From positions 1 to 64,000 of the forward strand of contig CACEFQ010000009.1 in assembly GCA_902558885.1 (NCBI GenBank): a stretch of DNA of 64,000 nt, in the 5' to 3' direction. Shown here one piece after another: positions 1 through 64,000 of the stretch (position 1 is the first letter of the stretch; each line of letters begins with the position of its first letter). Below the pieces are notes generated by a model that did no database searches, was not told where the DNA came from, and saw only the letters and a list, made by a program, of their open reading frames with translations. This DNA is from an uncultured SAR116 cluster alpha proteobacterium (GTDB taxonomy: Bacteria > Pseudomonadota > Alphaproteobacteria > Puniceispirillales > Marisalimonadaceae). The position numbers were made by a program, and so were the translations under genes.

Positions 1-1
1 A

Positions 2-691
2 TTTGATGTATTACATTTCTTAACCCTTTTAAAACCACTCCAACATAGAGCTTATTCTATTTCTTCAAGTAACTTAATTTTTAAAAACTCAGTGCATTTA
101 ACTGTTTCAACTCAACGATGGCAAAGAAAAACGAGGGATTATGGTGGTGTTTGTTCAACATTTTTATCTGATATTTGTGAATTAGGTGATAAAGTTAAAA
201 TTTTCTTAATTCCAAATAAATTGTTCAAATTACCTGATGACCAAAACAAGCCAATAATTATGATTGGTCCTGGTACAGGTGTGGCACCCTTTTTATCTTT
301 TATACAAGAAAGAAAATATTTTAAGAGTGATGGAAAAAATTGGTTATTCTTTGGTGCTCAGACCAAGAAAAATGATTTTTTATATGAAGATCAAATTTCA
401 AAGTTTTTTGAAGAAAAAATTTTGAATAATTTAGATACTGCTTTTTCAAGAGATCAGGATAAAAAAATTTATGTACAAGATAAAATTTTCGAAAGAAGTT
501 GTGAATTTTTCCAATGGTTAGAAAATGATGCAATAATATACGTATGTGGAGATGCTCAAAAAATGGCTAAAGATGTTGAAGTTACAATTTTAAATTTAAT
601 TGCAAAAGAGCTTAAATGTGACAATAAAAAAGCTTTGGAATATTTAAAAAAGTTAAAAAAAGAAAAAAGATATTTATCAGATGTTTATTAA
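2..691 (+). CDS. cysJ: Sulfite reductase flavoprotein (CysJ-like), 3' part only
   Basis: C-terminal part of an FNR-type diflavin reductase that passes electrons from NADPH via FAD and FMN to a sulfite reductase hemoprotein. The reading frame is open to the left edge, so the gene starts outside the window; 229 residues are visible. Seen: the FAD motif HRAYSISSS (bases 41-67), the nucleotide motif GPGTGVAPF, the NADPH-side motif YVCGDAQKMAKDV and the CysJ-like C-terminus KRYLSDVY. A GTG at 92 is internal, because the FAD motif lies upstream of it in the same frame. The FMN/flavodoxin domain and the hemoprotein partner cannot be seen here. Another diflavin reductase with the same tail is possible. 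Confidence 0.85.
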   Translation, partial: FDVLHFLTLLKPLQHRAYSISSSNLIFKNSVHLTVSTQRWQRKTRDYGGVCSTFLSDICELGDKVKIFLIPNKLFKLPDDQNKPIIMIGPGTGVAPFLSFIQERKYFKSDGKNWLFFGAQTKKNDFLYEDQISKFFEEKILNNLDTAFSRDQDKKIYVQDKIFERSCEFFQWLENDAIIYVCGDAQKMAKDVEVTILNLIAKELKCDNKKALEYLKKLKKEKRYLSDVY

Positions 692-731
692 AAAGATTAT
701 TATAAAATTTAAAAGAGCATAGAGGTTATTT

Positions 732-1625
732 ATGAAATGGGATAGATTAAGATTATTTAATATCGTTGCCCAAACTCGAAATATTACCGAAGCATCTTAT
801 ATTTTGCAAATGAGTCAGTCTGCATTGAGCAGACAAATGAAGGCACTGGAAAATGAATTGGGTGTTAGACTTTTTTTAAGAAACTCAGATGGTATTTCTC
901 TCACTAAAGCCGGTATGAGATTATCATCTTCTGTTCAAATTTTAGCCTCTGATATAAGCAAAACTCACAACCAACTTCTTGAAGATATGGACGTTCCATC
1001 GGGTAGATTGAATGTTACTGCAACAAATGCATTTGGGGCGTTATGGGTTGCTCCTAGAATGTCAAAATTTAAAAATTTATTTCCAGAAATAAACGTTGCG
1101 CTTAGCTTAAGAGATTCTGAACCTCGAGTTACCAATTTTAACTCTGATATTGAGGTTAGAATGACACCCAGCGTTTCTCAAGACGATATTCAAATTAAAT
1201 TAGCTGACTGTAGATATAAGATATTTGCATCAAATGAATATATTTCTAAAAATGGATATCCAAAAACTAGTATTGATTTAGATAATCATAAAATAATATC
1301 TTATGGAGAAGATGCACAACCTCCTCTTGATAGGCATCGATTGAATTGGCTATTAACAATTGGAAAAGAAAATAAAAGGCCAAGAAAGCCAATTTTAGAG
1401 GTTTCTAGTATATATGGTATAGCAAAGGCTACTGAGGTTGGTATGGGAATAGCCTCATTACCAGATTGGATGGAATTTGAAATGATAGAATTAACAGAAA
1501 TTTTGTCCCAGCTAGAAGGACCTAAAATGTCAATTTCTTTATGTTTTAATTACGAGTTGAGAAATGATTCCAGAATTAAGGCATTTAAGGATTTTATGAT
1601 TAAGGAAGCAGAGATTATTAATTAA
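732..1625 (+). CDS. LysR-family transcriptional regulator
   Basis: 297-residue DNA-binding regulator of usual LysR length. Residues about 1-60 form the winged helix-turn-helix, with the typical SQSALSRQMKALENELGVRLF stretch around residues 28-48; residues about 90-297 are the periplasmic-binding-like effector domain. AGAGG 8 bases upstream supports the ATG start. It follows the sulfite reductase gene on the same strand by 40 bases and precedes gltB by 160 bases. Its target could be either neighbour, but nothing in the sequence decides this, and the effector is unknown. Confidence 0.9.
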   Translation: MKWDRLRLFNIVAQTRNITEASYILQMSQSALSRQMKALENELGVRLFLRNSDGISLTKAGMRLSSSVQILASDISKTHNQLLEDMDVPSGRLNVTATNAFGALWVAPRMSKFKNLFPEINVALSLRDSEPRVTNFNSDIEVRMTPSVSQDDIQIKLADCRYKIFASNEYISKNGYPKTSIDLDNHKIISYGEDAQPPLDRHRLNWLLTIGKENKRPRKPILEVSSIYGIAKATEVGMGIASLPDWMEFEMIELTEILSQLEGPKMSISLCFNYELRNDSRIKAFKDFMIKEAEIIN

Positions 1626-1785
1626 TTTGTTAATCAATTTTGTAATGCAATTTATGCATATCTGACATATAATGAATAATTTTACAATTATATGTAAATT
1701 CTCTATGTTCCATTTTCTTCGCTAGGGAATAAGAATATTGTGTCTTAATCATAAATGGTTGATTTTATAGATTTATAGGAATTAA

Positions 1786-4700
1786 ATGATTATTAAAAAA
1801 TTGAACAAAATGGGTTTTCCTGAAAAATATGGTTTATATGATTCAGATAACGAACATGAAAATTGTGGTTTTGGTTTTATTGCAAATATTAAAAATGAAC
1901 CCAAACATGAGATAGTTCATCAAGCATTGGAGATTGTTCATAACCTTGACCATAGAGGTGCTATTGGAGCTGATCCACTAGCGGGTGACGGTGCTGGTAT
2001 TTTGATTCAAATACCTCATGATTTTTTTAAAGAAGAATTTTTAAATACTGATATTAAACTTCCAGAAATTGGTAATTATGGGGTTGGCATGATTTTCCTG
2101 CCTCCAGAAAAAAACAGAGCTGATTCTGCAATCAATTCAGTTGAAGAAGCAATTAAAAAAGAAGGTCAATCTCTAATTGGATGGAGAGATGTTCCTGTTG
2201 ATAATTCTGTTTTAGGAGAAACTGTAAAAAATAATGCGCCGATCATTAGGCAATTTTTTATTCAAAAAGGAAAAAACACAAAAACTGAAAAAGAATTTCA
2301 AAGAAAATTATATGTAATTAGAAAGCAAAGTCTTTTTTTACTTCAAGAAGAATTACAAGATGATTGCGATGATTTCTACATTGTTTCACTTTCAACGAGA
2401 ACTTTAATATTTAAAGGAATGGTGTTAGCACCAAACCTATCAAAATTTTATATTGATTTTCAAAATAAAAATTTCAAAACTGCTATAGCTCTTTTCCATC
2501 AAAGATTTTCAACAAACACATTCCCGTCTTGGCGATTAGCCCAACCTTTTAGATATTTATGTCATAATGGTGAGATCAATACTGTCAAAGGAAATACAAA
2601 TTGGATGAACTCTAGACGATTCAGTATGTATTCTGAACTTTTAGGAGACGATCTAAAGAAATTATGGCCAGTTATAGAAAAATCACCATCAGACTCAGCA
2701 ACATTTGATAATGCTTTAGAACTTCTTGTAATGGGGGGGTATTCACTACCTCATGCAATGATGCTAATGATACCTGAGGCTTGGAAAGATAATTCACTAA
2801 TGGATCCTAAAAGATCTTCATTTTATGAATATTACTCTGCATTAATGGAACCATGGGATGGACCAGCTGCAATGGCTTTTACTGACGGTATTCAAGTTGC
2901 AGCAACTTTAGATCGCAACGGTTTAAGACCAGCTAGGTATGTCGTAACAGATGATGACTTAGTTATAATGTCATCAGAAGTAGGTGTTCTTAGAGATATT
3001 CCAGAACATAAGATTGTTCAAAAATGGCGGTTACAACCAGGAAAAATGCTTCTTGTTGATTTAAATGAAAAAAGAATAATTTCAGATGAAGAGCTTAAGG
3101 ATAATTTAGTTAATTTATATCCTTATGACAATTGGGTTAAAAATTCAAAAGTTAATATTAAATCAATTGATTTTAATACGAACAAAATATTGCCAGAGGA
3201 TAGTATATTATTAGATCTACAGCAAGCATTTGGGTATAACAAAGAAGATCTCAAATTCTTTCTTGAGCCAATGATTTTAGAGGGGCAAGATCCGATAGGA
3301 TCGATGGGTAGGGACATACCCTTAGCAGCGCTATCAGATAAAAATAGGCTTTTATATGATTATTTTTTTCAAAATTTTGCCCAAGTAACTAACCCCCCTA
3401 TAGACCCTATTCGGGAAGAGTTAGTAATGTCTTTGATGAATTTCATAGGACCAAGGCCAAATTTGCTTGATCCTAAATCAGGCAAAAATCAAAAATTAAT
3501 AGAAGTTGATCATCCGATATTAGATAATTTAGATATAGAAAAGATTAGAAATATAGATAAATTCACCTCTAATAAGTTAAAATCCGTTACTTTAAGTATT
3601 TGTTATAACAAAAAAGAAACTCCTAATTTAGAAATTGAAAATTTTTTAGAAAGCATTTGTGTTGAAGCTGAAAGGTTTATTAATAGCAATGCCTGTAATA
3701 TAATTATCTTATCAGATAGAGAAGTTGATCAAAACAATATTGCAATTCCTGCATTACTTGCTACAAGCTCAGTTCATCACCATTTAATAAAAAAAGGTTT
3801 AAGAACAAAAGTAGGATTAATAATAGAAACTGGAGAAGCAAGAAGGGTTCATGATCTATGTCTTCTAGCCGGCTATGGTGCAGAAGCAATAAACCCATAC
3901 CTAGCTTTCTATACTCTATCAAACATAATAAAAAATCATAATCAGGAAATTGAAGAGAAAGAAGCTTACACAAAATATATCAAAGCGGTAACAAAAGGCA
4001 TGCTTAAAGTGATGTCTAAAATGGGTATTTCTACATATCAATCTTATTCTGGTGCTCAAATTTTTGATGCAGTAGGTCTTTCCTCTAATCTTGTTGATAA
4101 ATACTTCTGCGGCACGTCATCAAAAGTTGAAGGTATTGGCTTAGAAGAAATTCAAATAGAAACAGAGAATAGACATGAATTAGCTTTTGGTGATTCTCCA
4201 ATATTGTCTAATGATCTTGATGTTGGTGGTGATTTAAGCTTTAGAATTCGGGGTGAAGAACATGTTTGGACTCCTGAAACTATTGGAATGCTTCAACATT
4301 CAGTTAGAAGTGCTAATTATGATACTTTCAAAAAATACTCAAAGAAAATTAATGATCACTCCATAAAATTAAAAAATTTAAGAGGTTTATTTAAGTTTAC
4401 AAATAAAACAAAACCTATAAATATTGATGAGGTAGAACCTACATCTGAAATAGTTAAAAGATTTGCTACAGGCGCTATGTCACTTGGATCAATATCTACA
4501 GAAGCTCATACAACTTTAGCAATTGCAATGAACCGTCTTGGAGGAAGATCTAACACAGGAGAGGGTGGAGAAGAAACTTCAAGGTTTATTCCTCTTACTA
4601 ACGGGGATTCCATGAACTCCAGAATTAAACAGGTTGCATCCGGAAGATTTGGAGTTACCACTGAATATTTATCAAATGCGACTGATATTCAGATCAAAAT

Positions 4701-6420
4701 GGCACAAGGTGCCAAGCCAGGTGAAGGTGGACAGCTTCCAGGTGGAAAAGTTGATGAATTCATTGCTAAAATTAGACATTCAACACCAGGTGTTGGTTTA
4801 ATATCACCACCACCTCATCACGATATTTATTCAATTGAAGATTTAGCACAACTTATACACGACCTTAAAAATGTTAATCCAAAAGCTAGAGTTTCTGTAA
4901 AACTTGTATCTGAGATCGGTGTTGGAACCGTTGCTGCTGGAGTTAGTAAAGCTTATGCTGATCATGTAACTATTTCAGGAAATGATGGTGGTACAGGAGC
5001 AAGTCCAATTACATCCTTGTTAAATGCTGGTGGTCCTTGGGAGACTGGTTTAGCTGAAACCCATCAAACACTTGTCATGAATGGATTAAGAGAAAGAATA
5101 GCTGTCCAAGTTGATGGAGGATTAAGAACTGGAAGAGATGTTGTAATTGGAGCAATTTTGGGTGCTGATGAATTTGGGTTTGCAACTGCCGCCCTTATTT
5201 CTGAAGGATGCATAATGATGAGAAAGTGTCATTTAAATACTTGTCCTGTAGGGGTTGCTACACAAGACCCAGAACTTAGAAAAAATTTTACTGGAACACC
5301 AGACCATGTCGTAAACTTTTTTGTTTTCATTGCTAATGAAGTACGAGAAATAATGGCAGAGCTTGGTATTAGAAAGTTTAACGATTTAATTGGAAGAAGA
5401 GATCTTATTGATTTTAATGGCGCAGATGAACATTGGAAAGCTCACGGTTTGGATTTAGGAAAACTTATAGTAAGTTTGGAAAAAGAAAAAAATGAAACTT
5501 TTTATAATTCAAAAGAACAAAACCATAGGTTAGAACTTGCTCTTGATAATGAACTAATTTCAAAATCAAAAAAATCCATTTCAGATAAAATAAAAGTAAA
5601 TATTTCATCAAAAATTGTAAATACTAATAGAACTGTTGGCGGAATGTTATCAGGAGTTATAGCAAAAAAGTATGGCCATAATGGATTGCCCAAGGATACA
5701 ATAAATGTTGATTTTACAGGGAACGCTGGCCAAAGTTTTGGAGCTTGGTTATCAAAAGGTGTTAATTTTAAATTAAAAGGAGATGCTAACGATTATTTAG
5801 GTAAAGGCCTTTCAGGTGGTAGAATATCCGTAAGTCCTCACGAAACAAGTAAAATTATTCCTGAAAATAATATCATTGCTGGAAATACGCTTTTGTACGG
5901 TGCAATCTCTGGAGAATGTTATCTAAGAGGTGTCGTAGGAGAACGTTTTGCAGTAAGAAACTCAGGTGCTACGGCTGTTGTTGAAGGTTGTGGTGATCAC
6001 GGGTGTGAATACATGACAGGTGGTGTAGTTATTATTCTTGGAAAAACAGGTAGGAATTTTGCAGCAGGAATGTCTGGTGGTATAGCCTATATTTTAGATG
6101 AAGATGATACATTTGAATCTAAGTGCAATAAAGCTATGGTAGGTTTAGAGAAATTACAGAGTTTAAAAAAACTGGAGACTCCTTCAGTAAAAGATATTGA
6201 TAATGATTTACTTGATTTTGATGAAGCGCGATTAAAATTAATAATTCAAAGACATTTAAAATATACTAAAAGCGAAAAAGCCAGATTAATATTAGATGAT
6301 TGGAATAAATATCTTAATCTTTTTTATAAAATAACGCCTTTCGATTTTAAGAGAGCTTTAAACGAAAAAAAACAAAATCTTAAAGATAATATAGTACCGA
6401 ATAGAATTGCTGGAGAATGA
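1786..6420 (+). CDS. gltB: Glutamate synthase (NADPH) large subunit
   Basis: Makes two glutamates from glutamine and 2-oxoglutarate with GltD, the main ammonia assimilation step after glutamine synthetase. 1544 residues, the usual length. Cys27 (in HENCGFGF) is the expected N-terminal nucleophile of the glutaminase domain after removal of a short propeptide. The FMN/synthase domain has [19 protein letters not shown], and the 3Fe-4S ligands are Cys1142, Cys1148 and Cys1153 in the C-x5-C-x4-C pattern. The C-terminal part is the glycine-rich beta-helix domain. AGGAA precedes the ATG. gltD follows after one base. The 160-base upstream gap holds a TATAAT at 1668-1673 without a clear -35 box. Confidence 0.98.
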
Positions 6421-6421
6421 T

Positions 6422-7864
6422 ATGGGTAAGGTAACTGGATTTATGGAATTAGACCGAGTTGAAAGAGATTATGAACCGATTGAGGACAGAATAAAACATT
6501 TTAAAGAATTCCTAATTCCTCTAGACCAAAAAAAAGTTTCAGAACAAGGTGCTAGATGTATGGATTGTGGGATTCCATATTGTCATCAAGGTTGTCCTGT
6601 TAATAACCTAATTCCTGATTGGAATGATTTGATTTATAATAATAAATGGAAAGAAGCCCTTGATTTACTTCAATCAACAAATAATTTTCCTGAATTTACG
6701 GGTAGAATTTGTCCAGCACCATGTGAAGCATCATGTACTTTGAATATTACAGATAATCCTGTAGCAATTAAAACAATTGAATGTTCAATTATAGATAAAG
6801 GATGGGAAGAAGGTTGGATTAAACCGGTCATTAGTAATAAAAAAACTGGTAAGAAAGTTGCTGTTATTGGTTCTGGGCCCTCTGGCTTAGCATGTGCTCA
6901 GCAACTAGCTAGAGCAGGTCATTCTGTTGTTGTGTTTGAAAAAAATGCTAGAATAGGTGGTCTTCTTAGAATTGGTATACCTGATTTCAAAATGGAAAAA
7001 CATCTTATTGATAGAAGAATGTCTCAAATGGAGGCCGAAGGTGTAGAGTTCAGAGTTAATTCTCACATTGGTAAAGATATAAAAATAAAAGAATTAAACA
7101 AAGATTTTGATGCAATTGCTTTTTGTGGAGGATCAGAAAATCCAAGAGATTTACCTGTCAAGGGTAGAGAGCTTAAGGGTATTTATTTTGCTATGGAGTT
7201 CCTCTCTCAACAAAATGATAGAGTTGCAGGTAATAAAATAGATCCAAAGGTTGAAATCTCAGCAGAGGGAAAGAATGTTCTTGTAATTGGTGGTGGAGAT
7301 ACTGGATCAGATTGTGTTGGTACTTCTAATCGCCAAGGAGCTAAATCAGTGACTCAACTCGAATTACTTGATCAACCACCTGAAAGAGAAAATAAAGCAC
7401 TTACCTGGCCCAATTGGCCTTTAAAACTTAGAACCTCAACATCTCATCAAGAAGGATGTGATAGGAATTGGTCTGTTTTAACAAAATCGTTTGACGGTCA
7501 TGACGGAAAAGTTAACAAACTAAATTGCGTTAAAGTTGAATGGTCAAGAGATGATGATGGAAGAATGAAAATGAGTGAGGTTACAGGTACTGAATTTTCT
7601 TTTGAAGCAGATCTTGTGTTACTTGCTATGGGTTTTGTGCATCCAATTCATGAAGGTTTAATAAACAGTTTAGGCGTTAAACTTACACCAGCTGGTAATT
7701 TAGATGCAAATGACAGAGAATATAAAACATCTATTGATACATTTTTTGCAGCTGGCGACTCAAGACGCGGTCAGTCATTAGTTGTTTGGGCAATAAGAGA
7801 AGGTAGACAATGTGCAAAATCTATTGATAAGTTTTTAATGGGAAAATCTGAACTACCAAATTAG
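6422..7864 (+). CDS. gltD: Glutamate synthase (NADPH) small subunit
   Basis: Takes electrons from NADPH through FAD and Fe-S clusters to the GltB subunit. 480 residues from the ATG at 6422, which has GGAGA at 6412-6416 and gives the family start MGKVTGF. An in-frame TTG at 6407 lies inside gltB and is less likely. N-terminal cysteines for two 4Fe-4S clusters are seen in [14 protein letters not shown] and CPAPCEASC. The FAD-binding motif is [14 protein letters not shown] and the NADPH-binding motif [13 protein letters not shown]. Co-transcribed with gltB (one-base gap). Confidence 0.97.
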
Positions 7865-7934
7865 GCACATTTTTAATTTAATAAAATATTAAAACCGTAT
7901 TTAGATTATTTTAAATTGAAATGTGAAAATTTAA

Positions 7935-8450
7935 ATGGATCATAAAATTATCGTTAGAGAAAAAAAAGAAACAGATAATGATCAAATTGAAAATATTTTA
8001 AATAAAAATTTTGGTGAAAACAGACATCAAAGGAATGTATATTTATATCGCAAAAAATCGCCTATTAAAGGTTTGTCTCTTGTATCTTGTTTAAATGAAG
8101 ATTCAAATACTGTAATTGGTACCATTACTTTTTACAGAACATTAGTTAGCAATATTAATTGCCTACTTCTAGGCCCTTTAGCAGTTAGTGAATTTTTTCA
8201 AGGAAAAGGTTTTGGTAAAATACTAGTAAGAAAAGGATTAGAAATTGCTAAGCTAAAAAATGAAACTATATGTTTTGTTTCAGGTAAATATAACTATTAC
8301 AAAGAATTTGATTTTTTAAAATTAAGTAGTAAAAATCTGATTATTAACACGACAGGTGATTTCACATATGGCGAACTTCTAGTTAAAGAACTAAAAAAAG
8401 ATTGTATAAACTTATTACCTCTAAAGGCACAACTTCTTCCTGAAAAATAA
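7935..8450 (+). CDS. GNAT-family N-acetyltransferase
   Basis: 171-residue acetyl-CoA dependent acyltransferase fold. The acetyl-CoA pyrophosphate loop is QGKGFG (residues 89-94) after the beta-4 strand LLLGPLAV, the classical motif A. It resembles the YhbS-type stand-alone GNATs, whose substrates are mostly unknown. It lies 70 bases after gltD and 8 bases before a GST-like gene on the same strand, so the two may be co-transcribed. No specific substrate can be inferred. Confidence 0.8.
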   Translation: MDHKIIVREKKETDNDQIENILNKNFGENRHQRNVYLYRKKSPIKGLSLVSCLNEDSNTVIGTITFYRTLVSNINCLLLGPLAVSEFFQGKGFGKILVRKGLEIAKLKNETICFVSGKYNYYKEFDFLKLSSKNLIINTTGDFTYGELLVKELKKDCINLLPLKAQLLPEK

Positions 8451-8458
8451 TTTGAATA

Positions 8459-9127
8459 ATGATTACTCTTTATCACTATTACTTATGTTCATCTTCAAGA
8501 TATATTAGGCTTATTTTAGAAGAACATAAAATCTCATATCAGACTCAGCTAGAAAATTATTGGAAACCACAAAAGGATTTTCTACAGCTCAATCCAGCTG
8601 GTCATTTGCCAGTTTTAATTAATGAAGAAAAATTTCCAGTTATTGGAGCAAATGCTTGTGTTGAATACATTAGGGATCTTCAATTAAGGCCTAATTTATT
8701 TCTCGATGATTATAGAGAGAAAGCTGAAATAAATAGGTTAGTCCATTGGTTTGATGTAATTTTTAAAAAAGAAGTTTTTGATCCAATTATTTATGAAAAG
8801 GTATTTTCAAGGATAGTGGATGACATAACTCCGAATAGTGACAATATAAGAGCAGCACTGAACAATTTGGATTTTCACATTCAATATTTAAATCATTTAC
8901 TAAGTAACAAAAAATATCTTATCAAGGATGAGGTAACTTGTATAGATTTTTTAGCTGGAGCTAATTTCTCAGTTTTAGATTATTTAGGATTATTAAATTT
9001 AAATAGTTATGAGAACATAAGAGAATGGTATTTTAAAATTAAGTCAAGACCTTCATTTAAAACATTATTAAAAGATCAAATAGTTGGAGTTAACCCTGAT
9101 GAAAACTACAAAAATATTGATGTTTAA
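8459..9127 (+). CDS. Glutathione S-transferase family protein
   Basis: 222 residues with a thioredoxin-like N-terminal domain (about residues 1-78; start MITLYHYYLCSSSRYIR, cis-proline region GHLPVL, and an acidic/Ala-Asn-Ala stretch before EYI) and an all-helical C-terminal domain. This is the usual two-domain GST layout and length. The serines after the tyrosines in the N-terminus are candidates for activating glutathione. Its 3' end abuts the convergent alpha/beta hydrolase gene at base 9128. Substrate unknown. Confidence 0.8.
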   Translation: MITLYHYYLCSSSRYIRLILEEHKISYQTQLENYWKPQKDFLQLNPAGHLPVLINEEKFPVIGANACVEYIRDLQLRPNLFLDDYREKAEINRLVHWFDVIFKKEVFDPIIYEKVFSRIVDDITPNSDNIRAALNNLDFHIQYLNHLLSNKKYLIKDEVTCIDFLAGANFSVLDYLGLLNLNSYENIREWYFKIKSRPSFKTLLKDQIVGVNPDENYKNIDV

Positions 9128-9874
9128 TTATATTTTTGTTTTTATTTCTTCAATAATATTTGTGATATTTTTGAGTTGATCTAGCTCAGACAACCTATGA
9201 CCAGCGTCTTTTTCTAATAATAGTTTGGTATCTTTAGTTCTTTTAAAAGTGTTGATTATCTTTATACTTAAATCATATGGAACGGCATCATCAGCCATAC
9301 CATGGTATAAGTAGACAGGACCATTAAACGGTATACTCTTTGATAAAGTAAGGTTTTTAAAACTATCTTTTATTAATTTGTATGAAAAATCATTTTTTGA
9401 TCCATCTTCATATTTTATACTTATCTTTCTATGTTTTACTAATTTTCTTTTCTCATCCCCTGTCATTTGATCCCATATCAAAAGTTTTGGAAAATCTGGA
9501 GCAGGAGCTAAACCTATAATTGCAGAAATTTTTTGTGGAATTCGTTTTGCTAACATCAGCATAATCCAAGCGCCCATTGATGATCCAACTAAAATCTGTT
9601 TGTCTTGAGTAAGTTTGTTAATTAAATACTCAGCATCCTGATACCAATCAGAAAAACACGTTTTATCGATTGATCCTGACGATTGACCATGACCAGAATA
9701 ATCAAACCTTAAAAAGCTATGATTATTCTCTTTTGCCCATTTTTCTAAATATAATGCTTTTTTACCTTGCATATCTGAGTTAAAACCACTTAAGAATACT
9801 ATACCTTCATTTTTCCCTATTAATTGGTTATATGCTATTGTGTTATTATCTAATCTTTTAATAAATTTGGTCAT
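9128..9874 (-). CDS. Alpha/beta hydrolase
   Basis: 248-residue serine hydrolase. The nucleophile elbow is GSSMG with Ser99; Asp195 or Asp196 (HGMADDAVP) and His226 (DAGHRLSE) complete the triad. FDYSGHGQSSG (residues 58-67) is the oxyanion-side loop. The sequence resembles the BEM46/ABHD10-like thioesterase or esterase group. No signal peptide, so cytoplasmic. It is divergent from the glycosyltransferase gene with only 31 bases between the starts, and end-to-end convergent with the GST gene. Substrate unknown. Confidence 0.85.
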   Translation of the reverse strand: MTKFIKRLDNNTIAYNQLIGKNEGIVFLSGFNSDMQGKKALYLEKWAKENNHSFLRFDYSGHGQSSGSIDKTCFSDWYQDAEYLINKLTQDKQILVGSSMGAWIMLMLAKRIPQKISAIIGLAPAPDFPKLLIWDQMTGDEKRKLVKHRKISIKYEDGSKNDFSYKLIKDSFKNLTLSKSIPFNGPVYLYHGMADDAVPYDLSIKIINTFKRTKDTKLLLEKDAGHRLSELDQLKNITNIIEEIKTKI

Positions 9875-9905
9875 TTACAAATCCGTTTGATTTAAGGTTA
9901 ATAAA

Positions 9906-11057
9906 ATGAATAAAAAAAAATATACTATAGCTCAGATTTTACCAGCATTAAATACTGGTGGTGTGGAAAGAGGAGTTGTAGAAATTTCCAAAGCTCTAGT
10001 TGACAACAATTTTAGATCAATTGTTATTTCATCTGGTGGTTATATGGTGTCGCAAATAACTAGAAATGGGGGAATTCATTATGACCTTGATGTACATACC
10101 AAAAACCCATTAAAATGGAAAAAAATAAGAAGTAAGTTAAAGATTATTTTAGAGAGTGAAAAGGTAGATTTAATTCATTTTTGTTCTCGAGCGCCTGCAT
10201 GGATTGGTGTGCCGCTTGGTGCTGAGTTAGATATACCAATTATTACTTCAGTTCACATGAGGTTTAGAAAATCTAATATTTTTAAAAAATATTATAATAG
10301 TATTTTAACTAATGGACATTATATCATTGCTATTTCAAAGCACATTGAAGAAAGTGTAAAGACTTCTTTTCCAAAAGTAAGTGGTAAAATTAAAATAATT
10401 CATAGGGGTGTAGATTTAGACCTATTTAATCCAAGTAAAATAAATCCCGCAAGAATTATAGCTCAATCAAAGCATTTAAATTTAAAAGATAATGTTCCTG
10501 TTATAATTATGGCTGCGAGACCCGCAATGTGGAAAGGTTATCAAGTTCTTATAAAAGCTTTAACTAAAGTTAAACATGATTTTCAATGTGTTTTGATAGG
10601 AGCTGGTGATGGAAACCAAAAATTTCAAAATATTTTAATTAATAAAATAATCCAATCAAAGCTAGAATCTAAAATCAAACTTATAAACTCAACTAGAGAT
10701 ATACAAGCCGCAATGATCTTGGGTGATTTAATTATAATGCCATCATTAACTCCTGAACCATTCGGAAGAATAGTTTTAGAAGCACAGGCTTTAGGTAAAA
10801 TACCAATTGCTTTCGATCATGGTGGAGCTTCAGAAACAATAATTGATGGAAAAACTGGATTTTTAGCAGATCGCTTGAACGTAGAAAGTCTGTCCGAAAA
10901 AATTTCATTTGCTTTATCTTTAAAGCCATCAAAGAGAGAGAAGATAGGTCAATTCGCAAAAAAAATCGTATCTAAAAATTATAGCCATGATAGAATGTGT
11001 AATTTAACAATATCATTATATAAACAAACTATTGCAGAATACAAAATAAAGAGTTAG
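9906..11057 (+). CDS. Glycosyltransferase family 4 protein
   Basis: 383-residue GT-B fold retaining glycosyltransferase. The N-terminal acceptor domain begins with AQILPALNTGGVERGVVE; the C-terminal donor domain has the E-x7-E motif EPFGRIVLE (Glu284 and Glu292) followed by the nucleotide-sugar region FDHGGASETIIDG. It most likely builds a lipopolysaccharide or other surface glycan, but no sugar specificity is visible and no other glycan genes are nearby. It is followed 17-29 bases later by thrS. Confidence 0.88.
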   Translation: MNKKKYTIAQILPALNTGGVERGVVEISKALVDNNFRSIVISSGGYMVSQITRNGGIHYDLDVHTKNPLKWKKIRSKLKIILESEKVDLIHFCSRAPAWIGVPLGAELDIPIITSVHMRFRKSNIFKKYYNSILTNGHYIIAISKHIEESVKTSFPKVSGKIKIIHRGVDLDLFNPSKINPARIIAQSKHLNLKDNVPVIIMAARPAMWKGYQVLIKALTKVKHDFQCVLIGAGDGNQKFQNILINKIIQSKLESKIKLINSTRDIQAAMILGDLIIMPSLTPEPFGRIVLEAQALGKIPIAFDHGGASETIIDGKTGFLADRLNVESLSEKISFALSLKPSKREKIGQFAKKIVSKNYSHDRMCNLTISLYKQTIAEYKIKS

Positions 11058-11085
11058 TGATATATTTTAATATTTGAATTTAAAT

Positions 11086-13011
11086 ATGATGATTACTATT
11101 ACACTACCTAGTAAAGACAAAAAACAATATAAGAAACAAGTTACCTCTGCTGAAATTGCAAAAGATATATCAGAAAAACTTGCGTCTGAAGCCTTGGTTT
11201 CACTAGTTAATGGTGAGTTATGGGATTTAGATAGGCCAATTGAAATAGATAGTACAGTTTCAATTTTAACAAAAAAAAATAAAGAAACTTTAGATGTTAT
11301 AAGACATGATGCAGCTCATGTAATGGCTGAAGCAGTTTTAGAATTGTTTCCAGAAACTCAAGTTACCATAGGCCCATCTATTGAAAATGGTTTTTACTAT
11401 GATTTTTATAGAGAGAAGAAATTTAATTTATCTGATTTAGAAGTTATAGAAAAAAGAATGCACGAAATCGTTGATAGAGATGAAAAAATTTCGAGAGAAG
11501 TTTGGTCTAGAGAAAATGCAATAGATTATTTTAAAAAAAATAATGAAAAATTTAAACTTGAATTAGTTAAAGCTATTCCAGAAGACGAAACAGTTACATT
11601 TTATAGGCAAGGTAAATTTATAGATTTGTGTAGAGGTCCTCACACATGTTCAACAAAAAAACTTGGCCACTCTTTCAAACTAACTAAATTAGCAGGATCA
11701 TATTGGAGAGGCGATAGCAAGAATGAAGTATTACAAAGAATTTATGGAACTGCTTTTGTTAATGATAAGGATTTAAAAAATTACCTTTTTATGATTGAAG
11801 AAGCTGAAAAAAGAGATCATAGAAAATTAGGAAAAGAATTAAATTTGTTTCATCTTCAAGAAGAAGCTGTTGGTTCAGTTTTTTGGCATAAAAAAGGTTG
11901 GTCAATTTATCTTGAAATTGAATCTTATATGCGAAGGAGATTGAATAAAACATATGAGGAGGTCAAAACACCTCAAGTCATTGATAGATCTTTATGGGAG
12001 AGATCAGGGCATTGGGATAAATTTCAAGAACACATGTTTATGGCTAAAGGTGACGATGAAAAAGTACTTGCTTTAAAACCTATGAATTGTCCTGGTCACG
12101 TACAAATTTATAAACAAGGTTTAAAATCATACAAAGATCTTCCCATTAGAATGGCAGAGTTTGGTTCTTGTCATCGAAATGAACCTTCAGGAGCTTTGCA
12201 TGGAATTATGAGGGTAAGGCAATTTACCCAAGACGATGCTCATATTTTTTGTATGAATTCTCAAATTACATCAGAATGTGTTAAATTTTGTGAGTTACTC
12301 CAACAAATTTATAAGGATTTTGGTTTTGCAGAATTAAAGGTTAAATTCTCTGATAGGCCTTCAATTCGTGCTGGGGACGATACTACATGGGATAAAGCTG
12401 AAAAAGCTCTTATAGTAGCAATAGAAGCTGCAGAAATTAGCTATACTTTGAATCCTGGTGAAGGTGCATTTTATGGTCCAAAACTTGAATTTGTACTTAC
12501 AGATGCAATAGGAAGAGATTGGCAATGTGGAACGCTTCAGGTAGATTTTGTCTTACCAGAAAGGTTAGGCGCTTATTATGTAGATGTTCATGGGGAAAAA
12601 AAGAATCCTGTTATGCTACACAGAGCAATCTTAGGCTCCTTAGAGAGATGGATTGGTATCTTAATCGAACAATATTCAGGAAGAATGCCATTATGGCTTT
12701 CACCCATTCAAGTTGTGGTGTGTTCTATAGTTGATTCAACTAATGATTATATATATGAAATAAAAAAGAAATTAGATTTAGCTGGGATTAGATGTGAAAT
12801 AGACTTAAGAAATGAAAAAATTGGTTACAAAATTAGAGAACATTCTAATCAAGCTATTCCAATAATTGTAGTTATAGGAAAACAAGAGCAAGAAGATAAA
12901 AGTGTAGCTGTTAGGTACTTAGGTTCAAAAAAACAAGAGTTTTTAAGTTTAAATGAATTTTTAGAAAACATAGTTAATAATTGTATACCTCCTGATTTGA
13001 TCAATGAGTAA
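11086..13011 (+). CDS. thrS: Threonine--tRNA ligase
   Basis: Charges tRNA-Thr. 642 residues from the ATG at 11086 (a second ATG follows at 11089). An in-frame TTG at 11074 exists, but the family start MITITLP fits the ATG pair. Domains: TGS (about 1-62), editing domain with [11 protein letters not shown], class II catalytic core with motif 2 around [20 protein letters not shown], and the C-terminal anticodon-binding domain. Zinc ligands are expected in the core (Cys in MNCPGH and later His). It heads the classic thrS-infC-rpmI-rplT-pheST cluster. No strong ribosome-binding site is seen. Confidence 0.97.
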
Positions 13012-13106
13012 AGTTAGAGGTAATTGTTGCTTTGTTAACTAATTTTTTTGAAATTTATTAACAAATTTCTATAAAATGTTGTATTAGTATTTGAAAATTA
13101 AACAAT

Positions 13107-13124
13107 AAAGGAGATTTTCATATA
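13107..13124 (+). promoter_or_regulatory. Ribosome-binding site and AUA start codon of infC
   Basis: AAAGGAG at 13107-13113 is followed after 8 bases by ATA at 13122-13124. The IF-3 frame is open from there and encodes the conserved N-terminal region PRINDLIRA. No ATG, GTG or TTG lies in the frame at a usable distance from this site, so the AUA is the best start. Confidence 0.75.
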
Positions 13125-13655
13125 GTTGGATTAAATAATACCCCACCTAATCAAGATGGGCCTAGGATTAATGATTTAATTAGAGCTGATAGCGTGCGTT
13201 GTATAGGAGCAAATGGGGAGCAACTAGGTGTGATACCCATCAATGAAGCACTTAAGATGGCTGAAAACTTAAGCCTAGATTTAGTAGAGATCCAACCAAA
13301 TGTGGACCCACCCGTTTGCAAAATTCTTGATTATGGCAAGTTTAAGTATGAAGCTCAAAAAAGAAAGAATGAAGCTAAAAAAAAGCAAAAAATTATTGAT
13401 GTAAAAGAAATTAAATTAAGACCTAACATAGATAATAATGACTTTATTGTAAAAATGAAACAAGTTAAAAAATTCATTGAAAATGGTGATAAAGTTAAGA
13501 TCACTCTTAGATTCAGAGGAAGAGAAATGGCTCATCAAACTTTAGGTGCAACTGTCTTAGATAGAGTTCAAGATGATACTGAAGATTTATGTAAAGTTGA
13601 AACATTACCAAAGTTAGAGGGTAGACAAATGGTAATGATATTAGCACCCAAATAG
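13122..13655 (+). CDS. infC: Translation initiation factor IF-3
   Basis: Binds the 30S subunit, keeps it apart from 50S and checks start-codon pairing. From the ATA at 13122 the protein has 177 residues, close to the 180 of E. coli IF-3, and contains the conserved N-terminal segment [14 protein letters not shown] at 13194 would remove that segment. The linker is the lysine-rich stretch around residues 75-90, then the C-terminal domain with EIKLRPNID and FRGREMAH. In E. coli infC starts with AUU and IF-3 represses its own translation through that codon; the AUA start suggests the same control here. Confidence 0.92.
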
Positions 13656-13693
13656 TAAAAATAATAATATTGACAATAAAATAAAACTTTATG

Positions 13694-13722
13694 TTGCTAA
13701 CTTTATATAGCTTATGTATAAG
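13694..13722 (+). promoter_or_regulatory. Candidate promoter upstream of rpmI
   Basis: TTGCTA (13694-13699), 17-base spacer, TATAAG (13717-13722). This fits a sigma-70 type promoter about 35 bases before the rpmI start in the 103-base infC-rpmI gap. It would allow the ribosomal protein genes to be expressed apart from thrS-infC. Prediction from box similarity only. Confidence 0.35.
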
Positions 13723-13758
13723 CGTTGTTAAAATTTAGTAAATTATCGAGAGAACATT

Positions 13759-13956
13759 ATGCCTAAACTAAAAACCAAGAGCGGCGCTAAAAAAAGATTT
13801 AGTCTCACTTCAACTGGTAAAGTGAAAGGTAGTCCAGCCTTTCTTAGCCATAACCTTCGTAAAAGATCTCAAAAAATGAAAAGACAAGCTCGTGGTACAA
13901 TGATTCTTAATGAATGTGATGCTAAAATAGTTAAGCAATTTATACCTTACGCTTAA
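13759..13956 (+). CDS. rpmI: 50S ribosomal protein L35
   Basis: 65-residue basic ribosomal protein of normal length. The start [17 protein letters not shown] and the central stretch [16 protein letters not shown] are typical of bL35. It sits between infC and rplT, the conserved order, with 12 bases to rplT. Confidence 0.97.
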
Positions 13957-13968
13957 AGGAGTTAATTA

Positions 13969-14325
13969 ATGGCTAGAGTAAAAAGAGGTGTTACAACTCA
14001 TGCTAGACACCAAAAAGTAATTAAAGCTGCAAAAGGTTACTATGGAGCTAGAAAAAATTTATTTACAGTAGCAAATCAAGCTGTTGAAAAAGCTAGCCAA
14101 TATGCGTATAGAGACCGAAGAAACAAGAAACGTAATTTTAGAGGCCTTTGGATACAAAGAATCAATGCAGGTTCACGTTTACATGGTTTAAATTACTCTA
14201 GATTCATGAATGGACTTAAGTTAGCTGGCATCGAAGTTGACAGAAAAATTTTATCGGATTTAGCTGTTTACGAACCATTAGCTTTCGAAGAATTAGTTTC
14301 AAAGGCCAAATCTGCTTCTGCTTAA
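13969..14325 (+). CDS. rplT: 50S ribosomal protein L20
   Basis: 118-residue bL20, needed for early 50S assembly. Start [17 protein letters not shown] and the downstream [15 protein letters not shown] are family hallmarks. AAAGGAG lies just before the ATG. In several bacteria L20 represses the rpmI-rplT mRNA; no such structure was recognised here. Confidence 0.97.
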
Positions 14326-14391
14326 TATTTAAAATTTTCAATAAGTAAAATAGATTATTTCAAATTCATTTAATTAGGTTTTTAATAAATT

Positions 14392-15507
14392 ATGGTTTCT
14401 GAACTAAAGGAAGATCTTCAAAGCTTATTAAATAACATTACAATAGGTATACATAATTCCAAAACAATATCTGAACTTGAAAATATTAGGATTAATTCCT
14501 TAGGAAAAAAAGGTTCTGTTACTCTGTATTTAAGGAATATAAGAGATTACGATATCGAAATAAAAAAAGAAATTGGTTCTTATTTAAACGATATCAAGAA
14601 TCAAATAAATAAATTAATTTTAGATAAAAAAAATTTTTTTAAAAAAGAACATTTAAACGAAAAGCTTAAATTAGAAAAAATAGATATTTCTCTTACACCT
14701 TACGAGGCTGAAATAGGTACTTTACACCCACTTTCTAGAACAATAGAAGAATTATGTGCTATTTTTGCAGACATGGGTTTTTCTATTGTTGACGGTCCCG
14801 ATATCGAAAGTGATTATTATAACTTTACTGCATTGAATATTCCTGAAGAACATCCTGCACGTCAAGAGCATGATACATTTTATTTTCAACCAGACATTAA
14901 TGGACAAAGAAAAGTTTTAAGGACTCATACAAGTCCAGTTCAGATTAGAACAATGGAAAAAATTGATCTAAAAAATTTTAATGAAATTAGATATATTATC
15001 CCAGGAAGAACATATAGATCTGATCATGATGCCACGCACTCTCCTATGTTTCATCAATGTGAAGGCTTAGTACTTGGTAAAAATATCAATATGGGTCATT
15101 TAAAAGGATGTTTAATAGAATTTTGTAGAACTTATTTTAATGAAGACAACTTACCAGTTCGTTTTAGGCCTAGTTACTTTCCTTTTACGGAACCATCAGC
15201 AGAAGTGGATATTGGTTGTAAAAAAGAAAATGATGGTAGTCTCGTAATAGGTGAAGGAGAAGAGTGGTTAGAAATTTTAGGATCAGGTATGGTTCATCCT
15301 AGAGTTTTACAGGGTGTTGGAATTGATCCATCAAAATATCAAGGTTTTGCATTTGGAATGGGTTTAGAAAGACTAACTATGTTAAAGTATGGAATTCCTG
15401 ACTTAAGACCTTTTTATGATAGTGATCTAAGGTGGCTAAAACATTATGGATTTATACCTGTTGACAATCCAAGCTTACACTCAGGTTTAAATGGTGTTTT
15501 TTCATGA
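14392..15507 (+). CDS. pheS: Phenylalanine--tRNA ligase alpha subunit
   Basis: Catalytic subunit of the (alpha-beta)2 enzyme that charges tRNA-Phe. 371 residues. N-terminal coiled-coil arm (about 1-95), then the class II core with motif 2 around RTYRSDHDATHSPMFHQ and motif 3 in GFAFGMGLERLTMLKYGIPD. The stop overlaps the pheT start by 4 bases (ATGA), which suggests translational coupling. The cognate tRNA-Phe gene is at 24162 in this window. Confidence 0.97.
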   Translation: MVSELKEDLQSLLNNITIGIHNSKTISELENIRINSLGKKGSVTLYLRNIRDYDIEIKKEIGSYLNDIKNQINKLILDKKNFFKKEHLNEKLKLEKIDISLTPYEAEIGTLHPLSRTIEELCAIFADMGFSIVDGPDIESDYYNFTALNIPEEHPARQEHDTFYFQPDINGQRKVLRTHTSPVQIRTMEKIDLKNFNEIRYIIPGRTYRSDHDATHSPMFHQCEGLVLGKNINMGHLKGCLIEFCRTYFNEDNLPVRFRPSYFPFTEPSAEVDIGCKKENDGSLVIGEGEEWLEILGSGMVHPRVLQGVGIDPSKYQGFAFGMGLERLTMLKYGIPDLRPFYDSDLRWLKHYGFIPVDNPSLHSGLNGVFS

Positions 15508-17906
15508 AATTTACATGGAAATGGTTACTAGATCATCTTGAAACGGATAGAAATTTATCAGAGATTATAGAAACTCTTCCAAAAATTGGTTTAGAGGTTT
15601 CCTCAGTTGTTAATTTGGCTGAGAATCTTAAAAGTTTTGTGTCAGTCGAAATCATAGATGTAAAAAAACATCCAAATGCAGATAAACTCAATGTTTGTAA
15701 GGTTTTTGATGGGAAAAATACATTTAACGTTGTTTGTGGAGCTCCTAATGTCAAGTTAGGTATGAAAAGTGTTTTTGCAAATATAGGAACATTTATACCT
15801 GGCCTAAATTTAAAATTAAAAAAAGGGAAAATTAGGGGCGAAGAATCCTTTGGCATGTTATGTTCAGAAAAAGAATTAACTTTATCTGAAAATCATAATG
15901 GAATTATCGAGCTAGAAAGTTCATCTGAACTAGGTTTGTCTGTTTCAGATATTATGGATTTAAATGATCCAATTATAGAAATTGAAATTACTCCTAATAG
16001 AGGCGATTGCTTGGGTGTAAGAGGTATTGCTAGAGATCTAGCAGCGGCTGGGCAAGGAAATTTAAAAGATTTAGAAGTTGATTTTAATGATGGTGAATTT
16101 GATAGTATAATAAATTGGCATGTAGATTTGGATGAAGATGAAAAATATCTTTGTCCTAAAATTTTTGGGAGATCATTCACTAATCTAAAAAATGATGAAT
16201 CTCCATTATGGCTCAAAAACAGATTATTAGCTGTTGATCAGAGGCCAATAAGTTCTATCGTAGATATAACAAATTATATCATGATAGATATTGGAAGACC
16301 CTTACATGCATATGACATAGGTAAGATTAAAGGTACAACTCTTAAAGTTTCAAAATCAAAAAAAGGTGACAAGTTTTCTGCACTTAATGGAAATACTTAC
16401 GAGTTAGATGATAACATGCTTGTTATTTCTGATGAGCACAGTGTTGATGATTTGGCTGGTATAATGGGTGGACAAAGAACAGGCGTTACTGAAAACACAA
16501 CAAGAATGTTTCTAGAGGCCGCTATTTTTGACCCAGTTTCAATAGCAAACACTGGAAGAGAATTAAACTTACATTCTGATGCCAGATATAGATTTGAAAG
16601 AGGGTTAGATTATAACTCTCCAGAGATAGCAATGCATTATGCAGCTGCAATGGTCAATAAAATTTGTGGTGGAAAAATTAGTAAAATAGTCAATTTTAAA
16701 TTAGAACAACAACAAAGAATAATTAAATTTGATCCAGATACTGTTTATCAACTAACAGGCGTTAAAATTGAAAATGAATTATCTAAATCAATTTTAGAAA
16801 ATTTAGGTTTTAAAATTGTATCTATAGAGAATATTTGGGATATAACACCTCCAAGTTGGAGGCCGGATATAGATGGTATCGCAGATATTGTTGAGGAAAT
16901 AATCAGAATAAATGGGTATGAAAAAATACCTTCAATAAAATTAACAAGAAGTAATTATATTGCAAAGCCGGCAATGAGTATTAAACACCGTCAAGCTTTT
17001 TTTGCTTCAAGAATACTAGCAAGCAGGGGTTATAATGAAGTAATTACTTTTTCATTTTTAAATAAGACAATGGCTGATCAATTCAATGGAGGTGAATTTG
17101 CTTTAAATTTAGTTAACCCTATTTCTTCAGAGTTGACGGATATGAGGCCTTCAATTATTCCTAATTTATTACTTGCAGCGCAAAAGAATGTAAATATAGG
17201 AGCTCAAGATCTTTCTTTTTTTGAGGTAGGCCCAATTTTTAAAGGTGATAGTCCTAATGAACAAATTAGCACAATTACAGGAATAAGATATGGTGACAAA
17301 ATTAAAAAAGATTGGAAAAAAGAAGCTGTCCAATTCGACTTCTACGATATTAAGCTTGATGTAATTAAGGCTTTGGATGCAATAGGGGTTCCTAAAAATA
17401 GTCTAAAAGTTTTTCAAGATGCTCCGGATTATTTTCATCCAGGTAGAAGTGCAGTTTTTAAAATTGGTAAAAATATTATAGCCAATTTTGGTGAAATTCA
17501 CCCTGAAATTGGAGATACTTTTGGATTAAATAAATCAGCGATCGTTTTTGAAATATTTTATGAAAATATACCATTGCCAAAAAGAAATAAAATTTCTAGA
17601 CCAATGTTAAAAATTTCGAATTTGCAAACAGTTACAAGAGAGTTTGCATTTCTTATAGATGCAGAAATAGAATCTGAAAAAGTTTGTCAGATTGCTAAAT
17701 CCGTTAACAAAGATTTAATAACAGATGTTATAATACTTGATGTATATAAAGGGGAAAAAATTCCACAAAATAAGAAATCTATTGCAATTAAAGTTACAAT
17801 TCAACCTATTCAAGAAACATTAACTGATACTGCGCTAGAAGAATTAAGTGCAAACTTAATAAATGCTATTGATAAAAAATTATTTGGCTCTTTAAGAGAA
17901 ATTTAA
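15504..17906 (+). CDS. pheT: Phenylalanine--tRNA ligase beta subunit
   Basis: 800 residues, the usual length. N-terminal tRNA-binding (EMAP-like) domain at about 40-150 (HPNADKLNVCKV), B3/B4 editing region, B5 domain, and the C-terminal anticodon-binding FDX-ACB domain (from about residue 705, NLQTVTREFAFLID). Last gene of the translation operon. It converges on tRNA-Thr, with a 9-bp AT-rich inverted repeat at 17902-17925 covering its stop. Confidence 0.97.
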   Translation: MKFTWKWLLDHLETDRNLSEIIETLPKIGLEVSSVVNLAENLKSFVSVEIIDVKKHPNADKLNVCKVFDGKNTFNVVCGAPNVKLGMKSVFANIGTFIPGLNLKLKKGKIRGEESFGMLCSEKELTLSENHNGIIELESSSELGLSVSDIMDLNDPIIEIEITPNRGDCLGVRGIARDLAAAGQGNLKDLEVDFNDGEFDSIINWHVDLDEDEKYLCPKIFGRSFTNLKNDESPLWLKNRLLAVDQRPISSIVDITNYIMIDIGRPLHAYDIGKIKGTTLKVSKSKKGDKFSALNGNTYELDDNMLVISDEHSVDDLAGIMGGQRTGVTENTTRMFLEAAIFDPVSIANTGRELNLHSDARYRFERGLDYNSPEIAMHYAAAMVNKICGGKISKIVNFKLEQQQRIIKFDPDTVYQLTGVKIENELSKSILENLGFKIVSIENIWDITPPSWRPDIDGIADIVEEIIRINGYEKIPSIKLTRSNYIAKPAMSIKHRQAFFASRILASRGYNEVITFSFLNKTMADQFNGGEFALNLVNPISSELTDMRPSIIPNLLLAAQKNVNIGAQDLSFFEVGPIFKGDSPNEQISTITGIRYGDKIKKDWKKEAVQFDFYDIKLDVIKALDAIGVPKNSLKVFQDAPDYFHPGRSAVFKIGKNIIANFGEIHPEIGDTFGLNKSAIVFEIFYENIPLPKRNKISRPMLKISNLQTVTREFAFLIDAEIESEKVCQIAKSVNKDLITDVIILDVYKGEKIPQNKKSIAIKVTIQPIQETLTDTALEELSANLINAIDKKLFGSLREI

Positions 17907-17925
17907 TTTAACAATCTAAATTAAA
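17902..17925. terminator. Possible AT-rich terminator between pheT and tRNA-Thr
   Basis: TTTAATTTA and TAAATTAAA form a 9-bp stem with a 6-base loop right between the convergent pheT and tRNA-Thr genes. The stem has no G-C pairs, so it is weak, but its place fits a terminator for the tRNA (minus strand, followed by TTTCTCTT). Confidence 0.35.
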
Positions 17926-17926
17926 G

Positions 17927-18002
17927 TGGTGCCGCCAACTGGATTTGAACCAGTGACCTCGTCATTACCAATGACGCGCTCTACCGCTGGAGCTATGGCG
18001 GC
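17927..18002 (-). tRNA. tRNA-Thr (anticodon GGT)
   Basis: 76 bases on the minus strand, starting GCCGCCA and ending TGGCGGC-A-CCA with the CCA encoded. The acceptor stem pairs over 7 bp, the anticodon arm has loop TTGGTAA (GGT, reads ACY), and the T arm has GGTTCAAATCC. It lies convergent to pheT and alone on its strand. Confidence 0.95.
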
Positions 18003-18116
18003 ATATTATTATTTCTTAACATAAATATGTTTTCACTGATGACAAGTTTTTTTATGAATATATAGTAATCTATAAACTTAAACCGAAATAAGTAAAACTT
18101 GTAAGATTTTAAAAAT

Positions 18117-18299
18117 ATGACTAAAAAAAAAAGTGATAATGAAAATAATTTATCAGCTTCCTTAAAAAGAAACTTAAAGCTTAGAAGGAAACAAGTTGCA
18201 GAAAGAGATGATAATAAAATTATTGGGAAAAGGACTAAAAAAATTGGTCAATCAAGACTCTTAGCTAATTATAATAAAAATAATATTAAATTGAAATGA
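18117..18299 (+). CDS. Small basic protein upstream of murA
   Basis: 60 residues, rich in Lys, Arg and Asn. The stretch LSASLKRNLKLRRKQVAER resembles the small alphaproteobacterial proteins with an ALRANLKRRKAQ-like motif that are often found in front of murA. The stop overlaps the murA start (ATGA), so the two are probably translated together. No known function; the charge suggests binding of nucleic acid or another anionic partner, but that is a guess. Confidence 0.7.
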   Translation: MTKKKSDNENNLSASLKRNLKLRRKQVAERDDNKIIGKRTKKIGQSRLLANYNKNNIKLK

Positions 18300-19573
18300 A
18301 TAGTTTTACTAACAAAAATATTGAAAAAATTTATATCACAGGTGAAAAAAAATTAACTGGAAGTGTTAATATTAGCGGAGCCAAAAATGCTGCCTTACCA
18401 TTAATGGCGCTATCTTTAATAATTAATAAAGATTTTAATCTTTATAATGTTCCTGATCTAGCTGACACCAGATTAATGTCTAATTTATTAATTGATTTAG
18501 GTATTAAAATAAATTGGAACAAAGGAAATTTGAACTTTAACGGAAAACCAAAAAAGGATGAGGCCTCTTATGATCTAGTTAGGCAGATGAGAGCTTCAAT
18601 TCTTGTTTTAGGACCTTTGTTAGCATCAAAAGGTTCAGCAAAAGTACCTCTTCCAGGTGGTTGTGCCATAGGCAGCAGGCCTATTGATTTACATGTTATG
18701 GTAATGGAAGCTCTTGGAGCAAATGTTATGTTTGATAGTGGATTTATAATAAGTTCTTTAAGTAATGAAGGTTTAAAAGGAGGTGTTATTAATTTTCCTA
18801 AGGTTTCGGTAGGTGCTACTGAAAGTGCAATAATGACCGCAGTGTTAGCAAAGGGGCAAACCAAAATATTAAATGCTGCAAGAGAACCAGAAGTAACTGA
18901 CTTAGCAAATTGTTTAAATAAAGCAGGTGCTGATATAAAAGGTATAGGAACTGAAGTTTTAATAATAAATGGAGTAAAAGAATTGAACCAAGTTTCTCAT
19001 TCTGTTGTTTCTGATAGAATAGAGGCAGGATCTTTTGCAATAGCATCCAGTATCACCATGGGTAAAGTTGAAATAAATAACATTAATCCTAAAATTTTAA
19101 CTGAATTTATAAATGTTCTTAAATTGACTGGTAGTAAAGTTGAAATTTTTAATAATTCAATGAATGTTTCTTGTTCACAAAGACCTAAACCTCATGATGT
19201 AGGAACAGATCCTTATCCTGGATTTCCTACAGATTTACAAGCTCAATACATGGCACTAATGGCAATAGCTGATGGAAAAACATTAATTAAAGAAACAATT
19301 TTTGAAAATAGGTTTATGCACGTTCCTGAACTAATGAGAATGGGAGCAAAAATATCCATAAAACATCAAGAAGCAGAAATTTATGGCGTAAAAAAATTAA
19401 AAGGTGCTAAAGTAATGGCTTCAGATTTAAGAGCATCAATGTGTTTAATACTTGGTGCGCTAGCTGCTTCTGGTACAAGTGAAATAGACGGTTTATATCA
19501 TTTAGATAGAGGGTATGAAAATTTAGAAGATAAATTAACTAACCTAGGTGCAATCATAAAAAGGTCAAATTAA
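18296..19573 (+). CDS. murA: UDP-N-acetylglucosamine 1-carboxyvinyltransferase
   Basis: First committed step of peptidoglycan synthesis: transfers enolpyruvate from PEP to UDP-GlcNAc. 425 residues with the two-domain EPT fold. The UDP-GlcNAc site SGAKNAALP (around residue 30) and the catalytic Cys123 in LPGGCAIGSRPIDLH are present. The usual cysteine makes the enzyme of the fosfomycin-sensitive type. Starts 4 bases inside the upstream small gene and is followed by the DUF2948 gene, a common alphaproteobacterial order. Confidence 0.97.
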   Translation: MNSFTNKNIEKIYITGEKKLTGSVNISGAKNAALPLMALSLIINKDFNLYNVPDLADTRLMSNLLIDLGIKINWNKGNLNFNGKPKKDEASYDLVRQMRASILVLGPLLASKGSAKVPLPGGCAIGSRPIDLHVMVMEALGANVMFDSGFIISSLSNEGLKGGVINFPKVSVGATESAIMTAVLAKGQTKILNAAREPEVTDLANCLNKAGADIKGIGTEVLIINGVKELNQVSHSVVSDRIEAGSFAIASSITMGKVEINNINPKILTEFINVLKLTGSKVEIFNNSMNVSCSQRPKPHDVGTDPYPGFPTDLQAQYMALMAIADGKTLIKETIFENRFMHVPELMRMGAKISIKHQEAEIYGVKKLKGAKVMASDLRASMCLILGALAASGTSEIDGLYHLDRGYENLEDKLTNLGAIIKRSN

Positions 19574-19600
19574 TTATATTAAAATTTTAGAGTGAATTAA

Positions 19601-20020
19601 ATGTCTATTGAAAACAAAATCCGACTTAATGCTTTAAATAATGATGACTTGAAAATATTCTCATTTCTTTGCCAAGATGCCATAATTTCTAAAGAAGAAA
19701 TTTTTTATGATAAAACAAAAAAAATGTTTGTAGCCACACTTACAAGATATTGTTGGGAACAACAAAAATTAAATGATAAAAATATAAATTATAGAGTTGT
19801 AACTGGTTTGCAAATTAGAAATGTTAATAATGTTGAATGTATAAATTTTAAATCCAAAATATCTTTTTATAATTTGCTAGCAATAACTTATGAAAAAGAA
19901 AATGTAATTCTTAATTTATCAATGTCTTCAAAAATAAAGTTAGATTGTAAGAAAATTAATGCTACTATTGAGGATATAGACATTCCCTGGCCAACTAAGC
20001 TAAAACCTGCGCATAAATAA
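19601..20020 (+). CDS. DUF2948 family protein
   Basis: 139 residues. The opening LNALNNDDLKIFSFLCQDAI and the later FVATLTRYCWEQ match the DUF2948 family, which in alphaproteobacteria is usually encoded between murA and the hisD region, as here. No catalytic motif, signal peptide or membrane segment is visible. Function unknown. Confidence 0.8.
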   Translation: MSIENKIRLNALNNDDLKIFSFLCQDAIISKEEIFYDKTKKMFVATLTRYCWEQQKLNDKNINYRVVTGLQIRNVNNVECINFKSKISFYNLLAITYEKENVILNLSMSSKIKLDCKKINATIEDIDIPWPTKLKPAHK

Positions 20021-20038
20021 TTTTATGGGAAATAATTA

Positions 20039-20698
20039 ATGACTTTAAATAAAAGTTTAAATATTGCTTTGCCAAAGGGTAGGATTTTAAATTCAGTACT
20101 TCCGATTTTATTAAAAGTTGGTATAGAGCCTGAAAAGTCTTTTTTTGATAGAAACGACCGTAAGTTGAAGTTTAAGACAAACATAAATAATATAGATATA
20201 ATTAGAGTAAGATCTTTTGATGTTGTCACATTTTTAGCTTATGGCGCTGCTCAAATGGCATTTGTAGGCAGTGACATTTTAAATGAATTTAATCATGCTG
20301 AAGTTTATTCTCCTTTAGATCTCAATATAGGGAACTGTAAAATGGTTGTTGCAGCTGAAAAAGATGTTATTGCCGATGAGGATCCAAGGTCTTGGAGTCA
20401 TGTAAGGGTTGCCACTAAATATCCTAATATCACTAGAAAACATTTTGAAGCTAGGGGTGTTCATGCAGAGTGCATAAAATTAAACGGAGCAATGGAACTT
20501 GCTCCATCAATGGGTTTATGTAAAAGAATAGTAGATTTGGTTGAAACTGGTTCTACATTAAAAGCGAACGGTTTGGTTGTAGTTGAGAAAATTTGTGAAG
20601 TTTCAACAAGATTAGCAATAAATAGAAGTTACATGAAAACTAACTTAAAAACTATACAACCTTGGATTGAAAAGGTTGAGGAAGCAATAAATGTCTAA
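20039..20698 (+). CDS. hisG: ATP phosphoribosyltransferase, short form
   Basis: First step of histidine synthesis: joins ATP and PRPP. 219 residues, so it is the short HisG lacking the C-terminal histidine-binding domain. Seen: LNIALPKGRILNSVLP at the start and the PRPP loop region LVETGSTLKANGL. Short HisG usually needs the regulatory partner HisZ, which is not in this window. It overlaps hisD by 8 bases. Confidence 0.93.
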   Translation: MTLNKSLNIALPKGRILNSVLPILLKVGIEPEKSFFDRNDRKLKFKTNINNIDIIRVRSFDVVTFLAYGAAQMAFVGSDILNEFNHAEVYSPLDLNIGNCKMVVAAEKDVIADEDPRSWSHVRVATKYPNITRKHFEARGVHAECIKLNGAMELAPSMGLCKRIVDLVETGSTLKANGLVVVEKICEVSTRLAINRSYMKTNLKTIQPWIEKVEEAINV

Positions 20699-21998
20699 AT
20701 TTAAAACTAGATATATTAATTATACAGATAGAAAATTTAAAAAAAAATTCGATAATTTGATAAATGATGAAAGAAAATCAAACAATAAAATTAATATTAC
20801 AGTCACAAAAATTTTAAAAGAAATACTTGAAAAGGGTGATGATGGTCTAAATCATTGTGTAGGTAAATTTGATAAAATAAAAGTAAAAAAAATTAAAGAC
20901 TTATTCATTCCAAAAGATATCCTGAAAAAAGCTTATGATGGACTTGAAAGAGAACAGAAAAAAGCATTAAATATTTCAGCTGATAGGATTAAAAAATTTC
21001 ATAAACATCAAATTCCTAAAAACTTTAGTTATAAAGATAACCTAAAAGTTAATCTAGGTTTGACTCACTCTCCAATTGAATCTGCAGGTTTTTATGTGCC
21101 TGGAGGAAAGGCTATCTATCCATCATCAGTATTGATGAACGCAATACCCGCTTTAGTTGCTGGTGTTGAGAGGAGAGTACTTGTAAGCCCAATTTCAGAT
21201 ATAAATCAGTCATCTATTGTTCTTGCAGCAGCTCATGTTGCAAAAGTGACAGAATTTATTCGTATGGGTGGAGCCCATGCTGTAGCTGCACTTGCTTATG
21301 GCACAAAATCTATTTTACCTGTAAATAAAATTGTGGGCCCTGGAAATGCTTACGTTGCAGAAGCTAAAAGACAAGTATTTGGTCAAGTAGGAATTGACTC
21401 AATTGCCGGACCTTCAGAGGTTTTAATTGTCTGTGACGAAACAGCTAACCCTGATCATGTTGCTATAGATCTTTTATCACAAGCAGAGCATGATGAGTTA
21501 GCTCAGTCAATTTTAATAACAACAAGTAAAGAAATCGCAATAAAAGTGAAACTTTCTGTAGAAAAATTTCTTATGGAAATTTCTAGATCAAAAATAGCTA
21601 GTTTGTCATGGTATGATTTTGGAGCTATAATTTTAGTTGAAAACTTAAATCAAGCTATTGAATTAATAAATATAAAAGCACCTGAACATTTACAATTAAT
21701 TCTTAAAAATGCACCAAAGGTTATAAAAGAAATTAAAAATGCAGGAGCTATCTTTGTTGGTCCTAATACTCCTGAAGCAGTGGGTGATTATATTGCTGGA
21801 CCAAATCACGTTCTTCCAACAAACGGAACAGCAAAATTTTCGAGTGGATTAGGAGTTATAGATTTTTATAAAAGAACCACTATAGTTAACTTTAATAAAA
21901 ACAGCCTTAATGAACTTGGAAAACATGTAATAACATTAGCTGAAGCAGAAGGTTTAGAGGCACATGCAAGGTCTATTTCAATCAGAATAGATAAATAA
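20691..21998 (+). CDS. hisD: Histidinol dehydrogenase
   Basis: Last two steps of histidine synthesis (histidinol to histidine, zinc and NAD dependent). 435 residues. Conserved stretches: SIAGPSEVLIV, the zinc/catalytic region LLSQAEHDELAQS (Gln and His), KAPEHLQL (Glu-His pair) and GPNHVLPT. The N-terminal 80 residues are unusually rich in Lys, Asn and Ile, in line with the AT-rich genome. Translationally coupled to hisG by overlap. Confidence 0.96.
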   Translation: MSKFKTRYINYTDRKFKKKFDNLINDERKSNNKINITVTKILKEILEKGDDGLNHCVGKFDKIKVKKIKDLFIPKDILKKAYDGLEREQKKALNISADRIKKFHKHQIPKNFSYKDNLKVNLGLTHSPIESAGFYVPGGKAIYPSSVLMNAIPALVAGVERRVLVSPISDINQSSIVLAAAHVAKVTEFIRMGGAHAVAALAYGTKSILPVNKIVGPGNAYVAEAKRQVFGQVGIDSIAGPSEVLIVCDETANPDHVAIDLLSQAEHDELAQSILITTSKEIAIKVKLSVEKFLMEISRSKIASLSWYDFGAIILVENLNQAIELINIKAPEHLQLILKNAPKVIKEIKNAGAIFVGPNTPEAVGDYIAGPNHVLPTNGTAKFSSGLGVIDFYKRTTIVNFNKNSLNELGKHVITLAEAEGLEAHARSISIRIDK

Positions 21999-22022
21999 TA
22001 TAAAAAATATTATATAAAAATC

Positions 22023-22052
22023 TTGACTAATTAGACATAATAGTGAGATTAA
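22023..22052 (+). promoter_or_regulatory. Candidate promoter of infA
   Basis: TTGACT (22023-22028), 18-base spacer, GATTAA (22047-22052), 25 bases before the infA ATG, in the 79-base gap after hisD. The -35 box is good and the -10 box weak. Prediction only. Confidence 0.35.
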
Positions 22053-22077
22053 ACTTAAATTTTAAAGAAGAGGTTAA

Positions 22078-22296
22078 ATGGCTAAAGAAGGTGTAATAGA
22101 ATTTTCTGGTATTGTAGAAGAACTTCTACCTAATGCTATGTTTAGAGTTAAACTTGATAATGACCATGAGGTACTAGCCCATACAAGTGGGAAAATGAGA
22201 AAAAATCGTATTAGAGTATTACTTGGTGATAGAGTGAATGTAGAAATGACACCTTATGATTTAACTAAAGGAAGAATTACATTTAGATATAAATAA
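22078..22296 (+). CDS. infA: Translation initiation factor IF-1
   Basis: 72-residue S1/OB-fold protein that fills the ribosomal A site during initiation. [26 protein letters not shown] and the end [10 protein letters not shown] are diagnostic, and the length is standard. GAAGAGG precedes the ATG. First gene of infA-maf-RNase E/G-yacG, a typical alphaproteobacterial run. Confidence 0.98.
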
Positions 22297-22320
22297 ATTC
22301 TGATGTGTTAAGTTTGTTTT

Positions 22321-22920
22321 ATGGATAAAACTAAATTGAACAAACATTTTATACTAGCATCTAGCTCACAAAGACGGCTTGAACTTCTAAGTCAAATAGG
22401 TGTTAAACCTGATTTAATATTATCACCAAATATTGATGAAAAGATATTTTCTAAAGAACTACCCCGTATATATGTTGAAAGAATGTCTTTAGAAAAAAAT
22501 AGAGTTTTTCAACAAAAATACCCTCAATCAATAATACTTACAGCTGACACGGTAGTTTCTATAGGAAGAAGAATCTTGCCAAAAACTATGGATATAAATT
22601 TGGCAGAAGAATGCTTAAAATTAATTTCAGGAAGAAGACATAAAGTTTTTACAAGTTTTACTGTTTACACGCCAAACAATTCACTCAAAACAAAAACTAT
22701 ACAATCAATTATAAAATTTAAAAGGTTACATCCTCACGAAATAAGTTATTACCTTGCCACTAAGGAATGGGAAGGGAAAGCAGGAGGGTATGCCATACAA
22801 GGAATTGCCGCATCATTTATAAATTTTTTATCTGGTTCATATAGTAATGTGGTAGGTTTGCCTCTGGCAGAACTTTACAGAGTGTTAATCTCTATTGGAT
22901 ATAATTTCAAAAATGATTAA
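22321..22920 (+). CDS. maf: Maf-family nucleoside triphosphate pyrophosphatase
   Basis: 199-residue house-cleaning enzyme that hydrolyses non-standard or pyrimidine nucleoside triphosphates to monophosphates. Seen: the N-terminal LASSSQRRLELL, the catalytic Asp in ILTADTVVSIGRR, and GKAGGYAIQGIAASFI. The 3' end overlaps the next gene by 8 bases. Confidence 0.93.
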   Translation: MDKTKLNKHFILASSSQRRLELLSQIGVKPDLILSPNIDEKIFSKELPRIYVERMSLEKNRVFQQKYPQSIILTADTVVSIGRRILPKTMDINLAEECLKLISGRRHKVFTSFTVYTPNNSLKTKTIQSIIKFKRLHPHEISYYLATKEWEGKAGGYAIQGIAASFINFLSGSYSNVVGLPLAELYRVLISIGYNFKND

Positions 22921-23932
22921 TGAAATTAAAGATCATTTTATCTTGGTAGATAAATGCGCCGAACAAACAAGAATAGTTGAAATTAAGAGTAACAAAATTG
23001 CTAAAATTACTTGTTGGCAAGATGAGAAGCCTCCATTAATTGGTAATATTTTAGATGCAACAGTTTTAAAAACATTAAATATTGGGATTGTCAGGGCTAG
23101 TTTAAATAATAAAAAAATCATCACAGTCAGAGTAGGGACAAAATTTTTAAAAATAAATGAAAAAATTAAAGTTATAATTACTAGTGAAGAGTTTGAAGAT
23201 AAGCCTATACAAGCAAAATTGTGGTCCGGAAATTGTGATTTAGAAAAAATAAATAATGTAAAACGGATAATTGGTCTTTTCTTTAATAAAAACATACCTG
23301 TTATAGAAGACAATCATGCAATCTATTGGAATGATATGGATTTAGATAGTTGTTTTTTTAATGCTCTAGATCCAATGATTAAAATTGAGGATGGTGGTGT
23401 TTTATGGATTGAAAAAACAAAAGCAGCCACTCTTGTTGATGTTGATACTAAAAATATATTAATTAATAATGAAGATGAAATGTTAAAGTTCTGTAAAAAC
23501 GTGTTTCTCAGATGTATGGATGAAATTAAATTGAGAAATATAGGAGGTATGATACTTATTGATTTTCCTAGAATGTCGTTTATTAGAAAAAAAAATCTTC
23601 ATGAATTTATTATTAAAGAAGGAACAAAAAAAAATTCAGACAGCAATTTTCTAGGTTTTTCTAGATTACAACTTTATGAGATGTATGTACCAAGAAACTT
23701 CAAATCTCTAGAAAGTTTTTATATTAATAAAAATGAATTTGATTTTCAAAATCATATAAGATCATTATGGAGAGCATCTAAGAAAATCAAATCTAAAAAT
23801 AACATTGAGTTTTTATGTGGTAAAAATCTCTATAAAAGATTAAAGCTTAAAAAAATACCAGAATTCATAAATATTGTTGAAAGAATAGATCTCCCAAAGG
23901 ATTATGGTGAGTTATTAGAAAAAAAAATATAA
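22913..23932 (+). CDS. Minimal ribonuclease E/G family protein
   Basis: 339 residues from the ATG at 22913; an in-frame TTG at 22895 lies deeper in maf. N-terminal S1-like domain, then the RNase H/DNase I-like catalytic part with the two metal-binding aspartates expected from E. coli RNase E D303 and D346: Asp176 in TLVDVDTKN and Asp217 in MILIDFPRM. The CPxC zinc-link motif and the usual C-terminal part are missing, so it is shorter than RNase G (about 490 residues). This short type is found after maf and before yacG in alphaproteobacteria. RNA-processing role likely, details unknown. Confidence 0.8.
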   Translation: MINEIKDHFILVDKCAEQTRIVEIKSNKIAKITCWQDEKPPLIGNILDATVLKTLNIGIVRASLNNKKIITVRVGTKFLKINEKIKVIITSEEFEDKPIQAKLWSGNCDLEKINNVKRIIGLFFNKNIPVIEDNHAIYWNDMDLDSCFFNALDPMIKIEDGGVLWIEKTKAATLVDVDTKNILINNEDEMLKFCKNVFLRCMDEIKLRNIGGMILIDFPRMSFIRKKNLHEFIIKEGTKKNSDSNFLGFSRLQLYEMYVPRNFKSLESFYINKNEFDFQNHIRSLWRASKKIKSKNNIEFLCGKNLYKRLKLKKIPEFINIVERIDLPKDYGELLEKKI

Positions 23933-24102
23933 TGAGAGAAAATCAAAAAATAAAATGTGTTAACTGTGATAAAGAATTTGATGTCACATTAGATACAAAA
24001 CCATTCTGTTCTAAACGTTGTAGTTATATTGATTTAAACAATTGGTTAGGTGAAAAATACTCAATTCATATAAATGAAGATGATTATGAGAAGGATGTTT
24101 AA
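23932..24102 (+). CDS. yacG: YacG-family zinc-binding protein (DNA gyrase inhibitor type)
   Basis: 56 residues. The four zinc ligands C-x2-C-x13-C-x3-C (KCVNCDKE and PFCSKRCSYIDL) and the following WLGEKYSI are diagnostic of YacG, which in E. coli binds GyrB and blocks gyrase. The ATG overlaps the stop of the RNase gene by one base (TAATG). It is followed by an 11-base T run without a hairpin, then tRNA-Phe 60 bases on. Confidence 0.93.
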   Translation: MRENQKIKCVNCDKEFDVTLDTKPFCSKRCSYIDLNNWLGEKYSIHINEDDYEKDV

Positions 24103-24161
24103 TTTTTTTTTTTGTTAGCTAGACATAATGTGATGATCAGGTTATAGATAATTTAACTATA

Positions 24162-24237
24162 GCCCGGGTAGCTCAGTAGGTAGAGCAGAGGACTGAAAAT
24201 CCTCGTGTCGGTGGTTCGAATCCGCCCCCGGGCACCA
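24162..24237 (+). tRNA. tRNA-Phe (anticodon GAA)
   Basis: 76 bases with encoded CCA. GCCCGGG at the 5' end pairs with CCCGGGC before A-CCA; the anticodon loop is CTGAAAA (GAA), the T arm GGTTCGAATCC. The D arm AGCTCAGTAGGTAGAGC is normal. It lies after yacG, its usual alphaproteobacterial place. Confidence 0.97.
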
Positions 24238-24332
24238 CGTTTCATACATCAGACTTCAATAAACTGTTGATCACAATTGCAATTTTGTGAATTCAATAAC
24301 TTATTCGTTAAAAGAAAATTAGTTGTAAGATT

Positions 24333-25478
24333 TTATAGGAATATACGTTTTGTCATATCGGGTAAATCTGAATTAAAAAAAGCATCTTTTACAATTTTTT
24401 TGTGATCACTTTCTAAAACCCTTGCTAGAATAGACGCGTAAACTGCTCTTGCATCAATAGAAGAATTAAGATCTCGTCCTTCAAATAAATTTTTTTGCTC
24501 TAGCCCAGGCCAATTGCTTATTATTCGTGATTTTGGTAATAAACCTCCTGCCATAAGTATTGCTGTTCCATATCCATGCTCAGTACCAGATCCCCCATTT
24601 TGTGACATAGTTCTGCCAAACTCTGTAAGTGAGGCAATAATTGTATTGTTAAATATTTTTCCCATCTGTTTTCTTAATGTGCCAATGACATCATCAAATT
24701 GTTTTAATTTTTTTGCGTGTTCGCCATTATCTCCACCTTGATCAGCATGAGTATCAAACCCACCTATATCAAAAATAGCAACGCTTGGGCCTGTTGGATC
24801 CGAAAGTTGCTGTGCTGCAATTTTAGCTAACCCTTTCATATCTCTGTCAGATCTGGATTTAGGCTCCATCATGGCTATAGGTCTTTTTCGTATGGTGCTC
24901 AAAACTTCCCATAACATCTTATCTTCTTTATAATCATTTTGTAATAATTGTAATGTATTATCATTTGGTAATCTGTTTTTCGAGGGCATGAAACTGTCAA
25001 GATCTCTTCCACCTCTTAAAATTAGTGGCATAGGTAGTGAGATAGATAATCCTTTTATGCCAGCTCCTTCTAAAGCTCTACCAACCCATCCTGTTTTATC
25101 AAAATAAGGTTGTATTCCACCACTCTCCATTAAGTATTGTCCTTCAAAATGCGATCTTCCCGTGTAGGGTATAGAGGATGCATGGAATATAGATGCTTGT
25201 CCCTGATCCCATAAAGATTTGTAATTTTTTAACATTGGATGCAAAGCGAAGTCAGCTGTGATTTGTATTGGTTTATTTACACCAATGTCTGGCCTTGCTT
25301 TCGTTAGTATATTATTCCCAATATAAGGCACAGCAGTTAGCCCGTCCATACCTCCACGTAACATAATTATTACAAGATTGTTTTTTCTTTTATTAGAGGC
25401 AATTGCGTTTGATAAGACAGGTGCAGTTAAGATTAGCGAAGTTGATCCAGCTAAAAATATACGTCTAGATATTCTCAT
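24333..25478 (-). CDS. DUF1501 domain protein, exported (Tat-like signal)
   Basis: 381 residues. The N-terminus MRISRRIFLAGSTSLILTAP with twin arginines and the hydrophobic run up to SNAIAS looks like a Tat signal, so the protein is probably exported folded. The body matches DUF1501, a sulfatase/alkaline-phosphatase-like fold, with IMLRGGMDGLTAVPYIG, GGFDTHADQGGDNGEHA and TEFGRTMSQNG...GTEHGYGT. The start overlaps the stop of the DUF1800 gene (ATGA). Function not established for the family; the two proteins occur as a pair in many bacteria. Confidence 0.85.
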   Translation of the reverse strand: MRISRRIFLAGSTSLILTAPVLSNAIASNKRKNNLVIIMLRGGMDGLTAVPYIGNNILTKARPDIGVNKPIQITADFALHPMLKNYKSLWDQGQASIFHASSIPYTGRSHFEGQYLMESGGIQPYFDKTGWVGRALEGAGIKGLSISLPMPLILRGGRDLDSFMPSKNRLPNDNTLQLLQNDYKEDKMLWEVLSTIRKRPIAMMEPKSRSDRDMKGLAKIAAQQLSDPTGPSVAIFDIGGFDTHADQGGDNGEHAKKLKQFDDVIGTLRKQMGKIFNNTIIASLTEFGRTMSQNGGSGTEHGYGTAILMAGGLLPKSRIISNWPGLEQKNLFEGRDLNSSIDARAVYASILARVLESDHKKIVKDAFFNSDLPDMTKRIFL

Positions 25479-26941
25479 GCTTTCAACACCTTTCTACTAC
25501 ATAAAATTGAAATTAGAGATTTGGATTGTTCATTTTTTAACTCCAAGGAATTCAAAAATTTCAGAAACTTTTCAGGTTCATCGAAATTTTGTTCTACTAC
25601 TTTTTTAGAAATATCAATTAATGGTAATGAATTCTTATATAACCCAATTTGTATAGGATTATTTATTAAAGCTATTCTTCTAACTAGATATTCTTGAGAT
25701 AACCATTCATTTTTTGTATCTGGAAAGCCATTTGGTTGTTTTGCTCTAAAAGGAAGGTGGCCTAATTCTGCAAGGATATATTTAATCTTTTTTTGTTTAA
25801 AATTAAGTTTTGATTTGAAATCATATTTAAAAATCTTTGGATCCCCAGGCCAATCAGCCCCTGTCATCCTTGCTATTTGAATGAGCCATGTCTCAGGTGA
25901 TAAAAATTTATCGTTAGATTTACCGAATTTCCAAGTTGCTTCAATTACAGCTTGATGAATTTGAGGAAGCATACCTTTTGAATTTTCCCAGGCATCAGTA
26001 ACCATTTTGATCATTTCTGGTTTTGGATCATCACAAATAAAATGGCGACATAATTTCCAAGAAATAAATCTTCGACATTCTGCACTTTTACACAAATCTT
26101 CTACTAGATCACGTAATTGATTTTTCCCTTTTGTTTTTTCACTAAAACCACTCGATTTATATTTTTTGCCAAGTACTATATGTGTGCCAGGCTCATGTAA
26201 AGAACCTTGATAACCAATTTTTTTAGCTTCCACACCTTTTCTACCACCTATAAAACCCCAACCAGTCATAATATTGGCTGTATTAATTACATCATCTTGT
26301 GTATATCCAGCATTAGGAGAAATTGTGTGAAGCTCAAGTAACTCACGACCATGATTTTCATTTAGTCCTTTTTCTGGTTTGTTTTTTCGACGCCTATTTA
26401 CATTAAATTGTGAATTTGGTCCTCTTGATTTAAAATTATCTAAACTTTTAATCATGGGCCACGTTAAAGTCATATCATAGACCATATCTGCAAATCTACC
26501 TGTCATTAAAGTTCTCAGTTGTTCTCTTTGCATTGCCCCTGTATTAAACGTAGCTAGTTTATTCTTATCAATAATAGTAAAATGATTTCCCCAAAAGTGC
26601 CAAAATCTCTCAAAGACAGGTTGGTTCCCGTAAACAGCCTGATGATGTCTGATTGCTAACTCATAGCTTTCAAAGTAACGTCGACCAGAGCCTCGATATA
26701 ACTTATTTTTTTTAACTTTTGCAGTAGCTGGATTCTTTTCAGTCTTTTGAATTTTGTCTTCTTGCGCAGTAAAATCTACACGAATATCAAGCATTTCCTG
26801 TTCTGAATAAATTTTACCAGGCCAAATTAAATTTGGCACAGAATTCATTTGGGATTTTGCCCAATTAAGTGGGTCTTCTGGAATTTTTTCATCTGGTCTA
26901 AGACCAAAGCCAACTTTACGCAAAAAAGATTTAGGTTTCAT
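25475..26941 (-). CDS. DUF1800 domain protein
   Basis: 488 residues from the ATG at 26941; an in-frame TTG two codons upstream is also possible. DUF1800 features: HHQAVYGNQPVFERFWHFWGNHF, ENHGRELLELHTISPNAGYTQDDV and ARMTGADWPG. No signal peptide is visible, although its partner has one. First gene of the pair DUF1800-DUF1501, transcribed leftward and divergent from the dehydrogenase gene at 27080. Function unknown. Confidence 0.88.
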   Translation of the reverse strand: MKPKSFLRKVGFGLRPDEKIPEDPLNWAKSQMNSVPNLIWPGKIYSEQEMLDIRVDFTAQEDKIQKTEKNPATAKVKKNKLYRGSGRRYFESYELAIRHHQAVYGNQPVFERFWHFWGNHFTIIDKNKLATFNTGAMQREQLRTLMTGRFADMVYDMTLTWPMIKSLDNFKSRGPNSQFNVNRRRKNKPEKGLNENHGRELLELHTISPNAGYTQDDVINTANIMTGWGFIGGRKGVEAKKIGYQGSLHEPGTHIVLGKKYKSSGFSEKTKGKNQLRDLVEDLCKSAECRRFISWKLCRHFICDDPKPEMIKMVTDAWENSKGMLPQIHQAVIEATWKFGKSNDKFLSPETWLIQIARMTGADWPGDPKIFKYDFKSKLNFKQKKIKYILAELGHLPFRAKQPNGFPDTKNEWLSQEYLVRRIALINNPIQIGLYKNSLPLIDISKKVVEQNFDEPEKFLKFLNSLELKNEQSKSLISILCSRKVLKA

Positions 26942-27079
26942 TATCAAAAAACTGTATTATAAATTTTTAACTTACATTATTTCTATTATTAGATTACGAT
27001 TCTAACAATGCAAATGCAATTTATTACATCTTAATTTAAAAAATAATTTAAATCTCATTTAATGTTTAGGAGCATTATT

Positions 27080-28063
27080 ATGAACATGAATTTTAATAAT
27101 AAAAAGAAAGTATTAATGGTTCAAGGTCTTCACGAAGAGGGCCAAAAATTATTATTAGCAAGAGATGATATTGAACCCATAACTATTATGTCAGCTAATG
27201 AAGACGAAATTCTGGAAGCAGCAAAAGAAGTTCATGGTATCACAGTTAGAACTGCTAACATCTCAAGAAAAATAATTGAAAATTCAAAAAACTTACAAGT
27301 GGTTTCAAGACATGGTGTTGGTTATGATTCTATTGATATTGATGCTCTAAACGATTGTGGCATTCCTTTAACTATTGCTGCTCATTCAAATATGATCTCA
27401 GTAGCTGAACATGCAATGTTTATGTTGTTATCATTATCAAAAAATGTTTTTTATTATGATAAATTTGCCCGCAAAGCTGATTGGACTACTCGTTGGGATA
27501 TACGTGCTTGGGATGTTGCAGAAAAGAATTTGTTAGTAATTGGTTTTGGCAGAATAGGTTCAAGATTAGTTAAAAGAGCTCTTGCTTTTGATATGAAAGT
27601 TTTTGTTTACGATCCTTATGTGGATGAGTCAGAAATAAAAAAATCAGGAGCCTATTATGTAAGTAATTTTTTTGATATTTTACCTCAAATGGATGCCATT
27701 TCATTACATTGCCCTAAAAATGATGAAACAACTAATATGTTTTCTGAAAATGAATTTAAAATTATGAAAGAAAGTGCCTTTTTGATTAATTGTGCCAGAG
27801 GAGGAATTATTGACGAAGTCGCATTATTAGATGCTCTAAAATCTAATAAAATTAGAGCTGCTGGTTTAGATGTTTACGACGATGAGCCATCTACGTCTTC
27901 AAATCCATTATTTAGTCTAGATAATATTCTACTTTCTCCTCATATTGCAGGAGTTACTCAAGAGGCGACAATAAGAATGTCTAAACAAGCCGTTCAAAAC
28001 GTACTTGATGTATTTGATGACAAAGTAGATCCTGAAGTTATTATAAATAAAAATGTATTATAG
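27080..28063 (+). CDS. D-isomer specific 2-hydroxyacid dehydrogenase
   Basis: 327 residues from the ATG at 27080, which has AGGAG at 27068-27072; the ATG at 27062 has none and overlaps that site. NAD-binding fingerprint GFGRIGSRLVKRAL followed by an aspartate (VYDPYV), catalytic Arg in NCARGGIIDE, then Glu and His in LSPHIAGVTQEA. Close to the SerA/glyoxylate-reductase class but without a C-terminal ACT domain. Nine bases before an HpcH/HpaI aldolase, so it probably acts on a hydroxy- or oxo-acid in the same route. Confidence 0.9.
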   Translation: MNMNFNNKKKVLMVQGLHEEGQKLLLARDDIEPITIMSANEDEILEAAKEVHGITVRTANISRKIIENSKNLQVVSRHGVGYDSIDIDALNDCGIPLTIAAHSNMISVAEHAMFMLLSLSKNVFYYDKFARKADWTTRWDIRAWDVAEKNLLVIGFGRIGSRLVKRALAFDMKVFVYDPYVDESEIKKSGAYYVSNFFDILPQMDAISLHCPKNDETTNMFSENEFKIMKESAFLINCARGGIIDEVALLDALKSNKIRAAGLDVYDDEPSTSSNPLFSLDNILLSPHIAGVTQEATIRMSKQAVQNVLDVFDDKVDPEVIINKNVL

Positions 28064-28072
28064 GAGAAAAAA

Positions 28073-28831
28073 ATGAAACAACAAACTTTAAGAGATTGTT
28101 GGGCTAAAGAAAAAGGTGCCATCAATGCTTGGTGTTCAATACCGAGCGCTGTAACTGCAGAAATGATGTCTATGAATGATTTTGATTCTATTACAATTGA
28201 TATGCAACACGGGCTTGTTGATTATCAAGCTGCTTTAAATATGTTACAAGTAATTTCAGGCTCAGGTAAAACTCCTATGGTAAGGGTCCCATGGAACGAG
28301 CCAGGTATTATAATGAAATCATTAGATGCAGGTGCCTTAGGTATTATATGTCCAATGATTAACACCCCCGAAGATGCAATTAATTTTGTAGGTGCTACCA
28401 GATATGCTCCAGAAGGACACCGAAGTTCTGGACCAACAAGAGCTATAATGGTTCATGGTGCAAACTATCATGATGAGGCAAATGACAAAATTATTTCGTT
28501 AGCTATGATAGAAACAGTTGAAGCTCTTGAAAATGTTGAAAAAATAGCCGCTACTGAAGGATTGACAGGAATTTATATTGGGCCTTCAGATCTTAGTATT
28601 TCAATGGGTTTCAAACCTGGTTTAGATAGAATTGAACCTGAAATGATAGGTGCTATAAACAAAATTTATGATGCTTGTAAAAATAACAATATTAAAGTTG
28701 GTATACATTGTCTTTCTCCTTCCTATTTAAAAGAAAAACTCTCTAATGGCTATGACTTGGCTACATTAGCCAGTGATGTTAGAATTTATGCTGAGGGTTT
28801 AAGTAAAAAGATCAAAGAAGCTAGATCTTAA
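28073..28831 (+). CDS. HpcH/HpaI-family class II aldolase
   Basis: 252-residue TIM-barrel metal-dependent aldolase that cleaves 4-hydroxy-2-oxo acids to pyruvate and an aldehyde (or the glyoxylate-releasing variants). Family signs: ITIDMQHGLVDYQ with the catalytic His, GALGIICPMINTPEDA, metal ligands in MIETVEALENVEKI (Glu) and YIGPSDLSISMG (Asp). GGAG lies before the ATG. Its operon partners are a 2-hydroxyacid dehydrogenase and a quinone-oxidoreductase-like enzyme; the true substrate is unknown. Confidence 0.88.
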   Translation: MKQQTLRDCWAKEKGAINAWCSIPSAVTAEMMSMNDFDSITIDMQHGLVDYQAALNMLQVISGSGKTPMVRVPWNEPGIIMKSLDAGALGIICPMINTPEDAINFVGATRYAPEGHRSSGPTRAIMVHGANYHDEANDKIISLAMIETVEALENVEKIAATEGLTGIYIGPSDLSISMGFKPGLDRIEPEMIGAINKIYDACKNNNIKVGIHCLSPSYLKEKLSNGYDLATLASDVRIYAEGLSKKIKEARS

Positions 28832-28856
28832 AATTGAAAAATTTGAAAGGAAGAAA

Positions 28857-29828
28857 ATGAGAGCAGTTACCGTTGTTGAATCTGGAGTTCAAATTGTAGA
28901 TGTAGACACACCATCGCCGAAGGATAGTGAAGTTCTAGTAAAGGTACATTCATGTGGATTGAATAGAGCTGATATGGTAGTAGCGGATGGTGGTGCACAT
29001 GGTGCTGCTGGGGGTCCTGGTACGATTATTGGCATGGAATTTTCAGGAGAAATAATTAAATGTGGAGAAAATGTAAAAAATTTCTCAATTGGGGATAGAG
29101 TTATGTGTTCGGGAACTTCAGCTTGGGCTGAATATGCAATTGCAGATTATGGAAGGGTAATAAAAATACCTGATAATAATATGGATTTTGTTACGGCTAG
29201 CACTCTACCAATAGCTCTAGCTACGATGCATAATGCTATTATTACAATTGGTAACTTTATCAAAGGACAAACGATATTAATCCAAGGAGCAAGTTCTGGT
29301 GTTGGTCTAATGGGACTTCAGATAGCAAAGAATTTAGGAGCTAAATTAGTTATAGGAACATCAACAAAGCCAGAAAAATTTGATAAATTAAAATCCATTG
29401 GTGCTGACCTTGTTGTAAATTCGAAAGATAAAGATTGGGTTGATCAAGTGCTAAGTGCAACTAATAACGAAGGTGTGGATTTAATTGTAGATCAACTTTC
29501 AGGTTATACAACTAACGATAATATGAAAGCATCTAAAATAAAAGGTAAAATAGTAAATGTAGGAAGGTTGGCTGGAGGTAATACTGAATTCAATTGTGAT
29601 ATTCATGCTCTGAGAAGAATAAATTATCATGGTGTCACTTTTAGAACTAGATCAATAAGCGAGATCAGAGATGTCTATTCAAAAATGTGGACTGATCTAA
29701 GTGATTTAGTTGTCACAGGAAAATTATCTTTACCAATAGACAAAATTTTTCAATTTAATGATGTCGCAGATGCTTTGTCTTGTATGAGAGCCAACCAACA
29801 TTTTGGAAAATTGGTTTTAAAAGTTTAA
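28857..29828 (+). CDS. Zinc-free quinone oxidoreductase-like MDR enzyme
   Basis: 323 residues of the medium-chain dehydrogenase/reductase superfamily. N-terminal GroES-like domain with LNRADMVVADGG, then the Rossmann domain with ILIQGASSGVGLMGLQIAKN. The catalytic-zinc cysteine of alcohol dehydrogenases is missing, as in NADPH:quinone oxidoreductases and enoyl reductases. AAGGAAG before the ATG. Third gene of the operon with the aldolase; it may reduce an aldehyde or enone from that route, which is inference. Confidence 0.85.
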   Translation: MRAVTVVESGVQIVDVDTPSPKDSEVLVKVHSCGLNRADMVVADGGAHGAAGGPGTIIGMEFSGEIIKCGENVKNFSIGDRVMCSGTSAWAEYAIADYGRVIKIPDNNMDFVTASTLPIALATMHNAIITIGNFIKGQTILIQGASSGVGLMGLQIAKNLGAKLVIGTSTKPEKFDKLKSIGADLVVNSKDKDWVDQVLSATNNEGVDLIVDQLSGYTTNDNMKASKIKGKIVNVGRLAGGNTEFNCDIHALRRINYHGVTFRTRSISEIRDVYSKMWTDLSDLVVTGKLSLPIDKIFQFNDVADALSCMRANQHFGKLVLKV

Positions 29829-29835
29829 AGATTTT

Positions 29836-30579
29836 ATGACTTTTGATCCAATTACTATTTTTGCAATTTTAGTAGCTTTTGCTTTAGGAGGAACACTGAA
29901 AGGTGCGACTGGTGCAGGAGCACCTATAATAACAATACCTGTTATAGCTGCATTTTATGACGTTCGAATAGCAGTTATCATAATGGTAATACCAAATTTA
30001 TTAACAAATATAAGTCAGATTTATCAATTTAGAAAAACAATTCTTCCAATATTTTTTACTTTTTCATTTGCTTTAGGTGGCGGTGTTGGCGCCTTCGTTG
30101 GGACAATTTTATTAATCAATTTACCTATTAAAATACTTACAATTTCAGTTGCATTAATTGTGATAATTTATATAGCACTCAAGTTAATTGTTCCTACGTG
30201 GAAATTAACCTATCAAAGAGCTACTAAATTAGTTTTTATAATGGGTACTGGAGGTGGTGTACTACAAGGTAGTGCTGGCCTTTCAGCTCCAGTATCTATA
30301 ACTTTTTTAAATTCTATGAAATTAGAGCGAAACCAGTTTATACCAACCATTTCAGTTTATTTTGGTGTTATGTCTATTTTTCAAATTCCTACTTTGTATT
30401 ATTATGATTTTTTTAATTTTGAGATAACTGTTCTTAGTGTTATTTCTACAATTGTTTTGATTTGCTTTATGCCAGTTGGTTCTTGGTTTGCTAAAAATAT
30501 GTCAAAAGATATTTTTGATAAAATCATTCTATTTTTATTAGCATTTATTGCTTTAAGGATAATTTATTTAAATTTTTAA
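29836..30579 (+). CDS. TauE/SafE-family (TSUP) membrane transporter
   Basis: 247 residues, about 7-8 hydrophobic segments, with the repeated glycine-rich family motif (LGGTLKGATGAGAPIITIP near the start and VLQGSAGLSAPVSITF in the second half). The family exports sulfite, sulfoacetate or other small organic anions. It follows the quinone-oxidoreductase-like gene by 7 bases and ends the operon; its stop is 6 bases from the convergent FecR gene. Likely exports a product of this operon; substrate not known. Confidence 0.85.
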   Translation: MTFDPITIFAILVAFALGGTLKGATGAGAPIITIPVIAAFYDVRIAVIIMVIPNLLTNISQIYQFRKTILPIFFTFSFALGGGVGAFVGTILLINLPIKILTISVALIVIIYIALKLIVPTWKLTYQRATKLVFIMGTGGGVLQGSAGLSAPVSITFLNSMKLERNQFIPTISVYFGVMSIFQIPTLYYYDFFNFEITVLSVISTIVLICFMPVGSWFAKNMSKDIFDKIILFLLAFIALRIIYLNF

Positions 30580-30585
30580 ATTTTA

Positions 30586-31296
30586 TTAATTGTGTTTATT
30601 ACCACATACCAACTTTCCATTTTGAGAAATACATCCATATTGAAGATTGAAGTTTTTATTTTTATTCTTTGAAGTTTTAGGTAACTTAACCTTACAATCT
30701 TTTAAAATTTTTTTAGAAAATCTGCTAGTATCTAACAATTTTTTTTTAGAAACTTTTCCATTATTTGTTAATTCTAAAATAGTAAATGAGGATAAACTAA
30801 TTTTGTTAACGTCATCCTTATGGATTATACTTAGATTATTTTTGAAATTAGTTATTTCTAGATTATTTTTTTTTGAGAGAATAATAATATCCTTAATATT
30901 TTCTAAATTGTATAAAAAGAAATTTAAGTTGTATTGCTCATATGATTTTTTGTTTATTGAAAACAATATTGAGCCTTTTTTGAAATCAAAATATATTTGA
31001 TTTTTATTCTTTGATACTTTTAAAGATGAATTTGAAGAAAAACATAATTTTGTATTATCTTGGAAAACAATTGTAGCAGGTTCTTCCCTGGTACTTAAAT
31101 AATCACCAGATCTTATGTTAGTATCTTCATTAAGAAAAAATCTCTTTCCATGTATATTTAATACGTAAACTTTGTTTTTAATTTTAGATACATTAATTTC
31201 AGAAAAAGAAGCATTGGGTAAAATAGTTATTAGTGAAAAATATAATAAGTATTTAAAAATTTTTTTATTTACAGAATTCAAATATAAGGTAGCCAT
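30586..31296 (-). CDS. FecR-domain exported protein
   Basis: 236 residues from the ATG at 31296. Signal peptide: Lys-containing start, hydrophobic YLLYFSLITILP, likely cut after NASFS. The body has the FecR-type beta-domain (LNEDTNIRSGDYLSTREEPATIVFQDNTKLCFSSNSSLKV). Cysteine pairs near the C-terminus (CKV..., GCISQNGKLVCG) may form disulfides in the periplasm. A longer frame starts at 31341, inside the BMP gene; the shorter start gives a better signal peptide but its ATG lies in the hairpin at 31288-31312. No sigma factor or TonB receptor gene is near, so it is an orphan FecR-like protein. Confidence 0.7.
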   Translation of the reverse strand: MATLYLNSVNKKIFKYLLYFSLITILPNASFSEINVSKIKNKVYVLNIHGKRFFLNEDTNIRSGDYLSTREEPATIVFQDNTKLCFSSNSSLKVSKNKNQIYFDFKKGSILFSINKKSYEQYNLNFFLYNLENIKDIIILSKKNNLEITNFKNNLSIIHKDDVNKISLSSFTILELTNNGKVSKKKLLDTSRFSKKILKDCKVKLPKTSKNKNKNFNLQYGCISQNGKLVCGNKHN

Positions 31297-31312
31297 AAAA
31301 TTTATGGCTACC
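31288..31312 (-). terminator. Hairpin after the BMP binding-protein gene
   Basis: GGTAGCCATAAA and TTTATGGCTACC are a perfect 12-bp inverted repeat with one central base, 10 bases after the BMP gene stop (31322). The T-rich tail TTATATTTG on the minus strand is only moderate. The arm contains the likely ATG of the FecR gene (31294-31296). It may end or attenuate the transporter mRNA and also control FecR translation. Confidence 0.6.
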
Positions 31313-31321
31313 CTATTAAAA

Positions 31322-32431
31322 TTAACCAGGAACTTTCCCATTTACACCTTGTAAATAATAATTCATACCCCATAAAGCTCCATCATCAAGGGCTTTGCCT
31401 GCAGGGATGATTTCTTTACCTGTGTTGTCAATTAATGGTCCTGCAAAAATATTTATTTTTCCACTCTTAAGACCATCTAGCGCCTTTTGTGCTTTTTGAG
31501 CAACGTTTGCTGGCATGTTTTGGAATTTAGAGATCACTAACATGTCTGATTTCAGACCACCCCATACATTTCCGGGCCAATGGTTAGGACCATCACCGGT
31601 GTTCCATTTTCCACTTCTTAGTTCCTCTATTTTCTTAATATAGTAGGGACCCCAGTTATTAATTGAGGCGAATAATTGAGCTTTAGGGGCAAACGCTGAC
31701 ATATCTGTTGATTGGCCAAAGCCCATAGCTCCATTTTTCTCAGCTATTTGAAGCATAGCTGGTGAATCTGTGTGTTGCGCTAATACATCAGCTCCTTCAG
31801 CGATATGAACCTTAGCAGCATCAGCTTCTTTAACAGGATCATACCATGTGTTTGCCCAGATAACAGATATTGAAGCGTCTTTATTTACCGACTTTAATCC
31901 TTGAGCAAAAGCATTAATTCCCATTATGACTTCAGCTATTGGATAAGCTCCAATATATCCAATTTTATTAGTTTTGGTCATTAACCCAGCTACTACACCT
32001 TGTATATATCTGCCCTCATAAAACCTGATATTACCAGTTGCAACATTCTTAGACCTCTTATAGCCTGTAATATGCTCAAATTTTACATTTGGAAATTCTT
32101 TAGCAACCTTTAAAGTTGGTTCCATATAACCAAATGAAGTTGTAAAAATAATTTCATTTCCTTGTTTTGCTAATTCTCTAATCACTCGTGTAGCATCAGG
32201 TCCTTCAGGAACATTTTCTACTACAGACACTTTAACATCTTTGCCAAATCGTTTTTCAACCATTTGTTTCCCAAGCTCGTGGGCATATGTCCAGCCATGA
32301 TCACCTGGTGTTGTTAAATAAACAAATCCTACCTTTGTTGGACTTCCAGCAAAAGCACTCGAAATTACAAAAAATAAAACTGATATACTTAGAGTAATCA
32401 GTGAAAAAATACGCATATAAAATTTTATCAT
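31322..32431 (-). CDS. BMP-family ABC transporter substrate-binding protein (nucleoside/purine type)
   Basis: 369 residues. Signal peptide with hydrophobic SLITLSISVLFFVISSAFA, then the BMP/PnrA fold: KVGFVYLTTPGDHGWTYAHE, IIFTTSFGYMEPTLKVA and GAYPIAEVIMGINAF. The family binds purine nucleosides or related bases in the periplasm. AGGAG lies 6 bases before the ATG. It is last in the operon, after the ATPase and two permeases, and is preceded by a 108-base gap that could carry its own promoter. A 12-bp hairpin follows the stop at once. Confidence 0.92.
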   Translation of the reverse strand: MIKFYMRIFSLITLSISVLFFVISSAFAGSPTKVGFVYLTTPGDHGWTYAHELGKQMVEKRFGKDVKVSVVENVPEGPDATRVIRELAKQGNEIIFTTSFGYMEPTLKVAKEFPNVKFEHITGYKRSKNVATGNIRFYEGRYIQGVVAGLMTKTNKIGYIGAYPIAEVIMGINAFAQGLKSVNKDASISVIWANTWYDPVKEADAAKVHIAEGADVLAQHTDSPAMLQIAEKNGAMGFGQSTDMSAFAPKAQLFASINNWGPYYIKKIEELRSGKWNTGDGPNHWPGNVWGGLKSDMLVISKFQNMPANVAQKAQKALDGLKSGKINIFAGPLIDNTGKEIIPAGKALDDGALWGMNYYLQGVNGKVPG

Positions 32432-32539
32432 AACAAACTCCTAATTTAATCTTAAAATCTTAGATTGAATCTTTAAAATAACAATAAAAAAAGATTAATT
32501 TTTTATAAAATTTTATAAATGCAAATAAATTCTACAATT

Positions 32540-33451
32540 TTATTGATTGCCAAAAAAAGGTTTACCAAGTGAAGACGGCACAACACTATTATTTTTTGAA
32601 AGTCTTCCAGAAATCATTGTTAATGCAATAATAGTTGCTATGTAAGGCATCATTGATAGTAACTGTGAAGGAATAGGCCAACCCCTTGCCTGTCCAACTA
32701 ATTGTGCAATAGTTATTCCTCCAAATATTAGAGCTCCAACAATAATACGCCAAGGGATCCAAGAGGCAAATACAACTAAAGCTAGCGCAATCCAACCTCT
32801 ACCAGCAGTCATACCTTCTGACCAATGGGGTGTTAAAACTAGAGGAATATAAGCTCCTCCAATTCCTGCACACATTCCACCAAAACAAGTAGCATACCAT
32901 CTTATTTTTTTTACTGGATATCCTACTGAATGTGCGCTTTGATGATCATCTCCAACTGCCCTTAAAATAATCCCTGATTTTGAATATTTTAAAAAGAAAG
33001 ATATAAAAACAATGATTGCTATTGATAAATATGCGACAAAATCTTGTTTGAATAAAATACTACCGATTAAAGGTATATCTGATAATAAAAAAATTTCTAT
33101 TTTGGGTAAGGAAGGTATGGTTTTGCCAACTAGAGGCGCCCCTGCCAAACCTGTAAGACCAGTAGCAAATATAGTTAAACCTAGACCTGTAGCAACTTGA
33201 TTAGTCATGAAATTAATTGTAAATACAGAAAAGATTGAGGCCATTAGCACACCTGACAATGCTCCTGCAACTATTCCGTAATAAGGATTTTCAAGCCATA
33301 AAACTGCTCCTAGAGCACCTACAGCTCCACTTAACATCATTCCTTCAACCCCAAGATTTAAAACCCCACTTTTTTCAGCAATTAATTCACCCGCTGCTGC
33401 AAGTAATAATGGGATTGAAGTTGCTATAATAGTTAATATTAATGCTTCCAT
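32540..33451 (-). CDS. ABC transporter permease (BMP-type importer, second subunit)
   Basis: 303 residues with about 8-9 membrane segments and the family motif EKSGVLNLGVEGMMLSGAVGA near the N-terminus. This is the NupQ/YufQ-like subunit of the BMP-type nucleoside importers. The ATG overlaps the stop of the other permease by one base. 108 bases of AT-rich sequence separate it from the binding-protein gene downstream. Confidence 0.9.
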   Translation of the reverse strand: MEALILTIIATSIPLLLAAAGELIAEKSGVLNLGVEGMMLSGAVGALGAVLWLENPYYGIVAGALSGVLMASIFSVFTINFMTNQVATGLGLTIFATGLTGLAGAPLVGKTIPSLPKIEIFLLSDIPLIGSILFKQDFVAYLSIAIIVFISFFLKYSKSGIILRAVGDDHQSAHSVGYPVKKIRWYATCFGGMCAGIGGAYIPLVLTPHWSEGMTAGRGWIALALVVFASWIPWRIIVGALIFGGITIAQLVGQARGWPIPSQLLSMMPYIATIIALTMISGRLSKNNSVVPSSLGKPFFGNQ

Positions 33452-34530
33452 TATTTTTTACCTTCAGACCACTTAATTTTGTATTTTTGAAGAGTTTCGC
33501 CCGTTAACAAAAAGAATAGTAAGATACCTTCAAATAAACCAGTCACGACTTTTGGTATGCCCATTGTCATTTGAGCATTATCAGCACCAAGCTTAACTGT
33601 TGCTATAATTATTCCAGCAAATAAAATTCCAACAGGGTTTAATCTGCCAAGAAAAGCAACAATTATTGCTGTAAATCCATAACCAAAAGAAACTTCTGGT
33701 TGTAATTGACCTATATTTGCTGACACTTCAATTACTCCAGCTACCCCAGCTAAACCACCAGATAATAAAAGGACAGTTATAGTAATTGAATTTTGTTTAA
33801 AGCCTGCAAATTTTGCAGCTTGCGGTGCAGATCCTAATACATTTATTTTAAAACCACCTAAAGTTTTATTTATAAATATCCAAGAAATAGGAATTAATAA
33901 TATAACAAAAAAAATTCCATAATGAAGTTGTCCAAGGAAACCAATCCCTGGAAAAGGTATTTTATTGATTAAAGCCCCGTCAGGATATGGTTTAGACAAT
34001 GGAAATCCAAAACTCATTGGATCGCGCAACGGTCCTCTTACAATAAAATCTATAAATAACATTGCAACATAAACCAGCATCAAGCTTACTAAAATCTCAT
34101 TTACATTTAATTTAGTTTTTAAAATTGCTGGTATAAATGCCCACAATGCTCCACCTATAAAGCCAGCAAGTATCGTAATTAGTAAAAAGAATTTTGATTC
34201 AATATTTGGAAATGACAATGCTACAAAACCAGCTAACAAAGCTCCCATAATAAATTGACCTTCAGCTCCAATATTCCAAACATTAGATTTAAAACATAAC
34301 ATTAAACCAGTGCCGATGATAATTAGTGGGCAGGCCTTAACTAATATATCACTAATACGATCTATTCTTGAGAAAGGAGATACAAAGATTTGATATAGAG
34401 TTTCTAGTGGGTTATAACCTAGAAACGTAAAAATTAGTAAACCAAAAAATATTGTAAAAACTATTGATAATATAGGTGCTATTATTATCCAGTTTTTTGA
34501 AACTTTATCCCTTGGTATAAAAGAAATCAT
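33451..34530 (-). CDS. ABC transporter permease (BMP-type importer, first subunit)
   Basis: 359 residues, about 9-10 membrane segments, NupP/YufP-like. Family signs: NVWNIGAEGQFIMGALLAGF and the C-terminal GYGFTAIIVAFLGRLNP. Overlaps the ATPase gene by 4 bases and the second permease by one base, so the three are translationally coupled. Forms the membrane channel with the second permease. Confidence 0.9.
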   Translation of the reverse strand: MISFIPRDKVSKNWIIIAPILSIVFTIFFGLLIFTFLGYNPLETLYQIFVSPFSRIDRISDILVKACPLIIIGTGLMLCFKSNVWNIGAEGQFIMGALLAGFVALSFPNIESKFFLLITILAGFIGGALWAFIPAILKTKLNVNEILVSLMLVYVAMLFIDFIVRGPLRDPMSFGFPLSKPYPDGALINKIPFPGIGFLGQLHYGIFFVILLIPISWIFINKTLGGFKINVLGSAPQAAKFAGFKQNSITITVLLLSGGLAGVAGVIEVSANIGQLQPEVSFGYGFTAIIVAFLGRLNPVGILFAGIIIATVKLGADNAQMTMGIPKVVTGLFEGILLFFLLTGETLQKYKIKWSEGKK

Positions 34531-36083
34531 TTAATAGGTTCCATTTTTTGAAATTTTTTATTTTTACCACCCATTAGCAATCCGACATCCGTTGCTGTTA
34601 TATCCCTGACGTCAAATATTTCACTTAAAACACCTTCATTGATTACACAAATCTTATCTGACAATTCAAAAATTTCTTCTAAATCTTGACTTATTAAGAT
34701 CACTGCTTTTCCACTTTGAGAGAGATCTAATAGTTTTTGCCTAATTGCAGTTGCTGCTCCAATATCAACACCCCACGTCGGTTGAGAAAAAATTGCAACT
34801 TTAGGATTGTTGGCTAAAGATCTTCCCAGAATAAATTTTTGTAAATTTCCTCCAGATAATTGACTAGCTAAAGGATTTGTTTCGGGACACCTTACATCAT
34901 TATTTTTAATAATTTTTTTACTCTCATCTAAACTTTTTTGAGGATGGTTTAATAGATTAGTTATCCAACTTTTAGTATTATTATATTTGAAGAAGTAAGT
35001 AAGGAATGTGTTTTCACTTAATGTTAGATTTGGAACTGTAGCGTGAAAAGTTCTCTCTTCTGGTATTGTTTCAATTCCAAGTTTCCGTCTTTCATTGATG
35101 TTAGTTTTACCAATAGGCAATTTATCTAAAAGAATCTGGTGGTTGTCCTCACAATCAATTTCACCACTTAAAATTTCCATTAACTCCACTTGTCCATTGC
35201 CAGCAATTCCGGCAACACCTAAAATCTCTCCATAATTCACTTGTAAATTAATATTGTTTAGTGAAATTCCAAATTCATGATCTTTTTGTTTGTTTAAATT
35301 TTTCACCTCAAATGCGATGTTTTTTGAATTTGTTTTAATAATTTTTTTAAGTTGAGTAATTTTTTTACCAACCATTGTCTCTGCTAAAAAATTAGTTGTT
35401 GTTTTTTTAGCATCAATTGACTCAATAGATTTTCCAGATTTTAAAATAGTTACTTCATCAGCTAACTCAATTATTTCTTCTAATTTATGACTGATATAAA
35501 GTATAGAACATCCAGAAGATGCAAGTCTTTTTAAAATTTTGAATAAATTTTTTATTTCTTGAGGTGTGAGGACTGAAGTTGGTTCATCCATAATTAATAA
35601 ATTTGGATTTTGCATCAAGCATCTAATAATCTCAACTCTTTGTTTTTCTCCAACAGACAACTCACTAACTAATTTTAAAGGATCAACAAATAATTCCCAT
35701 TCTTTTGACAATTTCGAAATTTCATTAACTACTTCTCCGAACTTAATTTTATTATCGAGTGCTATTAAAATGTTTTCTGCAACTGTAAGAGCAGGGAAAA
35801 GAGAAAAATGTTGGAAAACCATTCCTATTCCGTTTTTCCTGGCTACGTTGGGCGATGTTATAGAAATTTTTTGGTTATTAATTTCAATTGATCCACTGTC
35901 TGGCTGGAGCACACCATAAAATATTTTTACCAAAGTTGATTTGCCTGCACCATTTTCTCCCAAGAGTGCATGTATTTGTCCTTTAGCAATAGAAATATCA
36001 ATGTTTTGATTTGCTACAAAATTACCAAAGGATTTACAAATTTTTGTTGCTTTTAGAAGAATATCTAATTCTTTTTTTGCCAT
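34527..36083 (-). CDS. ABC transporter ATP-binding protein, two-domain (BMP-type importer)
   Basis: 518 residues from the ATG at 36083 (AGGTG 5 bases upstream); an ATG at 36098 is in frame but has no ribosome-binding site. Two fused nucleotide-binding domains: the first with Walker A GENGAGKSTLVKIF, signature LSVGEKQRVEI and Walker B LLIMDEPTSVL; the second with a degenerate P-loop GIAGNGQVELM and signature LSGGNLQKFI, as in RbsA/NupO-type sugar and nucleoside importers. First gene of the operon. With the BMP protein and permeases it makes a purine/nucleoside importer, likely feeding the xanthine/urate genes at 54-64 kb. Confidence 0.92.
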   Translation of the reverse strand: MAKKELDILLKATKICKSFGNFVANQNIDISIAKGQIHALLGENGAGKSTLVKIFYGVLQPDSGSIEINNQKISITSPNVARKNGIGMVFQHFSLFPALTVAENILIALDNKIKFGEVVNEISKLSKEWELFVDPLKLVSELSVGEKQRVEIIRCLMQNPNLLIMDEPTSVLTPQEIKNLFKILKRLASSGCSILYISHKLEEIIELADEVTILKSGKSIESIDAKKTTTNFLAETMVGKKITQLKKIIKTNSKNIAFEVKNLNKQKDHEFGISLNNINLQVNYGEILGVAGIAGNGQVELMEILSGEIDCEDNHQILLDKLPIGKTNINERRKLGIETIPEERTFHATVPNLTLSENTFLTYFFKYNNTKSWITNLLNHPQKSLDESKKIIKNNDVRCPETNPLASQLSGGNLQKFILGRSLANNPKVAIFSQPTWGVDIGAATAIRQKLLDLSQSGKAVILISQDLEEIFELSDKICVINEGVLSEIFDVRDITATDVGLLMGGKNKKFQKMEPIK

Positions 36084-36148
36084 TAAAACACCTGACATAA
36101 TTAAAGTTTAATAAATTAAAAATGAGGATAACAAAGAAATATAAGTAA

Positions 36149-36334
36149 TCAATTCTTTTGTTTTGAAGTTTTTAGTATAAGAAAAATTAAAATGGCAACT
36201 GATATAAATATAATCGAAATAAATAAATTGAAGTTACTAACATGCATTTTGTTAAACCCACATGCAAATACTATAGCTGTTGTAATAATTATCATTAACC
36301 AATGAATAGGTTTCCCTAAAAATATTTTATTCAT
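36149..36334 (-). CDS. Small two-helix membrane protein coupled to TRAP permease
   Basis: 61 residues with two hydrophobic segments, about residues 12-26 (WLMIIITTAIVFACG) and 37-54 (LFISIIFISVAILIFLIL), and a Lys-rich tail. Its ATG overlaps the stop of the TRAP permease (ATGA at 36331-36334), so it is translated from the same mRNA. Not recognised. The TRAP permease already has its small DctQ-like part fused, so this could be a structural accessory subunit rather than DctQ itself. Confidence 0.6.
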   Translation of the reverse strand: MNKIFLGKPIHWLMIIITTAIVFACGFNKMHVSNFNLFISIIFISVAILIFLILKTSKQKN

Positions 36335-38346
36335 GTCGATGCCTTCAACTTGAAATTTAGTTTTCCTTGTAAATAGTAAATAATCATTAGAATGAGTGCA
36401 CCTATTAAGTTGAAGTAAATACCATCTATCCCATAAATATTTTGCAATGGTGGAATTAATAGAGTTACTGAACCTATCAAAGCTAAGGTTCGTTTAAATA
36501 CATTCAATTTACCATTAAACCAACCCTCAAGGCCTAATGTCATACACCAATAAGCTAAAAGAACTGAAATTAAACTATAAATACTCCATATAATTGGTCC
36601 CTCCATCAACAATGAAGGGTTGTAAACAAATGCAAAGGGGACAATATATTTAGCTATTCCAACCTTGCTTGATTCAACAGCCGTTGACATTGGAGGAGAC
36701 TTTGCTATTGCCGCTCCTGCAAACGATGCCAGCGCAACGGGCGGTGTGATTGTTGAAACAACCCCAAAATAAAATGCAAACATGTGAGCTGCAATTGGTA
36801 AGATACCAGATTCAATTAATGAAGGAACTATGAGTGCAGCAACAGTGATATACACAGCAGTTGTAGTCATTCCCATTCCAAGAATAATAGCAGAGATTGC
36901 TGTTAAGCATAACAAGATGAATAAAATACCACCCGATAGATCTATAACTGATTGTGTGAATTTAAGACCTAGACCCGAAACAAAAACTGAGCCAATAATT
37001 ATTCCAGCACAAGCACACGCTATTGTAACTGGAACAGTTGATTTGATGCCACTTTCAAATGCTCCCAAAATGTCAACAACTGACATCCTTGTATTCTTTT
37101 TAATAAAACTTAGAATGATAACTGACACAATACTCCAAAATCCAGCTGTCATAGCTGTTTTGCCATAAATCAGCAGACCAATTAGAACAGCTAGTGAAAG
37201 CAACATATGGCCTCCACCCTTAAGAACTTCTATTACATTTGGTAAAACAGACTTGTCAATTTTTTCAATTCCATGTTTTTCTGCTTCAACATGAACCATA
37301 AAATATATTGTAGTAAAATATAAAAATGCAGGAATTATTGCTGCTAAAATTACATATGAATATGGAGCTTCAAGAAATTCAGCCATTATGAAAGCAGCTG
37401 CACCCATTATTGGAGGTGTAATTTGTCCACCTGATGAAGCACATGCTTCAACAGCTGCAGCAAACTTAGCTCTATAACCATAATTTTTCATAAGTGGAAT
37501 AGTAAATGATCCAGTGGTTACAACGTTTGCAACAGCTGATCCATAAACAGTGCCTGTCATTCCTGATGCAACAACAGCAGCTTTTGCTGGACCACCAGTT
37601 CTATGTCCGGTCATTGCAATAGCAAGATCAACAAAAAATCTTCCTACTCCTGATCTGATAAGTATACCTCCAAATATTATAAAAAGGACAATATAAGTTG
37701 AAGCCACATAAAGTGGTATTCCATATATTCCATCAGATGTCATAAATAAAGTGTCTATATATTTTGCAAGTCTTGTTGGAGGGCCATAAAAAAATCCAAA
37801 AAATTTATTAGCATAAAGAGCGTGTAACATAAAAAAACCTGCTACCATAACCATTGCCCATCCTACGGCTCTTCTTGTTGCGTCTAAAACTAAAAAAATC
37901 AAAATGGAACCAACTATTATGTCGCCAATATATTTGTCTCCATATCTCATCATGAAATTTTCAACATCCCATGTTGTCCACAATTGAACAAATATTATTG
38001 AAAGTATTATAGTTAAATCATATCCATACCCAAAAACCCTTAATAAATTTCCTTTTTTGTCATCATTTATGAAAAGTGGATCTTTGATACTATTTCTAAA
38101 TAATGGATATATAAAAACAGCTAAAACCATCATTGATGATAGATGAATAGACCTAAAAGATCTTCCTTCAGGTGTGCCATAAACAGCTACAAATAGATGA
38201 TAAAATGCTAGTCCTACAGACAACCAAGTGCAAAGAACAATTATCCAATAATAGATTGTTTTATCTTTGTTCCATTCTAAGAGTTCATCAAGAAAACTTA
38301 ATTCCTTAATTTCATTATAAACAAGTTTTTTTGAAGTTTCAGCCAT
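36331..38346 (-). CDS. TRAP transporter fused permease (4TM plus 12TM), TAXI type
   Basis: 671 residues, very hydrophobic. The N-terminal third holds the small DctQ-like part, the rest the DctM-like part with GGPAKAAVVASGMTGTVYGSAV, ACASSGGQITPPIMGAAAF and VSTITPPVALASFAGAAIA, typical of fused TAXI-TRAP permeases. Uses a cation gradient to import an organic acid delivered by the TAXI protein. It is downstream of the binding-protein gene with a terminator hairpin between them, and upstream-coupled to a 61-residue membrane protein. Confidence 0.93.
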   Translation of the reverse strand: MAETSKKLVYNEIKELSFLDELLEWNKDKTIYYWIIVLCTWLSVGLAFYHLFVAVYGTPEGRSFRSIHLSSMMVLAVFIYPLFRNSIKDPLFINDDKKGNLLRVFGYGYDLTIILSIIFVQLWTTWDVENFMMRYGDKYIGDIIVGSILIFLVLDATRRAVGWAMVMVAGFFMLHALYANKFFGFFYGPPTRLAKYIDTLFMTSDGIYGIPLYVASTYIVLFIIFGGILIRSGVGRFFVDLAIAMTGHRTGGPAKAAVVASGMTGTVYGSAVANVVTTGSFTIPLMKNYGYRAKFAAAVEACASSGGQITPPIMGAAAFIMAEFLEAPYSYVILAAIIPAFLYFTTIYFMVHVEAEKHGIEKIDKSVLPNVIEVLKGGGHMLLSLAVLIGLLIYGKTAMTAGFWSIVSVIILSFIKKNTRMSVVDILGAFESGIKSTVPVTIACACAGIIIGSVFVSGLGLKFTQSVIDLSGGILFILLCLTAISAIILGMGMTTTAVYITVAALIVPSLIESGILPIAAHMFAFYFGVVSTITPPVALASFAGAAIAKSPPMSTAVESSKVGIAKYIVPFAFVYNPSLLMEGPIIWSIYSLISVLLAYWCMTLGLEGWFNGKLNVFKRTLALIGSVTLLIPPLQNIYGIDGIYFNLIGALILMIIYYLQGKLNFKLKAST

Positions 38347-38382
38347 TGCAAAGATAATTTAAAGGTTAGTCATAAGAAAAAA

Positions 38383-38406
38383 GAAAGGCACTTTTCGGTG
38401 CCTTTC
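38383..38406 (-). terminator. Hairpin between TAXI gene and TRAP permease
   Basis: GAAAGGCAC and GTGCCTTTC form a 9-bp stem with a 6-base loop, followed on the minus strand by TTTTTTC. This is a good rho-independent terminator, 11 bases after the TAXI gene stop. Because the permease gene follows on the same strand, it probably acts as a partial terminator that keeps permease levels below those of the binding protein. Confidence 0.8.
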
Positions 38407-38416
38407 TAAAAATATT

Positions 38417-39373
38417 TTAAAGTACTCCTTGTTCTTTATAGTACTTTGCTGCACCTGGATGTATTGGTACTGCAGCTCCATCAACTGCTTTTTTAAGTAG
38501 CACTTTTTTCCAGACGCTTTTTACTTTTACAAACTCAGCATGATTATCCCAAAATGTCTTTGTCATTTTGTAAACTAGGTCGTCAGACAAATCTTTATGA
38601 ACAATCATTGAGGTTACAATACCTAATGTAGGAATATCCTTGTCTAACGATTTGTATGCACTAGCAGGAATTTTACCATAAATATAACCTGGGTTGTTTT
38701 TAACAATTCGATCAATTCTGTCTTTTGGAAGACCAATGAATCTTATGCCAGGACTATTTTCAAGTTCAATAAAACTTGCTTGTGGAACTGAAGTAGCAGC
38801 CATGAAAACATCAGCTTGTCCATCTTTCATTAATGCTACAGACTCTTTATAGCTTACCATATGAACAACACCACCATTCTTTTTGATAGTATTAAAATCA
38901 TATCCATAGTCTTTTATGATTGATTCACAAAAAGCAGTACCAGTCCATTTAGGTTTTCCTGGACTAATATTTGCGGATTTCATATCTTCAAAGCCCTTTA
39001 TTTTTGAATCAGCTCTTACTGCTACTTGGAAAGCAGCACCGTATAAAGTAGCGAAATACCTTACGTTCTTTTGAGCTTTCTTAAATTTACCTTTACCATT
39101 ATAACCATTTGCAACAGTGTGAGCATAGGTCCATCCAATTTCTGCATCACCACCATTAACGGATAATACGTTTGAAATTCCACCACCTGAAGTGTTTGAA
39201 GTAGATATTCCTTTAATATTACTTTCCATTACTTGCATTACTTTTGCACCTAATGGATACCATGATCCACCTGATGGTCCAGATACCATCCTAACAAATT
39301 GATCTGCACTCGCAATAGTTGAGCCTACCATAAGTGAGGAAGCAATTATTAGTGCACTTGAAAAACGTTTCAT
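38417..39373 (-). CDS. TAXI-family TRAP transporter solute-binding protein
   Basis: 318 residues. Signal peptide of about 23 residues (LIIASSLMVGSTIASA), then the TAXI start FVRMVSGPSGGSWYPLGAKVMQVM with the glycine-rich ligand loop. Periplasmic receptor for the TRAP permease encoded next. TAXI proteins bind organic acids such as glutamate or other carboxylates; the ligand here is unknown. Divergent from the acyl-CoA operon starting at 39540. Confidence 0.92.
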   Translation of the reverse strand: MKRFSSALIIASSLMVGSTIASADQFVRMVSGPSGGSWYPLGAKVMQVMESNIKGISTSNTSGGGISNVLSVNGGDAEIGWTYAHTVANGYNGKGKFKKAQKNVRYFATLYGAAFQVAVRADSKIKGFEDMKSANISPGKPKWTGTAFCESIIKDYGYDFNTIKKNGGVVHMVSYKESVALMKDGQADVFMAATSVPQASFIELENSPGIRFIGLPKDRIDRIVKNNPGYIYGKIPASAYKSLDKDIPTLGIVTSMIVHKDLSDDLVYKMTKTFWDNHAEFVKVKSVWKKVLLKKAVDGAAVPIHPGAAKYYKEQGVL

Positions 39374-39411
39374 TTAAACCCCCGAATTAATTAAGTTATT
39401 AAGAAGTTAAT

Positions 39412-39441
39412 AGTATCACAATTTATTTTTAAAAAGGTCAA
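39412..39441 (-). promoter_or_regulatory. Candidate promoter of the TAXI-TRAP operon
   Basis: On the minus strand TTGACC (39441-39436), 18-base spacer, GATACT (39417-39412). Transcription would begin about 30 bases before the TAXI ATG. The 166-base gap to the divergent operon also has TATAAT on the plus strand (39510-39515), a candidate -10 box for that operon, without a clear -35 box. Confidence 0.45.
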
Positions 39442-39539
39442 GCGATAGTTCACTTTTTATTAATTAAATTTTTATAAAGGTTTAATTAAAAAAAAAAAGA
39501 GTGTAGAAATATAATCATGATGCTGTCTGGGGGTATAAT

Positions 39540-40478
39540 ATGAATATAAAAAAAGTGAAAGTTACAGAAGTTGGTCCACGCGATGGTTTTCAATCTGAAA
39601 AAACTATTTTAAAAACTGATGATAAAATAGATATAATAAATAGTTTGATTGATGCTGGTTTCCCAAGAATTGAAGTTTCATCCTTTGTTTCTCCAAAGGC
39701 TATTCCCCAATTAGCAGACGCAGCAACAATTTTAGAAAATGTAAAAAGAAATCATGAAACGACATTAGCAGCATTAGTTCCTAACGCTAGAGGAGCGTTA
39801 AGGGCTGTTGACGCAAAATTAGACGAAATAGTTGTTTTTTTATCTGCCTCTGATAGTCATAATAAAAAGAATGTCAATAGAAGCGTTAAAGATTCTCTTC
39901 TTGGATTTAAAGAGATTGCAGATATAGCAGGCAAAAATAACATACCAATCCAGGGTGATATTGCTACTGCTTTTGGTTGTCCTTTTGAAGGGAATGTTTC
40001 AGCTAAAAGATTAGCCGAGATTTCAAAAGAATATAAAAAGATGGGGTTTAAAGGCGTCACTCTTGGCGACACTACTGGCATGGCTACTCCAACTGTTGTT
40101 ACTGAAGCGGTCAACACAATTAGAGATATGGTTCCTGATTTTGATATAACGCTTCATTTTCATAACACCAGAGGAATTGGGCTTGCAAATGTTATGACTG
40201 GATTAAATTTAGGAATTACAGATTATGAGAGTTGTTTTGGAGGTATGGGCGGATGCCCATTTGCACCTAATGCAACAGGTAATATTTGTTCAGAAGATCT
40301 AATTTATCTACTTCATGAAATGGGTATTGATACAGGCATAAATTTAGACCAATTAATCATTGTTGCAAAAAGAGTTGAAACATTAGTTGGTCATAGATTA
40401 CCTGGTCAGGTCATGAGAGCAGGTCCAAGGTTATTAAAATATTCTATGGAAGATGTTCCTACAGCAATTGGAGCCTAA
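39540..40478 (+). CDS. Hydroxymethylglutaryl-CoA lyase-like enzyme
   Basis: 312-residue DRE-TIM metallolyase. EVGPRDGFQSE holds the metal Asp and catalytic Arg; HFHNTRG gives the metal histidines; GGMGGCPFAPNATGN has the mobile-loop cysteine of HMG-CoA lyases. This group cleaves HMG-CoA to acetoacetate and acetyl-CoA, but homologues cleave other 3-hydroxy-3-methylacyl-CoAs such as citramalyl-CoA. GGGGG precedes the ATG. First gene of an operon with a CoA-transferase, crotonase and others; it abuts the transferase gene with no gap. Confidence 0.9.
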   Translation: MNIKKVKVTEVGPRDGFQSEKTILKTDDKIDIINSLIDAGFPRIEVSSFVSPKAIPQLADAATILENVKRNHETTLAALVPNARGALRAVDAKLDEIVVFLSASDSHNKKNVNRSVKDSLLGFKEIADIAGKNNIPIQGDIATAFGCPFEGNVSAKRLAEISKEYKKMGFKGVTLGDTTGMATPTVVTEAVNTIRDMVPDFDITLHFHNTRGIGLANVMTGLNLGITDYESCFGGMGGCPFAPNATGNICSEDLIYLLHEMGIDTGINLDQLIIVAKRVETLVGHRLPGQVMRAGPRLLKYSMEDVPTAIGA

Positions 40479-41630
40479 ATGACAGAACATAAAAATGTTG
40501 GATCTCTTTCAGGTATAAAAGTTATTGATCTTACAAGGGTACTATCTGGGCCATTCTGCACAATGTTGCTAGCAGACATGGGTGCAGAGGTGATTAAAAT
40601 TGAACCACCCAAAGGTGATAATGTCAGAAATCAAGGTGACATGGTGGATGGATATAGTTCTTATTTTGCTCAATTCAATAGAAATAAAAAATCAGTAATT
40701 TTAGATCTTTATAAGGAATCAGAAAAAGAAATTCTTAAATCTCTTATAAGTGAGGCTGATGTAGTTGTTGAAAATTTTAAGGCAGGAGTGTTTGAAAAAA
40801 TGGGTTTTGATTTTGAAACTTTAAAATCAATTAACCCAAGAATAATTAGTGCTTCTGTTAATGGGTTTGGTAGCAAGGGAGAAATGAGTGATAAACCAGC
40901 TTTTGATTTTATTGCACAAGCATTGAGTGGTTTTATGTCATTAAACGGAACAGAAGAAAGTGGTCCTATGAGGGCGGCCATGCCTATTTCAGACTTAGTT
41001 GCAGGTTTGTATTGTTCTTTTGGAGTAGTGTGTGCTCTATATTCACGAGTTCAAACTGGTAAAGGACAGAAGGTTGAATCTTGCCTGACTTCCGGTCTTA
41101 TATCTATGATGGCGTATCTATCTTCTGAAAGTTTTGTAACTGGTAAAGCGCCAAAAAAATCAGGAAACAATCATCCTATACTAGCTCCTTATGGGATTTT
41201 TCAAACATCTGATGGCGAAGTTGCTGTTGCTCCAGCAAGTGATAAGTTTTGTAATATTTTTCTTGAATGTATAGACCTAACAAATTTATTAGAAAATAAT
41301 TTATACAAAAATAATGCAAATAGGATGAAAAACAGAGTATCTTTAAATGAGATAATAAATAAAAAAATGAAAACAAAAACATCTCAATATTGGATTCATA
41401 TTTTAAATGAGGCAGGGTGCCCTGCTGCAAAAATAGTTTCATTGCCAGATGCTCTTAATAGTCAATTAATAAAAGATAATGAAATGGTAATTAACTCTAA
41501 TGGCCCTGAAGGCAGAAATATTAAAATGACAGGATTTCCAGTAAAACTATCTGAAACGCCAGCAAAATTATTTAGATCGCCTCCACTGCTAGGAGAACAT
41601 ACAGAAGAGATTCTAAAAAGATTTAAATAA
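40479..41630 (+). CDS. CaiB/BaiF-type (class III) CoA-transferase
   Basis: 383 residues. VIDLTRVLSGPFCTMLLADMG at the N-terminus is the family signature, and Asp172 in PISDLVAGLYC is the expected catalytic aspartate that forms the acyl anhydride. Moves CoA between carboxylic acids, for example from succinyl-CoA to a dicarboxylate. Directly after the lyase gene, so it likely activates the acid that the lyase then splits. Confidence 0.92.
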   Translation: MTEHKNVGSLSGIKVIDLTRVLSGPFCTMLLADMGAEVIKIEPPKGDNVRNQGDMVDGYSSYFAQFNRNKKSVILDLYKESEKEILKSLISEADVVVENFKAGVFEKMGFDFETLKSINPRIISASVNGFGSKGEMSDKPAFDFIAQALSGFMSLNGTEESGPMRAAMPISDLVAGLYCSFGVVCALYSRVQTGKGQKVESCLTSGLISMMAYLSSESFVTGKAPKKSGNNHPILAPYGIFQTSDGEVAVAPASDKFCNIFLECIDLTNLLENNLYKNNANRMKNRVSLNEIINKKMKTKTSQYWIHILNEAGCPAAKIVSLPDALNSQLIKDNEMVINSNGPEGRNIKMTGFPVKLSETPAKLFRSPPLLGEHTEEILKRFK

Positions 41631-41649
41631 TATTTAGAAAGGAATACAA

Positions 41650-42441
41650 ATGGATCTAAATACTCTTAATTTTAAAATCAAAAACAATGTCGCAATAATC
41701 GAGTTGAATAGACCTAAACAATATAATTCTCTTAATCAAGCAATGGCAGAAGATTTATTTAAAGTTTCATTAGAGTGTGAAGATAATTCTGAAATTAGAT
41801 CTGTAATTTTAACAGGTACGGGTGATAAAGCTTTCTGTGCTGGTGGTGATTTACATTCATTTGCACAACATGAAAAGAAAGTTGCAAGTCACCTCAAAGA
41901 AGTAACAACTTCGTTGCATGGAGCAATTTCAAGATTGTCTAGAATGAATCCTCCTTTAATTGTTGCAGTAAACGGTGTTGCGGCAGGCGCTGGTTTTTCG
42001 TTTGTTGGTTTTGCTGATATCGTTATTGCATCTTCAAACGCATCCTTTGTTTCAGCGTATTCTAAAGCAGGTTTAACACCAGATGGCTCATCAACATATT
42101 TTTTGCCAAGAATAATAGGGTCACGAAGGTATGCTGAACTAGTTTTAACTAATAAAATATTAACTGCAGATGAAGCATGTGATTGGGGTTTGGTTAATAA
42201 AGTAGTAGATTTTAATGACTTACAAAACGAAGCATTTAAACTTGCTAAATCTCTAGCTGAGGGTCCAACATTAGCATTTGGAAAACTTAAAAATTTAATT
42301 CACAATAGTTTTTTAGATTCCCTTGAAGGACAGATGGAATATGAGGCTAGAATGATTTCAGATTCTGCAAAGACGAAAGATGGCATGAATGGAATAGACG
42401 CTTTTGTAAATAAAAAGCAAGTTTCATTTAAAGGTGAGTAA
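41650..42441 (+). CDS. Enoyl-CoA hydratase/isomerase family protein
   Basis: 263-residue crotonase fold. The oxyanion-hole segment CAGGDLHSF and NGVAAGAGFSFVGFADIV are clear. At the second catalytic position the sequence is KAGLTPDGSSTYFLPRIIG, with Asp where many hydratases carry Glu, as in PaaG-like isomerases, so hydratase activity is not certain. AAAGGA precedes the ATG. Operon with HMG-CoA-lyase-like and CoA-transferase genes. Confidence 0.9.
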   Translation: MDLNTLNFKIKNNVAIIELNRPKQYNSLNQAMAEDLFKVSLECEDNSEIRSVILTGTGDKAFCAGGDLHSFAQHEKKVASHLKEVTTSLHGAISRLSRMNPPLIVAVNGVAAGAGFSFVGFADIVIASSNASFVSAYSKAGLTPDGSSTYFLPRIIGSRRYAELVLTNKILTADEACDWGLVNKVVDFNDLQNEAFKLAKSLAEGPTLAFGKLKNLIHNSFLDSLEGQMEYEARMISDSAKTKDGMNGIDAFVNKKQVSFKGE

Positions 42442-42453
42442 TAAGAGAATTTT

Positions 42454-43545
42454 ATGAAACTTGATATAATAGCTTTTGATGGTGATGGTATTGGACCAGA
42501 AATCGTAAGTTCTACTTTAGATATAATTAACTTAATAAATACTAAATTAAAGCTAGGCATAGAAATACAAAGAGAGATCTTAGGTTTTAATTTATTAAAA
42601 AAAATTGGGGTAACTTTTACAGACGATTTATTATTAAAATCTAAAGAAGCTGATGGTATAATTTTAGGTCCTGTTGATCATAATGCTTATCCTTCAGCTT
42701 CTAATGGTGGAATAAATCCATCAGCTAAACTTCGTATTGAACTAGACTTATACTCTAATATTAGACCTGCTAAAAATTATGTTAATGTAAAGTCATTATC
42801 ACAAAATATGGACTTAGTGATTGTACGTGAAAACACGGAAGGTTTTTATGCTGATAGGAACATGTATGATGGTAGTGGAGAGTTTAGTCCTATACCTGGT
42901 GTTGGATTATCATTGCGAAAGATTACAAAAGAAGCTTCTTTAAAAATTGCAAAATCAGCATTTGAAATAGCTAAATCTAGATCTGTCAATAAATCAATAA
43001 AATCTAAAATCCATGTTGTTCACAAAGCCAATGTAATGAAAATTACTGACGGCATTTTCCTTGATGCATGTAGACATATATCATCAAAGTATAATGATGT
43101 TGATTATGAAGAGATGCTAGTAGACGCATGCGCCGCACATCTTGTAAGAAAACCTGACCAATTTGATGTTATTTTAACCACAAACATGTTTGGTGATATC
43201 TTATCAGACTTAGCAACTGAATTATCTGGATCTTTAGGTCTCGCTGGATCATTAAATGCTGGTAGCAATCATGCAATGGCTCAAGCACAACATGGAGCTG
43301 CTCCAGATATTGCATACAAAAATATTGCAAATCCAATATCATTAATTTTATCTTCAGCTATGTTATTAGATTGGCTTGGAAAAAATAGGAAAATAGATAA
43401 ATTAATTTTAGCTTCCAATTTAATTAATGACTCAGTACTAGAATTACTTAAAGACAAACAAAACTTAACTAGAGATCTTGGTGGCAATGCTTCTACTAGT
43501 AAAATAACAGCAAATTTGATAAAAATATTAAACAAAATTATTTAA
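42454..43545 (+). CDS. Isocitrate/isopropylmalate dehydrogenase family protein
   Basis: 363 residues. Start AFDGDGIGPEIVSSTLDII, substrate arginine region and NTEGFYADRNM, then the metal site TTNMFGDILSDLATELSGSLG. This family oxidises 2-hydroxyacids bearing a 3-carboxyl or malate core (isocitrate, isopropylmalate, tartrate). It is not beside leuCD genes, so a catabolic role on a substituted malate is more likely than leucine synthesis. 12 bases after the crotonase gene and 5 before the PrpF-like gene. Confidence 0.88.
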   Translation: MKLDIIAFDGDGIGPEIVSSTLDIINLINTKLKLGIEIQREILGFNLLKKIGVTFTDDLLLKSKEADGIILGPVDHNAYPSASNGGINPSAKLRIELDLYSNIRPAKNYVNVKSLSQNMDLVIVRENTEGFYADRNMYDGSGEFSPIPGVGLSLRKITKEASLKIAKSAFEIAKSRSVNKSIKSKIHVVHKANVMKITDGIFLDACRHISSKYNDVDYEEMLVDACAAHLVRKPDQFDVILTTNMFGDILSDLATELSGSLGLAGSLNAGSNHAMAQAQHGAAPDIAYKNIANPISLILSSAMLLDWLGKNRKIDKLILASNLINDSVLELLKDKQNLTRDLGGNASTSKITANLIKILNKII

Positions 43546-43550
43546 AATAC

Positions 43551-44651
43551 ATGTCTGATCAAATATCTATACCAGCAGTTTATATGAGAGGTGGAACCTC
43601 AAAAGGGTTACTATTTAATAAACATTATTTACCCAAAGATCAGTCAGAGCTAGACAAATACCTGCTTGCAGCAATGGGATCACCTGATATTAGACAAATA
43701 AATGGAATTGGTGGAGCAACATCTGTCACAAGCAAAGTTTGTATAATTTCAAAAAGTACACAAAAGAATGTAGATATAGATTACTTATTTGCTCAAGTTA
43801 TTATAGATAAAGCAAAAGTAGATTACGGGCCCACCTGCGGTAATATGTTATCGGCAGTTGGCCCTTTCTCAATTGAAAATGGATTTATTGATGCTGAAGA
43901 AGGTGAAACTAAAATAATTATAAGATCTGTAAATACAGGTTCTATAATTGAAGCTGTGGTCCCAACACCCAATAAAAAAATAAAATATATGGGTGACTTT
44001 GAAATTGATGGTGTCCCCGGTAAAGGTGCTCCAATACTACTAAAATTTAAGAATTTAGTTGGTGGAGCCACAGGAAAGATGTTGCCTACTGGAAAACCTA
44101 ATATAACAGTTAAAGGTATAGAAGTTACATGTCTTGATATTTCAATGCCTATAGTAATGGCCAAAGCTGCTGATTTTGGCATAAATGGTAATGAAACAAG
44201 TAATGAACTAAATAAAAATCTGGAATTACTTAAAAAGATAGAAGAGATCAGAGTTATTGCGGGTGCTCAAATGGGATTGGGGGATGTAAGTGGAAAGGTA
44301 ATACCAAAATTTGCTCTTCTATCAAAACCACTAAATGGTGGGACTATTACGTCTAGATATTTTACTCCTAATACCTGTCATGAGACACATGCTGCTACAG
44401 GTACTAATTGTATCGCATCTGCTTGTCTCATTTCTAATACAATTGCTTCTCAAATTTCTCAAATTGTAGTTAAGCAAGAAAATAAAGTAACAGTAGAGCA
44501 TCCTTTAGGTTCAATAGATTGTTTTGTCGAAACATGCTTGTCAACTGCTGACAATAAAAATGACTTCATAATTTCATGTGGTATCTATAGAACATCAAGA
44601 AAAATAATGGATGGAAAAATTTATATTCCACAAAATATAAATGACCACTGA
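43551..44651 (+). CDS. PrpF-like isomerase (aconitate/oxalomesaconate type)
   Basis: 366 residues. PAVYMRGGTSKGLLFNK at the start and YGPTCGNMLSAVGPF are hallmarks of the PrpF family, a diaminopimelate-epimerase-like fold that moves double bonds in unsaturated tricarboxylates (2-methylaconitate, 4-oxalomesaconate, aconitate). No prpBCD or acnD gene is near. With the dehydrogenase before it, it suggests a substituted dicarboxylate or tricarboxylate as substrate. Overlaps the next gene by 11 bases. Confidence 0.9.
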   Translation: MSDQISIPAVYMRGGTSKGLLFNKHYLPKDQSELDKYLLAAMGSPDIRQINGIGGATSVTSKVCIISKSTQKNVDIDYLFAQVIIDKAKVDYGPTCGNMLSAVGPFSIENGFIDAEEGETKIIIRSVNTGSIIEAVVPTPNKKIKYMGDFEIDGVPGKGAPILLKFKNLVGGATGKMLPTGKPNITVKGIEVTCLDISMPIVMAKAADFGINGNETSNELNKNLELLKKIEEIRVIAGAQMGLGDVSGKVIPKFALLSKPLNGGTITSRYFTPNTCHETHAATGTNCIASACLISNTIASQISQIVVKQENKVTVEHPLGSIDCFVETCLSTADNKNDFIISCGIYRTSRKIMDGKIYIPQNINDH

Positions 44652-45711
44652 CAAAACAAAATTAGTTAAGTTTTTTTTTGGGTGGTGGCCTGAGAGATGG
44701 CGATATACTTGGAGTTTGTTATTAGCAATAGCTAGTGGCTTTTTAGCGTACTATATAGGTCTTCCTTTACCATGGATGTTGGGTCCACTGATAGGTTGCG
44801 GATTTTTTGCGGCAATTGGTAAAGGAGTAATTATTGGTAAAAAACCAAGGCCTGTTTGTAGGGCGTTACTAGGTTGCACAATTGGAGCTAATTTTGGGCC
44901 AGAGATAATTGATAGAGTTGATGAAATTGGGATTTCGTTATTATTTGTTCCATTTTTTGTAATTTTAATGGGTTCTACAACTTATTTTTATTTAAACAAA
45001 ATCATGAAAATAGACAGATTGACTTCAATTTATGGCTCTTTCCCGGGTGGGTTAAATGAAATGGTTATTCTTGGTCAAGAGATTGGATCAAACCCAAGAA
45101 CTTTAGTATTAATACATGCAACTAGAATTGTTGTTGTTGTTTTTTTAGCGTCTTTACTAATTATGTTTGTTCCAAAGTTAAGTGTTGATATGTTACCAAA
45201 TCCTGATTTGTTTTATAATTGGCAACAACTTCCATTTGTTTTTATCATATCTTACTTAGGATGGTATTTGGCGGTGAAGTTGAAAATCCCGGGTCCAACA
45301 ATAATTGGTCCAATGATTTTTTCAGCACTTATCCATATCTTCGAAATTGTGGAGGCAATGCCAATGTATATAATTGTTATTGCGGTTCAAATTTTATTAG
45401 GTTCAGCTCTTGGGTGTCTGTTTAAAAATATTACTTTAAAGGAAATGTCAGGACCTGTGCTCGCTGGACTTATAACAACCTTAATAGCAGTTATTCCTCT
45501 GGTGATTATTTATTTTATACTAGTAAATATTGGATATGACCCTTTATCAATTTTACTTGCATTCTCGCCTGGTGGACAATCAGAAATGAATATTTTAGCT
45601 CTTTCTGTAGGAGCTGATATGTCATTTATAAGTCCACATCATATGCTAAGAGTATTTATGGTAATAATTTTTGCTGGAATTCTACATAAAATTATTAAAC
45701 AAAATCTTTAA
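44641..45711 (+). CDS. AbrB-family membrane protein
   Basis: 356 residues, about 9-11 membrane segments. GLPLPWMLGPLIGCG and the later FSPGGQSEMNILALSVGADM are the two copies of the AbrB-repeat motif (also annotated as putative ammonia monooxygenase, a misleading name). The family is thought to move organic compounds across the membrane. Its start lies inside the PrpF-like gene, so it is translated with it; likely the uptake or efflux component of this operon. Evidence for a substrate is absent. Confidence 0.85.
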   Translation: MTTDKTKLVKFFFGWWPERWRYTWSLLLAIASGFLAYYIGLPLPWMLGPLIGCGFFAAIGKGVIIGKKPRPVCRALLGCTIGANFGPEIIDRVDEIGISLLFVPFFVILMGSTTYFYLNKIMKIDRLTSIYGSFPGGLNEMVILGQEIGSNPRTLVLIHATRIVVVVFLASLLIMFVPKLSVDMLPNPDLFYNWQQLPFVFIISYLGWYLAVKLKIPGPTIIGPMIFSALIHIFEIVEAMPMYIIVIAVQILLGSALGCLFKNITLKEMSGPVLAGLITTLIAVIPLVIIYFILVNIGYDPLSILLAFSPGGQSEMNILALSVGADMSFISPHHMLRVFMVIIFAGILHKIIKQNL

Positions 45712-45713
45712 TT

Positions 45714-46115
45714 TTATTTTTTAATTTTAGACTTGTTTATGTCTATCAAGCTCATTTTTGTGTTATCTACATAAGGAGCGTTTTCAATCCAAGACATTTC
45801 AAAACCTTCAATACAAGCTATATTATAACCATATTCGTTTGGATTTGATCGTCTTTTGTGGTGTGTGTTTATTCCACAGATTTTACAGAAATAATGTTCA
45901 GCTATATTGGTATTCCATTTGTAAGTTGATAGAAATTTTTTTCCGGATACAATTGTAAGGAGTTCCATAGGTGCTGATCCCATTACAAATCCTTTTCTAG
46001 AACAAATTGAACAATTACATCTACGAAGATCTCTCAAACTTGTGTTAATTTTAAATTTTACTACACCGCAATGACAACTTCCCCTGAGGGGTGTCTTTAA
46101 ATCCTTGATCTTCAT
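45714..46115 (-). CDS. GFA-family (glutathione-dependent formaldehyde-activating-like) zinc protein
   Basis: 133 residues of the Mss4-like beta-tent fold. Zinc cysteines: GSCHCGVV, RRCNCSICSRKG and YFCKICGINTHH, the C-x-C, C-x-C-x2-C and C-x2-C sets of GFA proteins. Members bind glutathione or S-glutathione adducts; most have no proven reaction. Its stop abuts the convergent AbrB gene, and it is transcribed 8 bases after the DapA-like gene. Confidence 0.85.
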   Translation of the reverse strand: MKIKDLKTPLRGSCHCGVVKFKINTSLRDLRRCNCSICSRKGFVMGSAPMELLTIVSGKKFLSTYKWNTNIAEHYFCKICGINTHHKRRSNPNEYGYNIACIEGFEMSWIENAPYVDNTKMSLIDINKSKIKK

Positions 46116-46123
46116 TTCAATCC

Positions 46124-47035
46124 CTAAAATTTAAAGCCATAACTATCTCTTAGTTTATTTGCTAACTCAGTTGTTTTGTCTTCAGATATAGGTTTGAATG
46201 GGGGCCTTAAATTGTTCCATAAAGAGTTTTTAGTTTGTAAGGCTAATAACGATTTTTGGGCAGGAATTGGCGCATAGTCTTGAAATAATAATCTTACTGA
46301 TTTAACCTTTTTTTGAAGTTCTTCAGCCTCGTCCCATTTTCCCAAGTGACACAGATCTATTACCTTTGAGATATCTTTGCTATTCAAGTTTGCAGTTGCT
46401 GAAATACAACCTGGTGCGCCTAGTTTGATTGCTTCAATTACAGGAAGTTCTGCTCCTGGATAAACAACCAAGTCCTTAATATTTAATAAGGCTTCTGTAT
46501 TTTCCCAAACACCTGAGCTGTCTTTAATACCTATGATGAATTCTGGGTAAGCTTCTTTTAATTTTTTGACAAGTTCTATAGATAAACCAACACCACTTAC
46601 CTGTGGAATATGATATAAATATATATTAAGTCTACTATCATTAACTCCATCAATTAGTTTTTCAAAATATTCATATAGTCCTTCGTCACTCATTCCTTTA
46701 AAATAAAATGGAGGTAATGTCATTGCTCCTAGGCACCCCAATCCTATCGCATGTTTGGTAATTTCAATAGTATCTGGCAAATTACATAAACCTGTTCCTG
46801 GTATTAATGTTTTTGGATCAATCCCAGACTTGACTAAACCTTCAATTGCTAACATTCTTTCTTTATTACCAACTGACAAAGCTTCTCCTGTTGTTCCAAA
46901 AGGGGCAAGTCCTGAGCAACCATTTTCCATGAGATCTTTGGCCAAATCATTATACATTTTTTGATCCAGTTTAAGATTGTTGTCAAAAGGGGTTAGGATT
47001 GGTGCAATTAAACCTTTAATCAATTTTATCTCCAT
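46124..47035 (-). CDS. DapA-family (dihydrodipicolinate synthase-like) aldolase
   Basis: 303-residue class I aldolase barrel. The Schiff-base Lys171 in IGIKDSSG, Tyr141 in YLYHIPQ and the loop GTTGEALS are conserved. DapA itself is unlikely because the pyruvate-family catabolic enzymes share the same core and there are no lysine genes nearby. Candidate reactions are retro-aldol cleavage or dehydration of a sugar acid or hydroxyproline-type compound. Divergent from the Ldh2-like gene with a 196-base gap. Confidence 0.88.
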   Translation of the reverse strand: MEIKLIKGLIAPILTPFDNNLKLDQKMYNDLAKDLMENGCSGLAPFGTTGEALSVGNKERMLAIEGLVKSGIDPKTLIPGTGLCNLPDTIEITKHAIGLGCLGAMTLPPFYFKGMSDEGLYEYFEKLIDGVNDSRLNIYLYHIPQVSGVGLSIELVKKLKEAYPEFIIGIKDSSGVWENTEALLNIKDLVVYPGAELPVIEAIKLGAPGCISATANLNSKDISKVIDLCHLGKWDEAEELQKKVKSVRLLFQDYAPIPAQKSLLALQTKNSLWNNLRPPFKPISEDKTTELANKLRDSYGFKF

Positions 47036-47231
47036 ACAGAAAATTTAAAAATTAATACTACTTTAATTTTTTATATAAATAAATTTCAATTTAATTACTT
47101 ATTTACAAATTTAGAATTCTTATTAAATAAAATTAAAAGGAATAAACTTTACTCTTATAGAAAATTACGTAGAACAATCGATACGTTAATGATATACACA
47201 AAAATAATTGCAAATCAAATAGGGGATATAA

Positions 47232-48359
47232 TTGTCTGAAAAAAGTACAAATGTAGAAATTCGTGTGGACGTAAATTATGCGAATGATTTAATAACTGAT
47301 ATTTTTAAAGCCAAATCATGTAACGATCATGAAGCAAGAACTATTGCTCAAAGATTATCAGGATCAAACTTAGTAGGACATGACAGTCATGGTATTGCAA
47401 GGGTGCCAAGGTATGTTGAATGGATGGAAAGAGGTTGGGTTTTTCCTAATCTAAAACCTGAAGTTGTTATTGATGCCGGTGCAATGGGTTGTCTAGACGC
47501 AAAACAGGGTTTTGGTCAAGTTGCTGGAGAATATGCAGTTGATAATGGAATTACTAGAGCCAAAAAACATGGTGTCTCTGTTGTAGGTTTAAGGAACTCA
47601 GGTCATCTTGGAAGAATTGGAGATTGGGCAGAAAGAGCGGCTGATGCAGGTTTGATTTCTTTTCATTTTGTTAATGTAAGAGGTAGTTTGCTTGTTGCTC
47701 CTTTTGGAGGAAGTGATAGAAGAGGAAGCACATCACCACTTGCTATAGGCATACCTAACAAAAACAAAGACCATATTATTTTGGATATGGCAACCTCAAC
47801 AGTAGCAGAGGGAAAGGTGATGGTAGCTCAAAAGGGTGGTAAGAAATTACCTCATGGAGCTTTAATAGATAATTTAGGAAATCTAACCACTAACCCCGAA
47901 GCAATGTATGGTAAAATAGGTGATGATGATGTACCAGATCCAGATAAAGGAACTGGTGCAATAACAGCTTTTGGTCTTCACAAAGGTTCTGGTATTAATT
48001 TTATGATGGAAATTTTGGGTGGAGCTTTAACAGGAAATGGTGTTTGTGGAGCACTAACTGACAATGAAAGAAGAAGATTTTCTAATGGGATGTTGTCACT
48101 TTATATCGAAGTTGAGAAAATGGTTGATATTGATTACTTCACAAAAGAGGTAAAATCTTATGCAGATTTTGTTAGAGCTTCTAGACCATCTCAAAATAAT
48201 GACAAAGTATTAATACCTGGTGATAAAGAAATATCAACTAATGAAGATAGATTTAAAAATGGATTACCTGTCCCTCCATTAGTATGGGAAAATATTAAAC
48301 AAACAGCAGCTAGATTAAATGTTGAAAAATTAGAACGTTTTGAAAAAGCTATAAAATAA
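47232..48359 (+). CDS. Malate/L-lactate/ureidoglycolate dehydrogenase family (Ldh2/AllD) protein
   Basis: 375 residues, NAD(P)-dependent, with a non-Rossmann fold. GHDSHGIARVPRYVEWMERGW contains the catalytic His; GLRNSGHLGRIGDWAERAA and ILDMATSTVAEGKVMVAQ are family signatures. The start is a TTG with AGGGGA upstream. The family includes malate, sulfolactate and ureidoglycolate dehydrogenases. Because ureidoglycolate lyase is encoded at 61 kb, AllD activity is an option, but the neighbour DapA-like gene fits a sugar-acid route equally well. Its 3' end meets upp five bases away. Confidence 0.88.
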   Translation: MSEKSTNVEIRVDVNYANDLITDIFKAKSCNDHEARTIAQRLSGSNLVGHDSHGIARVPRYVEWMERGWVFPNLKPEVVIDAGAMGCLDAKQGFGQVAGEYAVDNGITRAKKHGVSVVGLRNSGHLGRIGDWAERAADAGLISFHFVNVRGSLLVAPFGGSDRRGSTSPLAIGIPNKNKDHIILDMATSTVAEGKVMVAQKGGKKLPHGALIDNLGNLTTNPEAMYGKIGDDDVPDPDKGTGAITAFGLHKGSGINFMMEILGGALTGNGVCGALTDNERRRFSNGMLSLYIEVEKMVDIDYFTKEVKSYADFVRASRPSQNNDKVLIPGDKEISTNEDRFKNGLPVPPLVWENIKQTAARLNVEKLERFEKAIK

Positions 48360-48364
48360 TTTTT

Positions 48365-48988
48365 TCAAGTTTCAAAGGTTCTATCTCCAGCATCTCCAAG
48401 CCCAGGTATGATAAAACCATTTTCGTTAAGCTTGTCATCCTTTTGAGCACAAATAATCTCAACTTCTGGAAAATTATCTTGAACCTTTTTAATTCCTGGA
48501 TCAGATGCTAGAAGACAAATTAGTTTAATATTTGAGACACTGTGTTCTTTTAGTGTATTTATTGCAGAAACTGCGCTTCCACCAGTTGCAAGCATTGGAT
48601 CACAAAGATAACATTGTCTGTTTTTTAAATCAGAAGGAAGTTTCTTTATATAATTGACTGGTTTAAGTGTTTTCTCGTCTCTATACATACCAATATGACC
48701 AATTGAGACTTCATCAAATATATCTGTAATGCCCTCACTCATAATTAACCCTGCTCTTAAAATTGAAATAATGCATGGCTTTGGATCATTTAATTTTACA
48801 CCATCATATTTTTCTAAGGGTGTTTCAATTTTATCAGGAAATACATTTAAATCCTTAAAAATTTCAAAAACCATAAGAGAAGAAATTTTTCTTGCCAAAT
48901 ATCTAAACTTAGTACTTTGAGTGTTTTTTGACCTTAACATAGTCATGTAAAGATTTATTAAGGGATGATTTAGGATTCTTACTTTCAT
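48365..48988 (-). CDS. upp: Uracil phosphoribosyltransferase
   Basis: 207 residues of usual length. Converts uracil and PRPP to UMP. The PRPP loop CDPMLATGGSAVSAIN and the C-terminal GLGDAGDRTF are diagnostic. Overlaps the racemase gene by 4 bases (ATGA), so it belongs to the minus-strand operon with the ABC importer permeases. This hints that the importer may also bring in pyrimidine or purine bases. Confidence 0.95.
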   Translation of the reverse strand: MKVRILNHPLINLYMTMLRSKNTQSTKFRYLARKISSLMVFEIFKDLNVFPDKIETPLEKYDGVKLNDPKPCIISILRAGLIMSEGITDIFDEVSIGHIGMYRDEKTLKPVNYIKKLPSDLKNRQCYLCDPMLATGGSAVSAINTLKEHSVSNIKLICLLASDPGIKKVQDNFPEVEIICAQKDDKLNENGFIIPGLGDAGDRTFET

Positions 48989-49731
48989 TTCATCTTTCTA
49001 TAAGGTTTGAATTTATTCAGATAACCCAAATATTCTTTTTTTCTGGGTACCGCATAAGATCCAACCTTACTGGTTTTAATTTTTAAATTTACTAAGCTTT
49101 CTGCTAACACAACCGCTGAAGAAACACCCTCGATAACAGGTAATTGATGTTTTGTTTCTAAGCTTTTAGCTAAGTCAGCCATGCCAGCGCATCCTAAAAT
49201 TATAGACTCTGCATTATCATTTTCTATGGTATCTTGAATTCCTTTATTTAATTTATCTAAGTTTTCCCTAGAAATATTTTCTAAATCTAAAACTGGAACT
49301 TCAATAGCAGTAACTTTGACACAATTTTCAAAAAGACCATATTTTTTTAAATTATGAGTGAGCGGTCTTATTGATCTAGATAATGTTGTTATCACTGTGA
49401 AATTACCAGCTACCATAGTTGCAATATGATACGCGGCTTCTCCTATTCCTATCACTGGTTTTTGTGTAATTGATCTAATTACTTCTAAACCTGTGTCATC
49501 AAAACAAGCAATAATATATGAATCAGCATCACTATGTTTTTCTATTTCTTCTACCAGCCCAGGAATACAAAAAGCTTCATCATAAAATCCCTCAATGCTC
49601 TCAGGACCAATGTTTGGTTCAACTGAAACGATTTCAGTATCTGCGCTAGCAAACTTCTTTGCAGTTAAATCTATTTTCTGCGTCATTGCTTTAGTAGTAT
49701 TAGGATTAATTATACAAATTTTTCTTTTCAA
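48985..49731 (-). CDS. Hydantoin/allantoin racemase (Asp/Glu racemase superfamily)
   Basis: 248 residues. IINPNTTKAMTQ at the start and two catalytic cysteines at 76 (IIACFDDTGLE) and 181 (LGCAGMADL) fit hydantoin racemases closely. Asp/Glu racemase-like two-base mechanism at the ring C5. In purine-degrading bacteria an enzyme of this type interconverts (R)- and (S)-allantoin. It sits between upp and two ABC permease genes and near allantoate/ureidoglycolate genes, which favours allantoin as substrate. Confidence 0.85.
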   Translation of the reverse strand: MKRKICIINPNTTKAMTQKIDLTAKKFASADTEIVSVEPNIGPESIEGFYDEAFCIPGLVEEIEKHSDADSYIIACFDDTGLEVIRSITQKPVIGIGEAAYHIATMVAGNFTVITTLSRSIRPLTHNLKKYGLFENCVKVTAIEVPVLDLENISRENLDKLNKGIQDTIENDNAESIILGCAGMADLAKSLETKHQLPVIEGVSSAVVLAESLVNLKIKTSKVGSYAVPRKKEYLGYLNKFKPYRKMK

Positions 49732-49736
49732 AATAA

Positions 49737-50606
49737 TTATCCTCTTTTTCTTTTAAGCCAAATGTAACATGCTATGGAAATACCAATTACACTAAACGAG
49801 ACAAAGGTAGTTACAGTACCTAATGCATATATAACAGGTGTTGTAACTGTTGTAGTTAGACCTCTTAACTCTAATGGAAGTGTATTTCCAGCACCCATAA
49901 CTTGAGATGATCTTGCTAACTCGTCATATGATAAAGTGAATCCAAACAACGCAATGCCAATAATACTAGGGGCTATGAGTGGAAAAACAATCTCTTTAAA
50001 AGTTTTCCAAGGAGTTGCGCCAAGGTCTCTTGCTGATTCTTCATAAGATTTGTCAAATCTATTAAAAACTGCAAACATTATTAGTAATCCAAAAGGAAGC
50101 GTCCATGTCAATTGTGCACCTAACCCACTTGTAAACATTCCTAAAGTAGTTTGAAAAGACTCATTGATATAATTTATATCAAGAGATGAGCCAAGCCATT
50201 TTGTAAAATCATCAAGTAATCTAAATTGAAGAGCTACTCCAAGTGACAATACGATCGATGGTACAATTAAACTTGCTACTGTTGCAAAAAAAAGTGTATC
50301 AGATCCCCAAAATTTTTTTCTAAATGCTAGACCTGCGCTTACAGATAAAAGAACTGTTAAGACCATAACTATCACACCTAAAATCATTGATCTTTCAAAT
50401 GCTGAACCGATATCTACAACAGAACCGCCTCGCCATAACTCTTTGAACCAATATGTTGAAACTCCATTAAGTGGAAAAGTTAAGCCACCATCTGGACCTT
50501 GAAAACTTAAAAGGACGATTGTAAAAGTAGGTCCATAAAGGAACAGAACAAATAAACAAAAAAAGAAAACACAAGTATAATAAGTTTTATTTTTCTTGTT
50601 TAACAT
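49737..50606 (-). CDS. ABC transporter permease (PotC-like)
   Basis: 289 residues, six membrane segments of the binding-protein-dependent type-I fold. The cytoplasmic loop ARDLGATPWKTFKEIVFPLIAPSI is the EAA motif that contacts the ATPase. Polyamine/oligopeptide-class (PotC) relative; one base after the other permease stop in transcription order. Partner of the permease at 50608 and the binding protein at 51559. Confidence 0.9.
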   Translation of the reverse strand: MLNKKNKTYYTCVFFFCLFVLFLYGPTFTIVLLSFQGPDGGLTFPLNGVSTYWFKELWRGGSVVDIGSAFERSMILGVIVMVLTVLLSVSAGLAFRKKFWGSDTLFFATVASLIVPSIVLSLGVALQFRLLDDFTKWLGSSLDINYINESFQTTLGMFTSGLGAQLTWTLPFGLLIMFAVFNRFDKSYEESARDLGATPWKTFKEIVFPLIAPSIIGIALFGFTLSYDELARSSQVMGAGNTLPLELRGLTTTVTTPVIYALGTVTTFVSFSVIGISIACYIWLKRKRG

Positions 50607-50607
50607 T

Positions 50608-51492
50608 TTAAAGCTCTTTTCGAATATCTATCATTTTGGTCATTATCCAAATGATTAACAGGGTCAAGGCTAATAAAATTACAGCATTTGCTGCAGCAGC
50701 AGGTAATTGAAGATAACTCATTTCCACGTAAATTATTTTGCCTATTGATGGAATTTGTTGTCCTCCCATAATTCCTATTGTAATAAAGTCACCCATCACA
50801 ACTGTTATAACAAAAATAGATCCAATTACGATTCCAGGTTTGCATAGTGGTATAATTACATTCCACAATATTTGTAATCCATTGGCTCCATTATCATAAG
50901 CTGCTTCTATTATTGATTTATCTATTCTCATCATAGAATTAAAAATTGGGACTATCATGAATAGGGTATATAAATGCACAAAAGCTAAAACAATTGAAAA
51001 GCCAGAATATAAGAGCCATTCTTGGGGGATATCAGTTAAACCTGTATAGAGTAAGAAATCATTTACAAGACCATTCCTTCCTAGAAGAGGTATCCATGAA
51101 ATCATTCTAATTACATTTGATGTCCAAAATGGAATAGTACAAATTAAAAATAATACTATCTGCCAAGTAACTGAATTTACATAAAAAGCAAGAAAATAAG
51201 CTACAAAAAAACCAATAATTAAAGTGAAAAACCAAGTAATAAAACAAAACATAAAGGTTGATAAATATGTTTTAAAAGTAACACACATATCTTTTTCAAA
51301 GTTAAAGCAATCTTTGAAAATATATGAGTAATTTTCGAAAATGAAATCAGGTATTATTGAGTATTCATTATAGTCCCAAAAACTTATAATAAAGGTTAAT
51401 ACTAGAGGGATGAAGAAAAAAAATATAAATATTAAGCTATATGGGATTGATAATAAACCGACACTAGGTTTTAGTTTCAAGAGTTTCATCAT
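50608..51492 (-). CDS. ABC transporter permease (PotB-like)
   Basis: 294 residues, six membrane segments. The EAA-type loop is EAAYDNGANGLQILWNVIIPLCKPG, as in PotB-like subunits. Follows the binding-protein gene after a 66-base gap with a strong hairpin. With the PotC-like subunit it forms the channel; the ATPase is on the other side of the divergent promoter. Confidence 0.9.
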   Translation of the reverse strand: MMKLLKLKPSVGLLSIPYSLIFIFFFFIPLVLTFIISFWDYNEYSIIPDFIFENYSYIFKDCFNFEKDMCVTFKTYLSTFMFCFITWFFTLIIGFFVAYFLAFYVNSVTWQIVLFLICTIPFWTSNVIRMISWIPLLGRNGLVNDFLLYTGLTDIPQEWLLYSGFSIVLAFVHLYTLFMIVPIFNSMMRIDKSIIEAAYDNGANGLQILWNVIIPLCKPGIVIGSIFVITVVMGDFITIGIMGGQQIPSIGKIIYVEMSYLQLPAAAANAVILLALTLLIIWIMTKMIDIRKEL

Positions 51493-51518
51493 ATTAATAT
51501 TTAGTTAAGATTATAAAT

Positions 51519-51546
51519 AAATAGGGTAACATTTGTTACCCTATTT
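51519..51546. terminator. Hairpin between ABC binding-protein gene and permease
   Basis: AAATAGGGTAAC and GTTACCCTATTT, a 12-bp stem with a 4-base loop, 13 bases after the stop of the binding-protein gene. The tail is T-rich only on the plus strand, so on the minus strand it is more likely an mRNA-stabilising or attenuating structure than a complete terminator. The same arrangement is seen after two other binding-protein genes in this window. Confidence 0.6.
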
Positions 51547-51558
51547 TTGAATATTTTT

Positions 51559-52830
51559 TTATGAAGCTATCATTTCATTCCATTTTCTAACCATGTATTT
51601 ATTTTCATCCATGGTAGCATTCCAACAAGCAACACCACCCATTCTTGCTTCATATGATCCACCATCTCTAACTTCACCTTTAGAAGCTAACTTTTTGCCT
51701 TCTGGACTCATAATATCAGCAGTAGCAGGTTTACCCATCATCCAATAATCCCACTCATAAGCTTCCATATACTTCTTCGCGGTTGGTATAACTGCAGAGT
51801 AATATCCCTGACGGTTCAAGTAAGCACCAACCCAACCAGATAAATACCAATTTATAAATTCGTAACAAATATCTGCTTGTCTTCCTTTGGTTGTAGCAGG
51901 TAATCCAAAACCGGCAGCCCAAGCTCTATAACCTTCCTTCAGTGGTTGATAGACGCACGGAATACCTTTGGTTCTAACTGCAGTAATAGCTGGTGACCAC
52001 ATTGATTGTATAACAACTTCACCAGAAGCCATTAAATTTACACTCTCATTAAAGTCACTCCAAAAAGCTCTAAACTGACCAGCTTTTTTGGCTTCAGTGA
52101 AAATTTTCATTGTTAAATCAATTTCTTGTTTAGTCATATTACCTTTATCTGGATATTTATACTCACCCATAGCTTCAACAACCATAGCTGCATCCATAAT
52201 GCCGATAGATGGTATGTTTAGTATCGAAGCTTTCCCTTTAAATTCAGGATTTAATAGTTCTGCCCAAGAACTGATAGGTCTTTTAATCAGATCAGGTCGA
52301 ATGCCAAGAGTGTCAGCATTATATACTGTAGGTATTAATGTAACATATTGTGTAGGTTCTGAAGCAAATTCCTTTGATTTAGCGCCTTTAAGATACATAA
52401 CTTTTTTAGGAGCTGTTCCTTGATCACCAATTTTTTTACCTGCAACTTCCCCTTTTGTAAATGCAGATGTAACGTTATCCCATTCCTTAATTCTCTTTGT
52501 GTCCATACCAAGTAAATTTCCAGAAGGGACTAGTTTAGGCATACTAAAGTATTCAGAATCAACAATATCAAAGCTATTTGGTTGTGTAAAAATTGTTTTT
52601 ACAACTTCATCAGTTGTCTTAACAATAAATTTTACTTTGATACCTGTATCATCAAATAATCTTTTTTGTACTGCATCGCCCATATTAACAGCTGTGCCTA
52701 AATATCTTATAACAGGAGCATCTGCTGCGTGAATTGCCGGAAAACCTTTTAATAAGCCTGCACCAGCAACTGCACCTAATGCTGCAGTAGACGTTTTAAG
52801 CATCTTTCTTCTTGTTAAATTTTTATTCAT
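51559..52830 (-). CDS. ABC transporter substrate-binding protein, PotD/PotF-like (Tat-like signal)
   Basis: 423 residues from the ATG at 52830, which has GGAGG 5 bases upstream; an in-frame TTG four codons upstream is less likely. Twin-arginine signal NLTRRKMLKTSTAALGAVAGAG ending near AIHA, so probably exported folded. The body resembles spermidine/putrescine-binding proteins (IRYLGTAVNM, NSFDIVDSEYFSMP). The location among racemase, xdh and allantoin genes argues for a purine- or ureide-related ligand rather than polyamines. Ligand unproven. Confidence 0.88.
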   Translation of the reverse strand: MNKNLTRRKMLKTSTAALGAVAGAGLLKGFPAIHAADAPVIRYLGTAVNMGDAVQKRLFDDTGIKVKFIVKTTDEVVKTIFTQPNSFDIVDSEYFSMPKLVPSGNLLGMDTKRIKEWDNVTSAFTKGEVAGKKIGDQGTAPKKVMYLKGAKSKEFASEPTQYVTLIPTVYNADTLGIRPDLIKRPISSWAELLNPEFKGKASILNIPSIGIMDAAMVVEAMGEYKYPDKGNMTKQEIDLTMKIFTEAKKAGQFRAFWSDFNESVNLMASGEVVIQSMWSPAITAVRTKGIPCVYQPLKEGYRAWAAGFGLPATTKGRQADICYEFINWYLSGWVGAYLNRQGYYSAVIPTAKKYMEAYEWDYWMMGKPATADIMSPEGKKLASKGEVRDGGSYEARMGGVACWNATMDENKYMVRKWNEMIAS

Positions 52831-52862
52831 TTCAACCTCCAAATATGTTTATGTTTATGTGA

Positions 52863-52891
52863 ATAATTATTTTTTTGTTGTTATTAATCAA
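52863..52891 (-). promoter_or_regulatory. Candidate promoter of the binding-protein operon
   Basis: Minus strand: TTGATT (52891-52886), 17-base spacer, AATTAT (52868-52863). It lies about 30 bases before the binding-protein ATG. The GC-richer repeat region 52892-52931 touches its -35 box. Prediction only. Confidence 0.4.
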
Positions 52892-52931
52892 AGCTAATAT
52901 GTGCGCTTGTGTGCGTTAATTTAGCTGTGCA
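52892..52931. promoter_or_regulatory. Candidate operator in divergent promoter region
   Basis: A patch richer in G and C inside an AT-only gap. TGTGCG occurs at 52900 and again at 52910 (one helical turn apart), TGTGCA at 52926, and AGCTAA/TTAGCT flank them as an inverted repeat (52892-52897, 52921-52926). It lies next to the -35 boxes of both divergent promoters, so it is a likely regulator site. The regulator is not known; no regulator gene is in the island. Confidence 0.4.
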
Positions 52932-52965
52932 TATATTTTAAGCAATTATGCAAAGGATTTTAAAA

Positions 52966-52995
52966 TTGATTAAAGTCTAGACAAAAATGAATTAT
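52966..52995 (+). promoter_or_regulatory. Candidate promoter of the ATPase-xdh operon
   Basis: TTGATT (52966-52971), 18-base spacer, AATTAT (52990-52995), about 36 bases before the start of the ATPase gene. Same box sequences as the divergent promoter at 52863-52891, which supports joint control of both halves of the importer. Confidence 0.4.
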
Positions 52996-53030
52996 ATATA
53001 AGTAATAAATTTACATTTAGGTATAAAAAA

Positions 53031-54017
53031 TTGAACAAACCAGAAAATTTAGAATTTGCGATTCTTACAAAAACATACGGTGAAACAATAGCAGTAGACA
53101 AAATTAATCTTAAGATACCAGCTGGGACATACTGTTGTTTTCTTGGTCCATCAGGTTGTGGTAAAACCTCAACTTTGAGAATGATAGCTGGTCATGAAGA
53201 TATATCTGGTGGTGATATCTTATTAGGCTCAAACATCATTAATGATTTGCCCCCAGCAAAACGTGGGACTGCGATGATGTTTCAAAATTATGCTCTTTTT
53301 CCACACCTATCATGTTTAGATAATGTTGCCTTTGCTTTAAAAATGCGTGGTATTAAAAAGAATGAAAGATATAATAAATCTCTAGAAATGCTCAAATTAG
53401 TTCAAATGGACGATTACTCTGACCGATATCCTAATCAACTTTCTGGGGGACAACAGCAAAGAGTAGCTTTGGCAAGAGCTCTTATTACTAACCCTGCTAT
53501 TTTACTTCTAGATGAACCTTTATCAGCTTTAGACCCTTTTTTAAGAATAAAAATGAGAAGTGAACTAAAATCATTACAAAAAAACCTAGGCATATCATTT
53601 ATTCATGTAACTCATTCACAAGATGAAGCTATGGCTTTAGCCGACATGATTGTTGTTATGAATAAAGGTAAAATTGAACAGGTTGGTGACCCTTATGAAA
53701 TTTTTAATAAGCCTAAAAACGAGTTTATTGCAAATTTTGTTGGTGGACATAACGTAATTTCTAAAAATAAAAGATTTTATTCAATTAGGATGGATCACGT
53801 ACAAATAACTAATAATAAAAAATCCAAAAATTCTTATCCAATGACCGTTAATGAAATCGAATATCAAGGCCAAATTGTAAAAGTAACAGGCATAACAAAA
53901 GATTTTGGAAAATTAAGTGTATCATTAGCTGACGACATTTTTTTACAAAACAAATTTGATGTTAATGATGAAATTTTAATAAATTGGGATAAAAAAAAAG
54001 AAAATTCATTACAATAA
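53031..54017 (+). CDS. ABC transporter ATP-binding protein, PotA-like
   Basis: 328 residues. Walker A GPSGCGKT (39-46), Q-loop MMFQNYALFPHLSC, signature LSGGQQQRVALARAL, Walker B AILLLDEPLSALDP, and a C-terminal TOBE-like part. TTG start with AGGT upstream. It is the only ATPase of the PotD-like importer encoded on the opposite strand, and stands upstream of xdhA by about 80 bases. Confidence 0.92.
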   Translation: MNKPENLEFAILTKTYGETIAVDKINLKIPAGTYCCFLGPSGCGKTSTLRMIAGHEDISGGDILLGSNIINDLPPAKRGTAMMFQNYALFPHLSCLDNVAFALKMRGIKKNERYNKSLEMLKLVQMDDYSDRYPNQLSGGQQQRVALARALITNPAILLLDEPLSALDPFLRIKMRSELKSLQKNLGISFIHVTHSQDEAMALADMIVVMNKGKIEQVGDPYEIFNKPKNEFIANFVGGHNVISKNKRFYSIRMDHVQITNNKKSKNSYPMTVNEIEYQGQIVKVTGITKDFGKLSVSLADDIFLQNKFDVNDEILINWDKKKENSLQ

Positions 54018-54096
54018 TTTAGCTATCTTTGATTGATCTTTTTAAAATTAAAAATGTATAATCACATAATATATTTTGTATGTGAGGTTGTGGTTA

Positions 54097-55500
54097 TTGG
54101 CTGAATTAATAAATACTATTTTAATTAATAACAAAAAAGTTGAAGTAGAAAATATTCAACATGATATTACCCTTTTAGATTGGTTAAGAAATTATCATAA
54201 ACTAACAGGAACTAAAGAAGGTTGCGCAGAGGGTGATTGCGGTGCTTGTTCAGTAATCATAGAAGACAATGGAAGTGGTAGCTCTAGACCTATAAACGCG
54301 TGCTTAGTAAGGTTAGGCCAAGTGATAGGTAGTTCTGTAACCACAATTGAAGGTCTAGGTTGTGATAAAAATCCACATCCTTTGCAAGTTGCTTTTACTA
54401 AAGAACATGCTTCACAATGTGGATACTGTACTCCGGGTTTTATAATATCAGGTATTAGCTTACTCAATTCTAATAAAAAAATAACCGATGATACAATTAA
54501 TGATGCAATCTCAGGCAATTTGTGCAGGTGTACTGGTTATTCACCTATAATAAAAGCTATTAAGTCTGTTTCAAATGAAAAGATTGCAAAAAACAACAAT
54601 CAAACCATTAATAAAAATAAGAAAATTAATTTTGGAAATGTAACTTATTTTAAACCATCTAATTTAAAAGAGCTTAAAAACTATCTTAATGATGTAAAGG
54701 ATTTTCAATTTCTAGCAGGGGGTACAGATTTAAATCTTCATAGGCCAATTATAAACCAGAAAGAAGACAAGATTATTTGTTTGGATTCAATTAAAGAGTT
54801 GAATTCAATTAAGCACTTTAAAGAAAAAATAGAATTTGGAGGTGCAGTTACAATTGAAAACTTCCTTGAAGCTATTAGATTCAAAATGCCAGAACTTATA
54901 GAAATTCTTCAGAGATTTGGGTCACCTCAAATCAGAAATCAAGGAACAATTGGAGGAAATTTATGCACGTCTAGTCCAATTGGAGATATTGCACCTATAT
55001 TATTAGTTTTAAATTCGAATTTAAAAGTATTTGGAAGAAATGGTTTTAAAAAAATTAATATAAAAAATTTTTTCAAAGGTTATCGAAAGAATATTTTAAA
55101 AAAAGATGAAATAATTTCATCCTTGGAATTACCTATAGCTAACAAAAAAAATAAAATTTTTTCCTGGAAGCTCTCAAAACGATATGATCAAGACATATCA
55201 ACTATCTCTCTTGCTATCAATATTCGAATCCAAAACAATATTATTAAAGAATTACATATGGCTGCTGGAGGGGTGGCAGCAACACCAAAGTTGCTAGATA
55301 AGTTATGCAAACAAATGCTTGAAAAACACTTAGATGATTCAATTGAATTTGCAATTTACAACTTAGATAAATTTATCCAACCAATTTCTGATTTAAGAGG
55401 TTCAGGTTTTTATAGATTAGAGGCAATGAGGGGACTATTAAGAAGATTACAAATTTGTTTAAGTCAGAATAAAAAAAGTTTATCAATAATGGAAGTTTAA
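54097..55500 (+). CDS. xdhA: Xanthine dehydrogenase small subunit (Fe-S and FAD)
   Basis: 467 residues from the TTG at 54097 (GAGG 9 bases upstream); the frame is open to a TTG at 54076, and 54088 is another option. Two 2Fe-2S clusters: Cys43, 48, 51, 68 (GCAEGDCGACS) and Cys108, 111, 143, 145 (QCGYCTPG, CRCTGY). The FAD domain has FLAGGTDLNL and GTIGGNLCTSSPIGD. Takes electrons from the molybdenum subunit and passes them to NAD. Two bases before xdhB. Confidence 0.93.
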   Translation: MAELINTILINNKKVEVENIQHDITLLDWLRNYHKLTGTKEGCAEGDCGACSVIIEDNGSGSSRPINACLVRLGQVIGSSVTTIEGLGCDKNPHPLQVAFTKEHASQCGYCTPGFIISGISLLNSNKKITDDTINDAISGNLCRCTGYSPIIKAIKSVSNEKIAKNNNQTINKNKKINFGNVTYFKPSNLKELKNYLNDVKDFQFLAGGTDLNLHRPIINQKEDKIICLDSIKELNSIKHFKEKIEFGGAVTIENFLEAIRFKMPELIEILQRFGSPQIRNQGTIGGNLCTSSPIGDIAPILLVLNSNLKVFGRNGFKKINIKNFFKGYRKNILKKDEIISSLELPIANKKNKIFSWKLSKRYDQDISTISLAINIRIQNNIIKELHMAAGGVAATPKLLDKLCKQMLEKHLDDSIEFAIYNLDKFIQPISDLRGSGFYRLEAMRGLLRRLQICLSQNKKSLSIMEV

Positions 55501-55502
55501 GA

Positions 55503-57794
55503 ATGAATAATTTAAATAAAATTCCATTTCACGACTCTTCTTTAAGGCATTCTACTGGTCAGGCTATTTATATAGATGATATGCCGGAGCAAGAAAATTT
55601 ATTGCACGGGGCTCCCGTTTTATCAAAATTTGCATGTGGTAAAATAAAAAAAATTAATTCTGACAAACTAAACGACCTACCATTTTTTACTAAAATCATA
55701 ACAGCAAAAGATATCCCTGGTGAAAATGAAATTGGTCCTATCAAAAATGGTGAACCTATTCTAGCAGAAGAATTTTTTTCATATTTAGGCCAACCAGTTG
55801 CGATTGTCTTAGCAAAAACAAATCAAGAAGCTATTTATGCGAGTAGCTTAGTTGAAATTGAAGTGGAGTTCACAACTAAACCTATTCTTAATTTAGACGA
55901 CGCGTATAAACAAAAATCTTTTTTAGAAGATCCAATGATTTTAGAAAAAGGGAACGTTAAAAAGGAGATGTTGCAATCAGATTATAGATTATCTGGAGAT
56001 TTCGAAATCGGTGGACAAGATCATTTTTATTTAGAAACTCATGTTGCCATGACTTTTCCTGGTGAGAATAACGAATATGTTGTGTGGTCAAGTACTCAGC
56101 ATCCTACCGAGGTTCAACACGGTGTTGGAAAGGTTTTAAATATACCATCAGCAAAAATTGATAGTAAAGTTAGAAGGTTAGGAGGTGGGTTTGGTGGAAA
56201 AGAGAGCCAAGCAACTATTTTTGCAGCAATGTCTGCCTTAGGTGCTTATGTAACACAAAAACCAGTAAAGATACGTCTTAACAGACATAACGATATGACT
56301 GCATCAGGGAAAAGACATGACTTCAAAGTATACTTCACCGCAGGATTTACAGTTGATGGTAAGATTCTGGCTTTAGACATAAAACTTCTAAGTAATGGTG
56401 GTAACGTCCTAGACCTTTCAGGGCCTGTAATGACAAGAGCTTTAACTCACCTTGATAATTGTTACTTTATAAAATCACTTAAAGCTATTGGTTATGTATG
56501 TAAAACGAATACAGTTTCAAATACTGCCTTTAGAGGTTTTGGTGGTCCACAAGGAATGTTGGCTATTGAAAATATACTTTATTCAGTTAGTCAACATTTA
56601 CAAAAGCCAATAGATAAAATTCGCCAAATAAATTATTACTCGAGATTAAATGGTCTTAAAACACCATATGGTCAAATTGTTAAAAATCCAAGAATTGAAA
56701 GGGTTTTAAAAGAAATATACAAGTTAAGCGACTATAAAAATAGAATAAGAAATATTAAAGAATTTAACTTAAATCAAAAAAATAATAATTTACCTTTCAG
56801 AAAAGGCATTGCCTTAATGCCTGCAAAATTTGGTATTTCATTTAATAAACCATCTTTAAATCAAGGTGGTGCCCTCGTCCATGTTTATTCTGATGGATCA
56901 ATAAGATTAAATCACGGTGGTACTGAGATGGGGCAAGGCTTATTTATCAAAGTTGCACAAGTAGTAGCGGAATGCTTTAAGGTTTCTGTTGACCAAATTC
57001 ATATAACATCGACTAATACAGCAGAGGTTCCAAATACGTCCGCAACAGCAGCATCATCTGGATCAGATTTAAATGGAATGGCTGCATGGAATGCTTCAAA
57101 CATTATAAAAAATAGAATGGTTGATCATGCTGCGAAATTATTTAAAAAAAATAAAAAAGATATAATTCTTAATGACGGTAGGATTGTTTGTGGTAACAAA
57201 AGCTTATCTTTTTCAGAATTGGCATTTTCATGTTGGGAAAATCGTATCTCTCTATCATCCACAGGGTATTATAAAACTCCTAAAATTTATTGGGATCAAG
57301 GCAAGTTAAAAGGTCATCCTTATTTTTACTTTACTTGGGGAGCCGCAATCTCTGAGGCTTTGTTAGATATTAATACAGGTGAGAGTAGAATCTTAAGGGC
57401 TAATATTGTTCAAGATTGCGGAAATTCTTTGAATGAAAGTATTGATATTGGTCAAATTGAAGGCGGATTTGTCCAGGGACTTGGTTGGTTGACATGTGAA
57501 GAATTATGTTTTTCTCAAGAAGGAAAATTATTAACAACTGGGCCATCAACATATAAATTGCCTGGAAGCCGAGATATACCTAAGGTTTTTAATGTTAAAT
57601 TATTAGAAAATGCTGATAATGAAGAAAAAACAATTTTTAGGTCAAAAGCTGTTGGTGAGCCACCTCTTTTATTAGCAATTTCTCATTTTTTAGCCCTTAA
57701 GGAAGCAATTAAAGATTCATCGGAAGAAACTAAGCCTGAATTGCTTAATTCACCTGCGACTCCATCTGAGATTTTAAGAGTATTAAAGGCTTAA
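55503..57794 (+). CDS. xdhB: Xanthine dehydrogenase molybdopterin subunit
   Basis: 763 residues, usual length. Oxidises hypoxanthine to xanthine and xanthine to urate at a molybdenum centre. Seen: GGGFGGKES, GFGGPQG, GGTEMGQGLF for the cofactor and Glu719 in KAVGEPPLL, the catalytic base. The XdhC sulfur-insertion chaperone is not in this window. Followed by an NCS2 permease after 81 bases with a small hairpin. Confidence 0.95.
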   Translation: MNNLNKIPFHDSSLRHSTGQAIYIDDMPEQENLLHGAPVLSKFACGKIKKINSDKLNDLPFFTKIITAKDIPGENEIGPIKNGEPILAEEFFSYLGQPVAIVLAKTNQEAIYASSLVEIEVEFTTKPILNLDDAYKQKSFLEDPMILEKGNVKKEMLQSDYRLSGDFEIGGQDHFYLETHVAMTFPGENNEYVVWSSTQHPTEVQHGVGKVLNIPSAKIDSKVRRLGGGFGGKESQATIFAAMSALGAYVTQKPVKIRLNRHNDMTASGKRHDFKVYFTAGFTVDGKILALDIKLLSNGGNVLDLSGPVMTRALTHLDNCYFIKSLKAIGYVCKTNTVSNTAFRGFGGPQGMLAIENILYSVSQHLQKPIDKIRQINYYSRLNGLKTPYGQIVKNPRIERVLKEIYKLSDYKNRIRNIKEFNLNQKNNNLPFRKGIALMPAKFGISFNKPSLNQGGALVHVYSDGSIRLNHGGTEMGQGLFIKVAQVVAECFKVSVDQIHITSTNTAEVPNTSATAASSGSDLNGMAAWNASNIIKNRMVDHAAKLFKKNKKDIILNDGRIVCGNKSLSFSELAFSCWENRISLSSTGYYKTPKIYWDQGKLKGHPYFYFTWGAAISEALLDINTGESRILRANIVQDCGNSLNESIDIGQIEGGFVQGLGWLTCEELCFSQEGKLLTTGPSTYKLPGSRDIPKVFNVKLLENADNEEKTIFRSKAVGEPPLLLAISHFLALKEAIKDSSEETKPELLNSPATPSEILRVLKA

Positions 57795-57800
57795 CAAGTT

Positions 57801-57822
57801 AACAACATTTTTGTTGTTTTTA
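57801..57822 (+). terminator. Weak hairpin between xdhB and NCS2 permease gene
   Basis: AACAACA and TGTTGTT form a 7-bp stem with a TTTT loop, followed by TTTTA. A weak, possibly partial terminator that could lower or separate expression of the permease from xdhAB. Confidence 0.4.
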
Positions 57823-57875
57823 TCTATATCTTGTGATCTTGTTATCGAGTTTTACAACATATAGAGGAGGTATTT

Positions 57876-59201
57876 ATGAGTGCCTTAGAAAACGTTTCAC
57901 AAGAAGATTTAAAAAATCCTGATTATGTTCCACCTCTGCAAGTAGGTTTGGTTCTTGGGCTACAACATGTATTAGCGATGTTTGTAAGTAACATAACACC
58001 ATCGATAATTATTGCTGGAGCTGCAGGCTTTGCGTTTGGTAGTGCAGACACGATTTTTTTAATTCAAATGTCTATGCTATTTGCAGGTATAGCCACATTA
58101 ATGCAAACAATTGGAATGGGTCCAATAGGAGCTAGGCTCCCAGTAATGCAAGGTACTAGTTTTGCTTTTGTTCCTGTCATGATTGGAGCAGCAAAAATGG
58201 GAATGGGTACATTATTTGGAGGAATAGTTATTGGTGGTATTTTCCATGCATTCTTGGGTTCTTTTATTGGTAAAATCCGCCATTGGTTCCCTCCATTAGT
58301 ATCTGGAATAATTATATTAGCAATTGGAATTTATTTAATTCCTGTAGGTATTCAATATGCTGCAGGAGGTGCAGGTGAATTTAACATGTCTAAACCAACA
58401 TGGGGTGGCATGGGAAATTGGGGCCTTGCAATAATAGTTATTTTGGTTGCTTTTGGACTAAAGTTTTGGACCAAAGGAATTATATCTAGTGCTTCTGTAT
58501 TATTAGGTATGATAGTGGCTTATCTGATTGCTATTTTTATGGGAAGTGTAAATTTCTCTGGGGTAGAAAAAGCAGCTTGGTTTGCGTTGCCAGAACCATT
58601 TAAGTATGGATTTGATATTAATTTAACAGTGATCATAGCTATGTGTTTAATGTCAATTGTAAGTGCAATTGAAACTGTTGGAGATATTTCTGGTATTGCA
58701 AAGGGTGGTGCTAATAGAGAAGCCACAGATAAAGAAATACAAGGTGGCACCTATGCAGACGGAGTTGGAACTGCAGTTGCAGGTGTCTTTGGAGGTCTTC
58801 CAAACACCAGTTTTAGTCAAAATGTTGGATTGATATCTATGACTGGTGTTATGAGTAGATCAGTGGTTACGATAGCTGCAGTTTTTCTTGTGCTTTGTGG
58901 CTTAGTTCCTAAAATAGGGGCCATAGTATCATCTATGCCAATAGCAGTTTTAGGTGGAGGTGTGATTGTAATGTTTGGAATGGTCGCATCTGCAGGTATT
59001 AATATGCTAAGTAGTGTCAATTGGAATAGACGAAATATGATGATTTTTGCTATATCACTCTCTATTGGCTTTGGTTTGCAAAAAGTTCCAGCTTCGGTTT
59101 CAGGACTAGGAACTGAGCTACAGATGTTAATGACATCTGGCTTGTTACCAGCTGCTTTCTTAGCGGTTGTACTGAACTTAATGCTTCCAGAAGAAAATTA
59201 A
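57876..59201 (+). CDS. NCS2-family nucleobase:cation symporter (xanthine/uracil permease type)
   Basis: 441 residues, about 12-14 membrane segments. QVGLVLGLQHVLAMFVSNITPS and the central SIVSAIETVGDISGIAKGG hold the conserved acidic and glutamate residues used for base binding; GTAVAGVFGGLPNTSFSQNVG is the NCS2 signature. AGGAGG precedes the ATG. Placed between xdhB and the deaminase gene, so it probably imports xanthine, urate or another oxopurine with a cation gradient. Confidence 0.92.
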   Translation: MSALENVSQEDLKNPDYVPPLQVGLVLGLQHVLAMFVSNITPSIIIAGAAGFAFGSADTIFLIQMSMLFAGIATLMQTIGMGPIGARLPVMQGTSFAFVPVMIGAAKMGMGTLFGGIVIGGIFHAFLGSFIGKIRHWFPPLVSGIIILAIGIYLIPVGIQYAAGGAGEFNMSKPTWGGMGNWGLAIIVILVAFGLKFWTKGIISSASVLLGMIVAYLIAIFMGSVNFSGVEKAAWFALPEPFKYGFDINLTVIIAMCLMSIVSAIETVGDISGIAKGGANREATDKEIQGGTYADGVGTAVAGVFGGLPNTSFSQNVGLISMTGVMSRSVVTIAAVFLVLCGLVPKIGAIVSSMPIAVLGGGVIVMFGMVASAGINMLSSVNWNRRNMMIFAISLSIGFGLQKVPASVSGLGTELQMLMTSGLLPAAFLAVVLNLMLPEEN

Positions 59202-59234
59202 ATAAGCATTTAAAAGTTTATTAAATATTGTTAC

Positions 59235-59271
59235 ATTACACCGCTAAAACAAAGCGGTGTAATTTTTTTTT
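59235..59271 (+). terminator. Rho-independent terminator after NCS2 permease gene
   Basis: ATTACACCGCT and AGCGGTGTAAT form an 11-bp GC-containing stem with a 7-base loop, followed by nine T. A strong terminator, 34 bases after the permease stop and just before the deaminase gene, which may therefore use read-through or its own promoter. Confidence 0.85.
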
Positions 59272-59279
59272 GTGTAAAT

Positions 59280-60632
59280 ATGTCAAAACTCTTAATTAAA
59301 AATGCAAGTGTTATTGCCACTATGGACGATGATAGAAAAGAGCTTATTAATAAATCTATTTATTGTGAAGGTGGTGAAATTATTGACATTGGAGACCTAA
59401 AAACTTTTAATTATAATCCTGAAATAGTTATTGATGCATTCGAGATGGTTATCATACCTGGTTTGGTGAATACACATCATCATTTATTTCAAAATTTGAC
59501 ACGCTGTTATCCAGGCTCCCAAAATGAGTCATTATTTGGATGGCTTACAAACTTATATCCTATTTGGAATAAAATTTTACCCTCTGATATTTATATTTCA
59601 ACTTTAATTGGATTATCTGAGATGGTTATTAGTGGGTGTACCACTTCTAGTGATCATTTATATCTCTTTCCAAATGGATCAAAACTTGAAAATCAAATTG
59701 AAGCGGCAGGTGAAGTCGGTTGTAGGTTTCATGCTACTAGAGGCTCAATGAGTATAGGTGTTAGTAAGGGAGGACTTCCACCAGACACACTTACTGAAAA
59801 CGAAAACTCAATTATAAAAGATTGCCAAAGGGTGATTGAAGGTTTTCATGATCCTTCTAAATTTTCAATGTTAAAAATTGCTTTAGCACCATGTTCTCCA
59901 TTTAGCGTTAGTCAAGATTTGATGAAGGAAACTGCTAACTTAGCTCGAAATTACTCGGTTAGTATGCATACTCATTTGGCAGAAAATGACGAAGATATTG
60001 TTTATACCAAAAAAACCTTTGGAATGACTCCAGGTGAATATATTGAAGACTTAGGTTGGGTTGGAGATGATGTTTGGCATGCTCATTGTGTAAAATTAAA
60101 TAAAGCTGAAATTGAATTATTTTCTAGGACAGGAACTGGTATTGCTCATTGTCCTTGTTCAAATATGAGGCTTGCAAGTGGGATAGCCCCTTTGAGAACC
60201 TGGATAGATAAAGGGGTTAAAGTAGGGTTAGGCGTAGATGGTTCAAGCTCAAATGATAGTGGATATCTTTTAAATGAAGCTCGTCAAGCAATGTTATTAC
60301 AGAGAGTTAATTTAGGGGCTAATCAATTTTCACCTAGAGAAGCATTATTCACAGCTACAAGGGGTGGTGCAGAAGTGTTAAACCGAAATGATATAGGTCA
60401 GATTGCTGTTGGCAAAGCTGCAGATTTTGCAATCTATGACTTAAATAAAATTGCTATGTCTGGAGCATGGAGTGACCCTTTGGCTGCTTTAGTATTATGT
60501 ACCCCTGCTGAAACTGCTTACACTATTTGCAATGGAGAGGTAATCTCTCAAAATGGTCATTTAAATAATTTTGATCTTAATTTATCTTTAGAAAAACACA
60601 AGGTTGCATCAAAAAGATTATTGGATTTATAG
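59280..60632 (+). CDS. 8-oxoguanine deaminase-type amidohydrolase
   Basis: 450 residues, metal-dependent (beta/alpha)8 hydrolase. Metal site: NTHHHLF, MHTHLAEN, HAHCV and the Asp in GVDGSSSNDS. The segment FHATRGSMSIGVSKGGLPPD resembles 8-oxoguanine deaminases, which turn 8-oxoguanine into urate, rather than cytosine or guanine deaminases. In the middle of xanthine/urate genes this fits: it would feed urate. AtzB/TrzN-like triazine hydrolases are close relatives, so the exact substrate needs a test. Its stop overlaps the convergent allA by 6 bases. Confidence 0.82.
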   Translation: MSKLLIKNASVIATMDDDRKELINKSIYCEGGEIIDIGDLKTFNYNPEIVIDAFEMVIIPGLVNTHHHLFQNLTRCYPGSQNESLFGWLTNLYPIWNKILPSDIYISTLIGLSEMVISGCTTSSDHLYLFPNGSKLENQIEAAGEVGCRFHATRGSMSIGVSKGGLPPDTLTENENSIIKDCQRVIEGFHDPSKFSMLKIALAPCSPFSVSQDLMKETANLARNYSVSMHTHLAENDEDIVYTKKTFGMTPGEYIEDLGWVGDDVWHAHCVKLNKAEIELFSRTGTGIAHCPCSNMRLASGIAPLRTWIDKGVKVGLGVDGSSSNDSGYLLNEARQAMLLQRVNLGANQFSPREALFTATRGGAEVLNRNDIGQIAVGKAADFAIYDLNKIAMSGAWSDPLAALVLCTPAETAYTICNGEVISQNGHLNNFDLNLSLEKHKVASKRLLDL

Positions 60633-61139
60633 AGTTATGAATCTAGTTTCATTATTTGTAAAATGATATTCTTTTAAATTAATAGAAGAATCTTCTTGAT
60701 CATTTATCCTGTCAATTACCCAAAAATCTTGTTTCTTTTTAACTAAAAGAGGGTGATGCCAAACATTTTTATTGTATGTGATACCAGTATCCCCATTTAC
60801 ATGGAAACATCTTAAAGTACTCAAATCTGGTACTTCATTTTTTTCTTCGCAAACAACTATTAACCAATCATAATTTTGAATAGGAAGAAAACTTTGAGAA
60901 GCAACAGGATGTTTCTCCATAATCTTTATTTCTATAGGAAGGTCTCTTGGTAAACCAGAAAAGATAGAAATGCCTGAATTTCCATTTTTACTTTCTAAAT
61001 CTAACTCAGAAACATTATGATACCTAGTAGTCGTTCCTTGATTGATAGAACGTAATTCTGATGCATTTTTCTTTTCTATAATATTCCCAAATCTAGAAAA
61101 AATATTAGTATCTATTTGTTCAATTAAAATAGTTTTCAT
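60627..61139 (-). CDS. allA: Ureidoglycolate lyase
   Basis: 170 residues, the usual AllA length, cupin-like fold. Splits ureidoglycolate into glyoxylate and urea. Family stretches: FSRFGNIIEKK near the start, FLPIQNYDWLIVVCEEKNEVPDL and GITYNKNVWHHPLLV with the histidines. One base after allantoicase in transcription order. Final step of the ureide route here. Confidence 0.92.
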   Translation of the reverse strand: MKTILIEQIDTNIFSRFGNIIEKKNASELRSINQGTTTRYHNVSELDLESKNGNSGISIFSGLPRDLPIEIKIMEKHPVASQSFLPIQNYDWLIVVCEEKNEVPDLSTLRCFHVNGDTGITYNKNVWHHPLLVKKKQDFWVIDRINDQEDSSINLKEYHFTNNETRFITL

Positions 61140-61140
61140 T

Positions 61141-62133
61141 TTACAATTTTAAACCAAAAATTCTTAATCTTGATACCCCTCCGTCAGGATATATATTTAA
61201 TCTGACATGAGTCACACCTTCAGTTGACGTGTCATCAACTTCGTAATTATGTATATTGTCTGCTTGTAGTTTAGATTTGCCCAATATGTACTTCCAGTTC
61301 TGAGAGTCATTTATAATTTCTTCTAAACTTTTATTTTCGCCAAAGTTTGAAGTCTGCACTGATGCTTGATCTGGATAATTTCCTTTAAAATGAGCGGTAT
61401 CTATTTCAATTTTTTTTATTAAACCTTTGGTTGCTAATTTAATTATAATCCAGTCATGACCGGGTTCTCTTCTCCTTCTTGTTTCCCAACCATCACCCAT
61501 TGTTTTTCCTCTTCCATCAGATAGAAGAGCAGATACGTCACCATAATGAGCATTATTATAAGCAATAATAGAACCACCTAATTTTAAGGATGATAATTCA
61601 ATTAGATCTTTTTTATTATTATAAATATCCCAATCAAATTTTACTTCACCAAACAATCTTAATCTTGCAACCCCTCCATCAGGAAAAATTTGTAATTTAA
61701 TGTAATTTACTTTTGATTTTGATTGTATCTTAAATTTATTACTGGAGTCTCCCTTTAAAGATGTTTTAGATATTATCTCAATCCAGTCAGAGTCATTATT
61801 AGGTTTTTGATCGCTGTACAAACCTTCAATTGAAGCAAAAGGAGGAAAATTTCCAGTGAAAAAACTTGTATCAATATCTACCTCAGAAATTGTTCCTGGA
61901 GATCCTAACTCTATTATAGCCCAATCATTACCACCATCTCTTCTTCTTTTACTCTCCCATCCATCCATCCACTTTCCATGCTCATCATACTTATCTTCAA
62001 TGAAAACTGGTTCTTTATCATCTAGCATACGTGAAGCTTCACCGAAGAAATCATCAGAAACTTCAATTATTTTTGTACCAATTTTTGGAGAAGCTAGATT
62101 AGTTAAATTTTGATTTTTATTGTTTACACTCAT
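61141..62133 (-). CDS. alc: Allantoicase
   Basis: 330 residues built from two similar jelly-roll domains: WMDGWESKRRRDGGNDWAII with IDTSFFTGNFP in the first and MGDGWETRRRREPGHDWIII with IDTAHFKGNYP in the second. Hydrolyses allantoate to ureidoglycolate and urea. Its place between the hydantoinase-type hydrolase and AllA gives a consecutive pathway order. Confidence 0.95.
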   Translation of the reverse strand: MSVNNKNQNLTNLASPKIGTKIIEVSDDFFGEASRMLDDKEPVFIEDKYDEHGKWMDGWESKRRRDGGNDWAIIELGSPGTISEVDIDTSFFTGNFPPFASIEGLYSDQKPNNDSDWIEIISKTSLKGDSSNKFKIQSKSKVNYIKLQIFPDGGVARLRLFGEVKFDWDIYNNKKDLIELSSLKLGGSIIAYNNAHYGDVSALLSDGRGKTMGDGWETRRRREPGHDWIIIKLATKGLIKKIEIDTAHFKGNYPDQASVQTSNFGENKSLEEIINDSQNWKYILGKSKLQADNIHNYEVDDTSTEGVTHVRLNIYPDGGVSRLRIFGLKL

Positions 62134-62148
62134 TTTTTTCCTATTTAT

Positions 62149-63555
62149 TTAAAGCATACAAAAATCTCTAGAAATATATTTTCCTAAATTTTTGTTAACT
62201 ATGAATTCATTCTTATCGTAAATTTTATTACCTCTTAACCAAGTTTGTATTGGCCATCCAGTAATATCTAGACCTTCATAAGGAGTATAATCAGAGCCAT
62301 GGCTGAGATTAATTTGTTGAATTTTATTTTTTTTATTAGGATCCCAAATTGTTATATCAGCATCAGATCCAACTTTAATTGATCCTTTTTTAGGATAAAG
62401 GCCATACATTTTGGCAGGATTAGTAGAAGTTAGCTCTACAAACCTTTCCAAGCTAATTCTATTTTTGCTTACACCCTCAGAAAACAAAATTGGCAATCTT
62501 GTTTCTACTCCTGGAATACCATTTGGAACCCATTTAAATGATGTTCTTGCTCCAGGCCTGTCTTTACCCTTACTATCCTTGAAACGGAATGGACAATGAT
62601 CTGATGAAAAGATATCGAAAGTTCCATCGATTAATCCATCCCAAATAGCTTGTTGACTTTCTAAATCTCTTGGTGGAGGAGAGCATACGTATTTTGCTCC
62701 CTCAAAATCCATATTTAATCCTTTCATATCATCTTCAGTTAAACAAATATACTGAGGGCAAGTTTCAGAAAAAATTTTAATTCCTCTATCTTTTGCCCAT
62801 TTAATTTGAGATAGTGCTTCCTCTCCCGAAACATGAACAATTACAATTGGAATATCAACTATTTGGGCATGACTTATGGCTCTGTGTGTTGCTTCTCTTT
62901 CCACAATCTGAGGCCGTGACAACCCATGATAATAAGGGGCTAATTTTCCTTCATCCTCTAATTTTTTAGTTAAAAATCTAATAGCATCATATCCTTCAGC
63001 ATGGACCATAACTAACGTTTTCTCATTTTTAGCTACTTCGAAAACTTTCAAGAGTTCTTCATCATTTAAAACTAGATCATCATATGTCATAAATACTTTG
63101 AAAGAGGTATAACCATCTCTTGCTAGTGCAGGGAGCTCTTGTCCTAAAACTTGTGGTGAAGGATCACTTATAATCAAGTGAAATGAAGTGTCTACATACA
63201 AATTGCCATTAGCCTTTTTATGATAATTTTCTACACTTTCTCTGAGAGATTGTCCTTTTTCTTGCATGGCAAAAGGTAAAACTGTGGTATTACCTCCAGC
63301 TGCGGCAGATTTTGTTGCGCTTTGAAAGTTATCAGCCATTTCAATGTCTGGTCCTGATGGTTGATCTATATGGACATGGGCATCTATACCGCCAGGCAGA
63401 ACCAATAGATTAGAAACATCTTCTACAATTTTTGCTTCAGCATTGATTTCGCCTATATCACAAATTTTTCCGTCAGAAACTGCAATGTCACAGTCTTCCA
63501 CACCATTTTCAGTTACTGTTTTTCCGTTTTTAAAAATTATGTCAAAGTTTTTCAT
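62149..63555 (-). CDS. Dihydropyrimidinase/hydantoinase-family hydrolase, probable allantoinase
   Basis: 468-residue cyclic amidohydrolase with the complete binuclear metal set: His60 and His62 (DAHVHI), carboxylated Lys153 (SFKVFMTYD), His185, His241 and Asp319 (SSDHCPF). Sequence style is D-hydantoinase/dihydropyrimidinase (HLIISDPSPQVLGQELPAL), not classic AllB. Located between puuD and alc, where an allantoinase is the missing step, so ring opening of allantoin is likely. Dihydropyrimidine hydrolysis is the alternative; upp nearby shows pyrimidine genes are present. Confidence 0.85.
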   Translation of the reverse strand: MKNFDIIFKNGKTVTENGVEDCDIAVSDGKICDIGEINAEAKIVEDVSNLLVLPGGIDAHVHIDQPSGPDIEMADNFQSATKSAAAGGNTTVLPFAMQEKGQSLRESVENYHKKANGNLYVDTSFHLIISDPSPQVLGQELPALARDGYTSFKVFMTYDDLVLNDEELLKVFEVAKNEKTLVMVHAEGYDAIRFLTKKLEDEGKLAPYYHGLSRPQIVEREATHRAISHAQIVDIPIVIVHVSGEEALSQIKWAKDRGIKIFSETCPQYICLTEDDMKGLNMDFEGAKYVCSPPPRDLESQQAIWDGLIDGTFDIFSSDHCPFRFKDSKGKDRPGARTSFKWVPNGIPGVETRLPILFSEGVSKNRISLERFVELTSTNPAKMYGLYPKKGSIKVGSDADITIWDPNKKNKIQQINLSHGSDYTPYEGLDITGWPIQTWLRGNKIYDKNEFIVNKNLGKYISRDFCML

Positions 63556-63572
63556 TAACTATTCTCCAATGA

Positions 63573-64000
63573 CTATTTATTTTTCATGTTATGAACGCTC
63601 ATATAAAGTTGATTAATTAAACTTCGTTCATTGTCTTCAAGGAAAGAAATATTACCAGGTGGCATCGCATATGATAACACAGACTGTTTATATATATTAT
63701 CAATGTTATTAATTATATCTGTAGATGTTTCTAAATTGACTAATTTTGGAGCATTTTTCATATTTTCCCATAAAGGCTCTTTCGCATGACACATTGAACA
63801 TTTAGATACAATTATCTCTTGAGCACTTACCAAAGTTTTTTCTGGGATTAGTTCGATCAAAGTAGCTGTGTTTTTTACGTCATTTAGTTTTGGTTTACCC
63901 AAGTCTGAAATATAAAAAATTATTGATCCTAGAATAATTATTGGAACACATACCCAATAAGGTGGTTTGGCTCCAGTATGTTTAATATTGAAAAAATGTC
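63573..64000 (-). CDS. puuD: Urate oxidase/hydroxylase PuuD, C-terminal part (cut by window edge)
   Basis: The visible 141 residues run from the right edge. They show a last membrane segment (PPYWVCVPIIILGSIIFYIS) and a cytochrome c domain with heme motif CSMCH and the axial Met region YAMPPGNISFL. This is the C-terminus of the membrane-bound urate oxidase PuuD, which turns urate to 5-hydroxyisourate and passes electrons to the respiratory chain. A TTG at 63902 is internal, because the frame continues to the edge. 17 bases before the allantoinase-like gene. Confidence 0.85.
   Translation of the reverse strand, partial: HFFNIKHTGAKPPYWVCVPIIILGSIIFYISDLGKPKLNDVKNTATLIELIPEKTLVSAQEIIVSKCSMCHAKEPLWENMKNAPKLVNLETSTDIINNIDNIYKQSVLSYAMPPGNISFLEDNERSLINQLYMSVHNMKNK

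Follow-up and report, generated by a model that had tools for sequence, protein, structure and literature searches.

The allantoinase step in a SAR116 urate operon

Urate is degraded by way of (S)-allantoin, allantoate, and ureidoglycolate to glyoxylate and urea, through PuuD, UraH, and UraD, an allantoinase, Alc, and AllA. To our knowledge, two types of bacterial allantoinase are recognized, AllB and PuuE. The locus described here raises the question of which enzyme performs the allantoinase step in a SAR116 operon where the gene between puuD and alc encodes a hydantoinase-type protein, here called HYD. The window analyzed is the whole 64,000-nucleotide stretch C9:1-64000; contig C9 extends to position 78241, and the genome is 76% complete. 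A sequence-only reading of the window had placed this hydantoinase-type enzyme at the allantoinase step, a placement supported by how the genes co-occur, by synteny, and by the finding that neither AllB nor PuuE passes its cut-off in the window's SAR116 family (family f1). HYD is probably the allantoinase of the f1 urate pathway, recruited from the PRK13404 hydantoinases into the slot of PuuE.

Operon and surroundings

The genes uraH, puuD, HYD, alc, and allA lie in this order on the minus strand, separated by gaps of 2, 17, 15, and 1 bp (Table 1). This gene order is that of the pathway, which counts in favor of HYD as the allantoinase. The neighbors that the sequence-only reading had named, PuuD before HYD and Alc and AllA after it, are confirmed by their PF06181, TIGR02961, and PF04115 matches, although the allA-type gene remains below the NCBIfam ureidoglycolate lyase cut-offs. 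The window end cuts puuD, which in its entirety spans C9:63573-64796, and the C-terminal part of PuuD, as read off the translation, contains a CSMCH heme-type motif.

An 8-oxoguanine-deaminase-type gene is kept beside the operon in family f1 loci. The product of 8-oxoguanine deaminase is urate, and the neighbor in the window, going by its family match, would supply PuuD directly. Elsewhere in the genome, C1:148376-148957 (L009:8377-8958, minus strand) encodes a protein of 193 aa that is membrane-like by sequence and weakly matches the PuuD N-terminal domain (31.5 bits). Such weak matches recur in many f1 genomes, away from the purine operon.

Table 1. Features of the HYD locus, with positions in the window.
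Feature	Position	Strand	Basis
HYD, PRK13404-type D-hydantoinase/dihydropyrimidinase, candidate allantoinase	62149..63555	minus	ORF, family cut-offs, metal ligands, AlphaFold model
alc, allantoicase (next step)	61141..62133	minus	TIGR02961, 411 bits (cut-off 278)
allA-type ureidoglycolate lyase	60627..61139	minus	PF04115, 159 bits (cut-off 23)
puuD, 3′ part (urate oxidase)	63573..63998	minus	PF06181, 417 bits (whole gene)
Amidohydrolase scoring as 8-oxoguanine deaminase	59280..60632	plus	NF006055, 643 bits (cut-off 532)
NCS2 xanthine-type permease	57876..59201	plus	TIGR03173, 431 bits (cut-off 414)
Xanthine dehydrogenase, molybdopterin subunit	55503..57794	plus	TIGR02965, 966 bits (cut-off 850)
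Xanthine dehydrogenase, small subunit	54076..55500	plus	TIGR02963, 409 bits (below cut-off 467)

Family assignment and fold of HYD

HYD is an intact open reading frame of 468 aa, and the plus strand of the same stretch is riddled with stop codons. The protein scores 681 bits against NF009941 (PRK13404 dihydropyrimidinase, cut-off 647) and 502 bits against TIGR02033 (D-hydantoinase, cut-off 393), and does not reach the cut-off of the AllB family TIGR03178 (281 vs. 358 bits), so that its earlier typing as a dihydropyrimidinase holds. The metal ligands H60, H62, K153, H185, H241, and D319 are all present, as the sequence-only reading had stated, and are identical in every one of 37 distinct close relatives, a set defined by at least 76% identity to HYD and counting the window's own protein. 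The nearest named matches (77–98% identity) come mostly from single-cell and metagenome genomes of the SAR116 cluster. HYD exceeds Alc in conservation at all 30 of the family f1 loci compared, a further point in its favor.

The AlphaFold model of HYD (mean pLDDT 92.6) matches 1nfg with a TM score of 0.94 and 43% identity, 3sfw with a Z score of 58.1, 1k1d with a Z score of 57.9 (rmsd 1.6 Å), and E. coli AllB 3e74 with a Z score of 51.0 (rmsd 1.9 Å, 33% identity); the second structural comparison covered Foldseek's own matches. In the model, D-hydantoinases and dihydropyrimidinases thus rank over AllB (Z 58 vs. 51), as the sequence predicts, which is information on the fold that leaves the substrate undecided. 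The sequence-only reading had spoken of a non-homologous replacement within the same superfamily. Relative to AllB, the match to 3e74 makes HYD homologous and non-orthologous, and "non-homologous" is apt for PuuE only.

Co-occurrence of HYD with the pathway

HYD (E ≤ 1e-50), PuuE, allantoicase, AllB, and PuuD were used to search 121 genomes of the order, 52 of which belong to family f1; many f1 genomes are incomplete. HYD is found in 36 of the 52, and all 36 carry alc, adjacent by coordinates in every one. Two further f1 genomes, G181 and G201, bring the number with alc to 38 and are the only ones of these to lack HYD; their alc is cut by the contig end, beginning at contig position 9 or 4. 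The association of HYD with alc in f1 gives a Fisher p of 7e-11, computed ignoring relatedness and linkage. The 52 f1 genomes, partly incomplete as they are, hold no over-cut-off match to either AllB or PuuE: none of the 121 genomes of the order has AllB over its cut-off, and PuuE is over its own in 52 of the 121, divided as 0 of 52 inside f1 and 52 of 69 outside it.

PuuD scores above 280 bits in 33 of the 36 HYD-bearing f1 genomes. The exceptions are G148 and G247, where HYD lies at the very start of its contig, and G249, where the contig stops 6.5 kb from HYD. At the f1 loci fetched, puuD adjoins HYD in 23 of 30; in G195, G203, and G199 it is 11–15 kb away, with alc still adjoining HYD. In G205 (C7:1646-3047), HYD is present in two overlapping frames, through sequencing error or gene decay, and this is the sole f1 genome of that kind.

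PuuE in the same slot outside the family

In three genomes from other families of the order, the position between puuD and alc is taken by PuuE. Locus L165 of G147 contains guaD, allA, alc, PuuE, and puuD, with PuuE at 509 bits and over its cut-off; this is the gene order of the window except that PuuE stands in the position of HYD, and guaD and allA flank likewise. G143 and G150, of the same order and of families other than f1, have puuD-PuuE-alc by coordinates with PuuE over its cut-off, and in G204 PuuE adjoins alc, with puuD on a separate contig. For G146, the fifth alc-bearing genome of the order outside f1, the PuuE search found no match. A sample of the class contained alc in 30 of 289 genomes, with PuuE within about 1.5 kb at 24 loci, HYD at one (the window's own), and neither at five. 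Two of these five genomes (G061 and G093) carry over-cut-off PuuE elsewhere. The related alphaproteobacteria G033 (L168), G281 (L169), and G378 (L167) have alc and only sub-cut-off relatives of PuuE (259–263 bits), none adjacent to alc.

HYD is favored as the allantoinase by its coupling to alc, by the failure of both AllB and PuuE to exceed their cut-offs in f1, and by the slot swap with PuuE. Going by these sequence comparisons, HYD is most probably a non-orthologous displacement of PuuE in f1.

A PuuE-like gene beyond puuD

According to the sequence-only reading, the operon contains neither an AllB-like nor a PuuE-like gene, and this is correct for the operon itself. However, at C9:67492-68394, 2.7 kb past puuD, there is a PuuE-like gene, on the opposite strand and in another gene cluster. 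An allantoinase gene beside puuD outside the window had been named as the case that would speak against HYD; on paper the PuuE-like gene is such a case, and the two candidates were therefore compared for how closely each tracks the pathway. TIGR03212 is the best NCBIfam family for the PuuE-like protein, yet the score is 292 bits against a cut-off of 425, and the distribution of the gene does not follow the pathway. It matches Pseudomonas fluorescens PuuE (3cl6) over nearly its full length (251 bits, E 8e-74). In a 36-row tree, it joins other proteins of its module type, apart from the alc-adjacent PuuE proteins (support 100/99, with long-branch warnings).

Beyond uraH, the plus strand carries uraD and then a module at C9:65784-75046 (L008:5784-15046) of DapA-type, PF01177 racemase-family, PuuE-like, TRAP transporter, HyuA-type, and HyuB-type genes, where the TRAP and HyuB labels are a reading of the translated sequences. 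Many, not all, family f1 genomes have this module, which may possibly serve the import of hydantoin or allantoin.

At a presence threshold of at least 200 bits, which is below the family cut-off, 22 of the 36 f1 genomes with HYD have the PuuE-like gene. It was not found in the other 14 with HYD and alc, which include G172 (95% complete) and G166 (90%). In seven of these 14, puuD, uraH, uraD, HYD, alc, and allA occupy one contig stretch that continues without the PuuE-like gene (L116, L118, L119, L120, L122, L123, and L129); two of the seven genomes, G166 and G172, are at least 90% complete. If the gene were universal in the 36, 8.5 misses would be expected, and the probability of at least 14 is 0.02, assuming independence. 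HYD begins at a contig end in G148 and G247, so a missing PuuE-like gene there tells little. Two f1 genomes without alc and HYD, G235 and G237, have the PuuE-like gene. In G160 (contig C15, about 12137-13016, L137), one of the 22 genomes with both genes, it is broken into two overlapping frames, and the adjoining purine operon is intact.

Lid residues and stereochemistry

The lid over the exocyclic group consists of M63, L65, F152, Y155, and F159 in a Bacillus hydantoinase, and of E64, G66, F148, T151, and F161 in E. coli AllB (PMC9863593). Mapped from that description, the lid of HYD is Q65/S67/F155/Y158/V162, without variation across the 37 distinct close relatives. The two loop-I positions are therefore polar in HYD, M/L in the Bacillus enzyme, and E/G in E. 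coli AllB; of the AllB features E64, G66, T151, and the long loop II, HYD has none, with Q65, S67, Y158, and a short loop instead. The polar residues Q and S would fit well with a ureido group.

The lid is nevertheless compatible with an allantoinase and not diagnostic of one, because its residues are common in more distant PRK13404-type proteins: Q is at position 65 in 81 of 81 (49 + 32), and V at position 162 in 47 of the 49 at 55–76% identity to HYD. In the 32 at 41–55% identity, position 162 is K in 20 and R in eight, and these 28 of 32 suggest that the wider PRK13404 subfamily may act on a substrate with an acidic exocyclic group. The same lid, V162 included, is found in proteins of Bradyrhizobium and Rhodobacteraceae. 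V162 was accordingly rejected as an allantoinase signature, and the lid as a whole is none, since it is shared by relatives whose genomes carry over-cut-off PuuE (seven of the nine nearest-relative genomes).

UraD naturally yields (S)-allantoin. By CIP analysis, with priorities assigned by hand, (S)-allantoin has at C5 the spatial arrangement of a D-5-substituted hydantoin. A D-hydantoinase would therefore need no change of handedness for it.

Relatives outside the family and origin of HYD

In a tree of 65 rows, the 13 f1 HYD proteins form one clade (100/100) inside PRK13404, nested in a clade of 23 rows (100/100) with Bradyrhizobium, Phreatobacter, Paracoccaceae, and others. Outside f1, alc was beside PRK13404 in 0 of 35 class-sample loci (24 around over-cut-off hits and 11 around weaker ones) and in none of a further 46 non-SAR116 loci, and it is absent from the product names of six plasmid PRK13404 loci (six of 205 matching records). 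The neighbors at the examined loci outside f1 are DapA-type, racemase-family, transporter, amidase, aminotransferase, or isochorismatase-type genes. PRK13404 as a general alphaproteobacterial allantoinase is unsupported, there being no alc at the examined loci outside f1.

PuuE was searched for in nine genomes of the closest relatives outside f1 and exceeds its cut-off in seven (G407–G411, G107, and G254); G412 (L213) and G071 (L059) showed no over-cut-off PuuE. At L206, about 7.5 kb separate the HYD homologue from a PuuD homologue of 47% identity, and the same genome has a PuuE of 543 bits. The simplest history, as far as sequences tell, would be that HYD was recruited from an alphaproteobacterial PRK13404 hydantoinase in the f1 ancestor and that PuuE was lost.

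Alternative readings

Several points were counted against HYD: the PuuE-like gene lies close to puuD, it is present in 22 of the 36 genomes with HYD, HYD is split in G205, its lid recurs outside f1, PRK13404 genes at the examined loci outside f1 are not with alc, and many f1 genomes are incomplete. In addition, the substrate ranges of hydantoinases and allantoinases are described as not overlapping (PMC9863593). It is quite unlikely, all the same, that the PuuE-like protein is the allantoinase, aided by the adjoining racemase, and that HYD has another role. The near full-length match to 3cl6, TIGR03212 as the best family, and the proximity to puuD speak for this, as does a study of ocean genomes, SAR116 included, whose list of purine genes names PuuE and allantoin racemase (PMC11698098). 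However, the protein falls short of the PuuE cut-off and stands apart from the alc-adjacent PuuE proteins in a tree with long-branch warnings, and its gene occurs without alc or HYD in two genomes and is broken in a third that keeps the operon. As the main allantoinase it was rejected because it was not found in 14 of the 36 operon-bearing f1 genomes and belongs to a separate gene module. The two proteins might also share the substrate by opposite stereopreference: HYD would act on the (S)-form from UraD, and the (R)-form, or racemic allantoin taken up from outside, would fall to the PuuE-like protein together with the racemase and TRAP transporter. The racemase-family and TRAP genes flanking the PuuE-like gene are in keeping with such a division, and so are the HYD-RACE-PUUE-TRAP cluster of G107 (L049), where a PRK13404 hydantoinase of its own lies beside racemase, PuuE-like, and TRAP genes, and the occurrence of HYD together with PuuE-like and racemase genes in G254 (L128). 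The module also holds DapA-type and HyuA/HyuB-type genes, though, and we regard this division as very improbable; as regards HYD, it overlaps the best explanation.

Hardly any probability attaches to the reading that HYD is a genuine dihydropyrimidinase, belongs to reductive pyrimidine breakdown, and just happens to be located in a purine operon. Two curated cut-offs and the family names point to dihydropyrimidinase, and carbamoylase-family TIGR01879 genes are over the cut-off in seven of seven f1 genomes examined, whereas none of the seven has an over-cut-off match to NF006183 (PRK08318), which we take to represent subunit PreA of dihydropyrimidine dehydrogenase. Middling NF006183 matches occur only in G152 and G172 (135 and 144 bits), each adjoining a carbamoylase gene. 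Furthermore, there is no case of HYD without alc in family f1, and the second lid position is S in HYD but F in nine of nine dihydropyrimidinase-type proteins. Because no NF006183 match exceeded the cut-off in the seven genomes, a dihydropyrimidinase role is unlikely for most of f1; a side activity is conceivable.

With HYD as the allantoinase, the reading that we prefer, PuuD, UraH, and UraD would yield (S)-allantoin, and HYD would open its hydantoin ring to give allantoate at a binuclear metal center bridged by carbamylated K153. Alc and AllA would continue to ureidoglycolate, glyoxylate, and urea. In evolutionary terms, a PRK13404 hydantoinase gene would have taken the slot held by PuuE in the sister families. 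A wider version, in which one SAR116 family has a third evolutionary type of allantoinase, often beside the racemase/PuuE-like/TRAP module, and hydrolyzes its own and imported enantiomers with two unrelated folds, we consider rather unlikely.

Implications and comparison with known systems

Purine cross-feeding in SAR116 has been mapped with PuuE as the allantoinase gene named, and in the main text of that paper "PuuE" occurs once and "AllB," "hydantoin," and "dihydropyrimidinase" zero times (PMC11698098, 2025). Among open-licence PMC papers, a literature search returned no description of a hydantoinase-type allantoinase for SAR116, an abundant ocean group. If the proposal is true, a third type of allantoinase annotated as "dihydropyrimidinase" would account for a step that seems to be missing from SAR116 purine catabolism, and surveys limited to PuuE and AllB would under-call allantoin use. 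The D-hydantoin arrangement of (S)-allantoin hints at a route by which allantoin could become a substrate of a D-hydantoinase.

A comparable case in the literature is archaeal. HVO_B0302 (pucH1) of Haloferax volcanii is 33% identical to D-hydantoinase and 30% to AllB, and is listed for purine degradation beside urate genes (PMC8305020). It differs from HYD in being ambiguous between both families and in belonging to a pathway called "highly speculative," and the account of this gene claims no replacement of PuuE (PMC8305020).

HYD shares with D-hydantoinases and bacterial dihydropyrimidinases the same metal ligands and conserved Ser292 and Asn345, but differs in its place within a urate-allantoin operon of SAR116 family f1 and in its polar lid Q65/S67 and V162. 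With AllB (TIGR03178), it has in common the superfamily, fold, metal ligands, and proposed reaction; it lacks the longer loop II and the E/G/T lid of AllB, and has Asn345 where AllB aligns Gly. The relation to PuuE (TIGR03212) is one of position: in G147, G143, and G150, the PuuE of sister families fills the slot of HYD between puuD and alc, yet PuuE has the polysaccharide deacetylase family fold and HYD is an amidohydrolase of unrelated fold. With two unrelated enzymes filling a single slot of the same operon, the case amounts to a natural experiment.
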